From contig JAGBIM010000019.1 of the NCBI GenBank assembly GCA_017934975.1, forward strand, positions 1 through 64,000: a stretch of DNA of 64,000 nt, given 5' to 3'. A model generated the notes under the pieces. The model did not search any database. It saw nothing but the letters and a program-made list of their open reading frames with translations, and had not been told where the DNA came from. This document shows positions 1 through 64,000 of the stretch, one piece after another. Source of the DNA: Clostridia bacterium. Its GTDB lineage: Bacteria > Bacillota > Clostridia > Oscillospirales > UBA644. Every line of letters begins with the position of its first letter. Position 1 is the stretch's first letter. The translations under genes were made by a program, and so were the position numbers.

Positions 1-25
1 ATTCCGTAGGGAAAGAATCTTTTCG

Positions 26-89
26 GCGGTCAATCCCTTCCGTCACGGCGATCGGATACGCCGTGCCACCTCCCCTTACTAAGGGGAGG
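26..89. repeat. Copy of a miniature palindromic repeat
   Basis: The segment carries a 7-bp inverted repeat (CACGGCG 44-50 with CGCCGTG 59-65) followed by a near-perfect palindrome, 69-89, built on CTCCCCTTACTAAGGGGAG. It is preceded by GGTCAATCCCTTCC. The same palindrome and the same GTCAATCCC word recur at 21548-21695, so this is one end of a dispersed element. Similar repeats are widespread in gut Firmicutes genomes (recalled, not searched). No coding capacity was seen. Confidence 0.75.
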
Positions 90-240
90 CTCACGATAGC
101 GCATCGTTCGTTTTGTGATGCGAATACCGTGCTTGAACCCGCTTACGGGTAGCAGGTAACCCCATGCATGACTGGCAGGTCAATAAAAAGGCGCACTTGT
201 GCGCAGCCTGTATTATTAGGGCTATGCCCGAAACTGAAAT

Positions 241-265
241 CCCCCCCCGCTATGCGGGGGGGGGG
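241..265. repeat. Poly-C/poly-G hairpin
   Basis: A 10-bp stem of almost pure C on one side and G on the other (241-250 with 254-263) closes on a 3-nt TAT loop. It is not followed by a real T-run on either strand, so it is not a convincing terminator. Homopolymer tracts this long are prone to length change. Confidence 0.6.
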
Positions 266-380
266 TATTTATTTATACCGTATCGGTTTAAATTTGTCCC
301 GTTTTTCTCCGGTTTCTTGCAGAAAATCCTTGCATATTGCGGGAATTTAGCCCTTGAAAAAGGTTTGTTTTACGAATGGG

Positions 381-409
381 TTGACATTTTGCCCGAAACG
401 TGATATAAT
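381..409 (+). promoter_or_regulatory. Promoter of small RNA unit 1
   Basis: TTGACA at 381-386, a 17-nt spacer, and TATAAT at 404-409 match the sigma-A consensus exactly. The predicted start of transcription is about 416. No ORF with a ribosome site follows. Confidence 0.75.
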
Positions 410-415
410 ACCAAC

Positions 416-532
416 GAGACCGTTCGTTGATTTCCCCCGTTGGCACAGGTTGCCCTCCGGCTTGAAATCCGGTTCCCCCTTTTGGCACACGATGCCCTTA
501 GGCTTGGAATTGCTCGTCGGTCTCTTTTTTTT
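416..532 (+). ncRNA. Candidate small RNA 1 with internal tandem repeat
   Basis: The predicted transcript is about 110-115 nt. GAGACCG (416-422) can pair with CGGTCTC (518-524), which is followed by eight T, giving a closing stem that doubles as an intrinsic terminator. Inside are two imperfect 29-nt direct repeats (440-468 and 482-510), each with the layout TTGGCACA, then TGCCCT, then GGCTTG. In each repeat GGCA and TGCC can form a small hairpin with a 5-nt loop (CAGGT and CACGA). The short frames here lack ribosome sites. I do not recognise a known family such as 6S, SRP, tmRNA or RNase P. Confidence 0.5.
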
Positions 533-538
533 CCCCAC

Positions 539-567
539 TTGACAAATCCCGGATTTTGTGCTATAAT
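539..567 (+). promoter_or_regulatory. Promoter of small RNA unit 2
   Basis: TTGACA at 539-544, a 17-nt spacer and TATAAT at 562-567 form a consensus promoter. It begins right after the T-run that ends unit 1. Start of transcription is predicted at about 574. Confidence 0.75.
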
Positions 568-573
568 CGTATC

Positions 574-719
574 AGCATCTGCGACGGTTTGAACCAACTT
601 GGGCAATTGGAGCCCTCTGTTCGTAAACCGCACGGGTGTTTAAAGAGTTCTCCATTGGTACCGTAATCGGTGCTCACGTCAGCATGTAAAGTCTGCCGGG
701 TGGAGGCCTCTTTTTTTTT
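574..719 (+). ncRNA. Candidate small RNA 2
   Basis: The predicted transcript is about 145 nt and ends in nine T (711-719). The terminal stem pairs AAAGAG/CTCC (642-653) with GGAG/CTCTTT (702-713) around a 2x2 internal loop, and encloses an ACCG-TAAT-CGGT hairpin. Upstream, TGCG/GGTTT near 580-590 can pair with AAACCGCA (625-632), enclosing CCAA/TTGG. This is a structured transcript without a coding frame that has a ribosome site. A leader of a distal gene is unlikely because the terminator is followed directly by the next promoter. The family is unknown. Confidence 0.45.
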
Positions 720-726
720 GACGGGG

Positions 727-755
727 TTGACAGTTTTTCATTTTTGTGGTAAACT
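727..755 (+). promoter_or_regulatory. Promoter of small RNA unit 3
   Basis: TTGACA at 727-732 and TAAACT at 750-755 are separated by exactly 17 nt. The promoter begins 8 nt after the T-run of unit 2. Start of transcription is predicted at about 762. Confidence 0.65.
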
Positions 756-761
756 GTAACC

Positions 762-915
762 GAAGTTCTTGCGAAATCGTTTTTGGACGTTACGCGGGGG
801 ATCTTGCATTCGTGAGTCGCAAGGCTTCCGTCGGCAGATTCTGCCGCCGCCCCCACGGCAGCCCGATGAGAGAGGCCGAGCCTTCGGCAAACCTCTTGGC
901 GGTGGGGGATTTTTT
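762..915 (+). ncRNA. Candidate small RNA 3
   Basis: The predicted transcript is about 155 nt. CCCCCAC (850-856) pairs with GTGGGGG (902-908), followed by ATTTTTT, as an intrinsic terminator. It encloses a nested stem, AGAGG with CCTCT around CCGA/TCGG. Upstream there are further hairpins: CTTGC with GCAAG near 802-823, and GGCAG with CTGCC near 834-845. It could be a free small RNA or an attenuated leader of minD, whose start codon lies 137 bp after the terminator. The family was not recognised. Confidence 0.42.
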
Positions 916-993
916 AGGTATGAAAATTTTTTGGCGTTTTTTTTATATTTTTGTAAAAGCTCCTTTTTTGGGGCTGTTTTTTTTGCTTTCCTC

Positions 994-1051
994 TTGATTT
1001 TATTTTTGAAATATGTTAATATATAATATAATACGCGAAAGGAGGTCCGTT
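994..1051 (+). promoter_or_regulatory. AT-rich promoter region and ribosome site of minD
   Basis: TTGATT (994-999) and TAATAT (1017-1022) are 17 nt apart. Further TATAAT-like words overlap at 1022-1032. A strong ribosome site, AAAGGAGG (1038-1045), lies 6 nt before the ATG at 1052 and decides the start. Confidence 0.5.
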
Positions 1052-1798
1052 ATGGGAAAGGTGTTTTTGATCGCTTCGGGAAAAGGCGGCGTGGGGAAGA
1101 CCACCGTCTGCTCCAACGTGGCGGCGGCCTTGGCGGAAAAGCATAAGGTTCTGGTTCTGGATGCGGATCTGGATCTGTCCAATCTGGATATTGCCTTCGG
1201 CCTTCGCAATCGGCACGTGTACGATCTGCAGGATCTCTATTACCGTAACGCCACCTTCGAAGACGCGGCGGTTTCCGTTCCGGGGCATCCCAATCTGACG
1301 GCGCTTTTCGCCCCTCTCTATCGGGAGGTTTCCGTGGAATTGCTTCTGCGGTTCCTGAAGTCTCTGATCGAGGAAAAGAAACGGGAATACGATTATATTT
1401 TCGTGGACTGTCCCGCAGGACGGGGCAAAACGCTGGAGGTTCTTTCCGATCCCCGCTACCGTTATCTCATCGTCACCACCCCCGACCGTACCGCCATTTC
1501 CGACGGAGAACGCACGGCGGATTATCTCTTCTCCCGCGGATGCGAACGGGTTCGCCTCGTGGTCAATCGGGTTCGTCCTTCGCTGATCAAGAAGAATCAC
1601 GCCCCCGATATTGACGATATCATCGACACCACCGCCATCCGTCTGATCGGGCTGATTCCCGAGGATGTGAGCGTGATTCGTGCGGGCAATACGGACACTC
1701 TGGCCTACGATCTGCCCAAATCCCGCAGCCGTACCGCTTTCGGCAACATTGCCCTGCGGTTGACGGGCGTTTATCGGGATCTGGACAAGTTTAACTGA
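1052..1798 (+). CDS. minD: MinD-type ParA family ATPase (septum-site determination)
   Basis: MinD is a membrane-cycling ATPase that positions the division septum with MinC. The 248-residue protein begins with a deviant Walker A loop, GKGGVGKTT (residues 10-18), followed by VLDADLDLSNLDIAFGL, which is the usual MinD switch region, and a DCPAGRG segment typical of the family's second switch. The start at 1052 is chosen for the AGGAGG site; an in-frame ATG at 1013 has none. No minC or minE is adjacent. The next gene is methylglyoxal synthase, a pairing that also occurs in other Clostridia as far as I recall. A C-terminal amphipathic membrane helix is not obvious, so a MinD-like or flagellar-type relative remains possible. 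Confidence 0.8.
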   Translation: MGKVFLIASGKGGVGKTTVCSNVAAALAEKHKVLVLDADLDLSNLDIAFGLRNRHVYDLQDLYYRNATFEDAAVSVPGHPNLTALFAPLYREVSVELLLRFLKSLIEEKKREYDYIFVDCPAGRGKTLEVLSDPRYRYLIVTTPDRTAISDGERTADYLFSRGCERVRLVVNRVRPSLIKKNHAPDIDDIIDTTAIRLIGLIPEDVSVIRAGNTDTLAYDLPKSRSRTAFGNIALRLTGVYRDLDKFN

Positions 1799-1838
1799 AA
1801 TCAAACCTAACGATATTCATTGCAACGGAGGTACCCAA

Positions 1839-2261
1839 ATGAACATCGCGATTCTCGCAAACGACAAGAAAAAAGAGTTGATGGTGCAGTTCTGCATCGC
1901 TTACAGCGGCATTCTGTCCAAGCACAACGTCTGTGCCACCGCCATGACGGGCAAGCTGGTCTCCGATACCACGGGGATGAACGTGTTCCGTTTTCTGGAA
2001 GGCAAGGGCGGCGGTGCCGAACAGATCGCATCCCGTGTGGCTTACGACGAAATTGACCTGCTTCTCTTTTTCCGTGACGCGTCCCAGCAGAAAATGTCCG
2101 AAGAGGAAGATACGCTGATCCGTCTTTGCGATATGCACAACGTGCCCTTTGCCACCAACATCGCCACTGCGGAGGTTCTGGTGACGGCTCTGGGACGGGG
2201 CGATCTGGATTGGCGGGAGATCTATCACGCCGAGCATAAGCCCAATTTCGATTTATTCTGA
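1839..2261 (+). CDS. mgsA: Methylglyoxal synthase
   Basis: This enzyme converts dihydroxyacetone phosphate into methylglyoxal and phosphate, a cytosolic bypass of lower glycolysis. The 140-residue product has the family landmarks in order: an ILANDKKK start (normally a VAHD/LIAHD type), the ATAMTGKL phosphate loop, TTGMNV, a GKGGGAEQI segment, EIDLLLFFRD with the catalytic aspartate, and VPFATNIATAEVL. A clear ribosome site (GGAGG) precedes the ATG. It lies 40 bp after minD and is probably cotranscribed. The C-terminus is close to the usual length of 130-150 residues. Confidence 0.85.
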   Translation: MNIAILANDKKKELMVQFCIAYSGILSKHNVCATAMTGKLVSDTTGMNVFRFLEGKGGGAEQIASRVAYDEIDLLLFFRDASQQKMSEEEDTLIRLCDMHNVPFATNIATAEVLVTALGRGDLDWREIYHAEHKPNFDLF

Positions 2262-2279
2262 TTAAGTATTTCAGCGGCA

Positions 2280-2304
2280 GGGCCCCGAAAGGGGGCTTTG
2301 CTTT
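2280..2304 (+). terminator. Weak hairpin between mgsA and hisS
   Basis: GCCCC and GGGGC close on a GAAA loop and are followed by TTTGCTTTTG. The interrupted T-run suggests partial termination at best before hisS. Confidence 0.4.
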
Positions 2305-2327
2305 TGTTCGAAAGGAACGATAATGTT

Positions 2328-3587
2328 ATGGCATTGGAAATCAAAGCACCCCGCGGCACCAACGACGTGTTGCCCGCGGATTCTTACAAATGGCAAATGA
2401 TCGAAGACGCGGCCCGTCGGGTGGCACAGCGGTTCGGATATCGGGAAATCCGTTTCCCCACCTTTGAATCCACCGAGCTCTTTGAACGGGGCGTGGGGGA
2501 TACCACCGACGTGGTGCAGAAGGAAATGTACACCTTCAAGGACAAGGGCGACCGTTCCGTGACCCTGCGTCCCGAAGGTACCGCCTCTGCCGTCCGCGTT
2601 TGTCTGGAGCACGGTCTGTTCGGCGGATTGATGCCTCTCAAGGCGTATTATCTTATTTCCGCTTTCCGCTATGAAAAGCCTCAGGCGGGGCGGTTCCGCG
2701 AATTCCATCAGTTCGGGGCAGAGCTTTACGGCTCCTCCTCTCCTCAGGCCGATCGGGAAGTGATCGAGCTTGCCGCCTCCTTTTTGCGGGAACTGGGACT
2801 GGATCGCATCGCGTTGAACATCAACTCCATCGGATGCCCCGAATGCCGCAAGAATTATCATCAGGCTCTGAAGGAATATTTTTCCGCTCGCGCCGAAGAG
2901 CTGTGCGAAACCTGCCGCGGCCGTTTGGAGCGGAATCCCATGCGGATTCTGGACTGCAAATCGCCCATCTGCAAGGAGATCGCCGCAGGAGCGCCTCTGA
3001 TTCTTGATTATCTCTGCGACGATTGCAAGGAGCATTTTGAAATCCTCAAGAAATCTCTGACCGACGGAGGCATCGAATTTCATATCGATCCCCACATCGT
3101 CCGCGGTCTGGACTATTACACCCGCACCGTGTTTGAGTTCACCGATCCCGATTCGGGGCTGGCTCTTGCCGGCGGCGGGCGCTACGACGGTCTGGTTTCC
3201 GAACTGGACAGCAAGATGCAGGTCTGCGGCCTTGGCTTTGCCGCAGGGTTGGAGCGCCTTGTGGGCGTCATGCAGGAACGGGGACTTTTCCCCGAACCCG
3301 CCCGGGAAGGGGCGTATATCGCCACCATGGGGCAGAACGCCGTCCCCGTAGCCAATAAGCTGGCCTCCGAACTGCGGAAACTGGGGATTCGGGCGGAGAC
3401 CGATCTGATGAACCGCTCCGTGAAGGCGCAGATGAAATATGCGGACAAGACCAATTCCCGTTTTGCCGTGGTCATCGGCGACAGTGAAGTGGAAAGCGGA
3501 ACCGTCACCGTCAAGGATATGGCGGGGGGCGAGCCCTTCGAAGCGGCCCTTTCCGAGGCCGCGAAGGCCATGGCGGAGCGGATCTGA
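2328..3587 (+). CDS. hisS: Histidyl-tRNA synthetase
   Basis: This class II aminoacyl-tRNA synthetase charges tRNA-His. The 419-residue protein starts with the usual KAPRGTNDVLP and shows motif 2 RPEGTASAVRV, a QFGAELYGSSSPQADREVIEL segment, the histidine-specific GLDYYTRTVFEF and AGGGRYDGLV (motif 3 area), and a C-terminal anticodon-binding domain (about residues 325-415). Length is normal. ATG 2328 is preferred over a TTG at 2298 because GAAAGGAACG lies just upstream and the family starts here. It is followed 78 bp later by aspS, a common Gram-positive pairing. Confidence 0.96.
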   Translation: MALEIKAPRGTNDVLPADSYKWQMIEDAARRVAQRFGYREIRFPTFESTELFERGVGDTTDVVQKEMYTFKDKGDRSVTLRPEGTASAVRVCLEHGLFGGLMPLKAYYLISAFRYEKPQAGRFREFHQFGAELYGSSSPQADREVIELAASFLRELGLDRIALNINSIGCPECRKNYHQALKEYFSARAEELCETCRGRLERNPMRILDCKSPICKEIAAGAPLILDYLCDDCKEHFEILKKSLTDGGIEFHIDPHIVRGLDYYTRTVFEFTDPDSGLALAGGGRYDGLVSELDSKMQVCGLGFAAGLERLVGVMQERGLFPEPAREGAYIATMGQNAVPVANKLASELRKLGIRAETDLMNRSVKAQMKYADKTNSRFAVVIGDSEVESGTVTVKDMAGGEPFEAALSEAAKAMAERI

Positions 3588-3665
3588 CCGCCTCTGCGTG
3601 AATTTCGTATTTTATGACATAATTCTGATATTTTTGCAGGTTACAATGAAAGGAAGATACACACT

Positions 3666-5450
3666 ATGGCAAGCAACTTGAATCGCACCGCTTATTGCGG
3701 CGAATTCCGCGCCGCAGATGCGGGGAAGACCGTTCAGGTGTACGGCTGGGTTCAGCGCCGCCGTCCCTTGGGAGGCTTGATTTTTATTACCTTGCGGGAC
3801 CGCTCGGGAATTCTGCAGCTCACCTTTGACGAAAACGAAAACAAAGAGCTTTTTGATCGGGCTTACGCGCTGCGTCCCGAAGACGTGATCACCGCTACGG
3901 GTACCGTGCGGATGCGCAGCGAAGAGACGCGTAACCCCAAGATGGATACGGGGGACGTGGAGGTGCTGGTCACCGATCTGAAGGTTTTGGGCAAATCCGA
4001 AACTCCTCCCTTTGAGATTGTGGAAAATTCCAAGGCCAACGAGGAATTGCGTCTCAAATACCGTTATCTGGACCTGCGCCGGCCCGATCTTCAGCAGAAT
4101 ATTATCTTCCGTCATCGCGTGACCAAGATTACCCGTGACTATTTCGACGAGAACGGATTTATCGAGATCGAAACGCCCATGCTCATCCGTTCCACCCCCG
4201 AAGGCGCCCGTGACTTTCTGGTGCCTTCCCGCATCCACCCCGGCGAATTCTACGCCCTGCCCCAGTCTCCTCAGCTTTATAAGCAGCTTTCCATGGTGGC
4301 GGGCTTTGACCGTTATATGCAGATCGCCCGTTGCTTCCGCGACGAGGACCTGCGTGCCGACCGTCAGCCCGAATTTACCCAGATCGACCTGGAAATGTCT
4401 TTCGTGGAAGTGGAAGACGTTCTGGCCATCGGGGAAGGCTTTATCAAGCGCGTATTCAAGGAAGCCCTGAACGTAGATATTCCCATGCCCCTGCCCCGCA
4501 TGACTTACAAAGAGGCCATGGAGCGCTACGGCTCCGATAAGCCCGACGTGCGGTTCGGCATGGAGATCGTGGATCTGACCGACCTGGTGAAGGATTGCGG
4601 ATTCTCCGTTTTCTCCGGTGCCGTTGCCGGCGGCGGATCGGTTCGTGCCCTGCGTGCCGAAAAGGCCGTATCCACCCTGACCCGCAAGGAGATCGACAAA
4701 CTGGTTGATTTCGTCAAGGGCGTGGGCGGAAAGGGCCTTGCCTGGATCCGTCTGACCGAAGAGGGAACCACCTCTTCCTTTGCAAAATTCATGACCGAAG
4801 CCGAAATGGCCGCCATTCTGGAAAAAACCGGCGCCGAAACGGGCGACGTGGTTCTGATTATCGCCGATACCAACAACACCAAAGCCCTTTCCTGCTGCGG
4901 ATCCCTGCGGAATCATCTGGCCAAAAAGCTGGAATTGAAGCTGGAAGGCTACAAGTTCCTGTGGATCGTAGAATTCCCCTTCTTCGAATACGACGAAGAA
5001 TCCGGCGCCTGGCTTGCCATGCACCATCCCTTCACCTCTCCCTTGGACGAATGTCTGCCTTATCTGGAATCGGACAAGGGCAACGTCCGCGCTAAGTGCT
5101 ACGATTTGGTTCTCAACGGCATTGAATTGGCCTCCGGCTCCATCCGTATCACCGATCCCGAGCTGCAGGGCCGTATGTTCCGTTTGTTGGGACTTTCCGA
5201 CGAGGAAGCCCATGAAAAATTCGGTTATCTCATCGACGCCTTCCGTTACGGGGCTCCTCCCCACGGCGGTATGGGTCTGGGTTTGGACCGTCTGATCATG
5301 CAGATGCTGGGATGCGAATCCCTGCGTGACGTGGTGGCTTATCCCAAGGTTCAGAACGCTTCCGAGCTGATGACCGACTGTCCCGCTCCCGTGGATGCGG
5401 ATCAGCTGAAGATCCTGCATATTGCCACCTTGGCGGAAGAACAAGAATAA
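3666..5450 (+). CDS. aspS: Aspartyl-tRNA synthetase (bacterial type)
   Basis: This enzyme attaches aspartate to tRNA-Asp. The 594-residue protein has the N-terminal OB fold (about 1-110), class II motif 2 FRDEDLRADRQPEFTQIDLE, the bacterial GAD insertion (about 290-420), and motif 3 GMGLGLDRLIMQM near the C-terminus. The length fits the bacterial type. AAAGGAAG precedes the ATG. Whether it is the discriminating or non-discriminating form cannot be settled by eye; the absence of gatCAB from this window says nothing either way. Confidence 0.96.
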   Translation: MASNLNRTAYCGEFRAADAGKTVQVYGWVQRRRPLGGLIFITLRDRSGILQLTFDENENKELFDRAYALRPEDVITATGTVRMRSEETRNPKMDTGDVEVLVTDLKVLGKSETPPFEIVENSKANEELRLKYRYLDLRRPDLQQNIIFRHRVTKITRDYFDENGFIEIETPMLIRSTPEGARDFLVPSRIHPGEFYALPQSPQLYKQLSMVAGFDRYMQIARCFRDEDLRADRQPEFTQIDLEMSFVEVEDVLAIGEGFIKRVFKEALNVDIPMPLPRMTYKEAMERYGSDKPDVRFGMEIVDLTDLVKDCGFSVFSGAVAGGGSVRALRAEKAVSTLTRKEIDKLVDFVKGVGGKGLAWIRLTEEGTTSSFAKFMTEAEMAAILEKTGAETGDVVLIIADTNNTKALSCCGSLRNHLAKKLELKLEGYKFLWIVEFPFFEYDEESGAWLAMHHPFTSPLDECLPYLESDKGNVRAKCYDLVLNGIELASGSIRITDPELQGRMFRLLGLSDEEAHEKFGYLIDAFRYGAPPHGGMGLGLDRLIMQMLGCESLRDVVAYPKVQNASELMTDCPAPVDADQLKILHIATLAEEQE

Positions 5451-5471
5451 TACTGTAAAAGGAGTCTCGTT

Positions 5472-6506
5472 ATGATCGAAGTCACCGGGCTTACGAAACG
5501 CTACGGTCGCACGACGGTGGTCAACAATCTGACCTTTACCGTGCGCCGCGGCGAGATTATCGGGTTTTTGGGGCCCAACGGCGCGGGAAAGAGTACCACG
5601 ATGAATATGCTCACCGGGTATACCGCTCCCACCGTGGGAACCGTGCGTATCAACGGATACAATCTGCTGGACGCCCCCGAAAAGGCGAAGACCGCCATCG
5701 GATACCTGCCCGAAATCCCCCCTCTTTATATGGATATGACCGTGGACGAATATCTGAAATTCGTCTTCGGGCTGAAGAACTGCAAATTCCCCCGCAAGGA
5801 GCACCTGGACGAGGTCTGTGAAGTGGTTCGCATCACCCACGTGCGCCACCGTATGATCCGCAACCTCTCCAAGGGGTACCGTCAGCGGGTGGGCTTGGCG
5901 CAGGCTTTGATCAACGATCCTCAGATTCTGATTCTGGACGAGCCCACCGTAGGGCTTGACCCGAAGGAGATCGTGGAGATCCGCAATCTGGTCCGTACCC
6001 TGGGACAGACCCGCACGGTGATTTTGTCCTCCCACGTACTTTCGGAAATCCAGGCCATCTGTGAACGGGTGATCATTATCAACGAAGGCAACCTCGTCGC
6101 CGACGCGCTGACCGAGGATCTGGCCCGTTCCGCCGCGGCAAACAGCCGTTATATCGTGCGCATTGCTGCCCCCGAAGATCAGGTCGTTCCCGTTCTTTCC
6201 GCCATTCCCGGCATGCTGAAGGTGGAGATTCAGGGCGTAATGGAGCCCGGAACCGTGGACGTTTTGGTGGAGGCGGAAAAGGACGTCGATATCCGTCGCG
6301 CCCTCTTTGAGACCTGTGCCAAACGGGGCTGGTACATTTTGGTAATTACCCCCGTCGGGGTTTCGCTGGAGGATATTTTCCTGCAGCTGGTGGATCAGAC
6401 CTCCTCCAAGAAGGACGATTCCCCCCTCACCCTGGACGGTGCTTCCGAATCTCCTGCAGGAGAGACGGAGAAGGATGAAACGGAAGAGGAGGATGAGGGA
6501 GAATGA
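5472..6506 (+). CDS. ABC transporter ATPase, GldA/NatA-like
   Basis: This is the ATP-hydrolysing subunit of an ABC-2 type exporter. The 344-residue protein has Walker A GPNGAGKST, the signature LSKGYRQRVGLAQAL, Walker B ILILDEPTVGLDP and an H-loop (SSHVLSE), followed by a 100-residue extension with an acidic tail (DETEEEDEGE). It lies 21 bp after aspS with its own GGAGT ribosome site and overlaps the permease start by 4 bp. With the next three genes it forms a Gld-like set. In Bacteroidetes such sets were linked to gliding, but in Firmicutes the substrate is unknown and gliding should not be inferred. Confidence 0.88.
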   Translation: MIEVTGLTKRYGRTTVVNNLTFTVRRGEIIGFLGPNGAGKSTTMNMLTGYTAPTVGTVRINGYNLLDAPEKAKTAIGYLPEIPPLYMDMTVDEYLKFVFGLKNCKFPRKEHLDEVCEVVRITHVRHRMIRNLSKGYRQRVGLAQALINDPQILILDEPTVGLDPKEIVEIRNLVRTLGQTRTVILSSHVLSEIQAICERVIIINEGNLVADALTEDLARSAAANSRYIVRIAAPEDQVVPVLSAIPGMLKVEIQGVMEPGTVDVLVEAEKDVDIRRALFETCAKRGWYILVITPVGVSLEDIFLQLVDQTSSKKDDSPLTLDGASESPAGETEKDETEEEDEGE

Positions 6507-7228
6507 TTTCGGTTTTCAAACGGGAATTGGTCGGCTACTTCAAGAACGCCACCGCCTACGTGATTTTTGCCATTTACACCTTTTTGTCCGCCATGTTCTT
6601 CTGCCGCTTCGTGTTGCTGAACAACACCAGTTATCTGGGAGAACTGTTCGGATACTATCTGTTCCTCGTGGAAATCGTGGTGGTCTCTATTCTGGCCATG
6701 CGGTTCTTCTCGGAGGAAAAGAAAAACAAGACCGAGCAGCTGCTCTATACGGCCCCCGTCCGTCTTTCCGGCGTGGTCATCGGAAAGTATCTTGCGGGTA
6801 TGGTGGTCTATCTGGGTTGCACGCTGGTCAATCTGGTCTACGTGCTGATCATTGATTTTCTGGGCGATCCCGATACGGGCTCGGTTTTCACGTCCTTCCT
6901 CGGAACGGTTTTGCTGGGCTCTGCCATGGTTGCCATCGCCCTGTTTATTTCTTCTCTGACGGAAAATCCCCTTCTTGCCGCAGGGGGCACCGCCGCTTCC
7001 TTCGTTCTGTCCTTCCTGATGGGCACCGTTGCTTCCTTCCTCGCTTCCTGGCTGGGACAGGGTGGGCTCTGGTTTACCGACGGGGTGGCGGGGCTGAATC
7101 TGTTCAACTGGTTCAACGAATTTGCGGGGGGCATCGTTCCCTTGACCTCCGTGATCTTCTATATTTCGATTACTGCGGTATTTTTATTCCTGACGGTGCG
7201 CGTTCTCGAACGGCGCCGTTGGAGCTGA
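6503..7228 (+). CDS. ABC-2 type permease, GldF-like
   Basis: The 241-residue membrane protein has about six hydrophobic segments: ATAYVIFAIYTFLSAMFF, FGYYLFLVEIVVVSILAMRFF, YLAGMVVYLGCTLVNLVYVLI, FLGTVLLGSAMVAIALFIS, AAGGTAASFVLSFLMGTVAS, and a last one before the RRRW end. A cytoplasmic FFSEEKKNKTEQLLYTAPV loop between helices 2 and 3 is characteristic of this permease family. The start overlaps the ATPase stop (ATGA). It should form the pore with the ATPase encoded upstream. The substrate is unknown. Confidence 0.85.
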   Translation: MISVFKRELVGYFKNATAYVIFAIYTFLSAMFFCRFVLLNNTSYLGELFGYYLFLVEIVVVSILAMRFFSEEKKNKTEQLLYTAPVRLSGVVIGKYLAGMVVYLGCTLVNLVYVLIIDFLGDPDTGSVFTSFLGTVLLGSAMVAIALFISSLTENPLLAAGGTAASFVLSFLMGTVASFLASWLGQGGLWFTDGVAGLNLFNWFNEFAGGIVPLTSVIFYISITAVFLFLTVRVLERRRWS

Positions 7229-7242
7229 GGAGGTGAGGGAAG

Positions 7243-8865
7243 ATGAAAAAAGTCAAGGAAACCGGATTGGTCCTTACGGACGATACGGGGGAAATGGCCT
7301 ACCACGTGGAGGTTCGCAAAAGTTTCTGGAATAAGATCCGTCACGGCGCTTACGCGGTGATCTTTACCCTCCTTTTTATCGCCGTTATGATCGGTCTGAA
7401 CGTGTTTGCGGGGATGGCCGCCGCCCGTTTCGATCTGACGTGGGATCTGACGGAGGAGAAGGTCTTCACCGTCAGCGATACCACGCTGGATTATCTGGGC
7501 CGTCTGGAGGAAAACGTGGAGCTGATCATGCTCAACGGGGATTCCGAATATTGGCATTCTCTTTCCGTGTCCGACGATTCGGGTAGAACGGAAGATCGCG
7601 CCGCATTTTCTCTGAACCGTTATATCGTGGAAACGCTGGACCGCTACGACGAGGTCTCCGATCGGGTTACGGTTCATTACGTCAATCAACTTTACAACCC
7701 CGGATTTTTCAAGGAACGCAACAATCTGCCCGTTACCGACGATCTGGGGGACGATCCCGTCGTGATCGTTTATGCTCCCGACACGGGGCGGTATTTCTAC
7801 GTCCGCCGTTCTCTCTTCTCCGATCTGGACGTGCTGACCTTTGAGAGCAGTCTGAATTCGGGCATCCGCTATACCACCAATCCCAATATGCAAAAAATTG
7901 CGCTGATTTCGGGACACGGGGAAGACGAGCTGATGGGTTTTCAGATGGTGATGACCCGGGACGGCTATCAGGTGGACACGCTGGTTCTGCCCGACGTGTC
8001 GCAGATTCCTTCCGAATATCAGATGATTCTGATCTGCAACCCCACGCGGATGTATTCCGACAGCGATATTGAAAAGATTGATCGCTTCCTCAGCAACGAC
8101 GAGCTGCAGGGGAAGAGCATGATGGTTTTTGCCGATCTGGATTTCTGCGATCTGGAGGGGGATAGGCTGAAGCCCTATCTGGAAGAATGGGGAATCAAGC
8201 TGGAGGATACCTGCATTTACGACCCCGACAATACCCTGTCTCTTTCTCAAAGCGGACTGGGTACCTCCCGTCCCATGTACAAGGTGAATTATTCGGAAGA
8301 GGCCGCTCCCATGACGGGAACGCTGTCCTCCGGAAATTTCCATCTTCGCTTTGAATTGGGCAAGACCCGTCCTTTGACCAAGCTTTTTGAGGAACAGCAG
8401 AACATTGCCGTTTATTCTCTTTTGACCACCTTTGACACCTCCTTTGCACGGGATCAGGTTCCTTCCGGAACGGATCTTTCCTTCGTCAAGAAGACGCCCG
8501 ACGATGCGGCGGGACCCTTTGACGTGGGTTTGTTGGCCCTGCGTCATCGGTACGATAATCTGAGCGAATACGCCTCTTCCGTGGCGGTTTTCGGTTCGGA
8601 TTCCCTGGTAGACGATTATTTCGTCACCAATATGGCTTCCGATAACCAGGCAACCCAGGAATATCTGACCCAGTTGGTCTTTTTCATGACGGCCGAAAGT
8701 GACGACACCTACGAGCATATTCCCACCGTCAGCCTGCTTTCCGCGCCTCTGAAGATCGACTCCAACTCGCAGATCGTGACGGTCTGGGCAATCACCGCGG
8801 GGGCCATTCCCTTCCTCTTTGCGGCAATCGGCTTTATTATTTGGAGAATTCGGAAACACTTATGA
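7243..8865 (+). CDS. GldG-like auxiliary component of the ABC system
   Basis: The 540-residue protein has one membrane helix near residues 38-58 and one at the extreme C-terminus (FLFAAIGFIIWRI), with a large domain between them that resembles the extracytoplasmic GldG/ABC-transporter-associated domain. The text FDLTWDLTEEKVFTVSDTT follows the first helix, as in family members. An AGGAGGTGAGG ribosome site lies before the ATG. The stop overlaps the next start. It probably works with the ATPase and permease upstream in handling an envelope-located substrate; that role is inferred from context. Confidence 0.8.
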   Translation: MKKVKETGLVLTDDTGEMAYHVEVRKSFWNKIRHGAYAVIFTLLFIAVMIGLNVFAGMAAARFDLTWDLTEEKVFTVSDTTLDYLGRLEENVELIMLNGDSEYWHSLSVSDDSGRTEDRAAFSLNRYIVETLDRYDEVSDRVTVHYVNQLYNPGFFKERNNLPVTDDLGDDPVVIVYAPDTGRYFYVRRSLFSDLDVLTFESSLNSGIRYTTNPNMQKIALISGHGEDELMGFQMVMTRDGYQVDTLVLPDVSQIPSEYQMILICNPTRMYSDSDIEKIDRFLSNDELQGKSMMVFADLDFCDLEGDRLKPYLEEWGIKLEDTCIYDPDNTLSLSQSGLGTSRPMYKVNYSEEAAPMTGTLSSGNFHLRFELGKTRPLTKLFEEQQNIAVYSLLTTFDTSFARDQVPSGTDLSFVKKTPDDAAGPFDVGLLALRHRYDNLSEYASSVAVFGSDSLVDDYFVTNMASDNQATQEYLTQLVFFMTAESDDTYEHIPTVSLLSAPLKIDSNSQIVTVWAITAGAIPFLFAAIGFIIWRIRKHL

Positions 8866-10355
8866 TGAAACGACTTATTTTGTTGGGATTTGCCCTTCTT
8901 GCAGGGGTGCTTCTGATCTTCGGAATTCTGTGGATTTCCGACGTGGAACTGATGGAGCAGCCCCCCGAAGACACCCTGGATTTCGGATTTACCGTCAACG
9001 ACGAGAATATCCGCATCTTCCGCTTTTCCCCCAAGAATATCGACTATATGGAGATTGAGAACGCACATCAGACCTATCGGGTGCGGATGGTCGATTCCAA
9101 GGTTCAGATCGTTGGATTTGAATCGGTTCCCCTGCTGACGGCCTCTGCTGCGGGGTTGTTTAACAGCGGCGAGACCCTGCGGTTGGATACCAAGATCCGG
9201 GAAAACTGCGAGGATATGGCGGAATTCGGACTGGAAGATCCTCAGGCCACCGTGACCATTCTGTCTCATACGGGCTCCGTTGCCAAGTTCCACATCGGGG
9301 ATATGACTCCCAACCACGATTATTACTATATGTGCGTGGACGGGGAACGAACGGTTTATATTCTGGACACCCTCTTCGCGGAGCGTTATCTGAAGTCCGT
9401 GGTGGATTACTGCGATCTGAAGATTTATAAAACCTTCGTTCCTTACGAGGACTTCACCGCCCTCTCCATTACCTCTCCCGCAGGGGAATATTCCTTCCGT
9501 ATTGCTACGGACGCGGAACGGGAAAGCGGCGTTTATTTCGGCGGCATTGCCATGGACAAGCCCTTCCATTGGGGGGCCGACGCGGAAGTGATCGAAGCCA
9601 TCATGAAGACCATGGTGGGGCTGAGTGCCGATTCCGCCGTTGCTCTCGGCGTGTCCGACGGGGACCTTGCGCAATACGGTCTGGACGCGGCGTCCCGTAC
9701 CGAAGTCAAACTTTCGGTTTACGCCGACGCAAACCCCACCATGTACAACAATCAGACGAATCCCTTCTACGATTCCACGAAGCCTACGGGAAAGTATACG
9801 GATTTCTCCGTGACCTACCGTCTGGGAAAGGTGGTGGACAATCAGGTTTACGTGATGTTTGAAGATCGGGACGTGGTATATACCATGCCCAAGGATACCT
9901 TCTCCTGGTTGGAAAAGAGACCCTATCAGTTCTGCAACCATATGCTGTTCGGAGAGTATATTTCCAAGCTCTCTGCGCTGGAAATCTCTACGCCCGAGGA
10001 CACCTGGACTTTTACGTTGAAAAACGCCGATTCCAACGATAAAGAAGAACTGATCGTCCATTGCGGAAGCGTTTCGGTCAACGGAAAGCAGTTCCGCGCC
10101 TTCTACGCAAATCTGATGAGCATTTATCCCTCGGGGGAGGCTACCATGCCCGAAGGAAATCCCGAGGCAGCTCTGGAGATCCGCTATCTGCGGTCCAACG
10201 GTACGGAGGAAGTGGTTCGGTTCTACAAAATCGACGCCCGCAACTATGCGGCGGAGACGGGCGGCAGCGTCTTTTTGAGCGTCCGCGTCACGGAGCTGGA
10301 CAAGGTTCTGAACGATATTCAGAAGCTTCTGAAGGGACAGACCATTCTTTCCTGA
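8862..10355 (+). CDS. DUF4340-like membrane-anchored protein
   Basis: The 497-residue protein has an N-terminal anchor (RLILLGFALLAGVLLIFGILW) and a long extracytoplasmic region with two or three repeats of a beta-rich module, including EFGLEDPQATVTI and QYGLDAASRTEVKLSV. The phrase YGLdxPxxxv is typical of DUF4340 domains, which accompany GldFG-type transporters. ATG 8862 overlaps the previous stop; TTGGAGAATT upstream supplies a ribosome site and argues against an upstream TTG at 8841. Function is unknown, but co-occurrence with the ABC set is the expected arrangement. Confidence 0.75.
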   Translation: MMKRLILLGFALLAGVLLIFGILWISDVELMEQPPEDTLDFGFTVNDENIRIFRFSPKNIDYMEIENAHQTYRVRMVDSKVQIVGFESVPLLTASAAGLFNSGETLRLDTKIRENCEDMAEFGLEDPQATVTILSHTGSVAKFHIGDMTPNHDYYYMCVDGERTVYILDTLFAERYLKSVVDYCDLKIYKTFVPYEDFTALSITSPAGEYSFRIATDAERESGVYFGGIAMDKPFHWGADAEVIEAIMKTMVGLSADSAVALGVSDGDLAQYGLDAASRTEVKLSVYADANPTMYNNQTNPFYDSTKPTGKYTDFSVTYRLGKVVDNQVYVMFEDRDVVYTMPKDTFSWLEKRPYQFCNHMLFGEYISKLSALEISTPEDTWTFTLKNADSNDKEELIVHCGSVSVNGKQFRAFYANLMSIYPSGEATMPEGNPEAALEIRYLRSNGTEEVVRFYKIDARNYAAETGGSVFLSVRVTELDKVLNDIQKLLKGQTILS

Positions 10356-10370
10356 TTGCAAAGCAAAATA

Positions 10371-10403
10371 AAAATTCCTCGGATTTCTCCGAGGAATTTT
10401 TTT
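10371..10403. terminator. Bidirectional terminator
   Basis: AAAATTCCTCGG (10371-10382) pairs with CCGAGGAATTTT (10389-10400) and is flanked by T on one side and A on the other. It sits between the convergent ends of the DUF4340 gene (+) and thrS (-) and can serve both. Confidence 0.85.
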
Positions 10404-10412
10404 GCCGTTTTT

Positions 10413-12215
10413 TTACTTTTTCAGTTTGTTTCCGACCACGTCGGCCAGGATTTCCTTGAACGCATCCAAGGTGATGGCGCCCAAATCCTCGCCCGATCTG
10501 TGACGGACGGAAATCGTGCCGTTTTCCATATCCTTGTCGCCCAGAATGACCATATAAGGCGTCTTTTCCATCTGTGCGGAACGGATCTTGTATTTCAGCG
10601 TGTTCTGGCTATCGTCCACGGAGACCCGGTATCCCAGAGCGGTCAGTTCCTTGCAGACCGTTGCGGCGTAATCGTTGGCACGGTCGGTGATGGTCAGAAT
10701 GCGAACCTGCTCGGGAGCCATCCAGGTGGGGAGAGCGCCGGCATATTTTTCGATCAGATACGCAAGCGTTCTTTCGTAGCATCCCAGGCTGGTGCGGTGA
10801 ATGATGTAAGGACGCTTTTTTTGGCCGTCCGCATCGGTGTATTCCATGCCAAACTGTTCTGCAAGAAGCTGGTCAACCTGAATGGTAACAATGGTGTCTT
10901 CCTTGCCGAACACGTTCTTATACTGAATGTCAAGCTTGGGTCCGTAGAAGGCGGCCTCGTCGATGCCGATGGAGTATTCCACATTCAGATCGTCGAGGAT
11001 CTTGCCCATGATGCTTTGCGCTTCTTCCCACTGCTCGGGGGTGCCGATGTATTTTGTGCCGGCTTTTGCGGGATCCCATTGAGAGAAGCGGAAGGTGCAA
11101 TCCTCCAGCATGCCAACGGTTTCCAGACAATATTTTGCCAGCTCCAGGCAGCCCTTGAATTCTTCTTCCAGCTGATCGGGACGGAGCATAAGATGCCCTT
11201 CGGAAATGGTGAACTGACGGACGCGGATCAGACCGTGCATTTCCCCCGAATCCTCGTTGCGGAAGAGGGTAGAGGTCTCACCCAAGCGCATGGGCAGATC
11301 TCGGTAACTGCGGGCGCGGCTCAAATAGGCCTGATACTGGAAGGGGCAGGTCATGGGACGCAGCGCAAAGCATTCCTTGCTTTCGTCGTTGGGGTCGCCC
11401 AAAACAAACATGCCGTCCAGATAATGATCCCAGTGGCCGGAGATCTTATAAAGATCACTCTTTGCCATCAAAGGAGTCTTGGTCAGCAAATATCCACGCT
11501 TCTGTTCCTCGTCCTCAATCCAGCGCTGCAGGGTCTGGATTACACGAGCGCCCTTGGGAAGCAAAATGGGCAATCCTTGTCCGATTTCATCCACGGTGGT
11601 GAAGTATTCCAGCTCGCGGCCCAGTTTGTTGTGGTCCCGCTTTTCCGCTTCTTCCGTCTGCTTGACGTATTCGTCCAGCTCGACCTGGTTGGGGAAGGCG
11701 ATGCCGTTGATGCGGGTGAGCATCTTGTTGGCCTTATCGCCCTTCCAGTAAGCACCCGACTGCTGGGTCAGCTTGAAGGCCTTCACGCCCTTGGTGTAGG
11801 TCAGATGGGGCCCGATGCACATGTCGATATAGTCTCCCTGCTGATAGACGGAGATGGTTGCATCTTCGGCCAGATCGCCGATGTGCTCTTCTTTGTATTT
11901 TTCGCCCCGCTCCTGCATGAGCTTCACGGCCTCTTCCCGGGAAAGGGTAAAGGTCTTGATGGGGAGATTTTCCTTGGTGATTTTTTTCATTTCCGCTTCG
12001 ATGCGGGGCAGATCCTCGTCGGTGAGCTTTACGTCACCCAAATCCACGTCGTAATAAAATCCCTTTTCCGTGGCGGGGCCGTAGGCAAAGTCCGCGTGGG
12101 GCCAGAGACGCTGGATAGCCTGGGCCATAATGTGCGCCGCCGTGTGGCGAATCACATGGAGCTGTTCCTCTTCGGGACACTCGGCAACGTGGCCGTCGTT
12201 GTACAGTACTTTCAT
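10413..12215 (-). CDS. thrS: Threonyl-tRNA synthetase lacking the TGS domain
   Basis: This enzyme charges tRNA-Thr. The 600-residue protein begins almost directly with the N2 editing domain: residue 1 is only about 20 residues before HVIRHTAAHIMAQ. The N-terminal TGS domain (about 60 residues in most bacteria) is absent. The catalytic core is complete, with FRNEDSGEMHGLIRVRQF, RPMTCPFQYQAY and SLGCYERTLAYLIEKYAG, followed by the anticodon-binding domain. The start at 12215 has an AAAGGAAG site, and the T-box terminator ends only about 40 bp upstream, so no TGS exon-like extension has been missed. Expression is under a T-box leader. Confidence 0.95.
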   Translation of the reverse strand: MKVLYNDGHVAECPEEEQLHVIRHTAAHIMAQAIQRLWPHADFAYGPATEKGFYYDVDLGDVKLTDEDLPRIEAEMKKITKENLPIKTFTLSREEAVKLMQERGEKYKEEHIGDLAEDATISVYQQGDYIDMCIGPHLTYTKGVKAFKLTQQSGAYWKGDKANKMLTRINGIAFPNQVELDEYVKQTEEAEKRDHNKLGRELEYFTTVDEIGQGLPILLPKGARVIQTLQRWIEDEEQKRGYLLTKTPLMAKSDLYKISGHWDHYLDGMFVLGDPNDESKECFALRPMTCPFQYQAYLSRARSYRDLPMRLGETSTLFRNEDSGEMHGLIRVRQFTISEGHLMLRPDQLEEEFKGCLELAKYCLETVGMLEDCTFRFSQWDPAKAGTKYIGTPEQWEEAQSIMGKILDDLNVEYSIGIDEAAFYGPKLDIQYKNVFGKEDTIVTIQVDQLLAEQFGMEYTDADGQKKRPYIIHRTSLGCYERTLAYLIEKYAGALPTWMAPEQVRILTITDRANDYAATVCKELTALGYRVSVDDSQNTLKYKIRSAQMEKTPYMVILGDKDMENGTISVRHRSGEDLGAITLDAFKEILADVVGNKLKK

Positions 12216-12249
12216 GATATTTTCTTCCTTTCGGTGATATTACGAAATA

Positions 12250-12485
12250 AAAAACACCCTTAACGCATTTCTGCCTTAAGGGTGCAATAAATACACGGTT
12301 CCACCTTAACGTTTCACTCATTGTCTCTTTTACGCAGAGGTACGGCATCCCTTACTGGTTTCCGTTGGGGGATGCGGCTCGGGAGTGGTCTTCACACGGA
12401 CCCTTGCATAAAGAACTCACAGCAAACGTTCTTCTCTCTGAATGTTCGGGTAGGGCTACTCTCTCCGTCAACGCCTTTGGATTAC
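12250..12485 (-). promoter_or_regulatory. T-box riboswitch leader of thrS
   Basis: Reading the minus strand, the leader contains the conserved T-box core AAGGTGGAACCGTG (12294-12307) that pairs with the uncharged tRNA acceptor end. It is followed by an intrinsic terminator: CACCCTTAA with TTAAGGGTG (12255-12263 and 12276-12284) and a T-run. Upstream are AGAGAG/GAGAGA words and a GAAGACCAC segment in which ACC (12387-12389) would be a threonine specifier codon. The threonine assignment rests on this codon plus the downstream thrS. Confidence 0.9.
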
Positions 12486-12491
12486 TTTATT

Positions 12492-12520
12492 ATAATAGCA
12501 CACTTTTTTCAATTTGTCAA
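12492..12520 (-). promoter_or_regulatory. Promoter of thrS
   Basis: On the minus strand TTGACA (12515-12520) and TATTAT (12492-12497) are separated by 17 nt. The predicted start is near 12485, at the 5' end of the T-box leader. Confidence 0.8.
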
Positions 12521-12523
12521 GTG

Positions 12524-13369
12524 TTATTTTTCGTCAATGCCCAAAAAACGCATCAGATTGTCCTGATAAACCTTCTGACGGGATTCCGCACTGACGTTCA
12601 GACCGTCCATGGCGGCGCCGTCCAGATCCAGCCACTTTTTCGCGTATTTGGGATTATAGTGATCTGCCGAGCAATCGGTGCCGAACATCAGATGATCGTC
12701 AATGCCCCAGCTCATGCCGTAGATTTTTTCCATCAGATCCTTGCGGTAGGGCTCCTGGGGACCTGCGGTCAGATCCAAAAACATTTCGGGGGCTTCTTCC
12801 TTGGGCAGGGCGGGGGCAAACTTGAATTCCCCGTACAGGGCCAGACATTCGTCGGTCCAGGGCCATCCGCAATGCCCCATGGAGAATTTCAGATTCTTCA
12901 CCGTCAAAAGATATTCCCAGTTCAAGGGACGGTTATATTGCGACGCCACCTGATTGTCGAACAGAATCCCCGAATGGAAGAGAACGGGCTTGTTTAATTC
13001 CGCGCTCTTGCGCAATAACCGCATGCATTTTTCTTCATATACGTAGAAATTGTTGCAGATGATCTTGAATCCCATAACCCCTGCGGCTACGGCCTGTTCC
13101 ATCTTTTCCGGGATGTTTTCTTCGTCGGGATGGATCCAGAGAATGGGGAAGAGGCGATGGGTATATCCTTCCGTCCAGCCCCGCAGCTCTTCCATGCGTG
13201 CTTCAAAGGAGGAGCCCAATACGGGATGTTCTTCCTTGGGGGGATTGGAGAAAATGCATCCGCCGTAGATCCCTGCCTGTGCCATGTTGGCCAGAATGGC
13301 TTCCGGGTCGGGCTTTTCCATGTATTTGGTTCTCGCCCAGGAATGAATATGCATATCGTAAATTTTCAT
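12524..13369 (-). CDS. Amidohydrolase_2-like metal-dependent hydrolase
   Basis: The 281-residue protein has TIM-barrel amidohydrolase signs: an N-terminal MHIH metal motif (residues 6-9), an LFHSGILF strand-loop with a histidine, an MGHCGWPW segment with another, and a C-terminal FGTDCSADH that supplies the last aspartate ligand. Length is typical of the Amidohydrolase_2 group (decarboxylase/hydrolase). The substrate cannot be told from sequence. A GGAGGAT ribosome site and a dedicated promoter precede it, so it is likely a single-gene unit ending just before the thrS promoter. Confidence 0.75.
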   Translation of the reverse strand: MKIYDMHIHSWARTKYMEKPDPEAILANMAQAGIYGGCIFSNPPKEEHPVLGSSFEARMEELRGWTEGYTHRLFPILWIHPDEENIPEKMEQAVAAGVMGFKIICNNFYVYEEKCMRLLRKSAELNKPVLFHSGILFDNQVASQYNRPLNWEYLLTVKNLKFSMGHCGWPWTDECLALYGEFKFAPALPKEEAPEMFLDLTAGPQEPYRKDLMEKIYGMSWGIDDHLMFGTDCSADHYNPKYAKKWLDLDGAAMDGLNVSAESRQKVYQDNLMRFLGIDEK

Positions 13370-13398
13370 AGAAGGATCCTCCGAGAGGTCTTTTTTCC

Positions 13399-13427
13399 AT
13401 TATAACGCATTTTCGGCGAAAAATCAA
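13399..13427 (-). promoter_or_regulatory. Promoter of the amidohydrolase gene
   Basis: On the minus strand TTGATT (13422-13427) and TATAAT (13399-13404) lie 17 nt apart, about 30 nt before the start codon. Confidence 0.7.
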
Positions 13428-13463
13428 GAGGAAAAGAGATATTTTTTCTTCGTTTTCGGACAA

Positions 13464-13492
13464 AAAAGAGGACTCACCGTGTGGCGAGTCCT
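13464..13492 (-). terminator. Terminator of the 13498-13932 gene
   Basis: On the minus strand GGACTCGCC pairs with GGTGAGTCC, followed by TCTTTTTT. It begins 6 bp after the stop codon. Confidence 0.85.
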
Positions 13493-13497
13493 TGCGG

Positions 13498-13932
13498 TTA
13501 CAGATACTGTCGGATGTCCACCGCCAGCTTTTCTTCCAGATTGATCAGCCGCTTGGTGATGTCCTTGGCCTTTTCGTCTGCCGCCTCGTATTCGTTCAGG
13601 TAGCGGTTGAGGGACTTGACTCCCATGTTGCATCCGTCGGTGATCAGATCGGCCACCGTCTCGTCGGAGCCGTCGATGGAAAGCTTGACGTTGGTTTTGA
13701 TCCACGACATTCCCTTTGCCATGGGGTTCGGCTCCTTGCCCTGATCGTGGAAACGGTGCAGAGCCGCCTGGATTTCATCGTTGAGCTTGATGTGCTCGTT
13801 GCGGCATTGGGTCAGATATTGCTTCAGTTCCTTGGAATGCACCGCGTCCATCACGTCGTCGATGGAGGAGACGCCCATTTTGACCCCCGCGTCACATTCT
13901 CGCAGCAGTTTTACGGTATCCTGTTCGATCAT
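13498..13932 (-). CDS. Small helical protein of unknown function
   Basis: The 144-residue soluble protein is predicted to be nearly all helix. Heptad-like stretches such as IDDVMDAVHSKELKQYLTQCRNEHIKLNDEIQAALHRF suggest a four-helix bundle of the kind seen in ferritin-like or DUF2383-like proteins. No clear E-x-x-H iron motif set is present, so an iron function is not claimed. It has a good AAAGGAAG ribosome site and its own strong terminator. I do not recognise the family with confidence. Confidence 0.65.
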   Translation of the reverse strand: MIEQDTVKLLRECDAGVKMGVSSIDDVMDAVHSKELKQYLTQCRNEHIKLNDEIQAALHRFHDQGKEPNPMAKGMSWIKTNVKLSIDGSDETVADLITDGCNMGVKSLNRYLNEYEAADEKAKDITKRLINLEEKLAVDIRQYL

Positions 13933-14025
13933 GTTTTGTTCTTCCTTTCTATCGTAGGTAAGAACAGTATGGACGGATTTTTTGGAAAAATTCGTAGAAC
14001 ATATGCTGTTGGGTGGATTTTATGG

Positions 14026-14057
14026 AAAAAAGCACTTGCATTTGCAAGTGCTTTTTT
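14026..14057 (-). terminator. Terminator of the tRNA cluster
   Basis: A perfect 15-bp stem, 14026-14040 with 14043-14057, has a 2-nt gap at the centre and flanking A/T runs. It lies 2 bp beyond the 3' end of tRNA-His on the minus strand. Confidence 0.9.
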
Positions 14058-14059
14058 CA

Positions 14060-14137
<78 letters not shown>

Positions 14138-14164
14138 ATATATTTTATTGTTTCGTAAACTGGA

Positions 14165-14241
14165 TGGTGCATCCGGAGGGACTCGAACCCCCGACCTATT
14201 GCTTAGAAGGCAATTGCTCTATCCAGTTGAGCTACGGATGC
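14165..14241 (-). tRNA. tRNA-Arg (TCT)
   Basis: The acceptor stem GCATCCG/CGGATGC is perfect. The anticodon stem ATTGC/GCAAT encloses CTTCTAA, giving anticodon TCT (reads AGA/AGG). The T-loop TTCGAGT and CCA end are encoded. Confidence 0.96.
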
Positions 14242-14246
14242 GAGTT

Positions 14247-14320
14247 TGGAGCGGATGACGAGAATCGAACTCGCACGACCAGCTTGGGAAGCTGGGGTTC
14301 TACCACTAAACTACACCCGC
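14247..14320 (-). tRNA. tRNA-Gly (CCC)
   Basis: The acceptor GCGGGTG/CATCCGC holds one G-T wobble. The anticodon stem CCAGC/GCTGG encloses TTCCCAA, giving anticodon CCC (reads GGG). The CCA end is encoded. The three tRNAs share the promoter at 14340-14368. Confidence 0.95.
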
Positions 14321-14339
14321 AAAGCAATTCAGCCTAACT

Positions 14340-14368
14340 ATTATATCACAAATGCCCTCTGTTTTCAA
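14340..14368 (-). promoter_or_regulatory. Promoter of the tRNA-Gly/Arg/His operon
   Basis: On the minus strand TTGAAA (14363-14368), a 17-nt spacer and TATAAT (14340-14345) precede tRNA-Gly by about 20 bp. The promoter overlaps a small GCCCTCT/AGAGGGC hairpin (14354-14374) that may end the upstream gene. Confidence 0.75.
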
Positions 14369-14405
14369 GAGGGCAAACGGGAATTTTTTGTGACAAATTG
14401 CAGGG

Positions 14406-15146
14406 TTACGTCCGCATTTCCGTGAGAAAGGCCCGATAGCGGCGGGGGAGGAAGGAATCCTGCAGTTTTCGGTTTTCTCGGGCGGCGATGGAAACCGAGC
14501 GGAAATATTCCTTCCAGAGGGACTGAAAAACCTGCTCCGGTTCGGAGGGGGTGAGGGAAATTTTTTCGTCTGAGGCCAGCACCTTCCATTCCTCCCCGTT
14601 GTAAATTCCGTAAAGATTCCGCTTCACGTCCCGAATCAAAAAGGGCTGATCGGAAAAGCGGTGGGTGAAATGGGGCATGAGAAAGGGGAGAATGTTGTTG
14701 TCGGGGGCAAATTCCGCGCAGTATAACCCTTCCTTGCTCTGCGCAAAGCGCAAAAAGCCCAGCATGTGGTAAATTTCCAGCGTCACGCGGGCGGTCATAT
14801 CACAAAAATCCATCACGTTGGGGTCTTGATAGCGTTTTTGCACTTCCGCTCCGTATTTGAACACCGAAAGGATCCAATAAAGCATTTTTCGGTTCCGCTC
14901 CGGGTCACAGGAGGCGTAGGCGTAGCCCAGATGATGGAGTCCGTCCATGCCCAACCGTGCGTAGATTCCCCGTTCCACCCGCAGGGACTTTGCCTCGTCG
15001 GGGCGAAGGGTGACGATTTGAGCCAGCAAAGGAGGCTCGCAGAGTTGTCCGTCGGTCATCAGGTCGGGGATGGATTTGGTGCGGTAGGCCTCAAAAACCG
15101 CCGTCAGAAAGCCGTCCAGGCCGCCGCTGTATTGATAGATCAGCAT
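14406..15146 (-). CDS. TIGR03915/DUF4130-type DNA repair partner protein
   Basis: The 246-residue protein opens with YQYSGGLDGFLTAVFEAY, and contains LRVERGIYARLGMDGLHHLGYAYASCD and YHMLGFLRF...GLYCAEFAPDNNILPFLMPHFTHRFSDQPFLIRD segments that I recall from the TIGR03915 (SAM-free, DUF4130) family. That family is nearly always beside a TIGR03916 radical SAM protein and is described as a putative DNA metabolism pair. The gene follows its partner after 11 bp. Its biochemical role is unknown. The predicted LexA boxes upstream of the pair support a link to DNA damage. Confidence 0.82.
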   Translation of the reverse strand: MLIYQYSGGLDGFLTAVFEAYRTKSIPDLMTDGQLCEPPLLAQIVTLRPDEAKSLRVERGIYARLGMDGLHHLGYAYASCDPERNRKMLYWILSVFKYGAEVQKRYQDPNVMDFCDMTARVTLEIYHMLGFLRFAQSKEGLYCAEFAPDNNILPFLMPHFTHRFSDQPFLIRDVKRNLYGIYNGEEWKVLASDEKISLTPSEPEQVFQSLWKEYFRSVSIAARENRKLQDSFLPRRYRAFLTEMRT

Positions 15147-15157
15147 AAATTATCCTT

Positions 15158-16465
15158 TCAGAGTTGCCCCGTCAGAGCGGAGCGTTTCGTTTCCTGTAAA
15201 AGCAGGGCCGCGTCGGTGAGAGAAATCTGATTCGGGTCCTTGTTTGCAAAGGCAGGGGCCAGCAAATAGGATTTCAGCACCGCCCGATTTTCTCCGCAAC
15301 CGTGATATTTTCCGTCGCAGGTGATAAAGTGGGCGGCGCGGCGCAGGACCACCCCCATGCGCTTCAGATCTTCGTAACGCAGGGTTGACACCTCCCGGGC
15401 GCGGGCGATCCGCCAGGCGGATTTGATCCCGATTCCCGGCACCCGCAAGAGCATTTCGTAGGGGGCGGTGTTGACCTCTACGGGGAATCGTTCGGGATGT
15501 GTCAAGGCCCATTGGGATTTCGGGTCTATGGAGGGATCGAAATTTTCTGCAGGATTCAGCAATTCTTCCGCCTGAAATCCGTAAAACCGCAAAAGCCAAT
15601 CCGCCTGATACAGACGGTTTTCCCGAATCAGGTCAGGGGGCTTCACGGGCAGCAGAGAGGGGTTGCCCACGGGTACGTAAGCGGAATAATAAACCCGTCG
15701 CATGGCATAATTTCGATAGAGCCCCTCACTGAGCCGCAGAATCGTCCCGTCCGCATCCGCCGTGGCCCCCACGATCATTTGGGTGGTGTGGCCCGCGGGC
15801 AGGATTTTTGCCCGCCCCCGCGTCTCTTTCGACCTTGCCGAAAGGGCGGCCAGCCGTTTCATGGGGGTGAGAATGGATTCCTTGGTCTTTTGGGGCGCCA
15901 GCATCTTCAGCCCTGCAGACGAAGGCAATTCGATGTTCTCGCTCATGCGGTCGGCGTATTGGGCGGCCAGGTCTAACCATTGGGGATCGCACCCGGGAAT
16001 GGCCTTCAGATGAATATAACCGTGAAAATTGTACTGAGTGCGCAGACGGATCACCGTTTCGGTCAGAAGCTCCATGGTGCGGTCGGGGGAGCGGAAGACC
16101 GCAGAGGAGAGGAAGAGCCCTTCAATATAATTTCTGCGGTAAAATCCCACGGTGATTTCGCACAGCTCTTCCACGGAGAGGGTGGCACGTTCCACGTCCT
16201 CCTCCCGTCGGCTGGCGCAGTATTTGCAATTGTAGATACATTCGTTGGACATGAGAATTTTCAGCAGTGACACGCACCGTCCGTCGGGGGTGAAGGAATG
16301 GCAGATGCCTGCGGGGGAGCAATCGCCCAGGGCGCCCTTCTTTCCTTGCCGTGCCGAGCCGGAGGAGGAGCAGGATACGTCGTATTTCGCCCCTTCGGTC
16401 AAAATTCGGACCTTATCCTCCAAGGTCTGACCTTGCAACGGCGTCGGAATTGTGATGTTTTTCAT
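15158..16465 (-). CDS. Putative DNA modification/repair radical SAM protein (TIGR03916)
   Basis: The 435-residue protein has the radical SAM cluster motif C-x3-C-x2-C at residues 76, 80 and 83 (CIYNCKYC), preceded by SCSSSGSARQGKKGALGDC, a cysteine-rich N-terminal stretch. At the C-terminus (about residues 330-380) there is a helix-hairpin-helix, LLRVPGIGIKSAWRIARAR, fit for binding DNA. This combination matches the TIGR03916 family, paired with the downstream DUF4130 gene. It may act on damaged bases, in the manner of spore photoproduct lyase, but the substrate is not known. Confidence 0.88.
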   Translation of the reverse strand: MKNITIPTPLQGQTLEDKVRILTEGAKYDVSCSSSGSARQGKKGALGDCSPAGICHSFTPDGRCVSLLKILMSNECIYNCKYCASRREEDVERATLSVEELCEITVGFYRRNYIEGLFLSSAVFRSPDRTMELLTETVIRLRTQYNFHGYIHLKAIPGCDPQWLDLAAQYADRMSENIELPSSAGLKMLAPQKTKESILTPMKRLAALSARSKETRGRAKILPAGHTTQMIVGATADADGTILRLSEGLYRNYAMRRVYYSAYVPVGNPSLLPVKPPDLIRENRLYQADWLLRFYGFQAEELLNPAENFDPSIDPKSQWALTHPERFPVEVNTAPYEMLLRVPGIGIKSAWRIARAREVSTLRYEDLKRMGVVLRRAAHFITCDGKYHGCGENRAVLKSYLLAPAFANKDPNQISLTDAALLLQETKRSALTGQL

Positions 16466-16481
16466 GGTTTTTCTCCAATAT

Positions 16482-16529
16482 CGAACAGTTGTTTGATTGT
16501 ATTATAGCACACTTGTTCGAGTTTTGCAA
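16482..16529 (-). promoter_or_regulatory. Promoter with predicted LexA (Cheo) boxes
   Basis: On the minus strand TTGCAA (16524-16529), 17 nt and TATAAT (16501-16506) drive the radical SAM gene. CGAACAGTTGTTTG at 16482-16495 fits the Gram-positive LexA consensus CGAAC-N4-GTTYG. A second, half-conserved box, CGAACAAGTGTG on the minus strand, spans 16508-16519 within the promoter spacer. The two boxes flank the -10 hexamer, an arrangement suited to SOS repression. Confidence 0.72.
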
Positions 16530-16670
16530 GAGGGGAGCGGAATATTTCAAACAAATTTACGAATATAGGAAGAAAATTCCGTTGATTAAAAATCTGAAAA
16601 ACGGCAAAAACTTATAAAAATAAGCGAAAAAGAGAGGTTTAATGTGCTAAATTAAAACAACCAATGCATT
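16530..16670. other. Intergenic spacer between divergent repair and ctsR promoters
   Basis: This AT-rich spacer lies between the LexA-type promoter and the first CtsR box. I see no ORF with a ribosome site, no hairpin with a T-run and no repeat. Confidence 0.6.
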
Positions 16671-16755
16671 TCTGACCTTATTTGACCTTTTTGGGGCTTG
16701 CGTTTTGGATGAAAAAGTTGTATACTGTATTTGCAAAGATCAAAGAAAGTCAAAG
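16671..16755 (+). promoter_or_regulatory. ctsR promoter with two CtsR operators
   Basis: TTGCGT (16698-16703), 17 nt and TATACT (16721-16726) form the promoter. One CtsR box, TCTGACCTTATTTGACC (16671-16687), lies upstream of -35 in inverted orientation. A second, AGATCAAAGAAAGTCAAA (16737-16754), covers the start of transcription. Both match the direct-repeat consensus GGTCAAA-N3-GGTCAAA with one or two changes. A palindromic TTTGATCAAA lies at 16761-16770. Confidence 0.85.
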
Positions 16756-16787
16756 TCGAATTTGATCAAATTTTGCGGAGGTGTTTT

Positions 16788-17243
16788 ATGAAATCCAGCG
16801 ATCTGATTGCCGCCTTTCTTCTGGAGGCTCTGGAGGAGCAGGACGGAGCGTTGGAATTGCAACGCAACGAGCTGGCTCAGCGGTTCAACGTGGTGCCCAG
16901 CCAGATCAATTACGTTATTTCCTCCCGCTTTACCCCCGAGCGCGGTTATATAATTGAAAGCCGACGGGGCGGCGGAGGTTATATCCGCATCCAACGGGTG
17001 CGAAGCGATAAACGGACCCACATTATGCACGTGGTCAACGCCGTAGGGAAGAGCATCAACGCCTTCCACGCCGATCTGTTTCTGAAAAACATGATGGACT
17101 ACGGCCATCTGACGGCGGGGGAGGTTCGTCTCATCCGCTCCGCCCTTTCGGAAAGTGCCCTCTCGTCCATCCCTCCCGAGCTGAGGGATTACGTGCGGGC
17201 CGATCTGTTCAAAAATATGCTCATCTCGGTTATGACCGAATAA
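16788..17243 (+). CDS. ctsR: CtsR heat-shock repressor
   Basis: CtsR represses clp genes under normal temperature and is removed by McsB/ClpCP under stress. The 151-residue protein starts SSDLIAAFLLEALEEQDGALELQRNELAQRFNVVPSQINYVISSRFTPERGYIIESRRGGGGYIRI, the winged-helix domain with the conserved glycine-rich wing RRGGGGYI. The C-terminal domain carries the McsB/ClpC contact region. ATG 16788 has the ribosome site GCGGAGGTG. It is the first gene of the operon and is autoregulated through the boxes upstream. Confidence 0.96.
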   Translation: MKSSDLIAAFLLEALEEQDGALELQRNELAQRFNVVPSQINYVISSRFTPERGYIIESRRGGGGYIRIQRVRSDKRTHIMHVVNAVGKSINAFHADLFLKNMMDYGHLTAGEVRLIRSALSESALSSIPPELRDYVRADLFKNMLISVMTE

Positions 17244-17261
17244 GAAAAAGGAGTGAACGAT

Positions 17262-17771
17262 ATGCTTTGTGAAAATTGCAAAAAGAACACCGCAACCACC
17301 TATTTCAAGCAGACCGTAAACGGGAAGACCCGCGAAGTGTTTCTCTGCTCCGAATGTGCCGCGAAAATGGGCTTGGGCGATACCTTCTCCCATTTCGGAA
17401 ATTTCGGCTTCGGCCTGTCCGCCATGTCCGATTTGCTGGGCGGATTTTCCGCGCCTGCGGCGCAAACCTGCCCCACCTGCGGCATTACCCTCAACGAGGT
17501 TTCCCAATCGGGTATGATGGGGTGTGCCGACTGTTACGATACCTTCCGGGATTATCTGCGCCGCCTTTTGCCCCGTATTTCGGGGAACAAGACCCATTGC
17601 GGCAAGGTCCCCCACGCGGCAGAGCAGCCCAAAGAAGCGGAGATTCCCTTGCTGAAAAAGCGGCTGGAAGAAGCCATCAAGACCGAAAATTTCGAAGAGG
17701 CAACGGTGTTGCGGGATAAGATCCGTGCTCTGGAAGCCCAAGAAAAATCCGAAGGAGGAGCGGACAAATGA
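17262..17771 (+). CDS. mcsA: McsA, zinc-binding activator of McsB
   Basis: McsA binds zinc, activates the McsB arginine kinase and helps release CtsR. The 169-residue protein has four CxxC pairs: MLCENC, LCSEC, TCPTC and CADC, all in the first 100 residues. A C-terminal UVR motif, LLKKRLEEAIKTENFEEATVLRDKIRALE (here given in part), is present as in other McsA proteins. ATG 17262 is used because AAAAGGAG lies 9 nt upstream. The stop overlaps the mcsB start. Confidence 0.93.
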   Translation: MLCENCKKNTATTYFKQTVNGKTREVFLCSECAAKMGLGDTFSHFGNFGFGLSAMSDLLGGFSAPAAQTCPTCGITLNEVSQSGMMGCADCYDTFRDYLRRLLPRISGNKTHCGKVPHAAEQPKEAEIPLLKKRLEEAIKTENFEEATVLRDKIRALEAQEKSEGGADK

Positions 17772-18778
17772 GTGATACGAAGAATCCCGTCATCGACCCC
17801 CGCATGGTGGTCTCTTCCCGCATCCGTCTGGCCCGCAACCTGAAAAAATATCCCTTTCCCTCCCGTCTGGACGGGGAAAAGGCTCGGGAAATGAAGGAGG
17901 AGCTGCACCATCTTCTCAAGGAATATCCCCACGAGACTTTCGATTTTCTGGATATGAAAAATATTAATTCCGTGCAGGCGGGGGCGATGATGGAGGAACA
18001 TCTGATCTCTCCCGAATTCTCCCGCAACGGGGAAAAATCCGCCCTGCTTCTGGGACGCAACAAATCCCTTTCGGTGATGATCAACGAGGAGGATCACCTG
18101 CGCATCCAGGCCATGGGAAGCGGTTCCTGCCTGGAAGAGCTGTACGAAAAAATCAGCGCGCTGGACGATTATATCGACGGCAAGGTGGAATACGCCTTCT
18201 CGGAAAAATACGGTTATCTGACCTCCTGCCCCACCAATCTGGGGACGGGAATCCGCGCTTCGGTGATGCTGCATCTGCCTGCTCTCACCCGTCGGGGGCT
18301 GATGGATCGGGTGATCCATTCCGTGTCTCAGGTGGGGATTACCGTCCGCGGCCTTTACGGCGAAGGCACCCAAGCGGGGGCATCTCTCTATCAGATCTCC
18401 AATTCTTATTCCCTCGGGATTAACGAGGAAGAGACCGTGGCCCTTCTCAACCGTATCGTGGCCCAGATCTGTGCGTCGGAGCAGAAGGCGCGGGAGCATC
18501 AGTTCCCTGATTTGCGTACCCAGGACGAACTGTTCCGGGCATACGGAATTCTGAAGGAATGCCGTATGCTCACCTCTGCCGAATTCCGCGCTCTGTATTC
18601 CAAGGTTCGCCTTGCGGCGGAGGAAGGGCTTCTGAATCTGAACAAGACCGATCTGGATCGGTTGTTCATCGAATGTCAGCCCTATAATCTGATGCTGACG
18701 GGGGAGACCGAGTCCGATTCGGAGCGGGATCAGCGCCGTGCCGCTCTGGTGCGGGAACGCATCGGGAAGCAGGAATAA
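17768..18778 (+). CDS. mcsB: McsB protein-arginine kinase
   Basis: McsB phosphorylates arginines on proteins and so marks them for ClpCP degradation. The 336-residue protein resembles phosphagen kinases: SSRIRLARNL near residue 20 (nucleotide binding), and SCPTNLGTGIRASVMLHLPAL around residue 155 with the essential cysteine, followed by VRGLYGEGT. The length is usual (about 350). ATGA overlap with mcsA suggests translational coupling. Together with mcsA and clpC it forms the stress-degradation system. Confidence 0.95.
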   Translation: MSDTKNPVIDPRMVVSSRIRLARNLKKYPFPSRLDGEKAREMKEELHHLLKEYPHETFDFLDMKNINSVQAGAMMEEHLISPEFSRNGEKSALLLGRNKSLSVMINEEDHLRIQAMGSGSCLEELYEKISALDDYIDGKVEYAFSEKYGYLTSCPTNLGTGIRASVMLHLPALTRRGLMDRVIHSVSQVGITVRGLYGEGTQAGASLYQISNSYSLGINEEETVALLNRIVAQICASEQKAREHQFPDLRTQDELFRAYGILKECRMLTSAEFRALYSKVRLAAEEGLLNLNKTDLDRLFIECQPYNLMLTGETESDSERDQRRAALVRERIGKQE

Positions 18779-18809
18779 CACCAACCACACAAACACGAGG
18801 TGATGATTC

Positions 18810-21266
18810 ATGTTCAATAATTTTTCGCAAAAAGCATCTATGGCTCTGAATTTTGCCCTGCAGGCCGCACGGGAATTGGGCCATTCTTATATCGGTACCG
18901 AGCATCTTCTCATGGGCTTGACCCAGACGGAGGAGAGCGTGGCGCAACGGGCGTTGACCGACGCGGGAATCACCGTGGAGGCGCTGGTGGGACGCATTGC
19001 CGAGTCGGTTGGCACGGGCACGCCCTCCAACGTGACGGGGCAGGATATGACTCCCCGTATGAAGAAAATTCTGGAGCAATCCTACGTGGAGGCCCGCCAG
19101 TTGGGGCATAACATCATCGGGACGGAGCATCTGCTTTTGGCCCTTTTGAAGGAATCGGACTGCAAGGCCGTGGAACTTCTGGAAGGGGAAGGGGCGGACG
19201 TGCGGGAGATTTCCGCCACCGTTCTGGAATTGTTGGGTATCGCCCCCGCAAGCTCTGCCAAAAAGGGCGGGAAGACCGCCCGGGGCGGAGAAAAGACCCC
19301 CGGACTGGATCAGTTCGGCGTGGATTTGACGGCTCAGGCACGGGAACGGAAGATCGACCCCGTTATCGGCCGCAGTGAAGAAATTGCTCGGGTGATTCAG
19401 GTTCTTTCCCGCCGTACCAAAAACAATCCCTGCCTTATCGGGGAGCCGGGCGTGGGCAAAACCGCCATCGCCGAGGGCCTTGCCCAGCACATCGTAGAGG
19501 GCACCGTCCCCGAAATGCTGAAGGATAAGCGGGTGGTGACGGTGGATATCGCCTCCATGCTGGCAGGGGCCAAGTATCGGGGCGACTTCGAGGAACGTCT
19601 GAAAAACGTGCTGGAAGAGGTGAAAAAGGCGGGGAACGTGATTCTCTTTATCGACGAGTTGCACGTCCTCGTGGGAGCAGGCTCTGCGGAAGGTGCCATG
19701 GACGCGGCCAACATTCTCAAGCCTTCTTTGGCACGGGGAGAAATTCAGGTCATCGGGGCCACCACCCTCAACGAATATCACAAGAATATCGAAAAAGACG
19801 CGGCTCTGGAACGCCGTTTCCAGCCCATCATCGTTGCCGAGCCCTCCGTGGAGGACGCCATTGGAATTCTGAAGGGTTTGCGGGATAAATACGAGGCCCA
19901 TCACAAGGTCCGTATTACCGACGATGCCATTGAGGCGGCGGTGAAACTGAGCAAACGCTATATTCAGGACCGGTTCCTTCCCGACAAAGCTATCGATCTG
20001 ATGGACGAAGCGGCGTCGAAATTGCGTATTTCCAACCTGACCTCTCCCGCGGATTTGAAGGAGAAGGAGGACGAAATCGCTCGTCTCGGTGCGGAAAAGG
20101 AAGACGCGGTAAAGAATCAGAATTTTGAGGAGGCCGCCCGAATCCGGGACGAAGAAAAGGCCAAGAAGGCGGAGCTGGAAGAACTGCGCCGCAAGTGGAG
20201 CGAGGAGGCCGCAGGGCGGGAATTGACCGTGGGGGCGGAGGAGATTCAGGAAGTGATCTCCCAGTCTACGGGCATCCCCGTGCGCAAGCTGATTTCCGAA
20301 GAAGGTCAGCGGCTTCTGAACATGGAATCCATTCTCCATCAGCGGGTGGTGGGACAGGACGAAGCGGTGGTTGCCGTTTCCCGTGCCATCCGTCGGGGCA
20401 GAGTGGGGCTGAAGGACCCCAAGCGTCCTATCGGTTCCTTCCTCTTCCTCGGACCTACGGGTGTGGGCAAAACCGAGCTTTCCAAGGCTCTGGCCGAGGT
20501 GATGTTCGGGGATGAAAACGCCATGATTCGCATTGATATGTCCGAATATATGGAAAAGCACACCGTCTCCCGTCTCATCGGTTCCCCTCCGGGCTACGTG
20601 GGCTACGACGAAGGGGGACAGCTTACCGAAAAGGTGCGCCGCAAGCCCTATGCGGTGGTGTTGTTTGACGAAATCGAAAAGGCCCATCCCGACGTGTTCA
20701 ACGTGATGCTGCAGGTCCTTGACGACGGTCAGTTGACCGATGGGCAGGGACGGACGGTGGACTTCAAAAACACCGTCATCATCATGACCAGCAACGTGGG
20801 CGCCCGCAACATTTCCGAAAAGAAAAAGTTGATGGGCTTTGCTCCCTCCGACGGGGAATTCGAAAAGGCTCAGGAATCCATCCGCGAGCAGGTGATGGGG
20901 GAACTGAAACAGACCTTCCGTCCCGAATTTCTGAACCGCATCGACGATATGATCGTCTTCTCCCAGTTGAAGAAAGAGGACATTAAGGAAATTGCCCTGC
21001 GCATGACCGAATCGGTCCGCAACCGCCTCACGGATATGGGCATCACCTTGGAATTCGACGAATCGGCATTGGATTTGCTGGCGGAAAAGGGCTTCGATTC
21101 CGCTTACGGCGCCCGACCCCTCCGCCGCGCCATCCAGTCCATGGTGGAAGACACCCTGGCGGAAAAGATGTTGGGCGGCGACTTCGGCAAGGGCGACACG
21201 GTTTTCATCACCGCCGCCGAGGGCAAACTGGAATTTTCCAAACAACAGCAACCCGTAACCGAATAA
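18810..21266 (+). CDS. clpC: ClpC AAA+ unfoldase
   Basis: ClpC unfolds proteins and feeds them to ClpP. The 818-residue protein has two Clp-N repeats (1-145), Walker A GEPGVGKT near 211, a UVR-type middle domain near 425-460 ([22 protein letters not shown]), a second Walker A GPTGVGKT near 548, and a D2-small domain at the C-terminus ([20 protein letters not shown]). The ClpP-contact loop is expected in D2 but was not pinned down. It closes the ctsR operon and is followed by a strong terminator. Confidence 0.96.
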
Positions 21267-21267
21267 A

Positions 21268-21307
21268 AAAACAGGACCGAAGGAGAAATCCTTCGGTCTT
21301 GTTTTAT
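21268..21307 (+). terminator. Terminator of the ctsR-clpC operon
   Basis: A 17-bp stem, 21268-21284 with 21289-21305, closes on a GAAA loop and ends in GTTTT. It begins at the clpC stop codon. Confidence 0.88.
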
Positions 21308-21309
21308 GC

Positions 21310-21540
21310 GGGAGAACCCCTTCCAGCGACGCTACGCTCTGCATTAGTTCGACTTAGCTAAAAATTCGGCGTCTCCGACTTGAATTTTTAGAGTCTCACT
21401 GAACCCACCACGCCGCACAAGGCAGGCGCGGCGGTCCCCCTTCCCCTTCCCTTGGCAGGGAAGTGGACGGCAGGCTCGGGTGTCAGATCCTCTCGATGTG
21501 CTTTCTTTTGGTTGATGTATCTTGGGTGATTCGTGCACAA
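21310..21540. other. Gene-free spacer with degraded repeat remnants
   Basis: No ORF with a ribosome site was found. Stretches such as GGCGGTCCCCCTTCCCCTTCCCTTGGCAGGGAAG (only partly quoted as CCCTTGGCAGGG, 21456-21472) look like decayed relatives of the palindromic repeat to the right. Otherwise nothing was recognised. Confidence 0.5.
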
Positions 21541-21547
21541 AATTAAG

Positions 21548-21695
21548 CCTCCCCTTAGTAAGGGGAGGGGGACCGCGATAGCGGTGGAAGGGATTGACCG
21601 CCGTAGAGATTTTTTTGTGCGATTACGGATCGTAACATTTTCCGTGTCAATCCCCTCAGTCATCTGCGATGACAGCTCCCCTTACTAAGGGGAGC
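21548..21695. repeat. Complete miniature inverted-repeat element
   Basis: The 148-bp element is bounded by two copies of the palindrome CTCCCCTTANTAAGGGGAG (21548-21568 and 21675-21695). Inside, GGAAGGGATTGAC (21587-21598) on the left mirrors GTCAATCCCCTC on the right (21646-21656), making an extended inverted repeat around a short AT-rich centre. The window start carries a matching copy. No coding region is present, so it would need a transposase in trans if it is mobile. Confidence 0.8.
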
Positions 21696-21794
21696 CATAA
21701 TGAAGTGCCGCGCATCTCTTTTATTTTTTTCTTCAAAGAGGTGCTCTTTGTTTTGTGCATTTTGGGTAGTTTTCGCACCCGCCTTCGCCGTCTC

Positions 21795-21875
21795 CTTTTC
21801 GGTCACGAAAAGGGGAAGGGGGACCGACGGAAAGGGATTGCGAAGCAATTGCTTTTCGTTGGTGGAAGGGGTTTT
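21795..21875. repeat. Diverged second repeat copy
   Basis: CTTTTCGGTCACGAAAAGGGG (first 12 bases and last 9 form a hairpin) leads into GGGGGACCG and GGTGGAAGGGG words in the same order as in the element at 21548-21695, but with changes. An AAGCAATTGCTT palindrome (21844-21855) lies inside. This appears to be an old copy. Confidence 0.55.
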
Positions 21876-21892
21876 GCTGGCTTGAATATGGA

Positions 21893-21922
21893 GAAAAAAA
21901 AGGCTCCCCGTGCAGGGGAGCC
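21893..21922 (-). terminator. Terminator of the pfl/sugar operon
   Basis: GGCTCCCC (21902-21909) pairs with GGGGAGCC (21915-21922); on the minus strand the hairpin is followed by a run of eight T. It lies about 25 bp after the stop of the isomerase gene. Confidence 0.88.
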
Positions 21923-21947
21923 GAATTGCGACGATAAAGAAACAAAA

Positions 21948-22850
21948 TTATTCTCCTTCGATGCCGTAGGCCTTCAGGAGTGTTTTTGCCATTTCATAAT
22001 GGGTTTTGAGGGATTGGAGCTTCTTTTCCCAACGGAGGACGGCGATGGGGGCGGGGTCCTTTCGGTAGGGCAGGTGGCCGTCGATTTCGTAGGTGAAAGG
22101 ACCTTCAAAGGCCGAATCGACGATGCCCCGCAGGAAACTGTCCCAATCCAAGGAGCCGTCGAAGAGGGTTCGGTGCTGGTCCCGTTTCCCGTTGTTGTCG
22201 TGAATGTGCACGGCCTTCAGATTTTTGCCCAAAGCCACCAATTCATCGTGTTGGTCAAGGCCTTGAATGTTCGCGTGGCCGATGTCCCAGCAGGCCCCGA
22301 ACTTGGGATGCCCCAAATAGGCCACGAATTCGTTCAGGTCTTGGGCGGTCATGGGGAAATACTTTCCGCCGGTGTTGACCTCACAACTGTTTTCCAAAAG
22401 AACGTTTACGTCGAATCGCTCCATGGAGGGAATCAACGCCTCAAAAAAGGGCTTGTTTGCGGCAAAATAGGCTTCTTTGTCTTGGGGATATTGGAAATCA
22501 CCTTCCCCAAAAGAAGAGTGGATAACGGCGTTTTGGATGCCCAGCATTCCGCAGGCCTCTATGGCCCGCAGGCAGGCCTTCAATCCCGCTTCTTTTCCTT
22601 CCCCGATCAGTTTGCAGGCGGGCAGATGGGCTTGCACCCATTGAATCCCCGCTTCCTCCGCGGTTTGTTTGACCGCAAGGATAATCTCTTTCCAATTTTC
22701 GCCCATCAAGGGGTGATTTGGCAGGTTCAGCATGTGATAAAAGCTGTAATCCAGATAACGGAATCCCGAATCCTCGTAGCATTCTACGGCACGGACGGGA
22801 TCCTGCTCCACGTAGGGAAGCACTTCGGCGATGGTGGTGGCAATCTTCAT
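21948..22850 (-). CDS. Sugar phosphate isomerase/epimerase-like TIM barrel protein
   Basis: The 300-residue protein belongs to the xylose-isomerase-like (AP_endonuc_2) barrel group. Metal ligands are suggested by VLLENSCEVN (glutamate), FGACWDIGHANIQG (aspartate, histidine), AVHIHDNNGKRDQH and YEIDGHLPYR (last glutamate). The length is typical. Members interconvert keto and aldo sugars or inositol intermediates; the substrate here is unknown. It is the fourth gene of the pflB transcription unit and is preceded, 15 bp before its ATG, by the palindrome described at 22866-22882, so it may also have separate control. Confidence 0.8.
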   Translation of the reverse strand: MKIATTIAEVLPYVEQDPVRAVECYEDSGFRYLDYSFYHMLNLPNHPLMGENWKEIILAVKQTAEEAGIQWVQAHLPACKLIGEGKEAGLKACLRAIEACGMLGIQNAVIHSSFGEGDFQYPQDKEAYFAANKPFFEALIPSMERFDVNVLLENSCEVNTGGKYFPMTAQDLNEFVAYLGHPKFGACWDIGHANIQGLDQHDELVALGKNLKAVHIHDNNGKRDQHRTLFDGSLDWDSFLRGIVDSAFEGPFTYEIDGHLPYRKDPAPIAVLRWEKKLQSLKTHYEMAKTLLKAYGIEGE

Positions 22851-22865
22851 AATTTTACTCTTTTC

Positions 22866-22882
22866 TATACCGTTTTGGTTTA
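22866..22882 (-). promoter_or_regulatory. 17-bp palindromic operator candidate, copy 1
   Basis: On the minus strand the sequence reads TAAACCAAAACGGTATA, with half-sites TAAACC and GGTATA around AAAAC. Its first bases overlap the stop codon of the preceding gene. Copies 2 and 3 are at 42064-42080 and 42901-42917. The binding protein is unknown. Confidence 0.55.
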
Positions 22883-23812
22883 GATGCTTTCGATGAACTT
22901 GTCAATGCCCTCTTCGGTGGTCAGATCGGGGGTATCGGCAACCTTTTTCAGGGTCCAGACCTCGGTCAACTCGCTCATGCCCCCGGGGGCCACGTCGCTC
23001 AAGGGGGAGAGACTTTCGATTTCGATGAATTCCGAGTTGGTGTAGGTCTCAAAGGAGCAGTTGTGGTCGGGGTAGACGGCGTCGGGGTGATAGGTGGGCC
23101 AATATTTGGTAAAAACCTCACCGTTCCGCAGATAATGCACCGTTCCTTCTTTCAGATCAAAGCCCAGCTTGAAGGGCCGTTCCGCCGTGGGGTCCTGGGT
23201 GACGGTGACGTATTTGTCAAACCACTTCACCCGTTTGTCTCCCAGATTGGTGTAGGGCCAGACTTCCACGGTGCGGTTGGAGAGGAGTTTGGTATCGTCG
23301 GTGTTCATGGGGATAATCTCCGTTCCTCCCTGCGCGGACACCGTAAGCCCCCAAAGGGCAAACCGTTTCGGTTTATCTGCCACGTTGACCGCGCGCATGG
23401 TTACGGCCATGGTGGGTTCGTCCTCCGCCATGATGATTTCCAGCTCTTTTGCCACCCCGTTTTCGGTCTCTTCGGGGGGATAGAAGGTGACGGTATCTTC
23501 TTCCGCCTCGTATTCCACGGGGGCCAGATCGGGATAATAGGATTCGGGATAGGACTCGGGGGAAAGCCAGATGCGGTGGCCGCCCAGATTTTCCCACGCC
23601 TTGCCTTTGCCGAAGAATTCTTCAAATTTTTCGTCGGTCAGACTGCCCAGTGCCTTGCGGTCGTCCCGCATGAAGTTCTGTCCGCCCACGAATCCGAAGC
23701 GGGTGATGCGGGGGCCCACGCTCAACGTCACGTAGGCTTCCACGATGCCGTTGGAAATGGCCAGAACGGCGCCGTAGTCCTTGTAAGAGTCGATTTTCCG
23801 AATGTTAATCAT
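22880..23812 (-). CDS. Aldose-epimerase-like (mutarotase fold) protein
   Basis: The 310-residue protein is beta-rich and begins with the ISNGIVEAYVTLSVGPRITRFGF segment typical of galactose-mutarotase-like proteins, followed by GGHRIWLSPE, which is a common sugar-binding stretch in this superfamily. It resembles DUF4380-type members more than classical GalM; the catalytic His/Glu pair was not pinned down. It starts 1 bp after the pflA stop with ribosome site AAAGGAAC, so it is part of the pfl operon. A role in carbohydrate handling is likely, and the substrate is open. Confidence 0.7.
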   Translation of the reverse strand: MINIRKIDSYKDYGAVLAISNGIVEAYVTLSVGPRITRFGFVGGQNFMRDDRKALGSLTDEKFEEFFGKGKAWENLGGHRIWLSPESYPESYYPDLAPVEYEAEEDTVTFYPPEETENGVAKELEIIMAEDEPTMAVTMRAVNVADKPKRFALWGLTVSAQGGTEIIPMNTDDTKLLSNRTVEVWPYTNLGDKRVKWFDKYVTVTQDPTAERPFKLGFDLKEGTVHYLRNGEVFTKYWPTYHPDAVYPDHNCSFETYTNSEFIEIESLSPLSDVAPGGMSELTEVWTLKKVADTPDLTTEEGIDKFIESI

Positions 23813-23813
23813 A

Positions 23814-24527
23814 TTACCGTTCCTTTCGGTTCAGCATGGATTCCAAAGATTCCATGGTTTTTTTGTCGGGCTCGGGGAGGTGTGCGAAGGGGAAGGGGAG
23901 ATTCAGCGCGTCGTATTTCGTCTGACAGATTTTGCGGAAGGGGAGAAGCTCCACCCTGTCCACGCAAGAATACTGTTCCCGAATCGCCTTCAATGCAAGG
24001 ATGTTTTCTTCGTTATCGTTTAAGGTCGGGATAATCACCTGCCGCAGAGTGGTGGGGATGGATTTTTCCGCAAGATAAGCCAAAAATTCCATGGGCTTAT
24101 CCAGAGAACACCCCACGTGACGGCGGTATAATTCGTCCTTCGTGTACTTGATATCCAACAGCACCCGATCGGTTTCTTCCAGGAGATTTTTCACCGCATC
24201 GTTGAAAAGGCTTCCCGACGTATCTAAGCAGGTGTGGATTTCGTTTTCGTGGCAGAGGCGGAAAATTTCCGTTGCGAATTCCGCCTGCAGCAGCGGTTCG
24301 CCTCCCGTCAGGGTGATGCCGCCCTCCTTGCCGAAATATTCCTTGTAGCGGATAGCTTTTTCGGCGATTTGCTCTGCCGTATATTCCGTGCCGCCCTTCG
24401 GGTCCCACGTGTCGGGGTTGTGGCAGCATCCGCACCGCAGAGGGCACCCCTGCAGAAAAACGGTGAAGCGGATTCCCGGTCCGTCCAGAGCGCCTAAGCT
24501 TTGGAAGGAATGTACGCGGCCGATCAT
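23814..24527 (-). CDS. pflA: Pyruvate formate-lyase activating enzyme
   Basis: This radical SAM enzyme places the glycyl radical on PflB. The 237-residue protein has the cluster motif [15 protein letters not shown], in which C-x3-C-x2-C is met by the first, second and fourth cysteines. [13 protein letters not shown] follows as the SAM-binding GGE motif. ATG 24527 overlaps the pflB stop (ATGA), which indicates coupling; an upstream in-frame start would lie inside pflB. The length is standard. Confidence 0.94.
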
Positions 24528-26752
24528 ACGGACTGATGGAAGGTGCGGCTGATGACTTCCCGCTGCTGTTCCTTGGAAAGCTTGTGGAAGTTGACGGCAT
24601 AGCCCGAAACGCGGATGGTCAGATTGGGGTATGCCTCCGGGTCCTCGTAGGCCTTCATCAGCGTTTCGCGGTTCAAGACGTTTACGTTGATATGATGGGC
24701 TTTTTTCGCAAAATAGCCGTCCAGAATGGACACCAGATTTGCGATGCGCTCCTCCTTGGTGTGCCCCAAAGCCTCGGGGGTGATGGAGAAGGTGTTGGAA
24801 ATGCCGTCGCGGCAATCGTTATAATCCAGCTTCGCCACGGAGTTGAGGGATGCCAAAGCGCCGTTTTCTTCCCGATTGTGCATGGGGTTTGCGCCGGGGG
24901 CAAAGGGTGCGCCGGCGGCTCTTCCGTCGGGGGTGGCGGCGGTGTTTTTGCCGTACATTACGTTGGAGGTGATGGTCAGCACCGACAGGGTGTGCTCCGC
25001 GTTGCGGTAGGTGGGGGTCTTGCGCAACTCGGTGATGGTCCGATGGGTAAGGTCTTTTGCGATCAGATCCACCCGATCGTCATCGTTTCCGTATTTGGGG
25101 AAATCCCCTTCCGTGGTAAAGTCCACGATGAAGCCTTCCTCATTGCGGTTTGCTGTGACCTTTGCGTATTTGATGGCGCTCAAGGAGTCGGCCACCACCG
25201 AAAGCCCCGCAATGCCGAAGGCCATGAAGCGGCCCACGTCCGTATCGTGGAGGGCCATCTGGGTTTTTTCGTAGGCGTATTTATCGTGCATGTAGTGAAT
25301 GACGTTCATGGTGTTGACGTAAAGTCGGCTCAGCCATTCCAGATAGATCGAAAACCGTTCGTTGACCGTGTCGAAATCCAGAACCCCTTCCAGAACGGGC
25401 ATCTGAGGGCCGATGTGCATCTTGCTCGACACGTCGTACCCGCCGTTGAGGGCAATCAGCAAAAGCTTTGCCAGATTGCAACGGGCGCCGAAGAATTGCA
25501 TCTGCTTGCCCACCTTCATGGCGGAAACGCAGCAGGCAATGGCGTAATCGTCCCCGTAAAGGGGCCGCATTACGTCGTCGTTTTCGTATTGAATGGAGTC
25601 CGTGTCCGCCGAAACCTTGGCGCAGAAGGCCTTGAAGGGGGCGGGAAGCGCGTTGGACCAAAGGACCGTCAGATTGGGCTCGGGGGAGGATCCGAGGGTG
25701 TACAGGGTGTTGAGGATGCGGAAGCTGCTTTTGGTGACCAGGGTTCTGCCGTCCTCGCCCATGCCTCCCACCGCTTCGGTGATCCACATGGGGTCTCCGC
25801 CGAACAGTTCGTTGTATTCGGGGGTGCGCAGATGCCGTGCCATCCGAAGCTTGATGACGAAATCGTCCAGAATTTCCTGAGCGCCCTCTTCCGTCAGAGT
25901 GCCGTTGGCCAGATCCCGTTCGATATAAATATCAAAGAAGGTGCTTACCCGTCCCAGGGACATGGCGGCGCCGTTTTGTTCCTTGATGGCGCCCAGATAT
26001 CCGAAATAGGTCCACTGGACGGCTTCCAGGGTGTTTGCCGCGGGACGGCTGATATCGTAGCCGTACATCTGCGCCATTTCCTTCAGATAGCCCAGGAATG
26101 TGATCTGTTGATACAGTTCTTCGTCTTGGCGGATGGTTTCCGTGTCGAAGGCTCGGTTGCCCAACCGATTTTTATCTTTTTTCTTCTCTTCGATGAGCTT
26201 GTCTACCCCGTACAGGGCTACGCGGCGGTAGTCTCCGATAATGCGGCCCCGTCCGTAGGCATCGGGAAGCCCCGTGATGACGTGACATTTGCGGGCGGCG
26301 CGCATTTCGTCGGTATACGCGCGGAAAACCCCGTCGTTGTGGGTGGTGCGGAATTTGAATTCCTCTTCCACCTTCTGGCTCAGCTTATAGCCGTACGCCT
26401 CGCAGGCCTGCCGTACCATGCGGATGCCTCCGAAGGGGTTGACGCTCCGCTTCAAGGGACGGTTGGTCTGCAGTCCCACAATCAGTTCGTTGGCCTTGTC
26501 GATGTAGCCCGGGGAGAAGCTGGTCAGGGACGAAACGGTGGCCGTGTCAATATCCAGAACGCCGCCGTATTGGCGCTCCAGAGCAAAAAGGGACTGCACC
26601 TTTTTCATCAGATCGTTGGTTCGGGGGGTGGCGGAAGCCAAAAAGCCGTCGTCCCCCGTATAAGGCTTGTAGTTGGTTTGGATAAAGTTGCGGACGTTGA
26701 TCTCGTCCTGCCAGACTCCTTTGGAAAATCCGTTCCAGTTTTCGTGGTTCAT
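24524..26752 (-). CDS. pflB: Pyruvate formate-lyase
   Basis: PflB splits pyruvate plus CoA into acetyl-CoA and formate under anaerobic conditions. The 742-residue protein has the catalytic cysteine pair in [20 protein letters not shown] and the glycyl-radical site RVSGYAVNF near the C-terminus. ATG 26752 is the start: GGAGGCAACGCAA stands before it, and the residues upstream would be the riboswitch leader read through. The leader carries a ZTP riboswitch, which suggests the formate is wanted for one-carbon supply in purine synthesis. Confidence 0.96.
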
Positions 26753-26789
26753 TTGCGTTGCCTCCTGTTCCGATCTGCCCAACAAAAAA

Positions 26790-26900
26790 GGGCAAATCAG
26801 CTTTTCCTGATTTGCCCAGACGGTCGGCTTTGATACTCTTACATTCCCTTGCGGTACTCCGCAAAACCCGTCAGTCATGTAAAAGCTGTTTCTTCTTTAT
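26790..26900 (-). promoter_or_regulatory. ZTP (pfl-motif) riboswitch with terminator platform
   Basis: On the minus strand the aptamer runs from about 26880 to 26813. It opens with TGACTGACGG, has a GCGG/CCGC hairpin in the middle followed by GGGAATGT, and closes with CCGTCTGGGCA, the signature of the ZTP riboswitch family. CTGGGCA is followed by a stem, GGGCAAATCAG with CTGATTTGCCC (26790-26800 and 26807-26817), and TTTTTT, an intrinsic terminator whose 5' arm reuses the aptamer's GGGCA. Binding of ZTP/ZMP should block the terminator and turn pflB on. Confidence 0.86.
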
Positions 26901-26906
26901 AGTTCT

Positions 26907-26935
26907 ATTATACACGAATCCTTCCCTTTTGTCAA
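26907..26935 (-). promoter_or_regulatory. Promoter of the pflB operon
   Basis: On the minus strand TTGACA (26930-26935), a 17-nt spacer and TATAAT (26907-26912) place the transcription start near 26900, just 5' of the riboswitch. Confidence 0.85.
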
Positions 26936-26982
26936 GGGGCGATCTCAAAAAATTGCTACGATTTTTTGAATTTTCCCGCTTC

Positions 26983-27894
26983 TTATTTCTGCCCGAAGCG
27001 GTTGATTGCGTCGTTGACGGGGAAGGGGGAGATCCAGGCCTTGTTTCCATCCTTGTCGGTCAGCTCGATCCGCACGAAACAGTCGCCTTTCGCAATTTCG
27101 TAGGTGTATTCCGTGGCGCCCTCGGGGGAGAATTCCGCCCGCTTGGAGACCCAGGGAGAATTGGAGAAAAAGACGGCGGACACGCATGCGGAGCAGGTCA
27201 CCGTTACGCGGCCGTCTTCCACCGCAACCTGCTTGACGAGAGGGCCTTGGGAAGCGTAAAATTTCCCGTTTCTCAAGGCTTTCACGATGCCTTCCACGGA
27301 GAAATCCTCGGTCTGGATCATGGTGAAGGACTTGCATTCGTCCCCATCGTACCAATGGCAATCGTCGGTGGCGATTTGGGGGATCAGGTATCCTTTGCGC
27401 GCCACCAGATCCAGCAGATCGGAGGAGTCCGCCCGGTCGGGATTGTGGGGGAGCCCCGAGGTGGTGTTGAAGACCTCCACTGCAAAAATATTCCGCAACG
27501 CCGCAATGTCTTCGGGCTGATTCAGACTCCATTGAGGATGGGCTAAAAAGGCGCTTCCGCCCAATTCTTCGATGCGGTCGATCAGTTTTTGGGGATGCAC
27601 CGTTTTGTTCGGATTCGGGAAGGTGGTCCCTTCGGGCAGATTCAGACCGATGATGTGGAAGCACTCTTTGTTGTCTCCGTAATAGGTGTCCAATTCCGCG
27701 GCGGAAAGGAGGATGAACTCTTTTTCCACCTTGGCAGGAGAGACCTTCCAATGGTCGGAGAAGGCCAGAATCTGATATCCCTTTTCCCGAAAGAGCTTTT
27801 CGGTTTCCTCGGGGCTTTTCCGTCCGTCGGACACGGTGGTGTGGGCGTGAAGATTCGCTTTATACCAGGAAGTGTTGTCGCAGAAGAATTTCAT
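26983..27894 (-). CDS. PHP-domain phosphoesterase-like protein
   Basis: The 303-residue protein starts with WYKANLHAHTTVSDGRKSPEE, carrying the PHP HxH metal motif, then ILAFSDHW, FLAHPQWS and IATDDCHW, which provide the other histidine and aspartate ligands. It is a stand-alone PHP protein, not part of a polymerase. A small C-terminal beta domain follows (about 225-300). The gene at 42933 encodes a close paralogue. The substrate is unknown; phosphoesterase or nuclease activity would be typical. Confidence 0.8.
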   Translation of the reverse strand: MKFFCDNTSWYKANLHAHTTVSDGRKSPEETEKLFREKGYQILAFSDHWKVSPAKVEKEFILLSAAELDTYYGDNKECFHIIGLNLPEGTTFPNPNKTVHPQKLIDRIEELGGSAFLAHPQWSLNQPEDIAALRNIFAVEVFNTTSGLPHNPDRADSSDLLDLVARKGYLIPQIATDDCHWYDGDECKSFTMIQTEDFSVEGIVKALRNGKFYASQGPLVKQVAVEDGRVTVTCSACVSAVFFSNSPWVSKRAEFSPEGATEYTYEIAKGDCFVRIELTDKDGNKAWISPFPVNDAINRFGQK

Positions 27895-27986
27895 AAAAGA
27901 TCGGTCCTTTGCTTTTTTTTACAGTATACCGCAGGGTTGTGTCTTTTTTGCGGAAACGGAGGCACGCTTTTGTGACGAAATAAATT

Positions 27987-28009
27987 GCACCTCCGAAGAG
28001 GTGCTTTTT
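27987..28009. terminator. Terminator hairpin after the small lipoprotein gene
   Basis: GCACCTC pairs with GAGGTGC around a CGAA tetraloop. The + strand has five T after it; the minus strand, which carries the gene ending at 28023, has the weaker tail AATTTATTT. Confidence 0.6.
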
Positions 28010-28022
28010 ATATAAGGACAAT

Positions 28023-28502
28023 TCATTTGCGTATGTATTTCTCAATAAAATCTTCCCAGGGCGTCTCTCCGCAATAATCGGAAGGGTCGTATTTGTGCTT
28101 TCCTTCTCCGTTTTTCCCTACGGAGTAGAAATACAAACCTTTTTCTGCGATGATATCGTAACCGCCGTCGGAATAAACGACGGCAACGATGTATCCTTCG
28201 TAATCGGAACCGCCATCCATCGGAATGGGAAGAAATACGGTTTCCTCTTCAAATTTCAATGCAACAAGTTCATCCAAAAAAGCAGAATTCGCTTCGGATT
28301 CCAAAACGAAAACAGGGGTGTTTTCCTGGCGAAAAAGATTGACGTCCCCTTCCGAATACGCGTGGTCGGGTTTGTAAATTTCAATCGCTTGTACTTGATC
28401 CGTTTTCTGTGAAAGTTTCGGGGTTTTTTGCGTTGTCACGGTGCAAGCGGACAAGCTGAAAACCAATGTGAGAAGAATCAGTACGGAGAATGTTTTTTTC
28501 AT
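28023..28502 (-). CDS. Small lipoprotein of unknown function
   Basis: The 159-residue protein has a lipoprotein signal peptide (KKTFSVLILLTLVFSLSAC) with the lipobox cysteine at residue 20, so it should be anchored to the outer face of the membrane. The mature part has no motif I recognise. It contains AVVYSDGGYDIIAEKGLYFYS, a stretch of likely beta strands. The start lies 23 bp after the nadA stop, so it is probably cotranscribed with nadA, though a functional link is not evident. The start is chosen for the signal peptide. Confidence 0.75.
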   Translation of the reverse strand: MKKTFSVLILLTLVFSLSACTVTTQKTPKLSQKTDQVQAIEIYKPDHAYSEGDVNLFRQENTPVFVLESEANSAFLDELVALKFEEETVFLPIPMDGGSDYEGYIVAVVYSDGGYDIIAEKGLYFYSVGKNGEGKHKYDPSDYCGETPWEDFIEKYIRK

Positions 28503-28525
28503 CTCGACGTTCCCTTTCCGTATTT

Positions 28526-29446
28526 TTATTTCCCATATTCCAGCATGGCGTCGATGGCCCGCTGTGCGTTCTTTCGCAGGGTCTCGGGTAGGAGAATCTC
28601 TTCCCCGCCCCGCCCCAAAAGACAGTTGTAAACCTCCGTTAAGGTGGTCAGCTTCATATCGTTGCAGATGCAGGTCTTGGAGAGGGGGTAGAATTTCTTT
28701 TCGGGATAATCGAACTGCAGGTGCTGCACGATGCTGTTCTCCGTTCCGATGATGAATTCCTCCGCAGGGCTGTTTTTCACGTATTTCAGAATGCCCGTGG
28801 TGCTTCCCGCGTAATCTGCGGCGGCGGTCACCTCGGGGCGGCACTCGGGATGGACCAGCAGAAGGGCCTTGGGGTGAAGTGCCTTTGCCTCCTGCACCTC
28901 TTCTGCGGTGATTTTCGTATGAATGGGGCATCCGCCCTCGATGAAGCGAAAGCTCTTTTCGGGGACTTGATTTTTCACCCATTGACCCAGGTTGGGGTCG
29001 GGGATAAAGAGAACCTTTTCGGAGGGGAGATTTTTCACGATCTGCAGGGCCGAGGCCGAGGTGACGCACACATCACATTCTCCCTTCAACTCCGCCGTGG
29101 TGTTGATATAGGCCACCACCGTATGGTCGGGGTTCTGTTTTTTCAGTTCCCGCAATTCCTCTACGGACAACAGCTCCGCCATGGGGCATCCCGCCTGGGG
29201 ATGGGACAGAAGAACGGTCTTTTCGGGGGAGAGGATTTTCGCCGTCTCCGCCATAAAGCGAACTCCGCACATCAGAAGGGTCTTTTGGGGTGCCTTTTGG
29301 GCAAGCTCGCTGAGTCCGTAGGAATCTCCCACGTAATCCGCCACTTCCAGAATATCGTGGCTCTGATAGGCGTGGGCAAGGATGCACACGTCTTTCTCTT
29401 TTTTCAATTTGAGGATTTTATCCTGTAATTCACGCGTGGTGAACAT
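28526..29446 (-). CDS. nadA: Quinolinate synthase
   Basis: NadA condenses iminoaspartate with dihydroxyacetone phosphate to give quinolinate and needs a [4Fe-4S] cluster. The 306-residue protein has the three expected cysteine regions: LLMCGVRFMAET, VHPECRPEV and TCICNDM, plus the AHAYQSHDILEVADYVGDS start and GSTTGILKY. The start at 29446 fits the usual N-terminus and lies after a divergent promoter; reading farther upstream would run through the promoter. NadA is transcribed away from nadB-nadC-niaR, with which it completes de novo NAD synthesis. Confidence 0.95.
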   Translation of the reverse strand: MFTTRELQDKILKLKKEKDVCILAHAYQSHDILEVADYVGDSYGLSELAQKAPQKTLLMCGVRFMAETAKILSPEKTVLLSHPQAGCPMAELLSVEELRELKKQNPDHTVVAYINTTAELKGECDVCVTSASALQIVKNLPSEKVLFIPDPNLGQWVKNQVPEKSFRFIEGGCPIHTKITAEEVQEAKALHPKALLLVHPECRPEVTAAADYAGSTTGILKYVKNSPAEEFIIGTENSIVQHLQFDYPEKKFYPLSKTCICNDMKLTTLTEVYNCLLGRGGEEILLPETLRKNAQRAIDAMLEYGK

Positions 29447-29468
29447 AAAAATCGCCTCCGTTCGCCTT

Positions 29469-29536
29469 ATTATACACCATATTTGCAAATTTGTCAAGTT
29501 TTCTGTCTTGACATGTGTAAAGTTATATGGTAAAAT
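29469..29536. promoter_or_regulatory. Divergent nadA / nadB promoters with NiaR site
   Basis: For nadB (+) TTGACA (29508-29513), 17 nt and TAAAAT (29531-29536). For nadA (-) TTGACA (29492-29497), 17 nt and TATAAT (29469-29474). The segment TGTCTTGACATGTGT (29504-29518), covering the nadB -35, resembles the NiaR operator (built on TGTCTTGACA, from memory). One repressor bound here could block both promoters, in keeping with niaR as the last gene of the nadBC unit. Confidence 0.75.
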
Positions 29537-29562
29537 AGAGGGGAAATCAACAGGAGGCATCT

Positions 29563-30846
29563 ATGGAAACCGATATTTTAATCGTCGGCTGCGGATGCTC
29601 GGGGCTTTATTGTGCTCTGAATCTGCCGCACGACAAGAAAATTACCGTTATCACCAAATCCACCGCCGATTACAACGATTCCTTTTTGGCGCAGGGCGGC
29701 ATTTGCGTGTTGCGGGATGAAGAGGATTACGATTCCTTTTTTGAAGACACCCTGCGGGCAGGACATTACGAAAACCGCGAGGAGAGCGTGCGGATCATGA
29801 TCTCCTCCTCTCAGGACGTGATTCGGGATCTGTTGTCTTACGGCACGGAATTCAACCGTATGCCCGACGGATCCTTGGATTTCACCCGGGAAGGGGCCCA
29901 TTCCCGTCATCGGATCTTGTATCATCAGGATATTACGGGGAAAGAAATCACCTCAAAACTGTTGCAGCAAGCGCAGCAGCGGGAGAATATCACCCTATTG
30001 GAGCATACGGAGCTGGTGGATCTGATCGTGGAGGAGGGAAAATGCCTGGGCGGCGTGATTGTCCGTCCCGACGGTGCCCTTGAATCGGTCTTTGCGGGGT
30101 ATACGGTCCTTGCCACGGGCGGCGTGGGCGGCTTGTTCCGCCATTCCACCAACTACCGCCATCTGACGGGGGTTGCCCTTGCTCTGGCGTTGCGGCACGA
30201 TATCGAACTGGAAAATATTGATTATATCCAGATCCACCCCACCACCTTCTATTCCGAGGACGAAGGGGTTCGTTCCTTCCTGATCTCCGAATCGGTTCGG
30301 GGGGAAGGAGCAAAGCTGTATAACAAAAATATGGAACGCTTCGTGGACGAGTTGTTGCCCCGTGATCTTCTGACCGAGGCCATTCTGGAGCAGATGAAAA
30401 AGGACGGCACCGACTTCGTGTGGGAGGATCTTCGCCCCATTCCCGAGCAGGAATTGCGGGAGCATTTCCCCAACATCGTGGCCTACTGTGCCGAGCACGG
30501 CTACGATCCTACGAAAGAATGCATCCCCGTGGTCCCCGCCCAGCATTATTTCATGGGTGGCGTGAAGGTGAACAAGGACAGCAAAACCTCCATGGAAGGG
30601 CTTTACGCCGTGGGGGAGACGGCCTGCAACGGGGTGCACGGAAAAAATCGGCTGGCCAGCAATTCCCTTTTGGAAAGCTTGGTCTTTGCCAAGCGGGCGG
30701 CGGAGGAAATGACGGGAAATCCGCGGGAAATTCCCCCCGCACGGGACGTGGATCTCACGCCCTACGCAGACCTTCCCGCGTGGAAGGCAGAAAACAAAAA
30801 AATGGTATTGGAAGAAATCGACAGGAGGAAGAAAGAACGTGTTTGA
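29563..30846 (+). CDS. nadB: L-aspartate oxidase
   Basis: NadB oxidises L-aspartate to iminoaspartate using FAD. The 427-residue protein starts with the dinucleotide motif ILIVGCGCSGLYCALNL. The FLAQGG flavin loop and the substrate-site HSRHRILYHQD and IQIHPTTFY segments follow. NRLASNSLLESLVFAKRAA near the end is the classic FAD-binding close. It is shorter than the 530-residue enterobacterial form because the C-terminal helical domain is reduced, which is common in Clostridia. GGAGG precedes the ATG. nadC starts before its stop. Confidence 0.94.
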   Translation: METDILIVGCGCSGLYCALNLPHDKKITVITKSTADYNDSFLAQGGICVLRDEEDYDSFFEDTLRAGHYENREESVRIMISSSQDVIRDLLSYGTEFNRMPDGSLDFTREGAHSRHRILYHQDITGKEITSKLLQQAQQRENITLLEHTELVDLIVEEGKCLGGVIVRPDGALESVFAGYTVLATGGVGGLFRHSTNYRHLTGVALALALRHDIELENIDYIQIHPTTFYSEDEGVRSFLISESVRGEGAKLYNKNMERFVDELLPRDLLTEAILEQMKKDGTDFVWEDLRPIPEQELREHFPNIVAYCAEHGYDPTKECIPVVPAQHYFMGGVKVNKDSKTSMEGLYAVGETACNGVHGKNRLASNSLLESLVFAKRAAEEMTGNPREIPPARDVDLTPYADLPAWKAENKKMVLEEIDRRKKERV

Positions 30847-31693
30847 TCAGGCTACGATGAAATTGAAAGTGGATCCTTTGATCCGTATGGCTTTGGAGGA
30901 GGACATCACCTCCGAGGACGTTTCCACCAACAGCGTCATGCCCACCGCTACCATGGGTGAGGTGGATCTGATCTGCAAGCAGGACGGAATTCTGTGCGGC
31001 GCACAGGTCTTCGCTCGGGTGTTTACCCTGCTGGATGAATCGGTCAAGACCGAATTTTACGCCCAGGACGGGGACGCCATTTCCAAGGGGCAGTTGATCG
31101 CCAAGGTGCGCGGGGATATCCGCGTTCTTCTTTCGGGAGAACGGACGGCGCTGAATTATCTGCAGCGTATGAGCGGCGTTGCCACCTATACCAAGTCCGT
31201 GGCTGCTCTGCTGGAGGGGACGAAAACCAAGCTTCTCGACACCCGAAAAACCACTCCAAACAACCGCATTTTTGAGAAATATTCCGTCCGTATCGGCGGC
31301 GGAAACAACCACCGTTATAACCTTTCCGACGGGGTCCTTCTGAAGGATAATCATATCGGAGCCGCAGGCGGGGTGAAAGAGGCGGTTTGGATGGCCAAGG
31401 CCTACGCCCCCTTCGTTCGCAAGATCGAAGTGGAAGTGGAAACGATGGACATGGTCAAGGAGGCGGTGGAAGCAGGGGCTCATATTATCATGCTGGACAA
31501 TATGAACCACGATCAGCTGAAGGAGGCCATCGCCTACATCGACGGCCGCGCCGAGGTGGAGGTTTCGGGCAACGTGACCAAGGAGAATATCGCCAAACTG
31601 ACCGACCTTGGGGTGGATTATATTTCCAGCGGCGCTCTGACCCATTCCGCGCCGATTCTGGATCTTTCGCTGAAAAACCTGCACGCCGTATAA
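30839..31693 (+). CDS. nadC: Quinolinate phosphoribosyltransferase
   Basis: NadC joins quinolinate with PRPP, yielding nicotinate mononucleotide and CO2. The 284-residue protein shows EEDITSEDVST, SGERTALNYLQRMSGVAT, LLDTRKTTPNNRIFEKYSVRIGG (in part), VLLKDNHI and EVEVETMDM, all standard. The GTG start at 30839 lies 8 bp inside nadB with AGGAGGAAAG upstream. niaR follows after 10 bp. Confidence 0.95.
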   Translation: MFDQATMKLKVDPLIRMALEEDITSEDVSTNSVMPTATMGEVDLICKQDGILCGAQVFARVFTLLDESVKTEFYAQDGDAISKGQLIAKVRGDIRVLLSGERTALNYLQRMSGVATYTKSVAALLEGTKTKLLDTRKTTPNNRIFEKYSVRIGGGNNHRYNLSDGVLLKDNHIGAAGGVKEAVWMAKAYAPFVRKIEVEVETMDMVKEAVEAGAHIIMLDNMNHDQLKEAIAYIDGRAEVEVSGNVTKENIAKLTDLGVDYISSGALTHSAPILDLSLKNLHAV

Positions 31694-31703
31694 GGAGGGT
31701 TTT

Positions 31704-32246
31704 ATGAACGCAGAAGAACGAAGAAAGGAAATTCTGGATTGTCTCACCCGTGCTCAGGGGGCGATTTCCGCCTCCAGCCTTGCACAGCAATTCGGTGTCA
31801 GCCGTCAGGTCATCGTGCAGGATATTGCGTTGCTTCGGGCGAAGGGGATCGGTGTGGATTCTCTGGCCCGCGGATATATGCTGCAGCGTGCCGCCCCCGT
31901 GCAACGGATTTTTAAGGTGCAGCACGCCGACGAGGACGTGGAAACCGAACTGAACCTCATCGTGGATGCGGGAGGGGCCGTGGCCGACGTGTTCGTGTCC
32001 CATAAATATTACGGCACCGTGCGGGCGGAGATGAACATCCGTTCCCGTTTGCAGGTCCGCCGCTTTTTGGAGGACATCACCTCGGGCAAATCCAGCCTCT
32101 TGAAAAACGTCACGGCGGGATATCATTATCACACCGTCACCGCTGACAACGAGGAGACTCTGGACCACATCGAAGGGGAATTGCGTGCCCACGGCTTTTT
32201 GGCCCCCTTGCAGGATTACGAACCTCAGGGCGTGTCGAAGGAATAA
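31704..32246 (+). CDS. niaR: NiaR, niacin-responsive repressor
   Basis: NiaR (YrxA) represses NAD synthesis genes when niacin is available. The 180-residue protein has an N-terminal HTH_11 winged helix (AISASSLAQQFGVSRQVIVQDIALLRAKG) and a C-terminal 3H domain, named for three conserved histidines, seen here in VSHKYYG, AGYHYHTV and LDHIEGEL. An AGGAGGG site precedes the ATG. Its position as the last gene of nadB-nadC-niaR suggests feedback on its own operon and on nadA. Confidence 0.93.
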   Translation: MNAEERRKEILDCLTRAQGAISASSLAQQFGVSRQVIVQDIALLRAKGIGVDSLARGYMLQRAAPVQRIFKVQHADEDVETELNLIVDAGGAVADVFVSHKYYGTVRAEMNIRSRLQVRRFLEDITSGKSSLLKNVTAGYHYHTVTADNEETLDHIEGELRAHGFLAPLQDYEPQGVSKE

Positions 32247-32263
32247 CGAAATAAAAGAAAAAG

Positions 32264-32302
32264 CGTCCCGCAACAACCGTTGCGGGACGTGTGTGTTTTT
32301 TA
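32264..32302 (+). terminator. Terminator of nadB-nadC-niaR
   Basis: CGTCCCGCAAC (32264-32274) pairs with GTTGCGGGACG (32279-32289) and is followed by GTGTGTTTTTT. The T-run also overlaps the 3' end of the convergent lipoprotein gene. Confidence 0.85.
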
Positions 32303-33319
32303 GGGGTAAATTGCAATGTTGACGTAACAATCGGTTTCTTTGTCAACGGTAATCTGTATGACTGCAGGAATTACGAGCATTCCGGAGGGAAATCCTTCGA
32401 TTACAAGCTCTTGTACCTGTTTTTGATTTGCTTTCAGGCTTAGTTCTGCCGTTTTTGTTTCAACCATTATAACGGAATCGCCACTCATTACCGGGCCTAA
32501 ATCCAGATGCACGGTTTTATCTTTTTTAGAAAGAAGAGAGAGTTTTACATTGTATTTCGGGGATGATTTTTTGTCGGTTGCCGGAATTTCCACGATTTCT
32601 TCAATGAAAACTTCAATTTCGTGTTTTCCTTCAAAAAGGTATTCCTGCTCAAGTGTTCCGTTCTCTAAGGCTGCACGGTATCTGGTCATGGGGGCGTACT
32701 CGATGGCCATATTAAGCATTTTTATCAATTCTTCGGAAAGTTCAACCTCCTTGCCTTCCCCCAGGTGCGTTTCTACCTTGCAGAGGAGTTTGGTCGTTCC
32801 TTTTCGAACGTAGCGAAACATAACGTCCCGTGCGATAAACCAAGTGACACTGCCTTTGTTAACGAGGATATCTATTTTTTCTGCAAAGCCTTCAAAATGA
32901 CGTTGGGGGATTTCTTGATCAGAAAACTTTTCTACAGTCACGCCCGTTTCGGGAGCCTGAAGAAGTTTTTCGATCAACCCTTCCGTCCATTCGTCCGAAA
33001 GTGTTTTGGTTCGAATTCGAGAACTAACGCTTACGGGGATCGTGGTTTCGTGAATCTGAATCGTCAACGTCTCGTATTCCACGGGCGGTTCTTCTTCTGT
33101 GGTCACGGAAGCGGGTTGAGAATCGGTGGAAACTTCCGTGTCCGTAATTACGGTTTCCGTGTCCGCGTCGCTGTTTGCGTCTGTGGTTGCGGTGTCGGAA
33201 AGGGTTTCCGAAAGGGCAGGCTCACCCGTGGAAAGCGTGTCGGTAGGTTCGGGTTCGCCGCAGGCAACCAAGGAAAGGGTCAGCAGGAGAATCAGAAACA
33301 GAGAACATAGTTTCTTCAT
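32300..33319 (-). CDS. Lipoprotein paralogue A
   Basis: The 339-residue protein has a lipoprotein signal peptide with lipobox LSLVAC (cysteine 20), a low-complexity Thr/Ser/Asp/Glu linker to about residue 75, then a folded domain. It shares the first 22 residues with the gene at 33416-34393 almost exactly, and the downstream domain in order (KTLSxxWTEgLIEKLLQApETG, VEKxSD, HFExFAE). The family was not recognised. The promoter and ribosome region are also duplicated, so it arose by tandem duplication. Confidence 0.75.
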   Translation of the reverse strand: MKKLCSLFLILLLTLSLVACGEPEPTDTLSTGEPALSETLSDTATTDANSDADTETVITDTEVSTDSQPASVTTEEEPPVEYETLTIQIHETTIPVSVSSRIRTKTLSDEWTEGLIEKLLQAPETGVTVEKFSDQEIPQRHFEGFAEKIDILVNKGSVTWFIARDVMFRYVRKGTTKLLCKVETHLGEGKEVELSEELIKMLNMAIEYAPMTRYRAALENGTLEQEYLFEGKHEIEVFIEEIVEIPATDKKSSPKYNVKLSLLSKKDKTVHLDLGPVMSGDSVIMVETKTAELSLKANQKQVQELVIEGFPSGMLVIPAVIQITVDKETDCYVNIAIYP

Positions 33320-33354
33320 AGATGGGCCTCCTTTTTTAGTTTGTCCCTATTTTA

Positions 33355-33384
33355 ATTATATCATAGGTTGCGTCTTTCTGTCAA
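33355..33384 (-). promoter_or_regulatory. Promoter of lipoprotein A
   Basis: On the minus strand TTGACA (33379-33384), 18 nt and TATAAT (33355-33360). The promoter at 34429-34458 has the same layout and similar spacer, a product of the duplication. Confidence 0.75.
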
Positions 33385-33415
33385 GAGGGCGCGGCGTTCA
33401 AGGAAGGGACTCTTA

Positions 33416-34393
33416 TTAGTTAAACACAATTTTTATGTGACTGTCTGTAGTGTTGCCGTCTACGAAGACGTATATATTCAAATTAAAAGATACGATCTCC
33501 CATCCGGAAAACTCAAATTCCAGAGTTTGTTTTTCATTTGCTTTCAGTTCTACGGTTTTCATATCTAAAGATCCAATATTGTCTTCGCTTTGCTGAGATT
33601 CAAGGGAGAGCCTTACAGATTGGTCTTCCTCGGAAAGTAAGGAGTATTTGATTCTGTATTTTTTGGAGGACAGTTTGACGATTTCTTCAATAGAAAATTC
33701 AACCTGTTGTTCCCTTTCAAAAACGTGTTTTATTTCAAGATTTCCGTTTTCCCAAGTTCCCAGATAGGTGTTTGTCGGAGCATAATAGAGGGCAATTTCA
33801 AGTTGTTCCTTTAATTCGTCGGAGAGAGCGATTTCTTTGCCGTCCCCCATATAGGTCTCTACTTTACAAAACTCCTTGTCTTTTATATAGCGGAACATTA
33901 CGTTTTCTACAAGGATCCATCTGGTTCCTCTGTCGATGTCCAGACCTTCTGCAAAATCCTCAAAATGAAGAGGGGTTATTTTCTTGTCGGACAACTTTTC
34001 TACGGATGCACCCGTTTCAGAGGCTTGAAGCAGTTTTTCAATCAACTCTTCCGTCCACGCTCCCGAAAGCGTTTTTGTTTGGATTCGAGATTTGACGGCA
34101 AACGGAACCGTACAAACATGGGTTAATATCTTCAGTGTGCCGTCTTCTACGGGAAGCAATACCACCTCCTCAGACGAGGTAGCGGAATCTTGGGAATCGG
34201 TAGAGATTTCCGTTTCCGTGTCGGGCTCAGTCTCCGTAGGGGGAGCTTGCGTGTCGGATTGGTTGTCCGTATTCGAGACGGTCTCCGTGGGAGGTGCATC
34301 TGTGGAAAGCGTATCGGTGGATTCGGGTTCGCCGCAGGCAACCAAGGAAAGGGTCAGCAGGAGAATCAGAAACAGAGAACATAGTTTCTTCAT
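33416..34393 (-). CDS. Lipoprotein paralogue B
   Basis: The 325-residue paralogue of the preceding gene has the same lipoprotein signal (MKKLCSLFLILLLTLSLVAC) and an acidic Thr/Pro-rich linker with repeats such as PPTETVSNTDNQSDTQAPPTETE (in part, two PPTET words), ending near residue 70. The folded part runs parallel to paralogue A but is clearly diverged. An extracellular surface role is likely from the anchor and linker. The substrate or ligand is unknown. It has its own promoter, so the two can be expressed separately. Confidence 0.75.
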   Translation of the reverse strand: MKKLCSLFLILLLTLSLVACGEPESTDTLSTDAPPTETVSNTDNQSDTQAPPTETEPDTETEISTDSQDSATSSEEVVLLPVEDGTLKILTHVCTVPFAVKSRIQTKTLSGAWTEELIEKLLQASETGASVEKLSDKKITPLHFEDFAEGLDIDRGTRWILVENVMFRYIKDKEFCKVETYMGDGKEIALSDELKEQLEIALYYAPTNTYLGTWENGNLEIKHVFEREQQVEFSIEEIVKLSSKKYRIKYSLLSEEDQSVRLSLESQQSEDNIGSLDMKTVELKANEKQTLEFEFSGWEIVSFNLNIYVFVDGNTTDSHIKIVFN

Positions 34394-34428
34394 AGATGGG
34401 CCTCCTTTTTCGTTTTATTTCTACTTTA

Positions 34429-34458
34429 ATTATATCATAAGTAGCACTTTTCTGTCAA
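34429..34458 (-). promoter_or_regulatory. Promoter of lipoprotein B
   Basis: On the minus strand TTGACA (34453-34458), 18 nt and TATAAT (34429-34434), followed by AAAGGAGGCCC before the ATG. The leader matches that of paralogue A. Confidence 0.75.
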
Positions 34459-34471
34459 GAGGGGCGTTTGC

Positions 34472-35296
34472 TCAATAAATGTCCTCGCAAATCCAGCCGT
34501 CAAAATCCTTCTTGGCTTCTTCCAATTCTTCCTTGGTGCGTACCGTCCAGCCGATGGGCAGGGCACGGAAAAATTTGGTACAAAGGCGAAAGGAAAGAGC
34601 CTTGGGATAACGGATGTCAAAGGCGATGAAGTCGGGACGGGCGAGGAAGTTGAGCAGGAGATTTTTGACGGCAAAAAACTGGATTTTGCTCCCTTTTTCC
34701 TTGTGCCCGAAGAAATCCGAGGACAACTGTCCCCGCAGGTTTTGGGGGCGGTTTTTCTTCATCCAGCGGATGGCCAAAGGGTGGAAGGATTCGATGCAAT
34801 AGGGGCCTTTATAGTGATCCAGAATTTCAAAGGCCTTGGGGCAGACCGAAAGGTCGAAGCCGGGGATTTTGATCTCGATAATCAGCGGAACCTTTCCGTC
34901 CACAGCGGCAAGCACCTCTTTCAGGGTGGGGATTCCGTCTTTCTGCCCGTGGAGGGACATGCTTCCCAACTCCGCGGCGGTGTAGTCTTTTACCTTTCCG
35001 TCGATTCCCGTCATGCGGTTGAGGGTGAAATCGTGAAAGACCATCACTTCCCCGTCCTTGGAGAGTTGAATATCCAGCTCAATGCCAAGCCCCCGCTCCA
35101 CGGCACCCCGAAAGGCGCGCAGGGAGTTTTCGGGAACGTCTTTGGTGTGAAGTCCCCGATGAGCAAATTCTTTCCCCACGAAGGGGGTATCGTCGGGGCG
35201 TTTTCTTTTGGCGCGGGGCGCGATCATCCACAGATAAATCAGAAACAGCACCGCAAGTCCGCCGAGAACGCCCAAGGCGATCCAAAGCCCGATCAT
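34472..35296 (-). CDS. Membrane-anchored glycerophosphodiester phosphodiesterase
   Basis: GDPD enzymes release glycerol phosphate from deacylated phospholipids or teichoic acid-like polymers. The 274-residue protein has an N-terminal anchor (IALGVLGGLAVLFLIYLWMI) and then the barrel: FAHRGLHTKDVPENSLRAF with the catalytic His/Arg, IELDIQLSKDGEVMVFHDFTLNRMTG with Glu/Asp and the second His, and LIIEIK. The rest (APRAKRKRP) suggests that the catalytic domain may be on either side of the membrane. ATGA overlap with the MFS stop makes it the last gene of the three-gene unit. Confidence 0.9.
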   Translation of the reverse strand: MIGLWIALGVLGGLAVLFLIYLWMIAPRAKRKRPDDTPFVGKEFAHRGLHTKDVPENSLRAFRGAVERGLGIELDIQLSKDGEVMVFHDFTLNRMTGIDGKVKDYTAAELGSMSLHGQKDGIPTLKEVLAAVDGKVPLIIEIKIPGFDLSVCPKAFEILDHYKGPYCIESFHPLAIRWMKKNRPQNLRGQLSSDFFGHKEKGSKIQFFAVKNLLLNFLARPDFIAFDIRYPKALSFRLCTKFFRALPIGWTVRTKEELEEAKKDFDGWICEDIY

Positions 35297-36867
35297 GCTT
35301 CTTCCTCCGCAAATTGATCCATAATGTTTTTCTTCCCCTCGGGCTTGGAGTCTCCGTGCTTGACGAAGAGCATGGTCACGAAGGACAGGGCTACGAAAAT
35401 GGCGGCGTAAGGGAAGAGGGTGGTCATGGCCACGTTATCCATGAAGATGCCCGACAGGGTGGGCGTCAGGGATTGGGCGGCCATGGAGGCGGTGTAGTAA
35501 TATCCCGTATATTTTCCCACGTCTGCGCCCGTGCACATTTCCACCACCATGGGGAAGGAGTTTACGTTGATGGTGGCCCACGCCACGCCCGCAAGGCAGA
35601 ACATAATGGACATCAGCCAAGCGGGAGAGGATGCGGTCATGAAGCATCCGGCCAAAAAGGCGGTAAAGAGCATGGCGATTCCTGCCAGAATGGTCTTTTT
35701 GCGGCCGATTTTAGAGGCGATCATCCCTACGGGCAGGTACGCCGCGATGGCGGCAACGTTGGCCAAAAGCAGGGTGGTCGTGGCGTCTTTATCCAAAACG
35801 TTTTGCGCGTAAACGGTGTATTTGGAGGTGACGGCGTTGTAGCCGAAGAACCAAAGGACGATGGAGGCAAGCATGAAAATCAGACTGAACAGCTTCGCCT
35901 TGTCCAGTTTTTTTCCGCCCTTTGCGGGTTCTTTTTCTTCGTCCTTGTCAAGTCCCAACGCAACGCTTTGTGCGTGGGCTTCCGCGGCCCATTTCGGCTC
36001 CTTCACGGTGAAGGTGAAGATCAAAAGGGCAACCAGCATCAGAAGTCCCACGATGGCGTATACGCCCGTGTAGCTCATATAAGCGTTCTTGACCTTGGAG
36101 ATGGCCATCACCGACCCTAAGCCCAGGACGATGATTCCTCCCGCGTTGCCCATCAGATTGATGACGGCGTTTGCTTTGGAGCGCAGGGGCTTCAGAGTCA
36201 CGTCGGGCATCAGCGCCACGGCAGGCGTGCGGAAGGTTGCCATGGAAATCAAAAGCAGCAGCAGAATGCCGAGGAAAATAAACAGCGTCGCGGGGGCTTG
36301 ATCGGTAATCGCGGCGGCGCAGGCCTGGCGGGCAGGCACCACGTGGCGGATATACAGATTGACGTCCACTTCCCGTCCGAAGGCGTTGATTTCCGTGGTT
36401 TTGGATTCCGTCGTCAGTTGGGAAAACTCTTCCCGGGTGTACAGGTCCGCAAGCTTATAGCTTTCTCCTTCCGGAGTCTGCAGAAGGGTGTCTTTCTGCT
36501 CGTCGTAGATGATCTCCATGGTGGCGGGATCGTTGATGGCAGAATAGCGCTCAATCTGTTTCAGCTGGGCGTTGTCCGCAAAGGAAAGCCCGATCAGCAG
36601 GGCGACGGCCAACACCGTTCCCACGCGTACGAAGGGGGTTCTGCGGCCGCTTTTCCCTTTGTGTCGGTCGGAAATCGCCCCAAACAGGGGGAGCAGGAAC
36701 AGGGCCAAAATGTTGTCGAGGGCCATGACGACACCCGACGCAGTTTGGCTCAGCCCGAATTTGCTGGTCAGGGTCATGGCGATGGTTACGTCGTAGATCT
36801 GCCAAAATGCACAGATAAGGAAGAAGGCAAAGCCTACGAGGACGGTGCGTTTGTAGTTCAGTTTCAT
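35293..36867 (-). CDS. MFS transporter, GPH/SLC45-like, with long extra loop
   Basis: The 524-residue membrane protein has about 12 predicted helices and a cytoplasmic SDRHKGKSGRRTPFVRVGT loop, typical for GPH or sucrose-type sugar symporters. Unusually, an extra hydrophilic stretch of about 90 residues (roughly 98-185) separates helix 3 from helix 4. It contains LADLYTREEFSQL and ends before APATLFIFLGILLLL. The sugar carried is unknown. It is flanked by the glycoside-hydrolase-like gene and the GDPD gene, all on one transcript, so a glycan-derived solute is plausible. Confidence 0.82.
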   Translation of the reverse strand: MKLNYKRTVLVGFAFFLICAFWQIYDVTIAMTLTSKFGLSQTASGVVMALDNILALFLLPLFGAISDRHKGKSGRRTPFVRVGTVLAVALLIGLSFADNAQLKQIERYSAINDPATMEIIYDEQKDTLLQTPEGESYKLADLYTREEFSQLTTESKTTEINAFGREVDVNLYIRHVVPARQACAAAITDQAPATLFIFLGILLLLLISMATFRTPAVALMPDVTLKPLRSKANAVINLMGNAGGIIVLGLGSVMAISKVKNAYMSYTGVYAIVGLLMLVALLIFTFTVKEPKWAAEAHAQSVALGLDKDEEKEPAKGGKKLDKAKLFSLIFMLASIVLWFFGYNAVTSKYTVYAQNVLDKDATTTLLLANVAAIAAYLPVGMIASKIGRKKTILAGIAMLFTAFLAGCFMTASSPAWLMSIMFCLAGVAWATINVNSFPMVVEMCTGADVGKYTGYYYTASMAAQSLTPTLSGIFMDNVAMTTLFPYAAIFVALSFVTMLFVKHGDSKPEGKKNIMDQFAEEEA

Positions 36868-36888
36868 AACGGACCTCTTTTTTCTTGA

Positions 36889-38589
36889 TTATTGTTCCCA
36901 CCAGAAGATGGGGGCAGGTTTCCAGGTAGGACGGGCCACGCGCCCTTCGTTGAGGGCGATATGTTCCCGACAGAAGGGGCGGATAGCGGAGGTTTTTGAA
37001 TTCCCCGTATGATAGAGTTTGTCCAAAATTTCGAAGAAATCCATGGCCCGCTCGGTGATGCGGTTCTGATTGCGCACCAGCTCCGCGTCGATCTGTGCCC
37101 GCAGAAGGATCTGCTTCCATTTGATCGCGTTCCGACCGGCTTCGTTTAGGGCTTCGTTCAACTCTATTGCAAGGGCTTCCGCTCCTTCGGCGGCGGATGG
37201 ATCGTGGAGACGAACCTCCTTTTCCGCCTGTTGGAATCCGAAGGCGTCACGGCAGAGTCCCTGCTCCAGTGCACGGATCAGCTCCACGCCCTTGTCCAGA
37301 TCTTCTTCGGCCATATAACATTCGTACCGCAGATATTCCCGCACCGTTTCGTAGGGATCCCGTCCGTTGCGGAACAGCTGCAGGGTGATCGCCTTGTTGA
37401 TATCCTCAAAAATTCCTTCGGAATAGGGCATCCCGCCCGAAAGCTTTTGTCCCGCGTCGGTCCATTGCTCCCGAATGTGAGCGGGCATGGGATTTGCACC
37501 GTAGCCGCCCCAGGGGGTGGCGCCGTACATACTGAATTCGTTGAAGGAGACCAAAGGCTTGTCCGACTCGTGGGTGAGGGGATATTGGGGATATTTTGCG
37601 GGGAAGTCCGCCATGATCATGTCCGCAAAATCCAGCTCGCCCGCATACAGAGCCTTGTAAAAGCCGTCCCACTCCGTATTTCCACGGTAAAATTCTCCGA
37701 AATACCAGGTGGAGAGGATGATCTTCGCGTTGGGAAGCCGTTTTTTGATCAGCTCCGCCTCCGCCTTTGCCACCTTCAGAAATCCGTTGCTTCCCCAGGG
37801 TGCGCATTGTTCGCAGGTGCATCCTCCCTGATCGTAGGGCCACACGGTGAAATAATCGGGCTCAAGCTCTTCAAATACGTCCAGCATCTCTGCGCGATTT
37901 TTCAGAATCAACTCCATGCCGCCCTCCGTATGGGGGCAGACCTCCGTGTGATAAAAGCCGTCGGGCTTCAGATAATATCCGTTCTGCACCGCGTTGGTGG
38001 CTTTGTTTTCGTCGGGGGTGGAGGAGAAGCCCTCGTTGGCAAGGGTGGTCATCATCTTCTTCAGCCCGAGGGATTTTGCATAATTCAGAACGGCCTTCAG
38101 CCGCGTTGCCATGGCCACCGCTTCGGGATCGTCCATGCCCGTGTAGTGGTGCATGTCGAACCACACCGCCAGGGCTTCCATGCCCCACAGAGCCAGATCT
38201 TCGATGTATTCAAAAATCTGCGGCAGGGGCGCGGAATGGTAAAAGTTATGGAAATGGGTGGCAAAATACATGCCGCACAATTCTTTTTCGGTTTTGAAAA
38301 TTCCCGTTTTCGGTGCGGGGCGGAAGTCTCCTCCCGTGGGAACGCTCCGCAAAAGCCGTCCCGCCATATTCCACAAATCGGGGGCCTGCGTGCCACGCAG
38401 AAGATACCCCGTCTCGGTTTTTTCGATCATGCCGAAACGGTGTCCATCCACGTATTCCAGCGTCAGGTCGGCGGGGGTGCCGAAGGAAACGGCCGTATCC
38501 CAGCGGGCTTCAATGCGCTTTTTCAGCGCTTTTGCCAAGGCTTCACAGGGGCCGTCGGCGGGGTTAAAGGAAATTCGGTATTCGTTCAT
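36889..38589 (-). CDS. Glycoside-hydrolase-like TIM barrel protein (DUF4838-like)
   Basis: The 566-residue cytoplasmic protein has an N-terminal alpha/beta domain (1-95), then a barrel with MYFATHFHNFYHSAPL, WGMEALAVWFDMHHY, and TVWPYDQGGCTCEQCAPWGSNGF, a segment that resembles the C-x-C-x2-C region of DUF4838 and GH20/67-type enzymes. No signal peptide was seen. The substrate is unknown; the MFS gene next door suggests that it acts on an imported glycoside. ATG 38589 is chosen for its GGGAGGA site; a start 13 codons upstream would have none. Confidence 0.68.
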   Translation of the reverse strand: MNEYRISFNPADGPCEALAKALKKRIEARWDTAVSFGTPADLTLEYVDGHRFGMIEKTETGYLLRGTQAPDLWNMAGRLLRSVPTGGDFRPAPKTGIFKTEKELCGMYFATHFHNFYHSAPLPQIFEYIEDLALWGMEALAVWFDMHHYTGMDDPEAVAMATRLKAVLNYAKSLGLKKMMTTLANEGFSSTPDENKATNAVQNGYYLKPDGFYHTEVCPHTEGGMELILKNRAEMLDVFEELEPDYFTVWPYDQGGCTCEQCAPWGSNGFLKVAKAEAELIKKRLPNAKIILSTWYFGEFYRGNTEWDGFYKALYAGELDFADMIMADFPAKYPQYPLTHESDKPLVSFNEFSMYGATPWGGYGANPMPAHIREQWTDAGQKLSGGMPYSEGIFEDINKAITLQLFRNGRDPYETVREYLRYECYMAEEDLDKGVELIRALEQGLCRDAFGFQQAEKEVRLHDPSAAEGAEALAIELNEALNEAGRNAIKWKQILLRAQIDAELVRNQNRITERAMDFFEILDKLYHTGNSKTSAIRPFCREHIALNEGRVARPTWKPAPIFWWEQ

Positions 38590-38618
38590 AGGTAAATCCT
38601 CCCTACTTTTCTGTCCAT

Positions 38619-38647
38619 AGTTTAACATATTATTTATGCTTTGTCAA
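38619..38647 (-). promoter_or_regulatory. Promoter of the glycoside-hydrolase/MFS/GDPD operon
   Basis: On the minus strand TTGACA (38642-38647), 17 nt and TAAACT (38619-38624), ending about 30 bp before the ATG at 38589. Confidence 0.75.
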
Positions 38648-38790
38648 TCAAAAAATTTTATATATTCTATAATATCACGGTAAAAACCGTACTGTCAAGG
38701 ATATTTTTGCCGAAAAATCGCCTTTTTCGGTCAAATCGGGACGGAAAGGAGGGAGGGGGAGAATGTAAAAAAAAATTCACATTTACCCTC

Positions 38791-38819
38791 TTGATTTTTC
38801 CTTCCGTTTGTGCTATAAT
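38791..38819 (+). promoter_or_regulatory. Promoter of tRNA-Thr and tRNA-Tyr
   Basis: TTGATT (38791-38796), 17 nt and TATAAT (38814-38819), with the tRNA-Thr 5' end 17 bp after the -10. Confidence 0.8.
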
Positions 38820-38835
38820 ACTTAAGCGTCAAAAC

Positions 38836-38911
38836 GCTGGTGTAGCTCAGCTGGTAGAGCAGCTGATTTGTAATCAGCAGGTCGGGGGTTCAAATCCGTC
38901 CACCAGCTCCA
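38836..38911 (+). tRNA. tRNA-Thr (TGT)
   Basis: The acceptor GCTGGTG/CACCAGC is perfect. The anticodon stem CTGAT/ATCAG encloses TTGTAAT-type sequence with anticodon TGT. The T-loop TTCAAAT and CCA end are encoded. Confidence 0.96.
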
Positions 38912-38935
38912 CCTCTTTTTACGCGAACTGAATAT

Positions 38936-39019
38936 GGGCGAGTTCCCGAGTGGCCAAAGGGGGCAGACTGTAAATCTGTTGCGATAGCTTCGGTGGTCCG
39001 AATCCACCCTCGCCCACCA
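38936..39019 (+). tRNA. tRNA-Tyr (GTA)
   Basis: This is a class II tRNA of 84 nt with a long variable arm (TGCGATAGCTTCG region). The anticodon stem CAGA/TCTG encloses CTGTAAA, giving anticodon GTA. GGGCGAG pairs with CTCGCCC, and CCA is encoded. Confidence 0.95.
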
Positions 39020-39023
39020 AAAA

Positions 39024-39050
39024 CCCTCGTACGAAAGTACGGGGATTTTT
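39024..39050 (+). terminator. Terminator of the tRNA-Thr/Tyr operon
   Basis: CCCTCGTAC (39024-39032) pairs with GTACGGGG (39037-39044) around GAAA, followed by ATTTTT. Confidence 0.85.
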
Positions 39051-39051
39051 A

Positions 39052-39180
39052 CTTTTTCACGATTACCTTTTCACTTTTCACTTTTCTCTTATCTACGAGG
39101 ATTTTTGGAAGGTAATAAGTAATAGTGAATAGTGAAGAAGTAAAATACGCCAACGGCGGAATATCATTAAAATCTCCGTC
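39052..39180. repeat. Decayed AT-rich repeat at the edge of an inserted segment
   Basis: TTTTCACTTTTCACTTTT (39067-39084) and the inverse words AATAGTGAATAGTGAAG (39119-39137) form a broken inverted repeat of the kind seen in MITE-like elements of Clostridia. It begins directly after the tRNA terminator and has no coding capacity. The rest of the gap to 39319 is AT-rich and shows nothing else clear. Confidence 0.5.
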
Positions 39181-39319
39181 AAGGTAGATTCGAACGACCG
39201 AAACCAGGATGCATATCGTTTTATGCTATAATCATCACAAACTGTATATTATATACCAAAATGAGGTTCGAGTTACAATAGTTCCAAATAAAGTGAAATT
39301 TTAGGAGCGGATTTGCGTT

Positions 39320-40045
39320 ATGAACTTTATTGAAAGTGAATGGAATGGGTTTAAACGGCTCGATTTTCAGTTTAAAAACAGAGACGCCATATTCGTGTGT
39401 CCTAACGTTCCTACGCAAGATAAAAAATGGCTATACAAAACTGAATATTTTGGTGCATTTCCAAGCTTTGAAATTGAAATGCTGAAAAGGGGATATTATT
39501 TAGCCCACCTCTCAAACAAGAGTCGTTTATGTCCTGAAGAAGACACGGATATGCGTCCGCAATTTTGTGAGTTTTTACAATCCGAATTCGGACTGAATAA
39601 AAAATGCTTACCTGTAGGGATGAGCTGTGGCGGCATGCAAGCAGTGTATTTTGCAGCGAAATATCCCCAGTATGTGGCGGCGCTTTATCTTGACGCTCCC
39701 GTACTTAATCTGCTAAGCTGGCCTTTAGGCTTAGGCGAAAGCAAACGTGCTTCCCCTGATGAATTTGAAAAAAATATCGGTATCTCCGTTTCCGATATGA
39801 TCAATTATAGGAATCATCCCATCGACTGCAAAGAAATTCTTTTAAAGTCAGGAATTCCAATATTTTTGGTGTGTGGCGATTCTGACGTTGTAGTTCCGTA
39901 TCATGAAAACGGGAAGATCTTATCGGATTATTTTAAAGCTAATAATGGAATTTTAACCGAAATACTCAAGCCACATTGCGACCACCATCCTCACGGGCTG
40001 GAAGACAATACTCCTTTGCTTGAATTCGTAAAAAAATATTACTGA
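39320..40045 (+). CDS. Alpha/beta hydrolase
   Basis: The 241-residue protein has the nucleophile elbow GMSCGG (serine near residue 100), a late strand VCGDSDVVVPY carrying the acid, and a histidine in HCDHHPHGLED, in the order of the alpha/beta-hydrolase fold. No lipase or peptidase lid was recognised; an esterase-type activity is likely. The base composition is visibly more AT-rich than in the neighbours, with frequent ATA, TTA and AAA codons, and a weak ribosome site (AGGAGC) precedes the ATG. It probably arrived by transfer together with the GNAT gene. Confidence 0.75.
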   Translation: MNFIESEWNGFKRLDFQFKNRDAIFVCPNVPTQDKKWLYKTEYFGAFPSFEIEMLKRGYYLAHLSNKSRLCPEEDTDMRPQFCEFLQSEFGLNKKCLPVGMSCGGMQAVYFAAKYPQYVAALYLDAPVLNLLSWPLGLGESKRASPDEFEKNIGISVSDMINYRNHPIDCKEILLKSGIPIFLVCGDSDVVVPYHENGKILSDYFKANNGILTEILKPHCDHHPHGLEDNTPLLEFVKKYY

Positions 40046-40150
40046 AATCCATTTTGTTGCTGTTGCCAAAAAGAAAGGTGGCAGGAACTTGCATCATATT
40101 ACACCTCGGTGTTTATATAGATATCCCAAACTGAAAGGAGATGTTCATTT

Positions 40151-40216
40151 ATGGACAGAAACTATAATCGTACGGCTATTGAAACATCAAATTCGGAGGG
40201 ATACTGTATGCTGTAA
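40151..40216 (+). CDS. Possible 21-residue peptide
   Basis: A strong ribosome site, AAAGGAGATG, lies 8 nt before an ATG that opens a 21-codon frame (MDRNYNRTAIETSNSEGYCML). It ends 27 bp before the GNAT start. It may be a leader peptide, a remnant of a larger gene, or chance. No homology was recognised. Confidence 0.3.
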   Translation: MDRNYNRTAIETSNSEGYCML

Positions 40217-40242
40217 TCCCTCCGTGACAAACAGGAGGAATT

Positions 40243-40692
40243 ATGCGTAATATTAAATTAACAAGAATTGATGAAAACAATTTTATACAGGCTTTCAATT
40301 TAAACTTGGATCAGGCGCAAGAGCAATTTGTTTCGCATCCAATCAGAAGCTTAGCACAGGCGTACGTATATTATGAACAATGCACTCCGTTCGGAATATT
40401 CCACGGCGATACGATGGTCGGTTATGTGATGGTGCTATATGATTATGATCTTGCAGCGTATCATATTTGGCATATGATGATTGACGTTGCGTATCAACAC
40501 CAAGGATTTGGAGCGATTGCTTTAAGAAAGTGTCTGGATTATATTGCATCCAAACCGTTTGGGACATCGAACAAGGTCGTATTAACCTGCAACAAAAACA
40601 ACGCCGTTGCGCTGCGTCTGTATAAGAGTTATGGCTTTAAAGAAACCGGGAATACGGATGACGATGAAATAGAGTTGTCTTTATTTCTGTAA
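40243..40692 (+). CDS. GNAT-family N-acetyltransferase
   Basis: GNAT proteins transfer acetyl from acetyl-CoA to an amine. The 149-residue protein has the usual order: VGYVMVLYDYD (beta4), HIWHMMIDVAYQHQGFGAIALRKCLDYI with the acetyl-CoA loop QGFG, and ALRLYKSYGFKETG (motif B). It looks close to the BltD/spermine acetyltransferase subgroup, but the amine is not known. It is AT-rich like the hydrolase gene and lies 200 bp after it. An AGGAGG site precedes the ATG. Confidence 0.85.
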   Translation: MRNIKLTRIDENNFIQAFNLNLDQAQEQFVSHPIRSLAQAYVYYEQCTPFGIFHGDTMVGYVMVLYDYDLAAYHIWHMMIDVAYQHQGFGAIALRKCLDYIASKPFGTSNKVVLTCNKNNAVALRLYKSYGFKETGNTDDDEIELSLFL

Positions 40693-40750
40693 AGTCAAAC
40701 CGAGAATAATTTTTAAAAAACAAAAAACCGATCGGTTCGCAGAAATCGAA

Positions 40751-40785
40751 AAAACCGCTTCTCTTTGAGGCGGTTTTCTTTTTTT
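40751..40785 (+). terminator. Terminator before mtlD
   Basis: AAAACCGC (40751-40758) pairs with GCGGTTTT (40770-40777), followed by CTTTTTTTTTT. It closes the AT-rich insert. Confidence 0.85.
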
Positions 40786-40789
40786 TTCA

Positions 40790-40818
40790 TTGACAAATCC
40801 GCTCCGAAGTGCTATAAT
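40790..40818 (+). promoter_or_regulatory. Promoter of the mtlD-like gene
   Basis: TTGACA (40790-40795), 17 nt and TATAAT (40813-40818), with the ATG 31 bp downstream at 40849. Confidence 0.85.
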
Positions 40819-40848
40819 GAAGAAAAGAAACGAAATGGGAGTTTTGTT

Positions 40849-42066
40849 ATGAAAACTGCAGTCATGTACGGCGCCGGAAACATCGGAAGAGGGTTTATCG
40901 GCACCCTCTTTTCCGCCTCGGGATACGAGACGGTCTTTGTTGACGTTTCTGCCCCCGTCGTTGAGGCTTTGAATCGGGACGGAGAATATCCCGTGCGGAT
41001 CCTTTCGGAGGATTCCTTTGAGGATCGGATCATCCGCAACGTCCGCGCCGTGGACGGAACCGACCCTTCTGCCGTGGCGGAGGCCATTGCTGAGGCGGAT
41101 ATGATGGCAACGGCGGTGGGGGTGAACGTGCTTCCGAAGATCGTTCCCTGCATCGTGGAGGGGCTGCGCCTTCGTCAAAAAATCAATCCGAAGCCGCTGA
41201 ATATCCTGATCTGCGAGAATCTGATGGATGCGGACAAGGTGCTGGAAGGGTTGATCAAATCCCATCTTTCCCCCGAGGAATCGTCTTGGTTCGACGCCTC
41301 CGTGGGCTTGGTGGAGACCTCCATCGGGCGGATGGTCCCCCTGCAGACCGAAGAAATGAAGGACGGCAATCCTCTGCGGGTCTGCGTGGAACGATACGAC
41401 TTTTTGCCCGTCAATAAGGCCGCTTTCAAGGGCGAAATTCCGCAAATTCATAACATGATCCCCTTTGAACCCTTCGATTTTTACGTAAAACGCAAGCTCT
41501 ACGTTCACAATATGAGCCACGCGCTCTGCGCCTATCTGGGGGATCTGCTGGGGCTGGAGTTTATCTATCAAAGCATCGATCGGGACGAGGTATATCGTCT
41601 GGTCCGCGGGGCCATGGAGGAGAGTATTCTCGCTCTGTCCCGTAAATATTCCGTGCCCTTGGGGGATCTGTCGGTGCACGTGGAGGATCTTCTGTACCGC
41701 TTTACCAACAAAGCTCTGAAGGACACCTGCAAGCGGGTGGGCAACGATGCCAAGCGCAAGCTTTCCCCTGCGGACCGTCTCGTCGGAGCGTTGAATCTTG
41801 CTTGGGAACAAGGGGTAAATCCGGTGTATCTTTCCGTTGGCGTGGCGGCGGCCCTCTTCCGTTATTTTGCGGAAAACGGGGTGGAAAACCCCTCGCGGGA
41901 GGACGCGGTTTCGGTGTTGCGAGATCATTGCAAACTTTCCCCCGATTTTAAACCGATGCAGATGATCTTGGATTATTACGAAAAACTGGTTTCCGACAAG
42001 GATCTTCCATCGATCCGTCGGGCTGTGGACGCGGAAAAAGCGGCTCTGCGCGGCGCGATCGTATAA
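40849..42066 (+). CDS. mtlD: Mannitol-1-phosphate 5-dehydrogenase-like protein
   Basis: The family oxidises mannitol-1-phosphate to fructose-6-phosphate with NAD. The 405-residue protein opens with VMYGAGNIGRGFIGTLFSASGYETVFVDVS, the Rossmann motif GxGxxGRG plus acidic end, followed by ENLMDADKVLE, VERYDFLPVNKAAFKG and the KLYVHNMSHALCAYLGD catalytic segment with its lysine and histidine. No mannitol PTS genes are adjacent. ATG 40849 is used for its AAATGGGAG site and fit to the family. It is slightly longer than the usual 380 residues, so other sugar acid or polyol substrates remain open. Confidence 0.82.
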   Translation: MKTAVMYGAGNIGRGFIGTLFSASGYETVFVDVSAPVVEALNRDGEYPVRILSEDSFEDRIIRNVRAVDGTDPSAVAEAIAEADMMATAVGVNVLPKIVPCIVEGLRLRQKINPKPLNILICENLMDADKVLEGLIKSHLSPEESSWFDASVGLVETSIGRMVPLQTEEMKDGNPLRVCVERYDFLPVNKAAFKGEIPQIHNMIPFEPFDFYVKRKLYVHNMSHALCAYLGDLLGLEFIYQSIDRDEVYRLVRGAMEESILALSRKYSVPLGDLSVHVEDLLYRFTNKALKDTCKRVGNDAKRKLSPADRLVGALNLAWEQGVNPVYLSVGVAAALFRYFAENGVENPSREDAVSVLRDHCKLSPDFKPMQMILDYYEKLVSDKDLPSIRRAVDAEKAALRGAIV

Positions 42067-42080
42067 ACCAAAACGGTTTA
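42064..42080 (+). promoter_or_regulatory. 17-bp palindromic operator candidate, copy 2
   Basis: TAAACCAAAACGGTTTA starts at the mtlD stop codon and ends 26 bp before the ATG at 42107. It shares the ACCAAAACGGT core with the copies at 22866-22882 and 42901-42917. The half-sites TAAACC and GGTTTA are perfectly symmetric here. Confidence 0.55.
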
Positions 42081-42106
42081 GATAAATGAAGTTTTATGAG
42101 GATACT

Positions 42107-42892
42107 ATGATTACGAAAGAGACGGTTCACGAATTTTTGTCGGCGGCGGGGATTGCGCGAAGCGATACGGTTTTGGTCCACACCTCCATGCGCGCTTTGG
42201 GTGCGGTGGAGGGCGGGTGCGACGGGCTGATCGACGGCTTCGTTTCCTATCTGTCGGAGGGGTTGTTTCTCGTGCCCACCCATACCTGGGCCAACGTGGG
42301 GAAGGAGAATCCCCGCTTCGTCGTGGGGCAGACCCCTCCCTGCATCGGAGCGTTGCCCTCCGTTGCCGCCTTTCGTAAGGACGGGGTGCGGTCCCTGCAT
42401 CCCACCCATTCGGTGGCCGCCTTCGGGCGACGGGCACGGGAATTCGTCGCGGGAGAGGAAAATGCCGCTTCTCCTTGCCCTCCCGGGGGCGTCTGGGTCC
42501 GTTTGTTGGAGGAAAAGGCAAAAATTCTGCTGTTGGGCGTGGGCTTGAACCGCAACACCTATCTGCACGCCGTGGACGAAATGATGGACCTGCCCGACCG
42601 TCTGGAGGAGCCCATTCCCCTCACCGTCGTAGACTATGACGGGGCGGAATACGCCCTTTCCTTTCGCAAGCACGCGGCCTTTACGGGCTCGGAAAATTTC
42701 GGCAATTACCGCAAAGCTCTGGAGTATTGCGGAGCCCTTCGGTTTTCCCGATTGGGGAATGCGGAGGTGGGGATCTTCGACACCGTCAAGGGGACTGCGA
42801 TGATCCGTCGGCTCTGGTCCGTGGCGGAATACGATCTCTGCGCTCAGGCAGGGGAAATCCCCGAATCCTATTACCGCGATTTTGTTGAATAA
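42107..42892 (+). CDS. AAC(3)-family N-acetyltransferase
   Basis: Antibiotic_NAT proteins use acetyl-CoA; some acetylate aminoglycosides, but many chromosomal members have other or unknown substrates. The 261-residue protein shows SDTVLVHTSMRALGAVEGGCDGLIDGF, LFLVPTHTW, HPTHSVAAFGRRA with the catalytic histidine region and GVGLNRNTYLHAVDEMM. No resistance role is claimed. ATG 42107 with TGAGGATA upstream suits the family N-terminus; an ATG at 42086 lacks a good site. It sits between two sugar-linked genes and below operator copy 2. Confidence 0.82.
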   Translation: MITKETVHEFLSAAGIARSDTVLVHTSMRALGAVEGGCDGLIDGFVSYLSEGLFLVPTHTWANVGKENPRFVVGQTPPCIGALPSVAAFRKDGVRSLHPTHSVAAFGRRAREFVAGEENAASPCPPGGVWVRLLEEKAKILLLGVGLNRNTYLHAVDEMMDLPDRLEEPIPLTVVDYDGAEYALSFRKHAAFTGSENFGNYRKALEYCGALRFSRLGNAEVGIFDTVKGTAMIRRLWSVAEYDLCAQAGEIPESYYRDFVE

Positions 42893-42900
42893 AAAAGATT

Positions 42901-42917
42901 TATACCAAAACGGTATA
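42901..42917 (+). promoter_or_regulatory. 17-bp palindromic operator candidate, copy 3
   Basis: TATACCAAAACGGTATA, with perfectly symmetric half-sites TATACC and GGTATA, lies 8 bp after the stop of the preceding gene and 15 bp before the ATG at 42933. The same 15-bp distance separates copy 1 from its gene. Confidence 0.55.
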
Positions 42918-42932
42918 AGACGGAGGTTTATT

Positions 42933-43949
42933 ATGATTGAACTGATTCCCGAAGCCGGTCGGTTTTACAAGGCCAATCTGCACAGTCACAGTACCGTGTC
43001 CGACGGGGTGCAGACCCCCGAGCAGGTGAAGGAGCTTTACAAGAGCATGGGCTATCACGCCGTGTGCTTCACCGATCACGAAATCATCCTGCCCCACAAG
43101 GATCTGTGTGACGAAAGCTTCGTGGCGTTGCACGGATACGAGGTGTCGGTCAAGCAGAATCTGGACGCTCATACGGGGTGCTTCATGCCCGTGTATCACT
43201 TCAATCTCATCGCCAAGGACCCGGATAACGTGACCATGGCGCGATTTTACAAGAACAATCCCTCCTGGGCGGGGAATTCCAGAATGTGGGCGGAAAAATG
43301 CGGAAAATATTCCGACGTGATCGAGCGCTCTTATTACGATATCGACTGGCTCAACGATTACACGAAGGCTTTGGGCGAGGCGGGGTATCTGGTCAACTAC
43401 AACCATCCCGAATGGTCCCTGCACGGGCCTGCGGATTACGTGGGGCTCAAATATATCGACTCCATTGAGGTGATCAACGGAGGCTGCCACGTGATCAACG
43501 ATAACACGTCGCTTCACTATCATCAGCTTTTGCGGGCGGGCAGACGGGTGTTCCCCACGGCGGGGGACGATAACCACGGCACGGAAAGCGTGGGGATGGG
43601 CTGGACCATGATCAAGGCTCCCGAGCTGACCTACGAGGCGCTGATCCGCGGTCTGGAGCAGGGGCATTGCTACGCCTCCGAAGGGCCCGAAATTCTGAGT
43701 CTCGTGTTGGAGAACGGAAAAATTAAGGTAAAAACCTCTCCTGCCTTTGGTATTTACCTGCTCAGCGAGGGCCGTTGCGGCGTGTGGGAAGAAAATCGCG
43801 AAACCCTGCTCACCGAAGCGGAATTCGATTACCGTCCCGATCTCTTCGGCTCCTTCTTCCGTATCGAGGTGCGGGACGCCCAAGGCTATAAGGCCTTCTC
43901 CAACGCCTACTTTACCGACGAAATCGCCGAAAAACTGGCAAAAGAATAA
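42933..43949 (+). CDS. PHP-domain protein, paralogue of 26983-27894
   Basis: The 338-residue protein starts with RFYKANLHSHSTVSDGVQTPEQV (PHP HxH motif), then VCFTDHE, a long extra loop (about 75-140) not present in the paralogue, NYNHPEWSLHGPADYVG, and AGDDNHG, which give the remaining metal ligands. It matches the protein encoded at 26983-27894 at the N-terminus, and both end in a similar beta domain. ATG 42933 has GGAGGTT upstream. The substrate is unknown. Confidence 0.8.
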   Translation: MIELIPEAGRFYKANLHSHSTVSDGVQTPEQVKELYKSMGYHAVCFTDHEIILPHKDLCDESFVALHGYEVSVKQNLDAHTGCFMPVYHFNLIAKDPDNVTMARFYKNNPSWAGNSRMWAEKCGKYSDVIERSYYDIDWLNDYTKALGEAGYLVNYNHPEWSLHGPADYVGLKYIDSIEVINGGCHVINDNTSLHYHQLLRAGRRVFPTAGDDNHGTESVGMGWTMIKAPELTYEALIRGLEQGHCYASEGPEILSLVLENGKIKVKTSPAFGIYLLSEGRCGVWEENRETLLTEAEFDYRPDLFGSFFRIEVRDAQGYKAFSNAYFTDEIAEKLAKE

Positions 43950-43950
43950 C

Positions 43951-43990
43951 CGCAAAGACCGATTGCGCCCTGCAGTCGGTCTTTTTGCGG
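43951..43990 (+). terminator. Terminator after the PHP gene
   Basis: AAAGACCGA (43954-43962) pairs with TCGGTCTTT (43976-43984), followed by TT; outer CCGCA/TGCGG pairs extend the stem. Confidence 0.8.
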
Positions 43991-43998
43991 AATGATTC

Positions 43999-44027
43999 TT
44001 GACATTTCGTCATAGATATGGTATAAT
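43999..44027 (+). promoter_or_regulatory. Promoter of the zinc-ribbon protein gene
   Basis: TTGACA (43999-44004), 17 nt and TATAAT (44022-44027) give a start near 44034 and a leader of about 70 nt that contains the upstream ORF. Confidence 0.85.
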
Positions 44028-44085
44028 AAATATCAGTAGGGGACGAAGCCCTCTTCCTCCCCGAAAAACTCTTGAAAGGAGAGGG

Positions 44086-44109
44086 ATGGAATTTTTCCAT
44101 CCGAGATGA
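44086..44109 (+). CDS. Seven-codon upstream ORF (MEFFHPR)
   Basis: GAAAGGAGAGGG (44074-44085) directly precedes an ATG at 44086 that opens a 7-codon frame. Its TGA (44107-44109) overlaps the ATG of the main gene at 44106 in an ATGA. The main gene has no other ribosome site at the right distance. The uORF also forms a perfect 8-bp hairpin, GGATGGAA with TTCCATCC (44084-44091 and 44095-44102). This suggests translational coupling or a regulatory leader peptide. Being so short, it could also be chance. Confidence 0.5.
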   Translation: MEFFHPR

Positions 44110-45845
44110 TTATGTTTTGTTCAAAATGCGGCGCACAGATGAATGACGACGTGCGTTTCTGTCCCTCCTGCGGAACCGCCGTGGAGAACGCGGCCCCCGC
44201 GCAGAAGGCCACTGAAGTTCCCGCCCCCGTTGCGGAACAGACCTTTGACGTGGCTCCCGTTGCCGAAGTTTCTGCGGAACCTGCTCCCGTCAAAAAGAAA
44301 GGGAAGGGTCTGAAGGCTTTTGTCCTGGTTGCGGTTTCCCTGCTGGTGGTGGCTGCTTTGGTGCTGGGTTGGTTTTTGATCTTTGCGAAGGATAAGGGGG
44401 CTCCCGAAGATTACCTCGTCCGCGTGGAAGAAAACGCCCTGAAGCAGAGTATTTCTTCTCTGACGAGCGGGTTTGATCGCCTCACCTCGATGCAGAAGGG
44501 CAACGTGGGTTCGAAGGGGAATATTGCAGTTGAGATTGACAAAACGGTTCTTTCCGCTCTGACTTCGGGCTTGAATATGGATCTGGACTTTTTGAGTGAC
44601 ATTTCCATCGATGTGTACGCTTCTTCCGGTACCAACGGCGTGGTCGGGGAAGTTCTCACGCTGAATCTCGGCGGCGAAAAAATCGCTACCCTGGAAATGA
44701 TTGCGGATTCGGAAACGATGGAATACTATTTCCGCGTTCCCGAATTTAACGATGAATATCTGAAGATGTCTCTCACCGAACTGTACGCTTCTATCTACGG
44801 CATAGATGACGATATGCAGACGCTGACGTCTTATATGGACCTGCTGAACGGAGGCCTTTCCGATCCCTTGGAAGGGTTCGATCTGGATGCCGAAGAGGTT
44901 GAAGATCTGCTGGTCAAGTATCTGACCATTGCTTTGCAATCCATTGAAACGGTTACCATGGATGATTACAATCTGACCGTGGACGGGGTAACCCAGCCTG
45001 TGACCCGTCTGACCGTGAAGGTTACCCAGGGAGATCTGTTGCGGATGCTCCGTGCGGTTCTCACCGAAATGAAGCAGGATGAAACGATAAACGATCTGTT
45101 CCGTTCCTTCCTGGATATGGCAAAAGGCCTTTCTTCCGCCTTCGGGGAAGATGTTAATATGGATATGGGCGCGCTTAATCCGAATCTGAGTACGCTCATT
45201 GACATGCTTCTGATTCAGATCCCCGATCCCGAAACGAATTTTGAAGGGAAAAACGACGTTCTGTTTACCCTTTACGATTACGTAGACGACGATGACGCCA
45301 TCGTTGGACGTTGTCTGAAAGCCGATGAAACGGAACTGTTCTACGGTTGCGCGGAGCAGGGGGAAGACCGCGCCTTCACGCTCACCGTGGACGGCGAAGA
45401 ATTCTTGCTTGGCCGCGGAACGGTGAAGGACGGATTGTTCACCGGGGACGTGAAGCTGTTTAACGGAGCGGGGAAAGAAGTGTTTGCGATAGACGTGAAA
45501 GACTTCCTTGCCGACGATGAGGTCGTAAAGGGAACGATTTCCTTTACGCTGCCTGCCGAACTGACGGACGGCGTCTCCGTTGGGGCTGAATGGAAGATCG
45601 GGGAAATCTCCCTTGGAAAGACTTCTATGGAATTTACCGTGAAGGTTCAGGGGCTTTCCGTGGTGACGATGAAGGCCTCCTCCGATCTTGCCGACTATCG
45701 GAGTTATTCGATTCCCGAGGACTCTTATGACGCGATAGACGAAACCGAGTTGTACGCCTGGCTGTCGAAGGTGGACACGGAAGGGGTTCTGGAGCTTGTG
45801 GAAGATCTGGGATTGAGTGAATTCCTGGAAGACTTTTTCGCTTGA
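44106..45845 (+). CDS. Zinc-ribbon membrane protein with large extracytoplasmic domain
   Basis: The 579-residue protein begins MIMFCSKCGAQMNDDVRFCPSCGTAVE, a zinc ribbon of two CxxC pairs. An Ala/Pro/Val/Glu-rich linker follows, then one membrane helix (about 75-95; KAFVLVAVSLLVVAALVLGWFL) and a 480-residue extracytoplasmic region with no motif I know. Similar zinc-ribbon/single-helix proteins are frequent in Clostridia, of unknown function. The start is either 44106 (coupled to the upstream ORF) or 44112, two codons later. It has its own promoter and a hairpin after it. Confidence 0.75.
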   Translation: MIMFCSKCGAQMNDDVRFCPSCGTAVENAAPAQKATEVPAPVAEQTFDVAPVAEVSAEPAPVKKKGKGLKAFVLVAVSLLVVAALVLGWFLIFAKDKGAPEDYLVRVEENALKQSISSLTSGFDRLTSMQKGNVGSKGNIAVEIDKTVLSALTSGLNMDLDFLSDISIDVYASSGTNGVVGEVLTLNLGGEKIATLEMIADSETMEYYFRVPEFNDEYLKMSLTELYASIYGIDDDMQTLTSYMDLLNGGLSDPLEGFDLDAEEVEDLLVKYLTIALQSIETVTMDDYNLTVDGVTQPVTRLTVKVTQGDLLRMLRAVLTEMKQDETINDLFRSFLDMAKGLSSAFGEDVNMDMGALNPNLSTLIDMLLIQIPDPETNFEGKNDVLFTLYDYVDDDDAIVGRCLKADETELFYGCAEQGEDRAFTLTVDGEEFLLGRGTVKDGLFTGDVKLFNGAGKEVFAIDVKDFLADDEVVKGTISFTLPAELTDGVSVGAEWKIGEISLGKTSMEFTVKVQGLSVVTMKASSDLADYRSYSIPEDSYDAIDETELYAWLSKVDTEGVLELVEDLGLSEFLEDFFA

Positions 45846-45863
45846 TTTTTTGGAAAATTTCTC

Positions 45864-45893
45864 TTGGCGCCGATGAGTTTTTGTCGGCGCCAA
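45864..45893. terminator. Perfect hairpin between zinc-ribbon and ABC genes
   Basis: A perfect 10-bp stem, TTGGCGCCGA (45864-45873) with TCGGCGCCAA (45884-45893), lies 20 bp after the zinc-ribbon stop. No T-run follows on either strand, so it may be a weak terminator, an mRNA-stabilising hairpin or a protein site. Confidence 0.5.
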
Positions 45894-45917
45894 CCTTATA
45901 CTCGGGAGGCGGATGCC

Positions 45918-46586
45918 GTGCGCATCGAATTGGAAAATATCAAAAAATCCTTTCGGAAAAAAGAGGTTCTGAAGGGGATTTCTTTGTCTGCCGAAAGCGG
46001 AACCTGCATCGGGATTCTCGGCGGAAACGGAAGCGGAAAATCCACTCTGTTATCCATTCTTGCAGGGGTTCAGCCCTGTGACGAGGGACGGTTCCTCTGC
46101 GACGGAAGGGATCTGTTGCGGGATACGGCCCTGCGGGGAAGAGCCGTGGGATACGTGCCTCAGGGGACTCCTCTCATGGAGGAGCTGACGGCAAAGGACA
46201 ACTTGTCCTTGTGGTATTCCAAGGATGCTATGGAGCGGGAGCTGGAGAACGGAGTTCTGCGGATGTTGGGGGTGGATCGGTTTTTGAAGACCACCGTGTC
46301 CAAGATGTCGGGCGGGATGAAAAAGCGGCTTTCCATCGGATGTGCCGTGGCAAAGCGCCCTCCGATTTTGCTTCTTGACGAGCCTTCCGCGGCGTTGGAT
46401 CTGGAGTGTAAAGAAAATATTGCCCAATATCTCACCCTCTATAAGCAGGGGGGCGGAATTTTACTGCTGGCCACCCACGACGCGGCGGAGCTTGCCCTCT
46501 GCGATCAATGGTATATTTTGAAGGACGGTCTTTCCTTGTCCTATCAATACGACGGGAACGTGGAACGGCTGGTGAAGAGTCTTTGA
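45918..46586 (+). CDS. ABC transporter ATPase
   Basis: The 222-residue ATPase has Walker A GGNGSGKST, Q-loop YVPQGTPL, signature SKMSGGMKKRLSIGC, Walker B ILLLDEPSAALDL and H-loop ATHDAAEL. A GTG start at 45918 is chosen because GGGAGGCGG lies before it and the family begins at IELENIKKSF. It precedes two ABC-2 permease genes by 1 and 4 bp, so the three form an exporter with one ATPase dimer and a permease pair. The substrate is unknown. Confidence 0.9.
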   Translation: MRIELENIKKSFRKKEVLKGISLSAESGTCIGILGGNGSGKSTLLSILAGVQPCDEGRFLCDGRDLLRDTALRGRAVGYVPQGTPLMEELTAKDNLSLWYSKDAMERELENGVLRMLGVDRFLKTTVSKMSGGMKKRLSIGCAVAKRPPILLLDEPSAALDLECKENIAQYLTLYKQGGGILLLATHDAAELALCDQWYILKDGLSLSYQYDGNVERLVKSL

Positions 46587-46587
46587 T

Positions 46588-47814
46588 ATGCGTACTTATT
46601 TCAGACTTCAACTGAAGCGGGTGTGGAAGCGTCTGCCCCTGCTTCTTCTTTCCGTAACGGTGCTGACGGGGAGCCTTCTGCTCCTGCTGGGCGCGCTTCT
46701 GCGGTCCGACGCCCAAGGGGAAGAAAAGACCCGCGTGCGGATCGCCGTGGTGGGGAATTCGGAAGAAAGCTATATGGAAATCGGGCTGGTGGCGCTGGAA
46801 AGCATCGACAATTCCCGTTTTGCGTTGGACGTGTCACCCATGTCCGAAGCGGAGGCCGAGGCCGCGTTGAAAAAACGGGAGATCTCCGCGTACGTGATTT
46901 TCCCCGACGGATTTATTCAGGACGCCATGAACGGGAAGGTAAAACCCCTTTCCTACGTAACCTACGGCGGCGCCGGCGGCTTGACCGCCCTGTTTGAGCG
47001 GGAGATTACCGAGGTGATCTCCGACTTTGCGCTGTATTCCCAAAAGGGAACCTACGGCTCTTCCTCCGCCTTGCGGGAGACCGGCTATCCGGGGAATTTG
47101 TCCGAGCGGATGAACGAAATCAGCCTGCGCTACGTTTCGCTGATTCTGAACCGCCCCGATTGGTACGCCGTGACGGAATTGGGAATTTCCGATTCTTTGG
47201 GGTTTGCGTCTTCCTTGGGGTGCGGTTTTGCGGTGTTTTTTCTCTTCTTGATGACCCTGCCCTTCGCCCTTTTGTTCGGCAGGGGAGAGGATTCCCTGGG
47301 GCGGGTACTGGCCGCCAAGGGGTTCGGGGATGTTCGGCGTACCCTTGCCGATTGCGGAGCTCTGCTGACAGGGTTGTTCTCCGTGGTTCTGCTCCTGGGC
47401 GGATTGGTTTGGTGTGCGGGGATCTTTTTCGAGGATACTCTATCCTTTCTTCCGTCGGGATCGGAACTGTTTTTGCTGATTCTGCGCACTCTGCCCGTGT
47501 TGGCGGTGGTTGCGGCCTTCGGTCTGATGGTCTTTTCGTCGGCGGGGCACGCGGTGGGCGGAATTCTGCTGCATTTTTTGCTCTCGCTGATTCTTGCGTA
47601 CGTTTCGGGGTGTCTGTATCCTGCGTACGCCCTTCCCGAAGGGGTTCAGATTCTTGCGGAATTTTTGCCCACGGGGATCGCCCGCTCTTATTTTGCCGCG
47701 TGTATTACGGGAAATTCCACCCTGCTTTCGGGGGGATGCCTGCTTGTGTACGGGGCGGGATTTTTCGCCGTAACGGTGCTCCTTCGTCGGGCAAGACGGA
47801 AAGGACGGGGGTGA
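46588..47814 (+). CDS. ABC-2 type permease, first subunit
   Basis: The 408-residue protein has one helix near residues 13-32 (PLLLLSVTVLTGSLLLLLGA), an extracytoplasmic domain to about residue 205, then five more helices, the usual ABC-2 layout for NatB/LnrM-like exporters. GGLTALFEREITEV and DSLGFAS border the second helix. It starts 1 bp after the ATPase stop. A heterodimer with the next gene product is likely. Confidence 0.82.
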   Translation: MRTYFRLQLKRVWKRLPLLLLSVTVLTGSLLLLLGALLRSDAQGEEKTRVRIAVVGNSEESYMEIGLVALESIDNSRFALDVSPMSEAEAEAALKKREISAYVIFPDGFIQDAMNGKVKPLSYVTYGGAGGLTALFEREITEVISDFALYSQKGTYGSSSALRETGYPGNLSERMNEISLRYVSLILNRPDWYAVTELGISDSLGFASSLGCGFAVFFLFLMTLPFALLFGRGEDSLGRVLAAKGFGDVRRTLADCGALLTGLFSVVLLLGGLVWCAGIFFEDTLSFLPSGSELFLLILRTLPVLAVVAAFGLMVFSSAGHAVGGILLHFLLSLILAYVSGCLYPAYALPEGVQILAEFLPTGIARSYFAACITGNSTLLSGGCLLVYGAGFFAVTVLLRRARRKGRG

Positions 47815-47818
47815 GTGT

Positions 47819-48949
47819 ATGCGGTTGTTGCGTTGGATTTTGCTTTTGTCCAAACGGTTATATAAAAAGCCTGCCTTTTTGCTGATTCTCCTTTTGATTC
47901 CCCTTGCGGTGTTCGGGCTTGGGAGCATGGCAGAGGAGGACCACGGGATGTTGCACATTCTGTTGGTGCAACGGGATCCTTCTGACCCTCTCTCTTCTTC
48001 GGTGGTTGCCCGTCTGCAGGAGGAGGACGGTCTGATTCGGTTTTCCTCCTGCCCCTCTGCGGAACGGGCGGAAGAGTTGGTCCGTCGGGGAAAAGCCGAC
48101 GGGGCGTGGATTTTTGATGCCGATCTTTCCCGAAAAATTGCCGATTCCGTTTCCCGTCCCACGGGAGGAAACGCCTTCGTTGCGGTTCTTGAGCGGGAGT
48201 CTACCGTTACCCTGCGCCTTGCGCGGGAGAGACTGTGCGGCTCTTTGTTTGAATGTTGTTCTCAAGAACTGTTCCTCGATTACGTGCGGTCCTATTCCGA
48301 AGGGGCGCGGGACGTGTCGGACGAGGTTCTTCTGGAGCATTACCGCAACGCCTTTACGGCGGTGGAAGCCATTTTTGAGGTTTCCTACGTGGATGCGGCT
48401 CTTTCCGCGGCGGAGTTGGATTATCTTACGGCGCCCGTGCGCGGACTTTTGTCCGTAATTATCGCCCTTTGTTCCCTTGCTGCGGGAATCTGGTTTTTGC
48501 AGGATCTTCGGGGAGGACTGTTCTCCTGGCTCCCCTTCCGTCGGGTGAAATTCGTGGAATTCGGGTATCAGTATCTGACGGTTCTGAACGTGGCCGCGGT
48601 TTGCCTTTTTGCCTTGTTTGTCGCAGGACTCGGCGGGGATTTTCTGAGGGAGTTTGTTGTTCTTTTGTTGTATTGTCTTTGTGTTTCTTCCTTTGGATGC
48701 TTCCTGCGGGCTTTGTTTGGTTCCACGCGGATTCTCGCCCTTGCGTTGCCCCTGTCCGCCCTGCTGATGATCGGTTGCTGTCCCGTGTTTTTCTCTCTTT
48801 CGGGAAGCTTTTCCGTCATACAGTTTCTCTTCCCGCCCACCTATTATCTGCGAGGACTCGGAGACGAAATCTACCTGCTTTGGATGATGCTCTATACGGT
48901 TCTTTTGTGGGGCTTGTCCCGGCTTTTGTCCCGTCTGCGCCACGTCTGA
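47819..48949 (+). CDS. ABC-2 type permease, second subunit
   Basis: The 376-residue protein has the same architecture as the preceding one: helix near 18-40 (FLLILLLIPLAVFGLG), extracytoplasmic domain to about 200, five later helices. The two are paralogous in layout but little alike in sequence. It follows after 4 bp. A strong terminator ends the operon. No self-immunity or peptide precursor gene lies next to it. Confidence 0.82.
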   Translation: MRLLRWILLLSKRLYKKPAFLLILLLIPLAVFGLGSMAEEDHGMLHILLVQRDPSDPLSSSVVARLQEEDGLIRFSSCPSAERAEELVRRGKADGAWIFDADLSRKIADSVSRPTGGNAFVAVLERESTVTLRLARERLCGSLFECCSQELFLDYVRSYSEGARDVSDEVLLEHYRNAFTAVEAIFEVSYVDAALSAAELDYLTAPVRGLLSVIIALCSLAAGIWFLQDLRGGLFSWLPFRRVKFVEFGYQYLTVLNVAAVCLFALFVAGLGGDFLREFVVLLLYCLCVSSFGCFLRALFGSTRILALALPLSALLMIGCCPVFFSLSGSFSVIQFLFPPTYYLRGLGDEIYLLWMMLYTVLLWGLSRLLSRLRHV

Positions 48950-48966
48950 TCTCCCGTTTTCGGAAT

Positions 48967-49010
48967 CGCGCCGTTCGAACTTTTTTTGGTTTGAACGGTG
49001 CGTTTTTTTT
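48967..49010 (+). terminator. Terminator of the ABC-2 exporter operon
   Basis: CGCGCCGTTCGAAC (48967-48980) pairs with GTTTGAACGGTGCG (48989-49002) with one wobble and one mismatch, and is followed by eight T. Confidence 0.9.
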
Positions 49011-49078
49011 CATTTTTGAACAGAATGTAATATAAAGCGTTCTTTTTTCTGTTATTTCGCAAAAATCCGCTCTCCCGG

Positions 49079-49107
49079 TTGACATTTTTTTATATCTATG
49101 TTATAAT
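49079..49107 (+). promoter_or_regulatory. Promoter of the polysaccharide locus
   Basis: TTGACA (49079-49084), 17 nt and TATAAT (49102-49107). It drives the glycosyltransferase gene at 49153 and possibly the whole locus, as no strong promoter or terminator was seen in the later gaps. Confidence 0.82.
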
Positions 49108-49152
49108 ATATACACGCATACGCGTAAGTAACCATCCGGAAGGAAATTCACC

Positions 49153-50322
49153 ATGGAAAAACGGGCAATCGTTATCAGCTGTTCCGATCACTACGAGCAT
49201 CGGATGAAATATTGGGACGTCTCCCTGCGTGGACTCGGCTTTGAAACCACCTACGTGACCACCGACTTTTTGCACGTGGAGAAAAAGCCTTACGTGTGTC
49301 CCGTGGAGGGATGCGTGCAGCTGCACGTGATGCCCTACCGCAAGAATCTCTCGGTTCAGCGGATTCTTTCCCATCGGATGTTTGCCCGAAAAGTATATCG
49401 CTATCTGGAAGAAGTTCGCCCCCAAACGGTGGTGAGTCTTCTTCCTCCCAATTTTTTGGTGAAGTATCTGGCCAAGTACAAAAAACGGCACCCCGAAGTA
49501 AAGCTGATCCTCGATATCTTTGATCTCTGGCCCGAAACCTTCCCTTCTTCCAAGGTGAAAAAGCTCCTTGCCCCCGTGTTCCGCGTGTGGGCAAACCTGC
49601 GGGACAAGCATCTGCACGCCGCGGATTTCGTGACGGCGGAATGCGACATGTTCCGTGAGCGCCTCGGGCTTTCGGACGACCGCTCCGAGACGGTCTATTT
49701 TTCGCTGGAGCCCTATTGCGGGCCTCGGGAAGAGGTGGCTCTGCCCACCGATCGGGCGGATATCGCCTATCTCGGTTCGATCAACAATATCATTGATATT
49801 TCCCGCATCGTCTCCTTTTTGTCCGAGCTGAACGGACGGATCCCCACGACGCTGCACGTCATCGGCGGGGGCGAAAAATGTGAGGAATTTTGTGATTCCG
49901 TCCGCGCCGTAGGGGTGGAAGTGGATTATTGCGGAAAGGTCTTCGACGAGACCGAAAAGCACCGCATTCTTTCCCGCTGTCACTTCGGTTTGAACGTGAT
50001 GAAGTCTTCGGTCTGCGTGGGTCTGACCATGAAATCCGTGGACTATTTCCGCCACGGCCTGCCCATCGTCAACACCATTCCTGCCGATACGGAGCAGCTG
50101 ATCCGGGAACGGGGAATCGGGGTTCACGTGAATGACGTGGAGACTTCGGCCGGTACGATTGAGGCTTTGATCCGTCGGGGCGTCGGCTCGATGAAGGACG
50201 CGTCGGTCCGGACCTTTGATGAGCTGTTTTCCTCTTCGAAAAATCTGGCTCACTGCCAAACCGTTCTTCTGCGTGTGTTGGAATCTCGTTCTGCCTCCGA
50301 CGGTGAGTTCGGGAAATTATGA
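49153..50322 (+). CDS. Glycosyltransferase (GT4-like)
   Basis: GT4 enzymes transfer sugars from nucleotide donors with retention of configuration. The 389-residue protein has a GT-B layout: an N-terminal domain with PQTVVSLLPPNFLVKYLAKY and LILDIFDLWPETFP, a linker, then the C-terminal domain with IAYLGSINNIIDISRIV, LHVIGGGEKCEEF and a GLTMKSVDYFRHGLPIVNT acceptor/donor segment, where the Glu is replaced (K-S-V-D instead of E-x7-E). It is the first gene of the polysaccharide locus. The sugar is unknown. GGAAGGAAA precedes the ATG. Confidence 0.82.
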   Translation: MEKRAIVISCSDHYEHRMKYWDVSLRGLGFETTYVTTDFLHVEKKPYVCPVEGCVQLHVMPYRKNLSVQRILSHRMFARKVYRYLEEVRPQTVVSLLPPNFLVKYLAKYKKRHPEVKLILDIFDLWPETFPSSKVKKLLAPVFRVWANLRDKHLHAADFVTAECDMFRERLGLSDDRSETVYFSLEPYCGPREEVALPTDRADIAYLGSINNIIDISRIVSFLSELNGRIPTTLHVIGGGEKCEEFCDSVRAVGVEVDYCGKVFDETEKHRILSRCHFGLNVMKSSVCVGLTMKSVDYFRHGLPIVNTIPADTEQLIRERGIGVHVNDVETSAGTIEALIRRGVGSMKDASVRTFDELFSSSKNLAHCQTVLLRVLESRSASDGEFGKL

Positions 50323-50412
50323 CGAAGGAAAAGATGCGTAGAAGCATTTACAACCGCACAAAAGCTCTTCCGGGCGTTTTTTTGCACTAAATCATAGAAA
50401 GAGGTACCCGCA

Positions 50413-51939
50413 ATGAAAAAACTGCTTTCCGCTCTTTGGAATACGACCGCGTACAAGATTGCCTGTATTTGCACTTTTATTTTAATCCCCGCATACCCGT
50501 TTTGCATTTTTCCGCAGCCTTTCAGTGTGATACTCCTTGTTTGGGGCGCCGCAATTCTTCTTCGGGATGTGTTTACTAAGAGGTCGTTTTTTCGACAGAC
50601 GGGGACGCTTTTACTGGCCTTGTTTTGTTTGGGATACGCCATAACGATTTTACTCTTTGCGGGGAGCAACAAAGTTTCCACGCTTAACCTGTATTGTTGG
50701 ACGATTGTGGAATTCTTTATTTTGTTTGCGCTCGGCAGGGATAAACCCGGTGCTCTGCAGACGTCAATGAAGGATCTGTATTCGGTCAATAAAGCGGTTT
50801 CTTGTGTTGCGTTGATTGCGGGATCCTTTTGTATGTTTTGCTATCTCTTCAAGATTTCTGCAACAATCCACGACTTCGAGGGCGTGAACGGAGTTTGGTT
50901 TTTAGGTGTTGTTTCCGGGCGGAATTCCGGAATATTTAACAATCCCATTTCCTGTGCAAATGCAATGTTTGTCGGTTGCGTAGCGTCGCTGTTCAATATC
51001 GTTTATCCGAAAAAGAAAACCTGGTACGGGCTTGCTTATTACATACTAGCCTTCGTGATTTGTTGGCTTTGCATCAATACGACTCTGACCAGAACGTACG
51101 TGTTCGGATTGTATGTTCTGGTGTTCGTTGCGGCGTTCGTTGCGGTGTTTCAGTTGTTTTCTCAAAAGAAGGGAAAGGCGCTTCTTCGGTGGGGGGCGGC
51201 TGTGTCTGCTTCCGTCGTTCTCGTTGTTTGTCTCGTTGCAGGAACCGCTGTCGGAAAATTCGTGATTCGGAGCGTTTCCGAGCAGTTGCCTACGGTGAAC
51301 GTCTATGACATCTTGGGCGAGAGCCACTTCGACGGCGAGGATGGCGAAGATGGCGAAGGTATTACCATCATAGTGGACGAGAATGTGAATACGAGTCTGG
51401 TTCGGGACGAGATCGGGCGCTTGCCGAACTTCTTCTATCCCCGAACGGAATTGTGGAAAGTAGGATTGCAGGTTATTCCTCATTCTCCCATCCTTGGTTA
51501 CACTACGGGAGATATGAATTCTTCGTCCTTAAAATACGGGGACACTCCCTATTTCCGCGAGAATTGCAAAGATGGAATTTTTACCTATCACAACGCCTAT
51601 TTTGACATTACGGCGTCTGCCGGATTTTTGGGACTTGGTCTGATTTTGGGATTTTTGCTCCTTCAGATTGTTCGAACGCTGAAGGTCGTTCTTTTGAAGA
51701 AGCTTCCGACGGAGCAAAAGGGTGAGGTCTGTGGGTTCGGAATCTCCGTGGGATATTTGGCAGTTCACGTCTTTATGACTTGTCTATTTTTAGGCGTTCT
51801 TTGCTTGACGAACGTTTCGGTTTGTATCTATTTTTGGATCATCCTCGGCTTTGTCTCCCGCGTTAACGACCAGATTTTGGGGGATCGCAAGGTCTTGAGC
51901 ATTGAAAACGTTTTGTGCAAAGTTTTTAAAAAGCGGTAA
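50413..51939 (+). CDS. O-antigen ligase/polymerase-like membrane protein (Wzy candidate)
   Basis: The 508-residue protein has 10-12 predicted helices and a large extracytoplasmic loop (about 285-400) that contains an acidic repeat, DGEDGEDGEG (near 306-316), and PRTELWKVGLQVIPHSPILGYTTGD, a stretch typical of the Wzy/WaaL fold where the H/G-rich end faces outward. Wzy proteins polymerise repeat units at the outer face of the membrane. It lies between two glycosyltransferase genes, the usual place. Composition is more AT-rich than in the rfb genes. Confidence 0.78.
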   Translation: MKKLLSALWNTTAYKIACICTFILIPAYPFCIFPQPFSVILLVWGAAILLRDVFTKRSFFRQTGTLLLALFCLGYAITILLFAGSNKVSTLNLYCWTIVEFFILFALGRDKPGALQTSMKDLYSVNKAVSCVALIAGSFCMFCYLFKISATIHDFEGVNGVWFLGVVSGRNSGIFNNPISCANAMFVGCVASLFNIVYPKKKTWYGLAYYILAFVICWLCINTTLTRTYVFGLYVLVFVAAFVAVFQLFSQKKGKALLRWGAAVSASVVLVVCLVAGTAVGKFVIRSVSEQLPTVNVYDILGESHFDGEDGEDGEGITIIVDENVNTSLVRDEIGRLPNFFYPRTELWKVGLQVIPHSPILGYTTGDMNSSSLKYGDTPYFRENCKDGIFTYHNAYFDITASAGFLGLGLILGFLLLQIVRTLKVVLLKKLPTEQKGEVCGFGISVGYLAVHVFMTCLFLGVLCLTNVSVCIYFWIILGFVSRVNDQILGDRKVLSIENVLCKVFKKR

Positions 51940-51964
51940 CGTGACCGAAGGGAGCGAAAAAGGT

Positions 51965-52939
51965 ATGAAGCAGCCGACGGTATCTGTTGTAATACCCGTA
52001 TATAACGGAGCACGGTTTGTTTCTGGTATCGTGGATTGTCTGGACGGACAGACGATGAAGGCTTTTGAAGCGGTGTTTGTAAACGATGGGTCTACTGACG
52101 GTACGAAAGATGTTTTGGACAGTCTTACGCAGGAGCATCATTCTTTTTCGATAAAAGTGATTCATCAGAAGAACGGCGGGGTCAGCGCTGCGAGAAACGC
52201 CGGGTTGAATGCCTCGATCGGAGATTTCATCTGCTTCATTGACGTGGACGATGCGATCTCTTCGGATTATTTAGAGACGCTGTATCAAACGCTGCAAGCC
52301 TCCGATGTGCGTATAGCCGTCGGAAATATCACAAGGAATAGACAGGATTTACAGCCTGCAGAGGCCGAGGTTCGGGAATACTCATCCGTGGAATTTTTGA
52401 GAGAATTTCTATACAGAGGGATTCGGTTTTCCGTTTGCGCCTGTATGTTTTCCGCAGAGTGCTTCAGGGAAAGCGGACTTCGTTTTCCCGAGGGGTTTCG
52501 TTATAGTGAGGATGTTTACCTTCTGTGGCAGCTTTTTGCTTTGGAGAACCGCATTGCGGAGGTGAATCGCACGCTTTACTATTATTACGACAATCCGACC
52601 TCTGCCATGAACAGTGGGTTGGATCTCAAGCGGATGGACGCAATCCTTTTGATGAAGCGGTTGGAGAGTATTTTGGCGGAATCTTCCCCGGAATTTTCTC
52701 CTGAATTTGATCGTTACGCCGTTGCCCGCCATCACTGGTCTATTTTATGGCAGGCTGCGCTCCGTCTTCCGAAATACAAGATGTTCCGTGAATATTGCAG
52801 TCATTTCGAAATGAAAGCGGAGCTGAAAAAGCTTTTGGATTATCCCGAAAAAAGAATTTCCCTATCTTCGGCGTTGTATACGGTTTCTCCCCGATTATAT
52901 TATTATTTGCTCCGCCTGTATATGAGACTGAAAAAATAA
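51965..52939 (+). CDS. Glycosyltransferase family 2
   Basis: GT2 enzymes are inverting transferases with a GT-A fold. The 324-residue protein starts with VSVVIPVYNGARFVSGIVDCLDGQTMKAFEAVFVNDGSTDGT, then CFIDVDDAISSDYLE with the DxD metal motif (DVDD) and a C-terminal PRLYYYLLRLYMRL amphipathic end. ATG 51965 is used since GAAGGGAG precedes it; an upstream start at 51902 lies inside the previous gene. The donor sugar is unknown. Confidence 0.9.
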   Translation: MKQPTVSVVIPVYNGARFVSGIVDCLDGQTMKAFEAVFVNDGSTDGTKDVLDSLTQEHHSFSIKVIHQKNGGVSAARNAGLNASIGDFICFIDVDDAISSDYLETLYQTLQASDVRIAVGNITRNRQDLQPAEAEVREYSSVEFLREFLYRGIRFSVCACMFSAECFRESGLRFPEGFRYSEDVYLLWQLFALENRIAEVNRTLYYYYDNPTSAMNSGLDLKRMDAILLMKRLESILAESSPEFSPEFDRYAVARHHWSILWQAALRLPKYKMFREYCSHFEMKAELKKLLDYPEKRISLSSALYTVSPRLYYYLLRLYMRLKK

Positions 52940-52952
52940 ATGGAGGTTACGT

Positions 52953-54089
52953 ATGAAGACAATTGCTTTTTATTTGCCCCAATTTCATGCAATCCCTGAA
53001 AACGATGCCTGGTGGGGAGAGGGCTTTACGGAATGGGTTAACGTGAAAAAGGCCTGCCCCTTGTATGAAGGGCATTATCAGCCTCGCGTTCCTTTGAACG
53101 GGAATTATTATAATCTGCTGGATCCGGAGGTTTTGCGTTGGCAGGCAAAGCTTGCCCGGGAGTATGGGGTTTACGGATTTTGTTTTTACCATTATTGGTT
53201 TGACGGGCATATGCTTTTGGAGAAGCCGATGGAACTTCTTCTCCGAGAGAAAGATATCGATCTTCCGTTTTGCGTGTGTTGGGCAAACGAACCGTGGACG
53301 AAGGCTTGGGTTTCGAAGCACGATAATATTTTGATTGCTCAACGCTACGGCGACCAAAAAGAGTGGACGGAGCATTTTAACTATTTCCTTCCCTTCTTCA
53401 AGGACCCCCGCTATATTAAAAATAACGGAAAACCTTTGGTGATTCTGTATCGGCCGGATCTGATCGAGTGTCTTAACGATATGTTGGATTGTTGGGAGAA
53501 CCTGGCAAAGGAAAACGGGTTCCCGGGATTGGAGTTCGGTTATCAGCAGATTCATTTTGATCTTCAGAAGAATAAAGATGACAGCCGTTTTTCCTATAAC
53601 ATTGAGTATCAGCCCAATTATGCAAACCACGATCTTACGCAGGGAAAGCTTTCTTTGTTGCGAAAGGTCAAGCGTTGGCTCGTTCCCAAATTGCAGAAGA
53701 TCGGGATCAACATTGAGCAGGTGCGTGCCCAGGGGTTGATCAAGCGGGACTACGATCAGGTGTGGAATGCGGTCCTTGCCAGAAATCCGTCTTCGGAAAA
53801 AAGTGTCCCCGGTGCTTTCGTTGATTGGGACAATACTCCGCGCCGCCAGGAAAGAGGCAGCGTGTTCGTTGGGGCGACTCCGGAGAAGTTTGAACGGTAT
53901 ATGACGGAACAGATCAAGCGAGCGCGGGACGTGTATCACCAAGATATGCTCTTCCTTTTTGCGTGGAATGAGTGGGCAGAGGGCGGATACATGGAGCCGG
54001 ATGAAAAGTATGGTTTTTCGTATCTCGAGGCGTTGCGTAACGCTTTAATCGCGAATCATGAATTCCCCACGGACTTTAAACAACAATGA
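52953..54089 (+). CDS. WbsX-type glycan biosynthesis protein, copy 1
   Basis: WbsX proteins occur in many O-antigen and capsule loci and have a GH99-like barrel; a transferase role has been proposed. The 378-residue protein shows the conserved KTIAFYLPQFHAIPENDAWWGEGFTEW, YGVYGFCFYHYWF, CVCWANEPWTKAW and FAWNEWAEGGYMEPDEKYG blocks. A second copy is at 58590. GGAGG stands before the ATG. Its specific substrate is not known. Confidence 0.88.
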   Translation: MKTIAFYLPQFHAIPENDAWWGEGFTEWVNVKKACPLYEGHYQPRVPLNGNYYNLLDPEVLRWQAKLAREYGVYGFCFYHYWFDGHMLLEKPMELLLREKDIDLPFCVCWANEPWTKAWVSKHDNILIAQRYGDQKEWTEHFNYFLPFFKDPRYIKNNGKPLVILYRPDLIECLNDMLDCWENLAKENGFPGLEFGYQQIHFDLQKNKDDSRFSYNIEYQPNYANHDLTQGKLSLLRKVKRWLVPKLQKIGINIEQVRAQGLIKRDYDQVWNAVLARNPSSEKSVPGAFVDWDNTPRRQERGSVFVGATPEKFERYMTEQIKRARDVYHQDMLFLFAWNEWAEGGYMEPDEKYGFSYLEALRNALIANHEFPTDFKQQ

Positions 54090-54108
54090 GATGTAAGGAG
54101 AGTTTTTT

Positions 54109-55005
54109 ATGAAAGGTATTATTCTCGCCGGTGGATCCGGTACGCGCTTGTATCCGCTGACCAAGGTCACCTCCAAGCAACTGCTTCCCATTTACGACAA
54201 GCCCATGATCTATTATCCCATGTCGGTTCTGATGAATGCGGGGATCCGTGATATTCTGATTATTTCCACCCCTCAGGACACCCCCCGGTTCCGGGATCTT
54301 TTGGGAGACGGACGTCAGTTCGGCGTGAGTCTGACCTATGCCGTTCAGCCCTCTCCCGACGGATTGGCGCAGGCCTTCATCATCGGAGAAGAATTTATCG
54401 GAGACGATACGGTGGCCATGGTTTTGGGGGATAATATTTTCTCCGGCCAGGGACTGAAGACCCGTCTTCGGGATGCGGTGGTCCGCGCGGAAAGCGGCAA
54501 GGGCGCCACGGTCTTCGGATATTACGTGGACGATCCCGAACGGTTCGGCATTGTGGAATTCGACAAAACGGGCAAAGCGGTCTCCATTGAAGAAAAGCCC
54601 GCCAAACCCAAGAGCAATTACTGCGTGACCGGGTTGTATTTTTACGACAATCGAGTGGTGGAGTACGCCAAGAATCTCAAGCCCTCCGCCCGCGGGGAGT
54701 TGGAAATCACCGACCTGAACCGCATCTATCTGGAGCAGGGCGAGCTGAACGTGGAACTGTTGGGACAGGGCTTTACCTGGCTTGACACGGGGACCCACGA
54801 GAGCCTGGTGGACGCCACCAATTTCGTCAAGACCGTGGAAACCCATCAGCATCGCAAGATTGCTTGCCTGGAAGAGATTGCATACCTCAACGGCTGGATC
54901 TCCAAGGAGGACGTTCTGGCAGTTTACGAGGTTTTGAAAAAGAATCAGTACGGCCAGTATCTGAAAGACGTTCTGGACGGAAAATATATTGACACGCTTC
55001 GATAA
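54109..55005 (+). CDS. rfbA: Glucose-1-phosphate thymidylyltransferase
   Basis: RfbA makes dTDP-glucose from dTTP and glucose-1-phosphate. The 298-residue protein begins with the diagnostic [41 protein letters not shown] and [20 protein letters not shown] follow as usual. Length is standard. Its GC-rich codon usage contrasts with the genes on either side. It opens the rfbA-rfbB-rfbD-rfbC set. Confidence 0.97.
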
Positions 55006-55017
55006 GGAGAAAAAATT

Positions 55018-56037
55018 ATGACGATTATCGTTACCGGCGGCGCCGGATTCATCGGATCCAATTTCGTATTTCACATGCTGGGCAAATATCCCGACTATCG
55101 CATCGTCTGTCTGGATAAGCTGACCTACGCGGGGAACCTTTCCACCCTGGAACCCGTAATGAAAAATCCCAATTTCCGCTTCGTGAAGGCGGATATCTGC
55201 GACCGTGACGCGGTGTTTGCCCTTTTTGAAGAAGAGCATCCCGATATGGTGGTCAACTTTGCCGCGGAAAGCCACGTGGACCGTTCCATCGAAGATCCCG
55301 GCATCTTCCTGAAGACCAATATCCTCGGAACTCAGGTTCTCATGGACGCTTGCCGCAAGTACGGCATTACCCGTTATCATCAGGTTTCCACCGACGAAGT
55401 GTACGGGGATCTGCCCCTCGATCGGCCTGATTTGTTCTTCACCGAGGAAACCCCCATCCACACCTCCTCCCCCTATTCTTCTTCCAAGGCAGGGGCGGAT
55501 CTGTTGGTTCTGGCCTATCATCGCACCTTCGGTTTGCCCGTCACCATTTCCCGTTGCTCCAACAACTACGGGCCCTATCATTTCCCCGAAAAACTCATTC
55601 CTCTGATGATCGCCAACGCCCTCAACGACAAGCCTCTGCCCGTTTACGGGGAAGGGCTGAACGTACGCGACTGGCTCTACGTGGAGGACCACTGCAAGGC
55701 CATCGATCTGATCATTCACAAGGGCCGCGTGGGCGAGGTTTACAATATCGGCGGTCACAACGAAATGAAGAATATCGACATCGTCAAGATCATCTGCAAG
55801 GCCCTCGGCAAGCCCGAAAGCCTGATCACCTACGTGGCGGACCGGAAGGGACACGATATGCGTTACGCCATCGACCCCACCAAGATTCACAGTGAGCTTG
55901 GTTGGTTGCCCGAAACCAAATTCGTCGACGGAATTCAGAAGACCATTCAGTGGTATCTGGAAAATCGGGAATGGTGGGAAACCATCATTTCGGGCGAATA
56001 TCAGAACTACTACGAAAAAATGTACGGCAACCGATAA
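55018..56037 (+). CDS. rfbB: dTDP-glucose 4,6-dehydratase
   Basis: RfbB converts dTDP-glucose into dTDP-4-keto-6-deoxyglucose, the branch point for rhamnose and amino sugars. The 339-residue protein has VTGGAGFIGSNFVFHML (NAD site), STDEVYGDL, and the SPYSSSKAGADLL motif with the YxxxK catalytic pair. WLPETKFVDGIQKTIQWY closes the sequence. Length and spacing are normal. It is separated from rfbA by 12 bp. Confidence 0.97.
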   Translation: MTIIVTGGAGFIGSNFVFHMLGKYPDYRIVCLDKLTYAGNLSTLEPVMKNPNFRFVKADICDRDAVFALFEEEHPDMVVNFAAESHVDRSIEDPGIFLKTNILGTQVLMDACRKYGITRYHQVSTDEVYGDLPLDRPDLFFTEETPIHTSSPYSSSKAGADLLVLAYHRTFGLPVTISRCSNNYGPYHFPEKLIPLMIANALNDKPLPVYGEGLNVRDWLYVEDHCKAIDLIIHKGRVGEVYNIGGHNEMKNIDIVKIICKALGKPESLITYVADRKGHDMRYAIDPTKIHSELGWLPETKFVDGIQKTIQWYLENREWWETIISGEYQNYYEKMYGNR

Positions 56038-56048
56038 GGAGTTTTTCC

Positions 56049-56957
56049 ATGAAGGTTTTTGTTACGGGAGTCTGCGGACAGTTGGGTCACGACGTGATGC
56101 TGGAATTGCACCGTCGGGGCGTGGAATGCGTGGGAAGCGACTGTCTGCCCGCATACGGCGGCGTTGCGTCTGCCGTGGCGGATTTGCCCTACGTTTCTTT
56201 GGATATTACCGATTCCGCGGCGGTGGAGACCTGCCTTTCGGAGCTTCGTCCCGACGGGGTGATCCACTGTGCCGCCTGGACGGCGGTGGACGCGGCGGAG
56301 GATGCGGAAAACCGCGAAAAGGTCTTTGCCGTCAACGTAAACGGAACGCGGAATCTGGCACAGGTCTGCAAAAAGATCGACGCCAAGATGATCTATATCA
56401 GCACCGATTACGTCTTCAACGGACAGGGGACCGAGCCCTGGAAGCCCGATTGTAAGGACTACGCCCCCCTCAGCGTTTACGGACAGACGAAGTTGCAAGG
56501 GGAACTTGCGGTTTCGGAATTGCTGGAAAAGTATTTCATCGTCCGCATCGCCTGGGTCTTCGGGCTCAACGGCAAGAACTTTATCAAAACCATGCTCAAC
56601 GTGGGGAAAAAGTACGATACCGTACGGGTGGTCAACGATCAGATCGGGACCCCCACTTATACCCTCGACCTGTCCCGTCTTCTCGTGGATATGATCGAAA
56701 CCGACCGCTACGGCTATTACCATGCCACCAACGAGGGAGGATATATCTCCTGGTATGATTTTACCTGCGAGATCTTCCGCCGGGCGGGATACGCCACCAA
56801 GGTTCTCCCCGTCACCACGGCGGAATACGGCCTCTCCAAGGCGGCCCGACCCTTCAACAGCCGTTTGGATAAGTCCAAATTAGTCGAAGCGGGCTTTGAA
56901 CCCTTGCCCACGTGGCAGGACGCATTGGCGCGCTATCTGGAGGAAATTGAGGAATAA
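56049..56957 (+). CDS. rfbD: dTDP-4-dehydrorhamnose reductase
   Basis: RfbD does the last step to dTDP-L-rhamnose. The 302-residue protein has the Rossmann start VFVTGVCGQLGHDVM, VIHCAAWTAVDAAE, YISTDYVFNGQ, PLSVYGQTKLQGE (YxxxK) and NDQIGTPTYTLDLSRLL. The ATG at 56049 has AAGGAG 7 nt upstream. Order rfbA-B-D-C (not A-C) is also seen in other Firmicutes. Confidence 0.95.
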   Translation: MKVFVTGVCGQLGHDVMLELHRRGVECVGSDCLPAYGGVASAVADLPYVSLDITDSAAVETCLSELRPDGVIHCAAWTAVDAAEDAENREKVFAVNVNGTRNLAQVCKKIDAKMIYISTDYVFNGQGTEPWKPDCKDYAPLSVYGQTKLQGELAVSELLEKYFIVRIAWVFGLNGKNFIKTMLNVGKKYDTVRVVNDQIGTPTYTLDLSRLLVDMIETDRYGYYHATNEGGYISWYDFTCEIFRRAGYATKVLPVTTAEYGLSKAARPFNSRLDKSKLVEAGFEPLPTWQDALARYLEEIEE

Positions 56958-56961
56958 GAAT

Positions 56962-57570
56962 ATGGGACAGATTACTGTGGAAAAGAACGTGGGCGGCATT
57001 GCGGGGCTTTGCATTATTACCCCCGCCGTACACGGCGATAACCGCGGATATTTTATGGAGACTTACAGCCAACGAGATATGGCCGAGGCGGGGTTGGATA
57101 TCCCCTTCGTACAGGACAACCAGTCTATGTCCGTGAAGGGCGTCCTGCGGGGGCTTCATTTTCAGAAGCAGTTCCCCCAGACCAAGCTGGTTCGTGCCAT
57201 CAAGGGCAGCGTTTTTGACGTGGCCGTGGATCTGCGGGCCGATTCCGAAACCTACGGCAAGTGGTTCGGCGTCCTTCTGACCGAAGAGAACAAGAAGCAG
57301 TTTTTGATTCCCAAGGGCTTTGCCCACGGATTCCTCGTGTTGAGCGAAACGGCGGAATTCTGCTATAAATGCGATGATTTTTATCATCCCGGAGACGAAG
57401 GTGGCTTAGCCTGGAACGATCCTGAAATCGGCATCGAATGGCCCGAACTGACGGGAAATTACGCCGGCACCGCCTCTGCGGAAGGCTACGCCCTCTCCGA
57501 CGGAACCCCCCTCAACCTCAGCGAAAAAGACCAAAAATGGCTTGGGCTGAAGGACACCTTCAGGTTTTAA
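56962..57570 (+). CDS. rfbC: dTDP-4-dehydrorhamnose 3,5-epimerase
   Basis: RfbC epimerises dTDP-4-keto-6-deoxyglucose at C3 and C5. The 202-residue protein shows DNRGYFMETYSQRDM, VLRGLHFQ with the catalytic histidine, VFDVAVDLR, and IPKGFAHGFLVLSETAEF. ATG 56962 lies 4 bp after the rfbD stop. The C-terminus is about 10-15 residues longer than the usual 185-190. Confidence 0.95.
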   Translation: MGQITVEKNVGGIAGLCIITPAVHGDNRGYFMETYSQRDMAEAGLDIPFVQDNQSMSVKGVLRGLHFQKQFPQTKLVRAIKGSVFDVAVDLRADSETYGKWFGVLLTEENKKQFLIPKGFAHGFLVLSETAEFCYKCDDFYHPGDEGGLAWNDPEIGIEWPELTGNYAGTASAEGYALSDGTPLNLSEKDQKWLGLKDTFRF

Positions 57571-57579
57571 GGAGTAATT

Positions 57580-58566
57580 ATGGAACAACCTTTGATTTCC
57601 GTCATCGTTCCCGTTTACAAGGCGGAATCGTATTTGGAGCGTTGCGTGGATAGTATCCGCAATCAAACCTACCGAAATCTGGAGATTCTTCTGGTAGAGG
57701 ATGGGTCTCCCGATCGCAGCGGAGAATTGTGCGACCGTTTTGCAGAGCAGGATTCCCGCATCCGCGTGTTCCATAAAGAGAACGGCGGACAATCCTCCGC
57801 GCGGAATTTCGGGTTGGATCGCATGACCGGGGAATACGTTGCCTTCGTTGATTCCGACGATTGGGTCGAACCGGATACCTATCTGCATTTGTATGGGCTG
57901 ATCGAAGGTTATCACGCACAAATTGCGTGCTGCGGAACGGAGAAGGATTTTCCCGACGGAACGATTTCCTATTTCAATCCCCATTATCCGCAAGAAACGG
58001 ATATCAAAGTATTTGACCGTAAAGAAGCCCTTTTTGAAATGTTTGAAAACGCAAGGATTACGTACAGCCCTTGTGATAAGTTATATCACCGGGATGTTTT
58101 TATCGGATTGCGGATGACGGAAGGCCAGATTTATGAAGATATGGAAATTCTGCCTAAATGGGTAGAGCGGGCTGAAACCGTGATTTACGATCCGACGCCG
58201 AAGTACCACTACATTATGACCGAAACGAGTACGATCCGGGGAACGTATAATTTACGGAGAATGCGAGAGGTTGACGTTGTCTTTGCAAGGGCGGAGGACT
58301 ATAAGGTTCGTTATCCTGAATTCTACGATGAAGCAATGGCCCGGTATATTTCAACTTGTTTGTGTGTGATTTCTTTGTCTCGCGGGGTGGAGGAATGCTC
58401 CGCGCGCCGAAAAGAGATCATCAAGCAGCTTCGGGGAGATTTGCCGGCCTCGTCCGTTGCCGCATTGCGCAAAACGGAAAAAATCAGACTTGCGGTTTTG
58501 CGCCTCAGTCCTTTTGTATACGATGTATTAACTTCTTTGCTCGAAAGATTTAAATCCGGAAAATAA
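57580..58566 (+). CDS. Glycosyltransferase family 2
   Basis: The 328-residue protein has the GT-A start ISVIVPVYKAESYLERCVDSIRNQTYRNLEILLVEDGSPDRS, then YVAFVDSDDWVEPDTY with the DSD metal motif and a long helical C-terminal part. It lies 9 bp after rfbC with AAGGAG before the ATG. Codons are more AT-rich than in the rfb set. The donor is unknown; rhamnose is possible given the neighbours. Confidence 0.9.
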   Translation: MEQPLISVIVPVYKAESYLERCVDSIRNQTYRNLEILLVEDGSPDRSGELCDRFAEQDSRIRVFHKENGGQSSARNFGLDRMTGEYVAFVDSDDWVEPDTYLHLYGLIEGYHAQIACCGTEKDFPDGTISYFNPHYPQETDIKVFDRKEALFEMFENARITYSPCDKLYHRDVFIGLRMTEGQIYEDMEILPKWVERAETVIYDPTPKYHYIMTETSTIRGTYNLRRMREVDVVFARAEDYKVRYPEFYDEAMARYISTCLCVISLSRGVEECSARRKEIIKQLRGDLPASSVAALRKTEKIRLAVLRLSPFVYDVLTSLLERFKSGK

Positions 58567-58589
58567 TGCGCTTATAAAGGAGTTTGCGT

Positions 58590-59672
58590 ATGCGCTGGTT
58601 TGCTTTTTATCTTCCTCAGTTTCACGAGGTAAAAGAAAATAACGAATGGTGGGGAAAAGGATTTACCGAATGGACCCACGTAAAGGCAGCAAAGCCTTTA
58701 TATAAGTCGCACGTTCAGCCTATTGTTCCGCAACGTAATAATTATTACGATCTGATGAATAAAGAAACGGTTCTTTGGCAGACGGATCTAATGAAACAAT
58801 ATGGAGTAGACGGATTCGTTTATTATCACTACTATTTTTGCGGACAAAAACTGTTGGAAAAGCCTGCGGAAAATTTGTTGATGTGGCAGGATATTGATCA
58901 GCCGTTTTTCTTTTGTTGGGCGAATCACACTTGGTATCAGGCAAAAAATGGCGAAAAGAAGGTTCTGAGGGAGCAGACCTACGGGCTTCCGGCAGATTGG
59001 GAAACGCATTTTCAATATTTGCTTCCCTTTTTCAAGGACGTGCGATATGAAAAGAAGGACAATAAACCCGTTTTCATGATATATAATCCCTTTTTTGAAG
59101 AAAAAAAAGAAATGATGGATTATTTTGACCGAAGATGCAAAGAGGAAGGTTTCTCCGGAATCTATATCATTGAAACCTTTGCGGACTCGTCGAAGCCTGA
59201 GAATTACGAAATTTTCCGTAATAATCTTTGTGTGCAGACGGAAAAGTCCTTCATCCGAGAGCCTTCTTATTCTACGTGTATTGAGAATCGCAAGCGGAAG
59301 TATTCTCCGCTTCGGATTTGGCGTGCGGTGGTGCGACGACTTGCTCAAAGAGGATTCGTACGCTGGGTGAACCGGTATAGCGGAAACAGACTGTATCACA
59401 CGATGCGAACGCAATCTCTTCGCGGCGACGATTTGTGTCACGGAGCATTTTTCTCTTGGGATAATACCCCTCGTCACGGAGCGCGGGGATACGTTATAAC
59501 GCCTCCCTCCAAAAAGCAGTTTATGCGCTATGCAGACAGTGTTCGAGAGGATGAATACGTGTTTATAAATGCGTGGAACGAATGGGCGGAGGGTATGATT
59601 CTGGAGCCTACGGAGCACGAGGGAACCCGCTATCTTGAATGGATCCGGGAATGGAATCAAAAGAACCGATAA
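58590..59672 (+). CDS. WbsX-type glycan biosynthesis protein, copy 2
   Basis: The 360-residue protein repeats the blocks of copy 1: RWFAFYLPQFHEVKENNEWWGKGFTEW, YGVDGFVYYHYYF, FFCWANHTWYQAKNG and FINAWNEWAEGMILEPTEHEG. It differs markedly elsewhere, so it likely handles a different linkage. AAAGGAG precedes the ATG at 58590, which is preferred over a TTG at 58584. Confidence 0.87.
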   Translation: MRWFAFYLPQFHEVKENNEWWGKGFTEWTHVKAAKPLYKSHVQPIVPQRNNYYDLMNKETVLWQTDLMKQYGVDGFVYYHYYFCGQKLLEKPAENLLMWQDIDQPFFFCWANHTWYQAKNGEKKVLREQTYGLPADWETHFQYLLPFFKDVRYEKKDNKPVFMIYNPFFEEKKEMMDYFDRRCKEEGFSGIYIIETFADSSKPENYEIFRNNLCVQTEKSFIREPSYSTCIENRKRKYSPLRIWRAVVRRLAQRGFVRWVNRYSGNRLYHTMRTQSLRGDDLCHGAFFSWDNTPRHGARGYVITPPSKKQFMRYADSVREDEYVFINAWNEWAEGMILEPTEHEGTRYLEWIREWNQKNR

Positions 59673-59690
59673 AACGAATGTGGAGCGATT

Positions 59691-60362
59691 ATGAAGCGCG
59701 CAATCAAAAAATTTATTTTACTCTTGTCCCGAGTGTTTTACAACCGTCCTCTACGGTCCTTTTTCGGAAAATGGCACAGTATTTTCCGTTGGAATGCCAC
59801 GTCCAAACTGCTAAAAAAGGTGGGCGAGGGCTCTTTTGTGCAAGGTGCGGTTCAGTTGCACGGCGGTGAGTATATTGAAATCGGCTCGTGCTTCAGTGCA
59901 GGGATTGGCCTCACACTGCAGGCCTGGGATTCCTACGCCGGGCAGAGTTCCTCCCCCCGTCTGGTTGTCGGGAATCACGTCATGTTGACCGATCACGTTC
60001 ATATTTCCTGTGCCGATTCGGTGGAAATTGGGGATAACGTTTTGATGGGGTCTTACGTGTTTGTTACGGATAATTCCCATGGAAACGCGGATTCTTCTTC
60101 CCTCGGGGTTCCTCCTCAGGAGCGCCCCTTGACGAGTAAAGGACCTGTGCGGATCGGGAAGAACGTCTGGATCGGTCGTGGAGCTGTCATTTTGCCCGGG
60201 GTGTCGGTGGGTGATAACGCCATTGTCGGCGCAAACAGCGTGGTTACCAAATCGGTTCCTGCCAACTGTGTGGTAGGGGGGATTCCCGCAAGAATTATTA
60301 AGTATTTGGACGGGAATTCTGAAGAATCCGGGGGGATAAGACATGATAAAACGCAGTATTAA
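59691..60362 (+). CDS. Hexapeptide-repeat acyltransferase
   Basis: LbH acyltransferases of the LacA/NodL kind acetylate sugars. The 223-residue protein has an N-terminal helical part (1-40) and then isoleucine-patch repeats: VVGNHVMLTDHVHIS, VEIGDNVLMGSYVFVTDNSH with the catalytic histidine region, PVRIGKNVWIGRGAVILPGVSVGDNAIVGANSVVTKSVPANCVVGG (shown in part). It may acetylate the 4-amino sugar predicted from the WecE-like gene or a backbone hydroxyl. It overlaps the flippase gene by 20 bp. Confidence 0.88.
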   Translation: MKRAIKKFILLLSRVFYNRPLRSFFGKWHSIFRWNATSKLLKKVGEGSFVQGAVQLHGGEYIEIGSCFSAGIGLTLQAWDSYAGQSSSPRLVVGNHVMLTDHVHISCADSVEIGDNVLMGSYVFVTDNSHGNADSSSLGVPPQERPLTSKGPVRIGKNVWIGRGAVILPGVSVGDNAIVGANSVVTKSVPANCVVGGIPARIIKYLDGNSEESGGIRHDKTQY

Positions 60363-61812
60363 AGTCAATACGGTGTTCAGTATTCTGAAGAGCGTATCTT
60401 CCGTGATTTTTCCTCTGATCACCTTTCCTTATATTTCTCGCGTCCTTTTGCCGGACAACGTAGGAAAAATTTCCTTCAGCAACAGTTACGTGAACTATTT
60501 TCTTCTCCTTGCCACCCTCGGGGTAACGGCCTATGCGGTGCGGGAGTTGTCTCGTGTGCGAGAGGACAAAAAAGCCTTTGAAAAACTTGCCGGGCAGATC
60601 TTTTCCATTAACGTCATTACTATGGCGGTGGCGTATCTGTGCCTCTTTTTGTCTTTGATTTTCTTACGTCCCCTGGATGATTATCGGGACCTGATCATTT
60701 TGCAAAGCTCCTTGCTTTTATGTGCCACGGTGGGCACCGACTGGGTCAACTCCGCTATGGAGGATTTCTCCTATATTACGATACGAGCCATCGCTTTTCA
60801 GCTCATTTCCCTTGTTGCCATGTTCCTCTTTGTGCGGGAGCCGGACGACTATGTTATTTACGCTTTTATTTCGGTCTTTCCTACGGGGGGGGCCAACATT
60901 CTGAATCTTTGGTATTGCCGTCGGTTTTGCAAAATCCGATTCACGCTCCACCCCGATTGGAAGCGGCATTTTTCGCCCATTCTTCAGTTGTTTGTTATGC
61001 AACTGGCACAGGTGGTCTTCAGTAATGCGGATATCCTGATGCTCGGGCTGATCCATAGCGATTACGAGGTGGGGGTCTATACGGTAGCCGTCCGGATTTA
61101 TACCATCCTCACCCAGCTTCTGGCCTCGGTCTTTTTGGTGGTTCTTCCTCGTCTTTCGGCCTACTACGGCGAGAATGATTATGAAAAAATCAATCCTCTT
61201 TTGCGGAAAATTCTCGGCTTTTTGGTGGCTTTTGGATTCCCTTGCCTCGTGGGGACGGCCTGCCTGTCTCGGGAGATTGTCACCATTATCGGCGGGGAAG
61301 CTTATCTGGGTGCCGCGCCGGTTCTGCAGCTTTTGATGGTTGCCTTGTTCTTTGCCTTGTTGGGCGGAAATTTTATCGGAAACGTGATCCTGATTCCTTC
61401 CCGAAGGGAAAAAACCTTTTTGTACGTTTGCTGTATTACGGCGGTGCTGAACGTAGTCCTGAACGGGATTTTGATTCCCTTCCTCGGGATTCTCGGGGCA
61501 GCGATTGCTACGGCGGCGTCCTCTTTTGCGATTTTTGCCATGCTGCTTCCTTCGTTGGAAAAGGAGATTCGCCTTGGCAAAATGCGGACGTTGTTTTTGC
61601 TTCCCCTCCTCGGGTGCGCTTGGATCGTGCTCGTTGCGGTCCTTTGCAATCTTTTGATTGGGGATATGTGGATTCGGATTTTCTGCACCGTGGGGGCCAG
61701 CGTCGCCGGGTACGGCGCGATCCTGTGGTTCGGGAAATACGAATTGGTTGCATCGGTTTGGAATGCGGTTTTAAGCAAATTTCGCAAGAAAGGGGAGTCT
61801 GTTCATGAGTAA
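60343..61812 (+). CDS. Polysaccharide flippase (Wzx-like)
   Basis: Wzx proteins move lipid-linked repeat units across the membrane. The 489-residue protein has 12-14 predicted helices and the MATE/PST start SVSSVIFPLITFPYISRVLLPDNVGKISF, with YFLLLATLGVTAYAVRELSRVRED. Length fits. The start overlaps the previous gene and its end overlaps the next one by 8 bp, so it is embedded in the transcript. Together with the Wzy-like gene at 50413 it points to a Wzx/Wzy-dependent pathway. Confidence 0.92.
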   Translation: MIKRSIKVNTVFSILKSVSSVIFPLITFPYISRVLLPDNVGKISFSNSYVNYFLLLATLGVTAYAVRELSRVREDKKAFEKLAGQIFSINVITMAVAYLCLFLSLIFLRPLDDYRDLIILQSSLLLCATVGTDWVNSAMEDFSYITIRAIAFQLISLVAMFLFVREPDDYVIYAFISVFPTGGANILNLWYCRRFCKIRFTLHPDWKRHFSPILQLFVMQLAQVVFSNADILMLGLIHSDYEVGVYTVAVRIYTILTQLLASVFLVVLPRLSAYYGENDYEKINPLLRKILGFLVAFGFPCLVGTACLSREIVTIIGGEAYLGAAPVLQLLMVALFFALLGGNFIGNVILIPSRREKTFLYVCCITAVLNVVLNGILIPFLGILGAAIATAASSFAIFAMLLPSLEKEIRLGKMRTLFLLPLLGCAWIVLVAVLCNLLIGDMWIRIFCTVGASVAGYGAILWFGKYELVASVWNAVLSKFRKKGESVHE

Positions 61813-63286
61813 AGAACACCTGCCTGTTTTGGGAAAAATGAAAAAAATTGCCCGAAAGGCTTTGGTTCGGGAACAATACGATAAAGTTCTTTCTGCGGTT
61901 GCCGTTGGAGCAGAACTCTTATATTCTTATAATCAAGAATACTGCGATGACGAGTTTGAAGAGATCCTTCTCTCGGTCAGCGATAAAATGTTCTCCAACC
62001 GCCCCCAATGGTCTCCCGATTCGGAAAAAAAGACCGTTCTGTTTTACGACGGGTTCGGAGAGGATACCCGTGGCCTTGCGTTAATCTTTCTGAAGGGATT
62101 GGTTCGCAAGGGATACCGCGTGGTCTATGCTACGGTGGATGCTGCACGGGGCAAGCAGCCCCAGATTGCAAGATCTACTGCGGAATACGGTATGGAATGG
62201 GTTTATCTTCCATGCAGAGAGAGTTATGTACAGTGGGCCGAGGCTTTGCACGAGACGTTTGAGAAATATCATCCCCATTCGGCCTTCTTCTATACCCTTC
62301 CCTATGACGTGACTGCTACGGTGGTTTTTGATCACTATCGGGATACGGTGAAGCGATACCAGATTGATCTGACCGACCACGCCTTTTGGCTTGGAAAAAA
62401 GGCCTTTGATATTTGTCTTGCTCTGCGGGACGTGGGGTCGAAGATTGCCGTTCATTATCGGGGAATCCCGGCGGAGCAGATTCGTATGCTTCCTTATTAC
62501 GCCCCCGTGGATATCGACGCTCCGTTTGAAGGATTTCCTTTCCCTATGGAAGGGAGGCGGCTGGTGTTCAGCGGCGGTGCTCTTTACAAGACGTTGGGCG
62601 ACAAGGACAACCTGTATTATAAGATGGTAGATTCTCTTTTGCGGGATCACGAGGACTTGGTTTTTCTGTATGCGGGATCCGGAGACGATTCTCAACTGAA
62701 GCGGATCTTGGAAAAATATCCCGACCGCGCCTTCTTTATTGCGGAGCGCAAAGACCTGTTTCAGGTTCTGAAACAATGCGTGTTTTATCTCAATACCTAT
62801 CCCATGTTCGGTGGAATGATGATGAATTTTGCCGCCCGTGCGGGAAAACTTCCTCTGACGTTGAAGCACAATAACGATGCGGACGGACTTCTGTTCAACC
62901 AAAAAGAGTTGGGTATCGAATACGATGCGGCGGAGGATCTGTTGGCCGATGCGGATCGCTTGCTTTCCGACGAGGCCTATCGGCAGGCCCGGGAGGCGAA
63001 ACTGTCCGAGTGCGTTATCACCCAGGATCGTTTTGAGGAAAACCTCGCTTCTCTGATCGAGAAGGGAAACACGGAATTCCCCATCTATACGGATCCTATT
63101 GACACTACAGAGTTCCGACGGGAATACATCACGCGCTTCCGCTACAAACAGGCAGTGCGGGAGTCCATTCTGTATTCTTCTTGCCACCGACCTTTGATTC
63201 CCTACTTCCCCGTTATCTTTGGGGGATACTTTGTCCGCGCAACCCTTTCAAAAATAAAAGCGAAATTCGGGAGAAAAAAAGCATGA
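61805..63286 (+). CDS. Glycosyltransferase, GT-B fold (GT4-like)
   Basis: The 493-residue protein has a helical N-terminal part (1-75), then DSEKKTVLFYDGFGEDTRGLALIFLKGLVRKGYRVVYAT as a Rossmann half, and a C-terminal domain with RRLVFSGGALYKTLGDKD, DLVFLYAGSGDDSQLKRIL and GGMMMNFAARAGKLPLTLKHN. These are the usual GT-B landmarks, though the donor-site glutamate pair is not clear. Its stop overlaps the start of the aminotransferase gene (ATGA). The acceptor and donor are unknown. Confidence 0.75.
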   Translation: MSKEHLPVLGKMKKIARKALVREQYDKVLSAVAVGAELLYSYNQEYCDDEFEEILLSVSDKMFSNRPQWSPDSEKKTVLFYDGFGEDTRGLALIFLKGLVRKGYRVVYATVDAARGKQPQIARSTAEYGMEWVYLPCRESYVQWAEALHETFEKYHPHSAFFYTLPYDVTATVVFDHYRDTVKRYQIDLTDHAFWLGKKAFDICLALRDVGSKIAVHYRGIPAEQIRMLPYYAPVDIDAPFEGFPFPMEGRRLVFSGGALYKTLGDKDNLYYKMVDSLLRDHEDLVFLYAGSGDDSQLKRILEKYPDRAFFIAERKDLFQVLKQCVFYLNTYPMFGGMMMNFAARAGKLPLTLKHNNDADGLLFNQKELGIEYDAAEDLLADADRLLSDEAYRQAREAKLSECVITQDRFEENLASLIEKGNTEFPIYTDPIDTTEFRREYITRFRYKQAVRESILYSSCHRPLIPYFPVIFGGYFVRATLSKIKAKFGRKKA

Positions 63287-64000
63287 TCAATTTTAACGTT
63301 CCTCCTTGCTGCGGCGACGAGCTGGGCTATCTGGAGCAGGCCATCAAAAACCGCAAGATCTGCGGGGATGGCGAGTTTACCAAAAAATGCAATCAATGGA
63401 TGGAAAATCGCTTTTCCGCCCAAAAGGTTCTTTTGACCACAAGCGGGACTACGGCTCTGGATATGGCCACGCTTCTTTGTGATTTCCAAGAAGGGGATGA
63501 GGTGATCCTTCCCAGTTTCACCTTTTCCAGTACCGCAACTTCTGCGGTTCTCGGCGGTGCAAAGCTTGTGTTCGTGGATATTCGTCCCGACACCATGAAC
63601 ATCGACGAGACCAAGATCGAGGCTGCCATCACGCCCCGGACGAAGGCCATCATCGTGGTGCATTACGCCGGTGTTGCCTGTGAGATGGATACGATTATGG
63701 AAATCGCCAAACGGTACGATTTGAAAGTGATTGAGGACGCGGCCCAGGGGGTTATGAGCTCTTACAAGGGGAAGGCCCTCGGAACCATCGGCGATTTCGG
63801 CTGCTATTCCTTCCACGAAACGAAGAATTATTCCATGGGAGAGGGGGGCGCTCTTCTGATCAACAACCCCCTCTACAACGAACGGGCTGAAATTCTGCGG
63901 GAAAAGGGCACGAACCGTGCAAAGTTCTTCCGCGGACAGGTGGATAAATATACCTGGGTGGATTTTGGCGACAGTTATCTTCCCAGCGAGTTGAACGCGG
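63283..64000 (+). CDS. WecE/FdtB-like sugar aminotransferase, cut by window end
   Basis: The 239 residues seen (the family has about 370-380) match DegT/DnrJ/EryC1 aminotransferases: FNVPPCCGDELGYLEQAI, TTSGTTALDMATLL, VHYAGVACEMD, and CYSFHETKNYSMGEGG with the PLP lysine in SFHETKN, a variant found in WecE (dTDP-4-keto-6-deoxyglucose transaminases). It would use the RfbB product and make dTDP-4-amino-4,6-dideoxygalactose. Any N-acyltransferase would lie outside the window or be the hexapeptide gene at 59691. The 3' end is missing. Confidence 0.85.
   Translation, partial: MINFNVPPCCGDELGYLEQAIKNRKICGDGEFTKKCNQWMENRFSAQKVLLTTSGTTALDMATLLCDFQEGDEVILPSFTFSSTATSAVLGGAKLVFVDIRPDTMNIDETKIEAAITPRTKAIIVVHYAGVACEMDTIMEIAKRYDLKVIEDAAQGVMSSYKGKALGTIGDFGCYSFHETKNYSMGEGGALLINNPLYNERAEILREKGTNRAKFFRGQVDKYTWVDFGDSYLPSELNA

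What the first reader, a model, noticed from the sequence alone, without database searches (positions are those of the whole stretch)
381..915. Three tandem promoter-RNA-terminator units upstream of minD
Three independent consensus promoters (TTGACA-N17-TATAAT or TAAACT) at 381, 539 and 727 are each followed within 110-160 nt by a stem with a T-run and, 7-8 bp later, by the next promoter. None contains a credible ORF. Three separate small structured RNAs in a row, unlike each other in sequence, is an unusual arrangement. They match no RNA family that I can recall.
Basis: partly seen in the sequence, partly recalled or inferred. Interest (0 to 1): 0.68.

Follow-up and report, generated by a model that had tools for sequence, protein, structure and literature searches.

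The report
Tandem RNAs from phage RNase genes
Three small RNA genes in a row before a minD-like gene belong to an apparently undescribed kind of structured RNA that is normally written backwards inside phage RNase genes, and such orphan rows may protect bacteria against those RNases.

Summary
Promoters at 381, 539 and 727 match consensus at 12, 12 and 10 of 12 positions; each precedes a folded, ORF-less stretch ending in a U-run; nothing matches Rfam.

Relatives show what they are. Units 1 and 2 are homologous to RNAs encoded antisense in large phage or conjugative-element "polyvalent" proteins, in the linker just after RNase-type modules (MuF_C, LPD3, PBECR3). There a near-consensus antisense promoter precedes a ~70-nt RNA: an outer helix joining the 5' end to a U-run, plus an apical hairpin. 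Synonymous-codon shuffles show that the encoded protein does not explain this (promoter p<=0.04 in 21/25 MuF_C and 18/20 LPD3 genes; 0/8 ART controls), and the outer helix covaries.

Stand-alone copies without sense ORFs also occur. One genus keeps a three-unit tandem array in three species. The window array is a second such case, with the sense frames broken. Unit 3 is assigned by anatomy only. The place before minD is incidental: four congeners lack the RNAs.

Most likely function, inferred and untested: orphan RNA antitoxins against these RNase modules, acting by binding the RNase or by antisense pairing. No transcription data exist here.

The parts
381..409 (+). promoter of unit 1, TTGACA-N17-TATAAT
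   Evidence: 12/12, TG-extended
413..532 (+). unit 1 RNA: outer helix 416-422/518-524, two inner hairpins, U-run
   Evidence: fold z -2.5; covariance-model hit 59.9 bits, E 3e-11; relatives in G201, G040, G140
431..468 (+). first copy of the inner hairpin repeat of unit 1
   Evidence: 79% identical direct repeat, period 42
473..510 (+). second copy of the inner hairpin repeat of unit 1
539..567 (+). promoter of unit 2, TTGACA-N17-TATAAT
   Evidence: 12/12
574..641 (+). unit 2, first hairpin domain; antisense equivalent of a MuF_C linker (..FTNRGLQLPKLVQ..IAQN..VK on the - strand); U-run degenerate
   Evidence: 59/68 identical to the antisense RNA of G183 with a 44-nt identical run; fold z -2.7; model hit 21.9 bits
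641..719 (+). unit 2, second hairpin domain with terminator
   Evidence: fold z -3.0, 0/200 shuffles
727..755 (+). promoter of unit 3, TTGACA-N17-TAAACT
   Evidence: 10/12
762..828 (+). unit 3, first hairpin domain (outer helix GAAG..CUUGCGA / UCGCAAG..CUUC), no U-run after it
   Evidence: fold z -1.1 only; assignment by anatomy
847..915 (+). unit 3, second hairpin domain with terminator
   Evidence: fold z -1.9

Best explanation
Units 1 and 2, and probably unit 3, are stand-alone members of a structured small-RNA class whose usual home is the antisense strand of phage or conjugative-element polyvalent genes. There one RNA gene (promoter, about 70-nt hairpin RNA, built-in terminator) lies in the linker directly after an RNase-type module (MuF_C, PBECR3, LPD3). 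In this genome the sense reading frames are lost and the RNA genes remain, each under its own strong promoter. Proposed working (inferred): each RNA neutralises the RNase module it was born with, by binding the RNase as a decoy (type III-like) or by pairing with its mRNA (type I-like). Orphan copies kept in tandem arrays would then give the cell trans protection against incoming elements carrying such modules, as orphan immunity genes do for polymorphic toxins. Shown computationally: homology of units 1 and 2, the antisense arrangement, constraint on promoter and fold beyond the protein, and a conserved stand-alone array in another genus. Inferred: transcription, binding, protection.
For: Homology: unit 1 to G201, G040, G140; unit 2 to MuF_C genes of G003, G006, G183. 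Antisense promoter after the module against synonymous-codon shuffles: MuF_C 21/25 at p<=0.03, LPD3 18/20 at p<=0.04, PBECR3 in long proteins 6/8 at p<=0.02, ART-PolyVal 0/8. 5'-anchored helix plus U-run: MuF_C 21/24 (5.2 expected from shuffles), LPD3 14/20 (4.9), PBECR3 8/8 (2.6), ART 2/8 (1.1). Covariation: outer helix 95% paired, 7/7 pairs with compensatory changes. Stand-alone copies with no or broken sense ORF in G000, G021, G028, G029, G040, G049. Conserved stand-alone three-unit array in G158, G963, G964, single unit in G049. The window's genome has no match to MuF_C, ART, PBECR3 or LPD3.
Against: No transcript data; no test of toxicity, binding or protection. The window array is not found in congeners, so decay of a recent insertion is not excluded there. 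The genome is only 71% complete, so absence of the modules is weak. Unit 3 has no sequence homolog and folds no better than shuffles. LPD3 is not an established RNase.
Confidence: 0.45

Rival explanations
1. Cis-antisense regulation only: the RNA pairs with the polyvalent mRNA and lowers its expression inside the prophage or element; stand-alone copies are trans-acting leftovers of the same control, and no protein is bound.
For: Perfect complementarity in cis by construction; unit 2 shares a 44-nt identical run with the antisense RNA of a MuF_C gene in another family, so pairing in trans is possible; prophage type I systems of B. subtilis work this way (PMC3531473, PMC5848175).
Against: The RNA recurs after each RNase-type module but not after ART modules of the same kind of protein, and its fold is kept while its sequence changes.
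Confidence: 0.25
2. Decaying remnants: the window array is what is left of inserted polyvalent genes; the RNAs worked in the element but do nothing here.
For: Sense frames broken, units 2 and 3 have lost the first U-run, no RNAs upstream of minD in congeners, dispersed repeats beside the array.
Against: Two promoters are exact consensus and all three units end in strong terminators; stand-alone arrays are conserved between species elsewhere; the own genome holds further stand-alone units.
Confidence: 0.2
3. The conserved linker is a protein feature, for instance a processing site for the metallopeptidases proposed for polyvalent proteins (motif S-I-x6-V-N/K), and the antisense promoter is a by-product.
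For: The motif keeps one reading frame throughout; processing of polyvalent proteins has been proposed (PMC5512222).
Against: Synonymous-codon shuffles that keep the protein lose promoter and fold; stand-alone copies have no such frame.
Confidence: 0.05
4. Something else: a recombination or module-exchange signal, or transcription that matters rather than the RNA.
For: Modules are mosaic and the units sit at module boundaries.
Against: A recombination site needs neither a full promoter nor a terminator with covarying stems.
Confidence: 0.05

Closest known systems
Type I toxin-antitoxin systems with 3'-overlapping antisense RNA (B. subtilis TxpA/RatA, BsrG/SR4, YonT/SR6)
   Same: Small structured RNA from its own promoter on the opposite strand, overlapping the 3' part of a prophage-borne toxin gene in Firmicutes.
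   Different: The target is an RNase-type module in a very large protein, not a small hydrophobic peptide; the RNA lies wholly inside the coding sequence, recurs per module, and also occurs in stand-alone tandem arrays.
Type III toxin-antitoxin systems (ToxIN and relatives)
   Same: Small folded RNA tied to an RNase toxin; some members have internally repeated hairpins (unit 1, L051).
   Different: Encoded on the opposite strand within the gene, not upstream on the same strand; the modules match other Pfam families; RNA-protein inhibition not shown.
Immunity genes of MuF polymorphic toxins (PMC5576092)
   Same: Linked to phage effector modules; in polymorphic toxin systems orphan immunity copies are known (own knowledge).
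   Different: Those are predicted proteins from a small downstream ORF; here it is an antisense structured RNA.
Cis-antisense RNAs in general
   Same: Reverse-strand promoter inside a gene.
   Different: Covarying structure with a built-in terminator at a fixed place after homologous modules, plus free-standing copies.

Membership tests
Any Rfam family | Match at or above the curated gathering score | tested here: not met
   Window, 19 loci with relatives, the G964 array: no match at these RNAs
RNA class described here | Near-consensus sigma-70 promoter, spacer 17 | tested here: met
   12/12, 12/12, 10/12
RNA class described here | Outer helix joining the 5' end to a U-run | tested here: inconclusive
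   Met by unit 1; units 2 and 3 keep the first helix but terminate only after a second hairpin
RNA class described here | Significant covariance-model hit over the whole model | tested here: inconclusive
   Unit 1 59.9 bits, E 3e-11; unit 2 21.9 bits, E 0.02, plus sequence homology; unit 3 20.1 bits over a 58-nt stretch, mostly promoter
RNA class described here | Antisense to a MuF_C, LPD3 or PBECR3 module | tested here: not met
   Met by the embedded relatives; in the window the sense frames are broken and no Pfam family matches, so the window units count as stand-alone members
Type I toxin-antitoxin | RNA on the opposite strand of the toxin gene | tested here: met
   Embedded relatives; not the window itself
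Type I toxin-antitoxin | Toxin is a small hydrophobic peptide | tested here: not met
   Long proteins with MuF_C, LPD3, PBECR3, ART domains
Type I toxin-antitoxin | RNA blocks translation or destabilises the toxin mRNA | not testable with these tools
   -
Type III toxin-antitoxin | RNA encoded upstream of the toxin on the same strand | tested here: not met
   Opposite strand, within the gene
Type III toxin-antitoxin | RNA made of tandem repeats | tested here: inconclusive
   Internal duplication in unit 1 and L051; most members have one hairpin
Type III toxin-antitoxin | RNA inhibits the toxin by direct binding | not testable with these tools
   -
MuF polymorphic toxin system | MuF_C or other effector module at the locus | tested here: not met
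   None at the window locus nor found in the genome (genome 71% complete); met in relatives

The most novel reading that the evidence does not exclude
RNA immunity against phage-delivered effectors: each RNase module of polyvalent proteins carries, on the opposite strand of its linker, the gene for its own RNA antitoxin, and bacteria keep orphan copies of these RNAs in tandem arrays as protection against elements that carry such modules.
Probability: 0.35. Interest if true: 0.92.

Novelty: categorically new. Interest (0 to 1): 0.8.

Why it matters
If true, a widespread class of injected phage and conjugative-element proteins carries hidden RNA genes on the opposite strand of the linkers after its RNase modules, one per module. 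That would explain the odd conserved linker motif, offer a candidate answer to how cells that encode these RNases survive them, and point to an RNA counterpart of orphan immunity genes. The claim is directly testable with short constructs in laboratory strains.

Tried and rejected
Rfam at gathering and relaxed thresholds: nothing. Viral contigs: exact pattern of the unit 1 hairpin none; four peptide-pattern searches gave one usable locus. A MAFFT alignment of all 22 RNAs was too loose for a consensus fold, so a subset of 12 in one register was used for the model; the count is on that subset, with a structure I chose by hand. Most short model hits in genomes (40-60 nt) are ordinary promoters and were ignored; the other consensus promoters of the window precede ordinary genes, not such RNAs. 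AlphaFold of one MuF_C module without an alignment was useless (mean pLDDT 38). A hit to the G028 RNA could not be followed because its family holds one genome. Considered and rejected: 6S RNA, T-box or other leader (no Rfam match; each unit terminates before the next), link with minD (not conserved), protein motif as sole cause (synonymous shuffles). One row of alignment A5 was entered 3 nt out of place; it affects the promoter columns of that row only.

Full report
Check of the observation. The three promoters are there as described, each followed by a folded stretch and a U-run, with about 8 bp between a U-run and the next promoter. Units 1 and 2 fold better than dinucleotide shuffles (z -2.5 and -3.2); unit 3 does not (z -1.0). 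Exact consensus promoters are fairly common in this genome (9 in 128 kb of strand), but two within 160 bp on one strand are not expected by chance (about 0.04 per 535 bp). No Rfam family matches. Unit 1 is a tandem duplication of one hairpin inside a single outer helix; units 2 and 3 are each two hairpin domains in a row.

What relatives show. A DNA search in related genomes found unit 2 (promoter plus the first 67 nt) in G003 and G006, and unit 1 in G040; a pattern search added G140 and G201. In G003, G006 and G201 the matches lie on the antisense strand of long open frames that carry the Pfam domains MuF_C, LPD3 and ART-PolyVal, i.e. polyvalent or MuF-type proteins of phages and conjugative elements (PMC5512222, PMC5576092). 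The paper assigns MuF-C to the PBECR clade of predicted endoRNases.

Antisense promoter as a rule. In MuF_C genes from the order, class and phylum I looked only at the 200 nt after the domain and asked whether the best antisense promoter beats synonymous-codon shuffles of the same gene. It does at p<=0.03 in 21 of 25 genes with a long enough tail, nearly always with spacer 17, while the sense strand is not enriched. The same holds for LPD3 (18/20 at p<=0.04) and for PBECR3 within long proteins (6/8 at p<=0.02), but for none of 8 ART-PolyVal domains. The sets overlap in genomes and some proteins, so they are not fully independent.

The RNA. Downstream of these promoters lies an RNA of about 65-75 nt: an outer helix of 7-13 bp whose 3' arm runs into a U-run, and an apical hairpin, often GGGC-AAUUGGA-GCCC. 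On domain-anchored sets that were not chosen by any RNA model, a helix with its 5' arm near the RNA start followed by a U-run is present in 21/24 MuF_C, 14/20 LPD3 and 8/8 PBECR3 genes, against 5.2, 4.9 and 2.6 expected from synonymous shuffles; ART 2/8 against 1.1. Over 45 embedded RNAs, partly model-selected, the mean z for antisense folding energy is -3.3. In a 12-sequence alignment the outer helix is 95% paired and all 7 pairs show compensatory changes. So the fold is constrained beyond what the protein dictates.

Stand-alone copies. A model of promoter plus RNA finds unit 1 at E 3e-11, unit 2 weakly, and of unit 3 only a promoter-sized stretch. It also finds well-formed RNAs without a sense frame: two in tandem in the window's own genome (G000:C18) and one on C3, three in G040:C44, two similar ones after a tRNA cluster in G021, and single ones in G028, G029 and G049. 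The G049 locus has counterparts in G158, G963 and G964 with three tandem units of about 142 nt, all with consensus promoters (one with spacer 16) and a kept fold: 91% of cells paired, 17 double-change cells against 6 in shuffles. These changes come from few events (two subtypes), so they support structure modestly; what is firm is that the arrangement persists across species.

The window. On the minus strand the frames that would encode the linkers are broken in all three units, no Pfam family matches, and the genome has no match to MuF_C, ART, PBECR3 or LPD3, though it is only 71% complete. Unit 2 is 59/68 identical to the antisense RNA of a MuF_C gene in G183, with a 44-nt identical run. Upstream of the orthologous minD-like gene, four congeners have no such RNAs. 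The array is therefore a local acquisition.

Mechanism. Shown: RNA-gene anatomy, homology, constraint, association with RNase-type modules and not with ART. Inferred: that the RNAs are made and that they counteract the modules. I favour an antitoxin role because the association follows the module type, the fold is kept while the sequence changes, and orphan copies persist in genomes where the modules were not found. Whether the RNA binds the RNase or pairs with the mRNA cannot be decided here. The alternatives are remnants, pure antisense control, and a protein motif; the last is largely excluded as sole cause.

Novelty. Type I antitoxins share the antisense position but not the toxin type; type III antitoxins share the RNase link but not the strand or position. 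Neither membership test is met. I found no description of such RNAs in the papers searched, but only openly licensed papers are held, so prior description elsewhere is possible.

Noticed in passing
window 918-1004: AT-rich stretch directly upstream of the minD-like gene with a hairpin at 958-975 is 75-82% conserved in four congeners: a conserved intergenic element, probably terminator and promoter region, unrelated to the three units.
   Followed up: partly
window 1-277: Dispersed repeat pieces: parts recur at window 21546-21615 and at G000:C3 near another stand-alone RNA (L130 5268-5527).
   Followed up: no
window 26807-26888 (-): ZMP/ZTP riboswitch, Rfam RF01750.
   Followed up: no
window 33384 and 34458 (-): Two nearly identical consensus promoters (spacer 18) followed by nearly identical starts of a signal-peptide-like gene: a tandem gene duplication.
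   Followed up: no
L121 3780-3848 (G049): A 69-nt sequence next to the stand-alone RNA is a dispersed repeat with dozens of copies in several genomes of that genus.
   Followed up: no
L051 1340-1470 (G057): The linker after MuF_C carries a tandem duplication (..HNPPGAQFTNDIMSADY / HNSPGAQFTNEIMTADY..), so the antisense RNA has a doubled hairpin as in window unit 1.
   Followed up: partly
phage and plasmid records: MuF_C relatives occur in Stx-converting and other Escherichia phages, a Pasteurella phage and Acinetobacter plasmids; whether they carry the antisense RNA was not examined.
   Followed up: no
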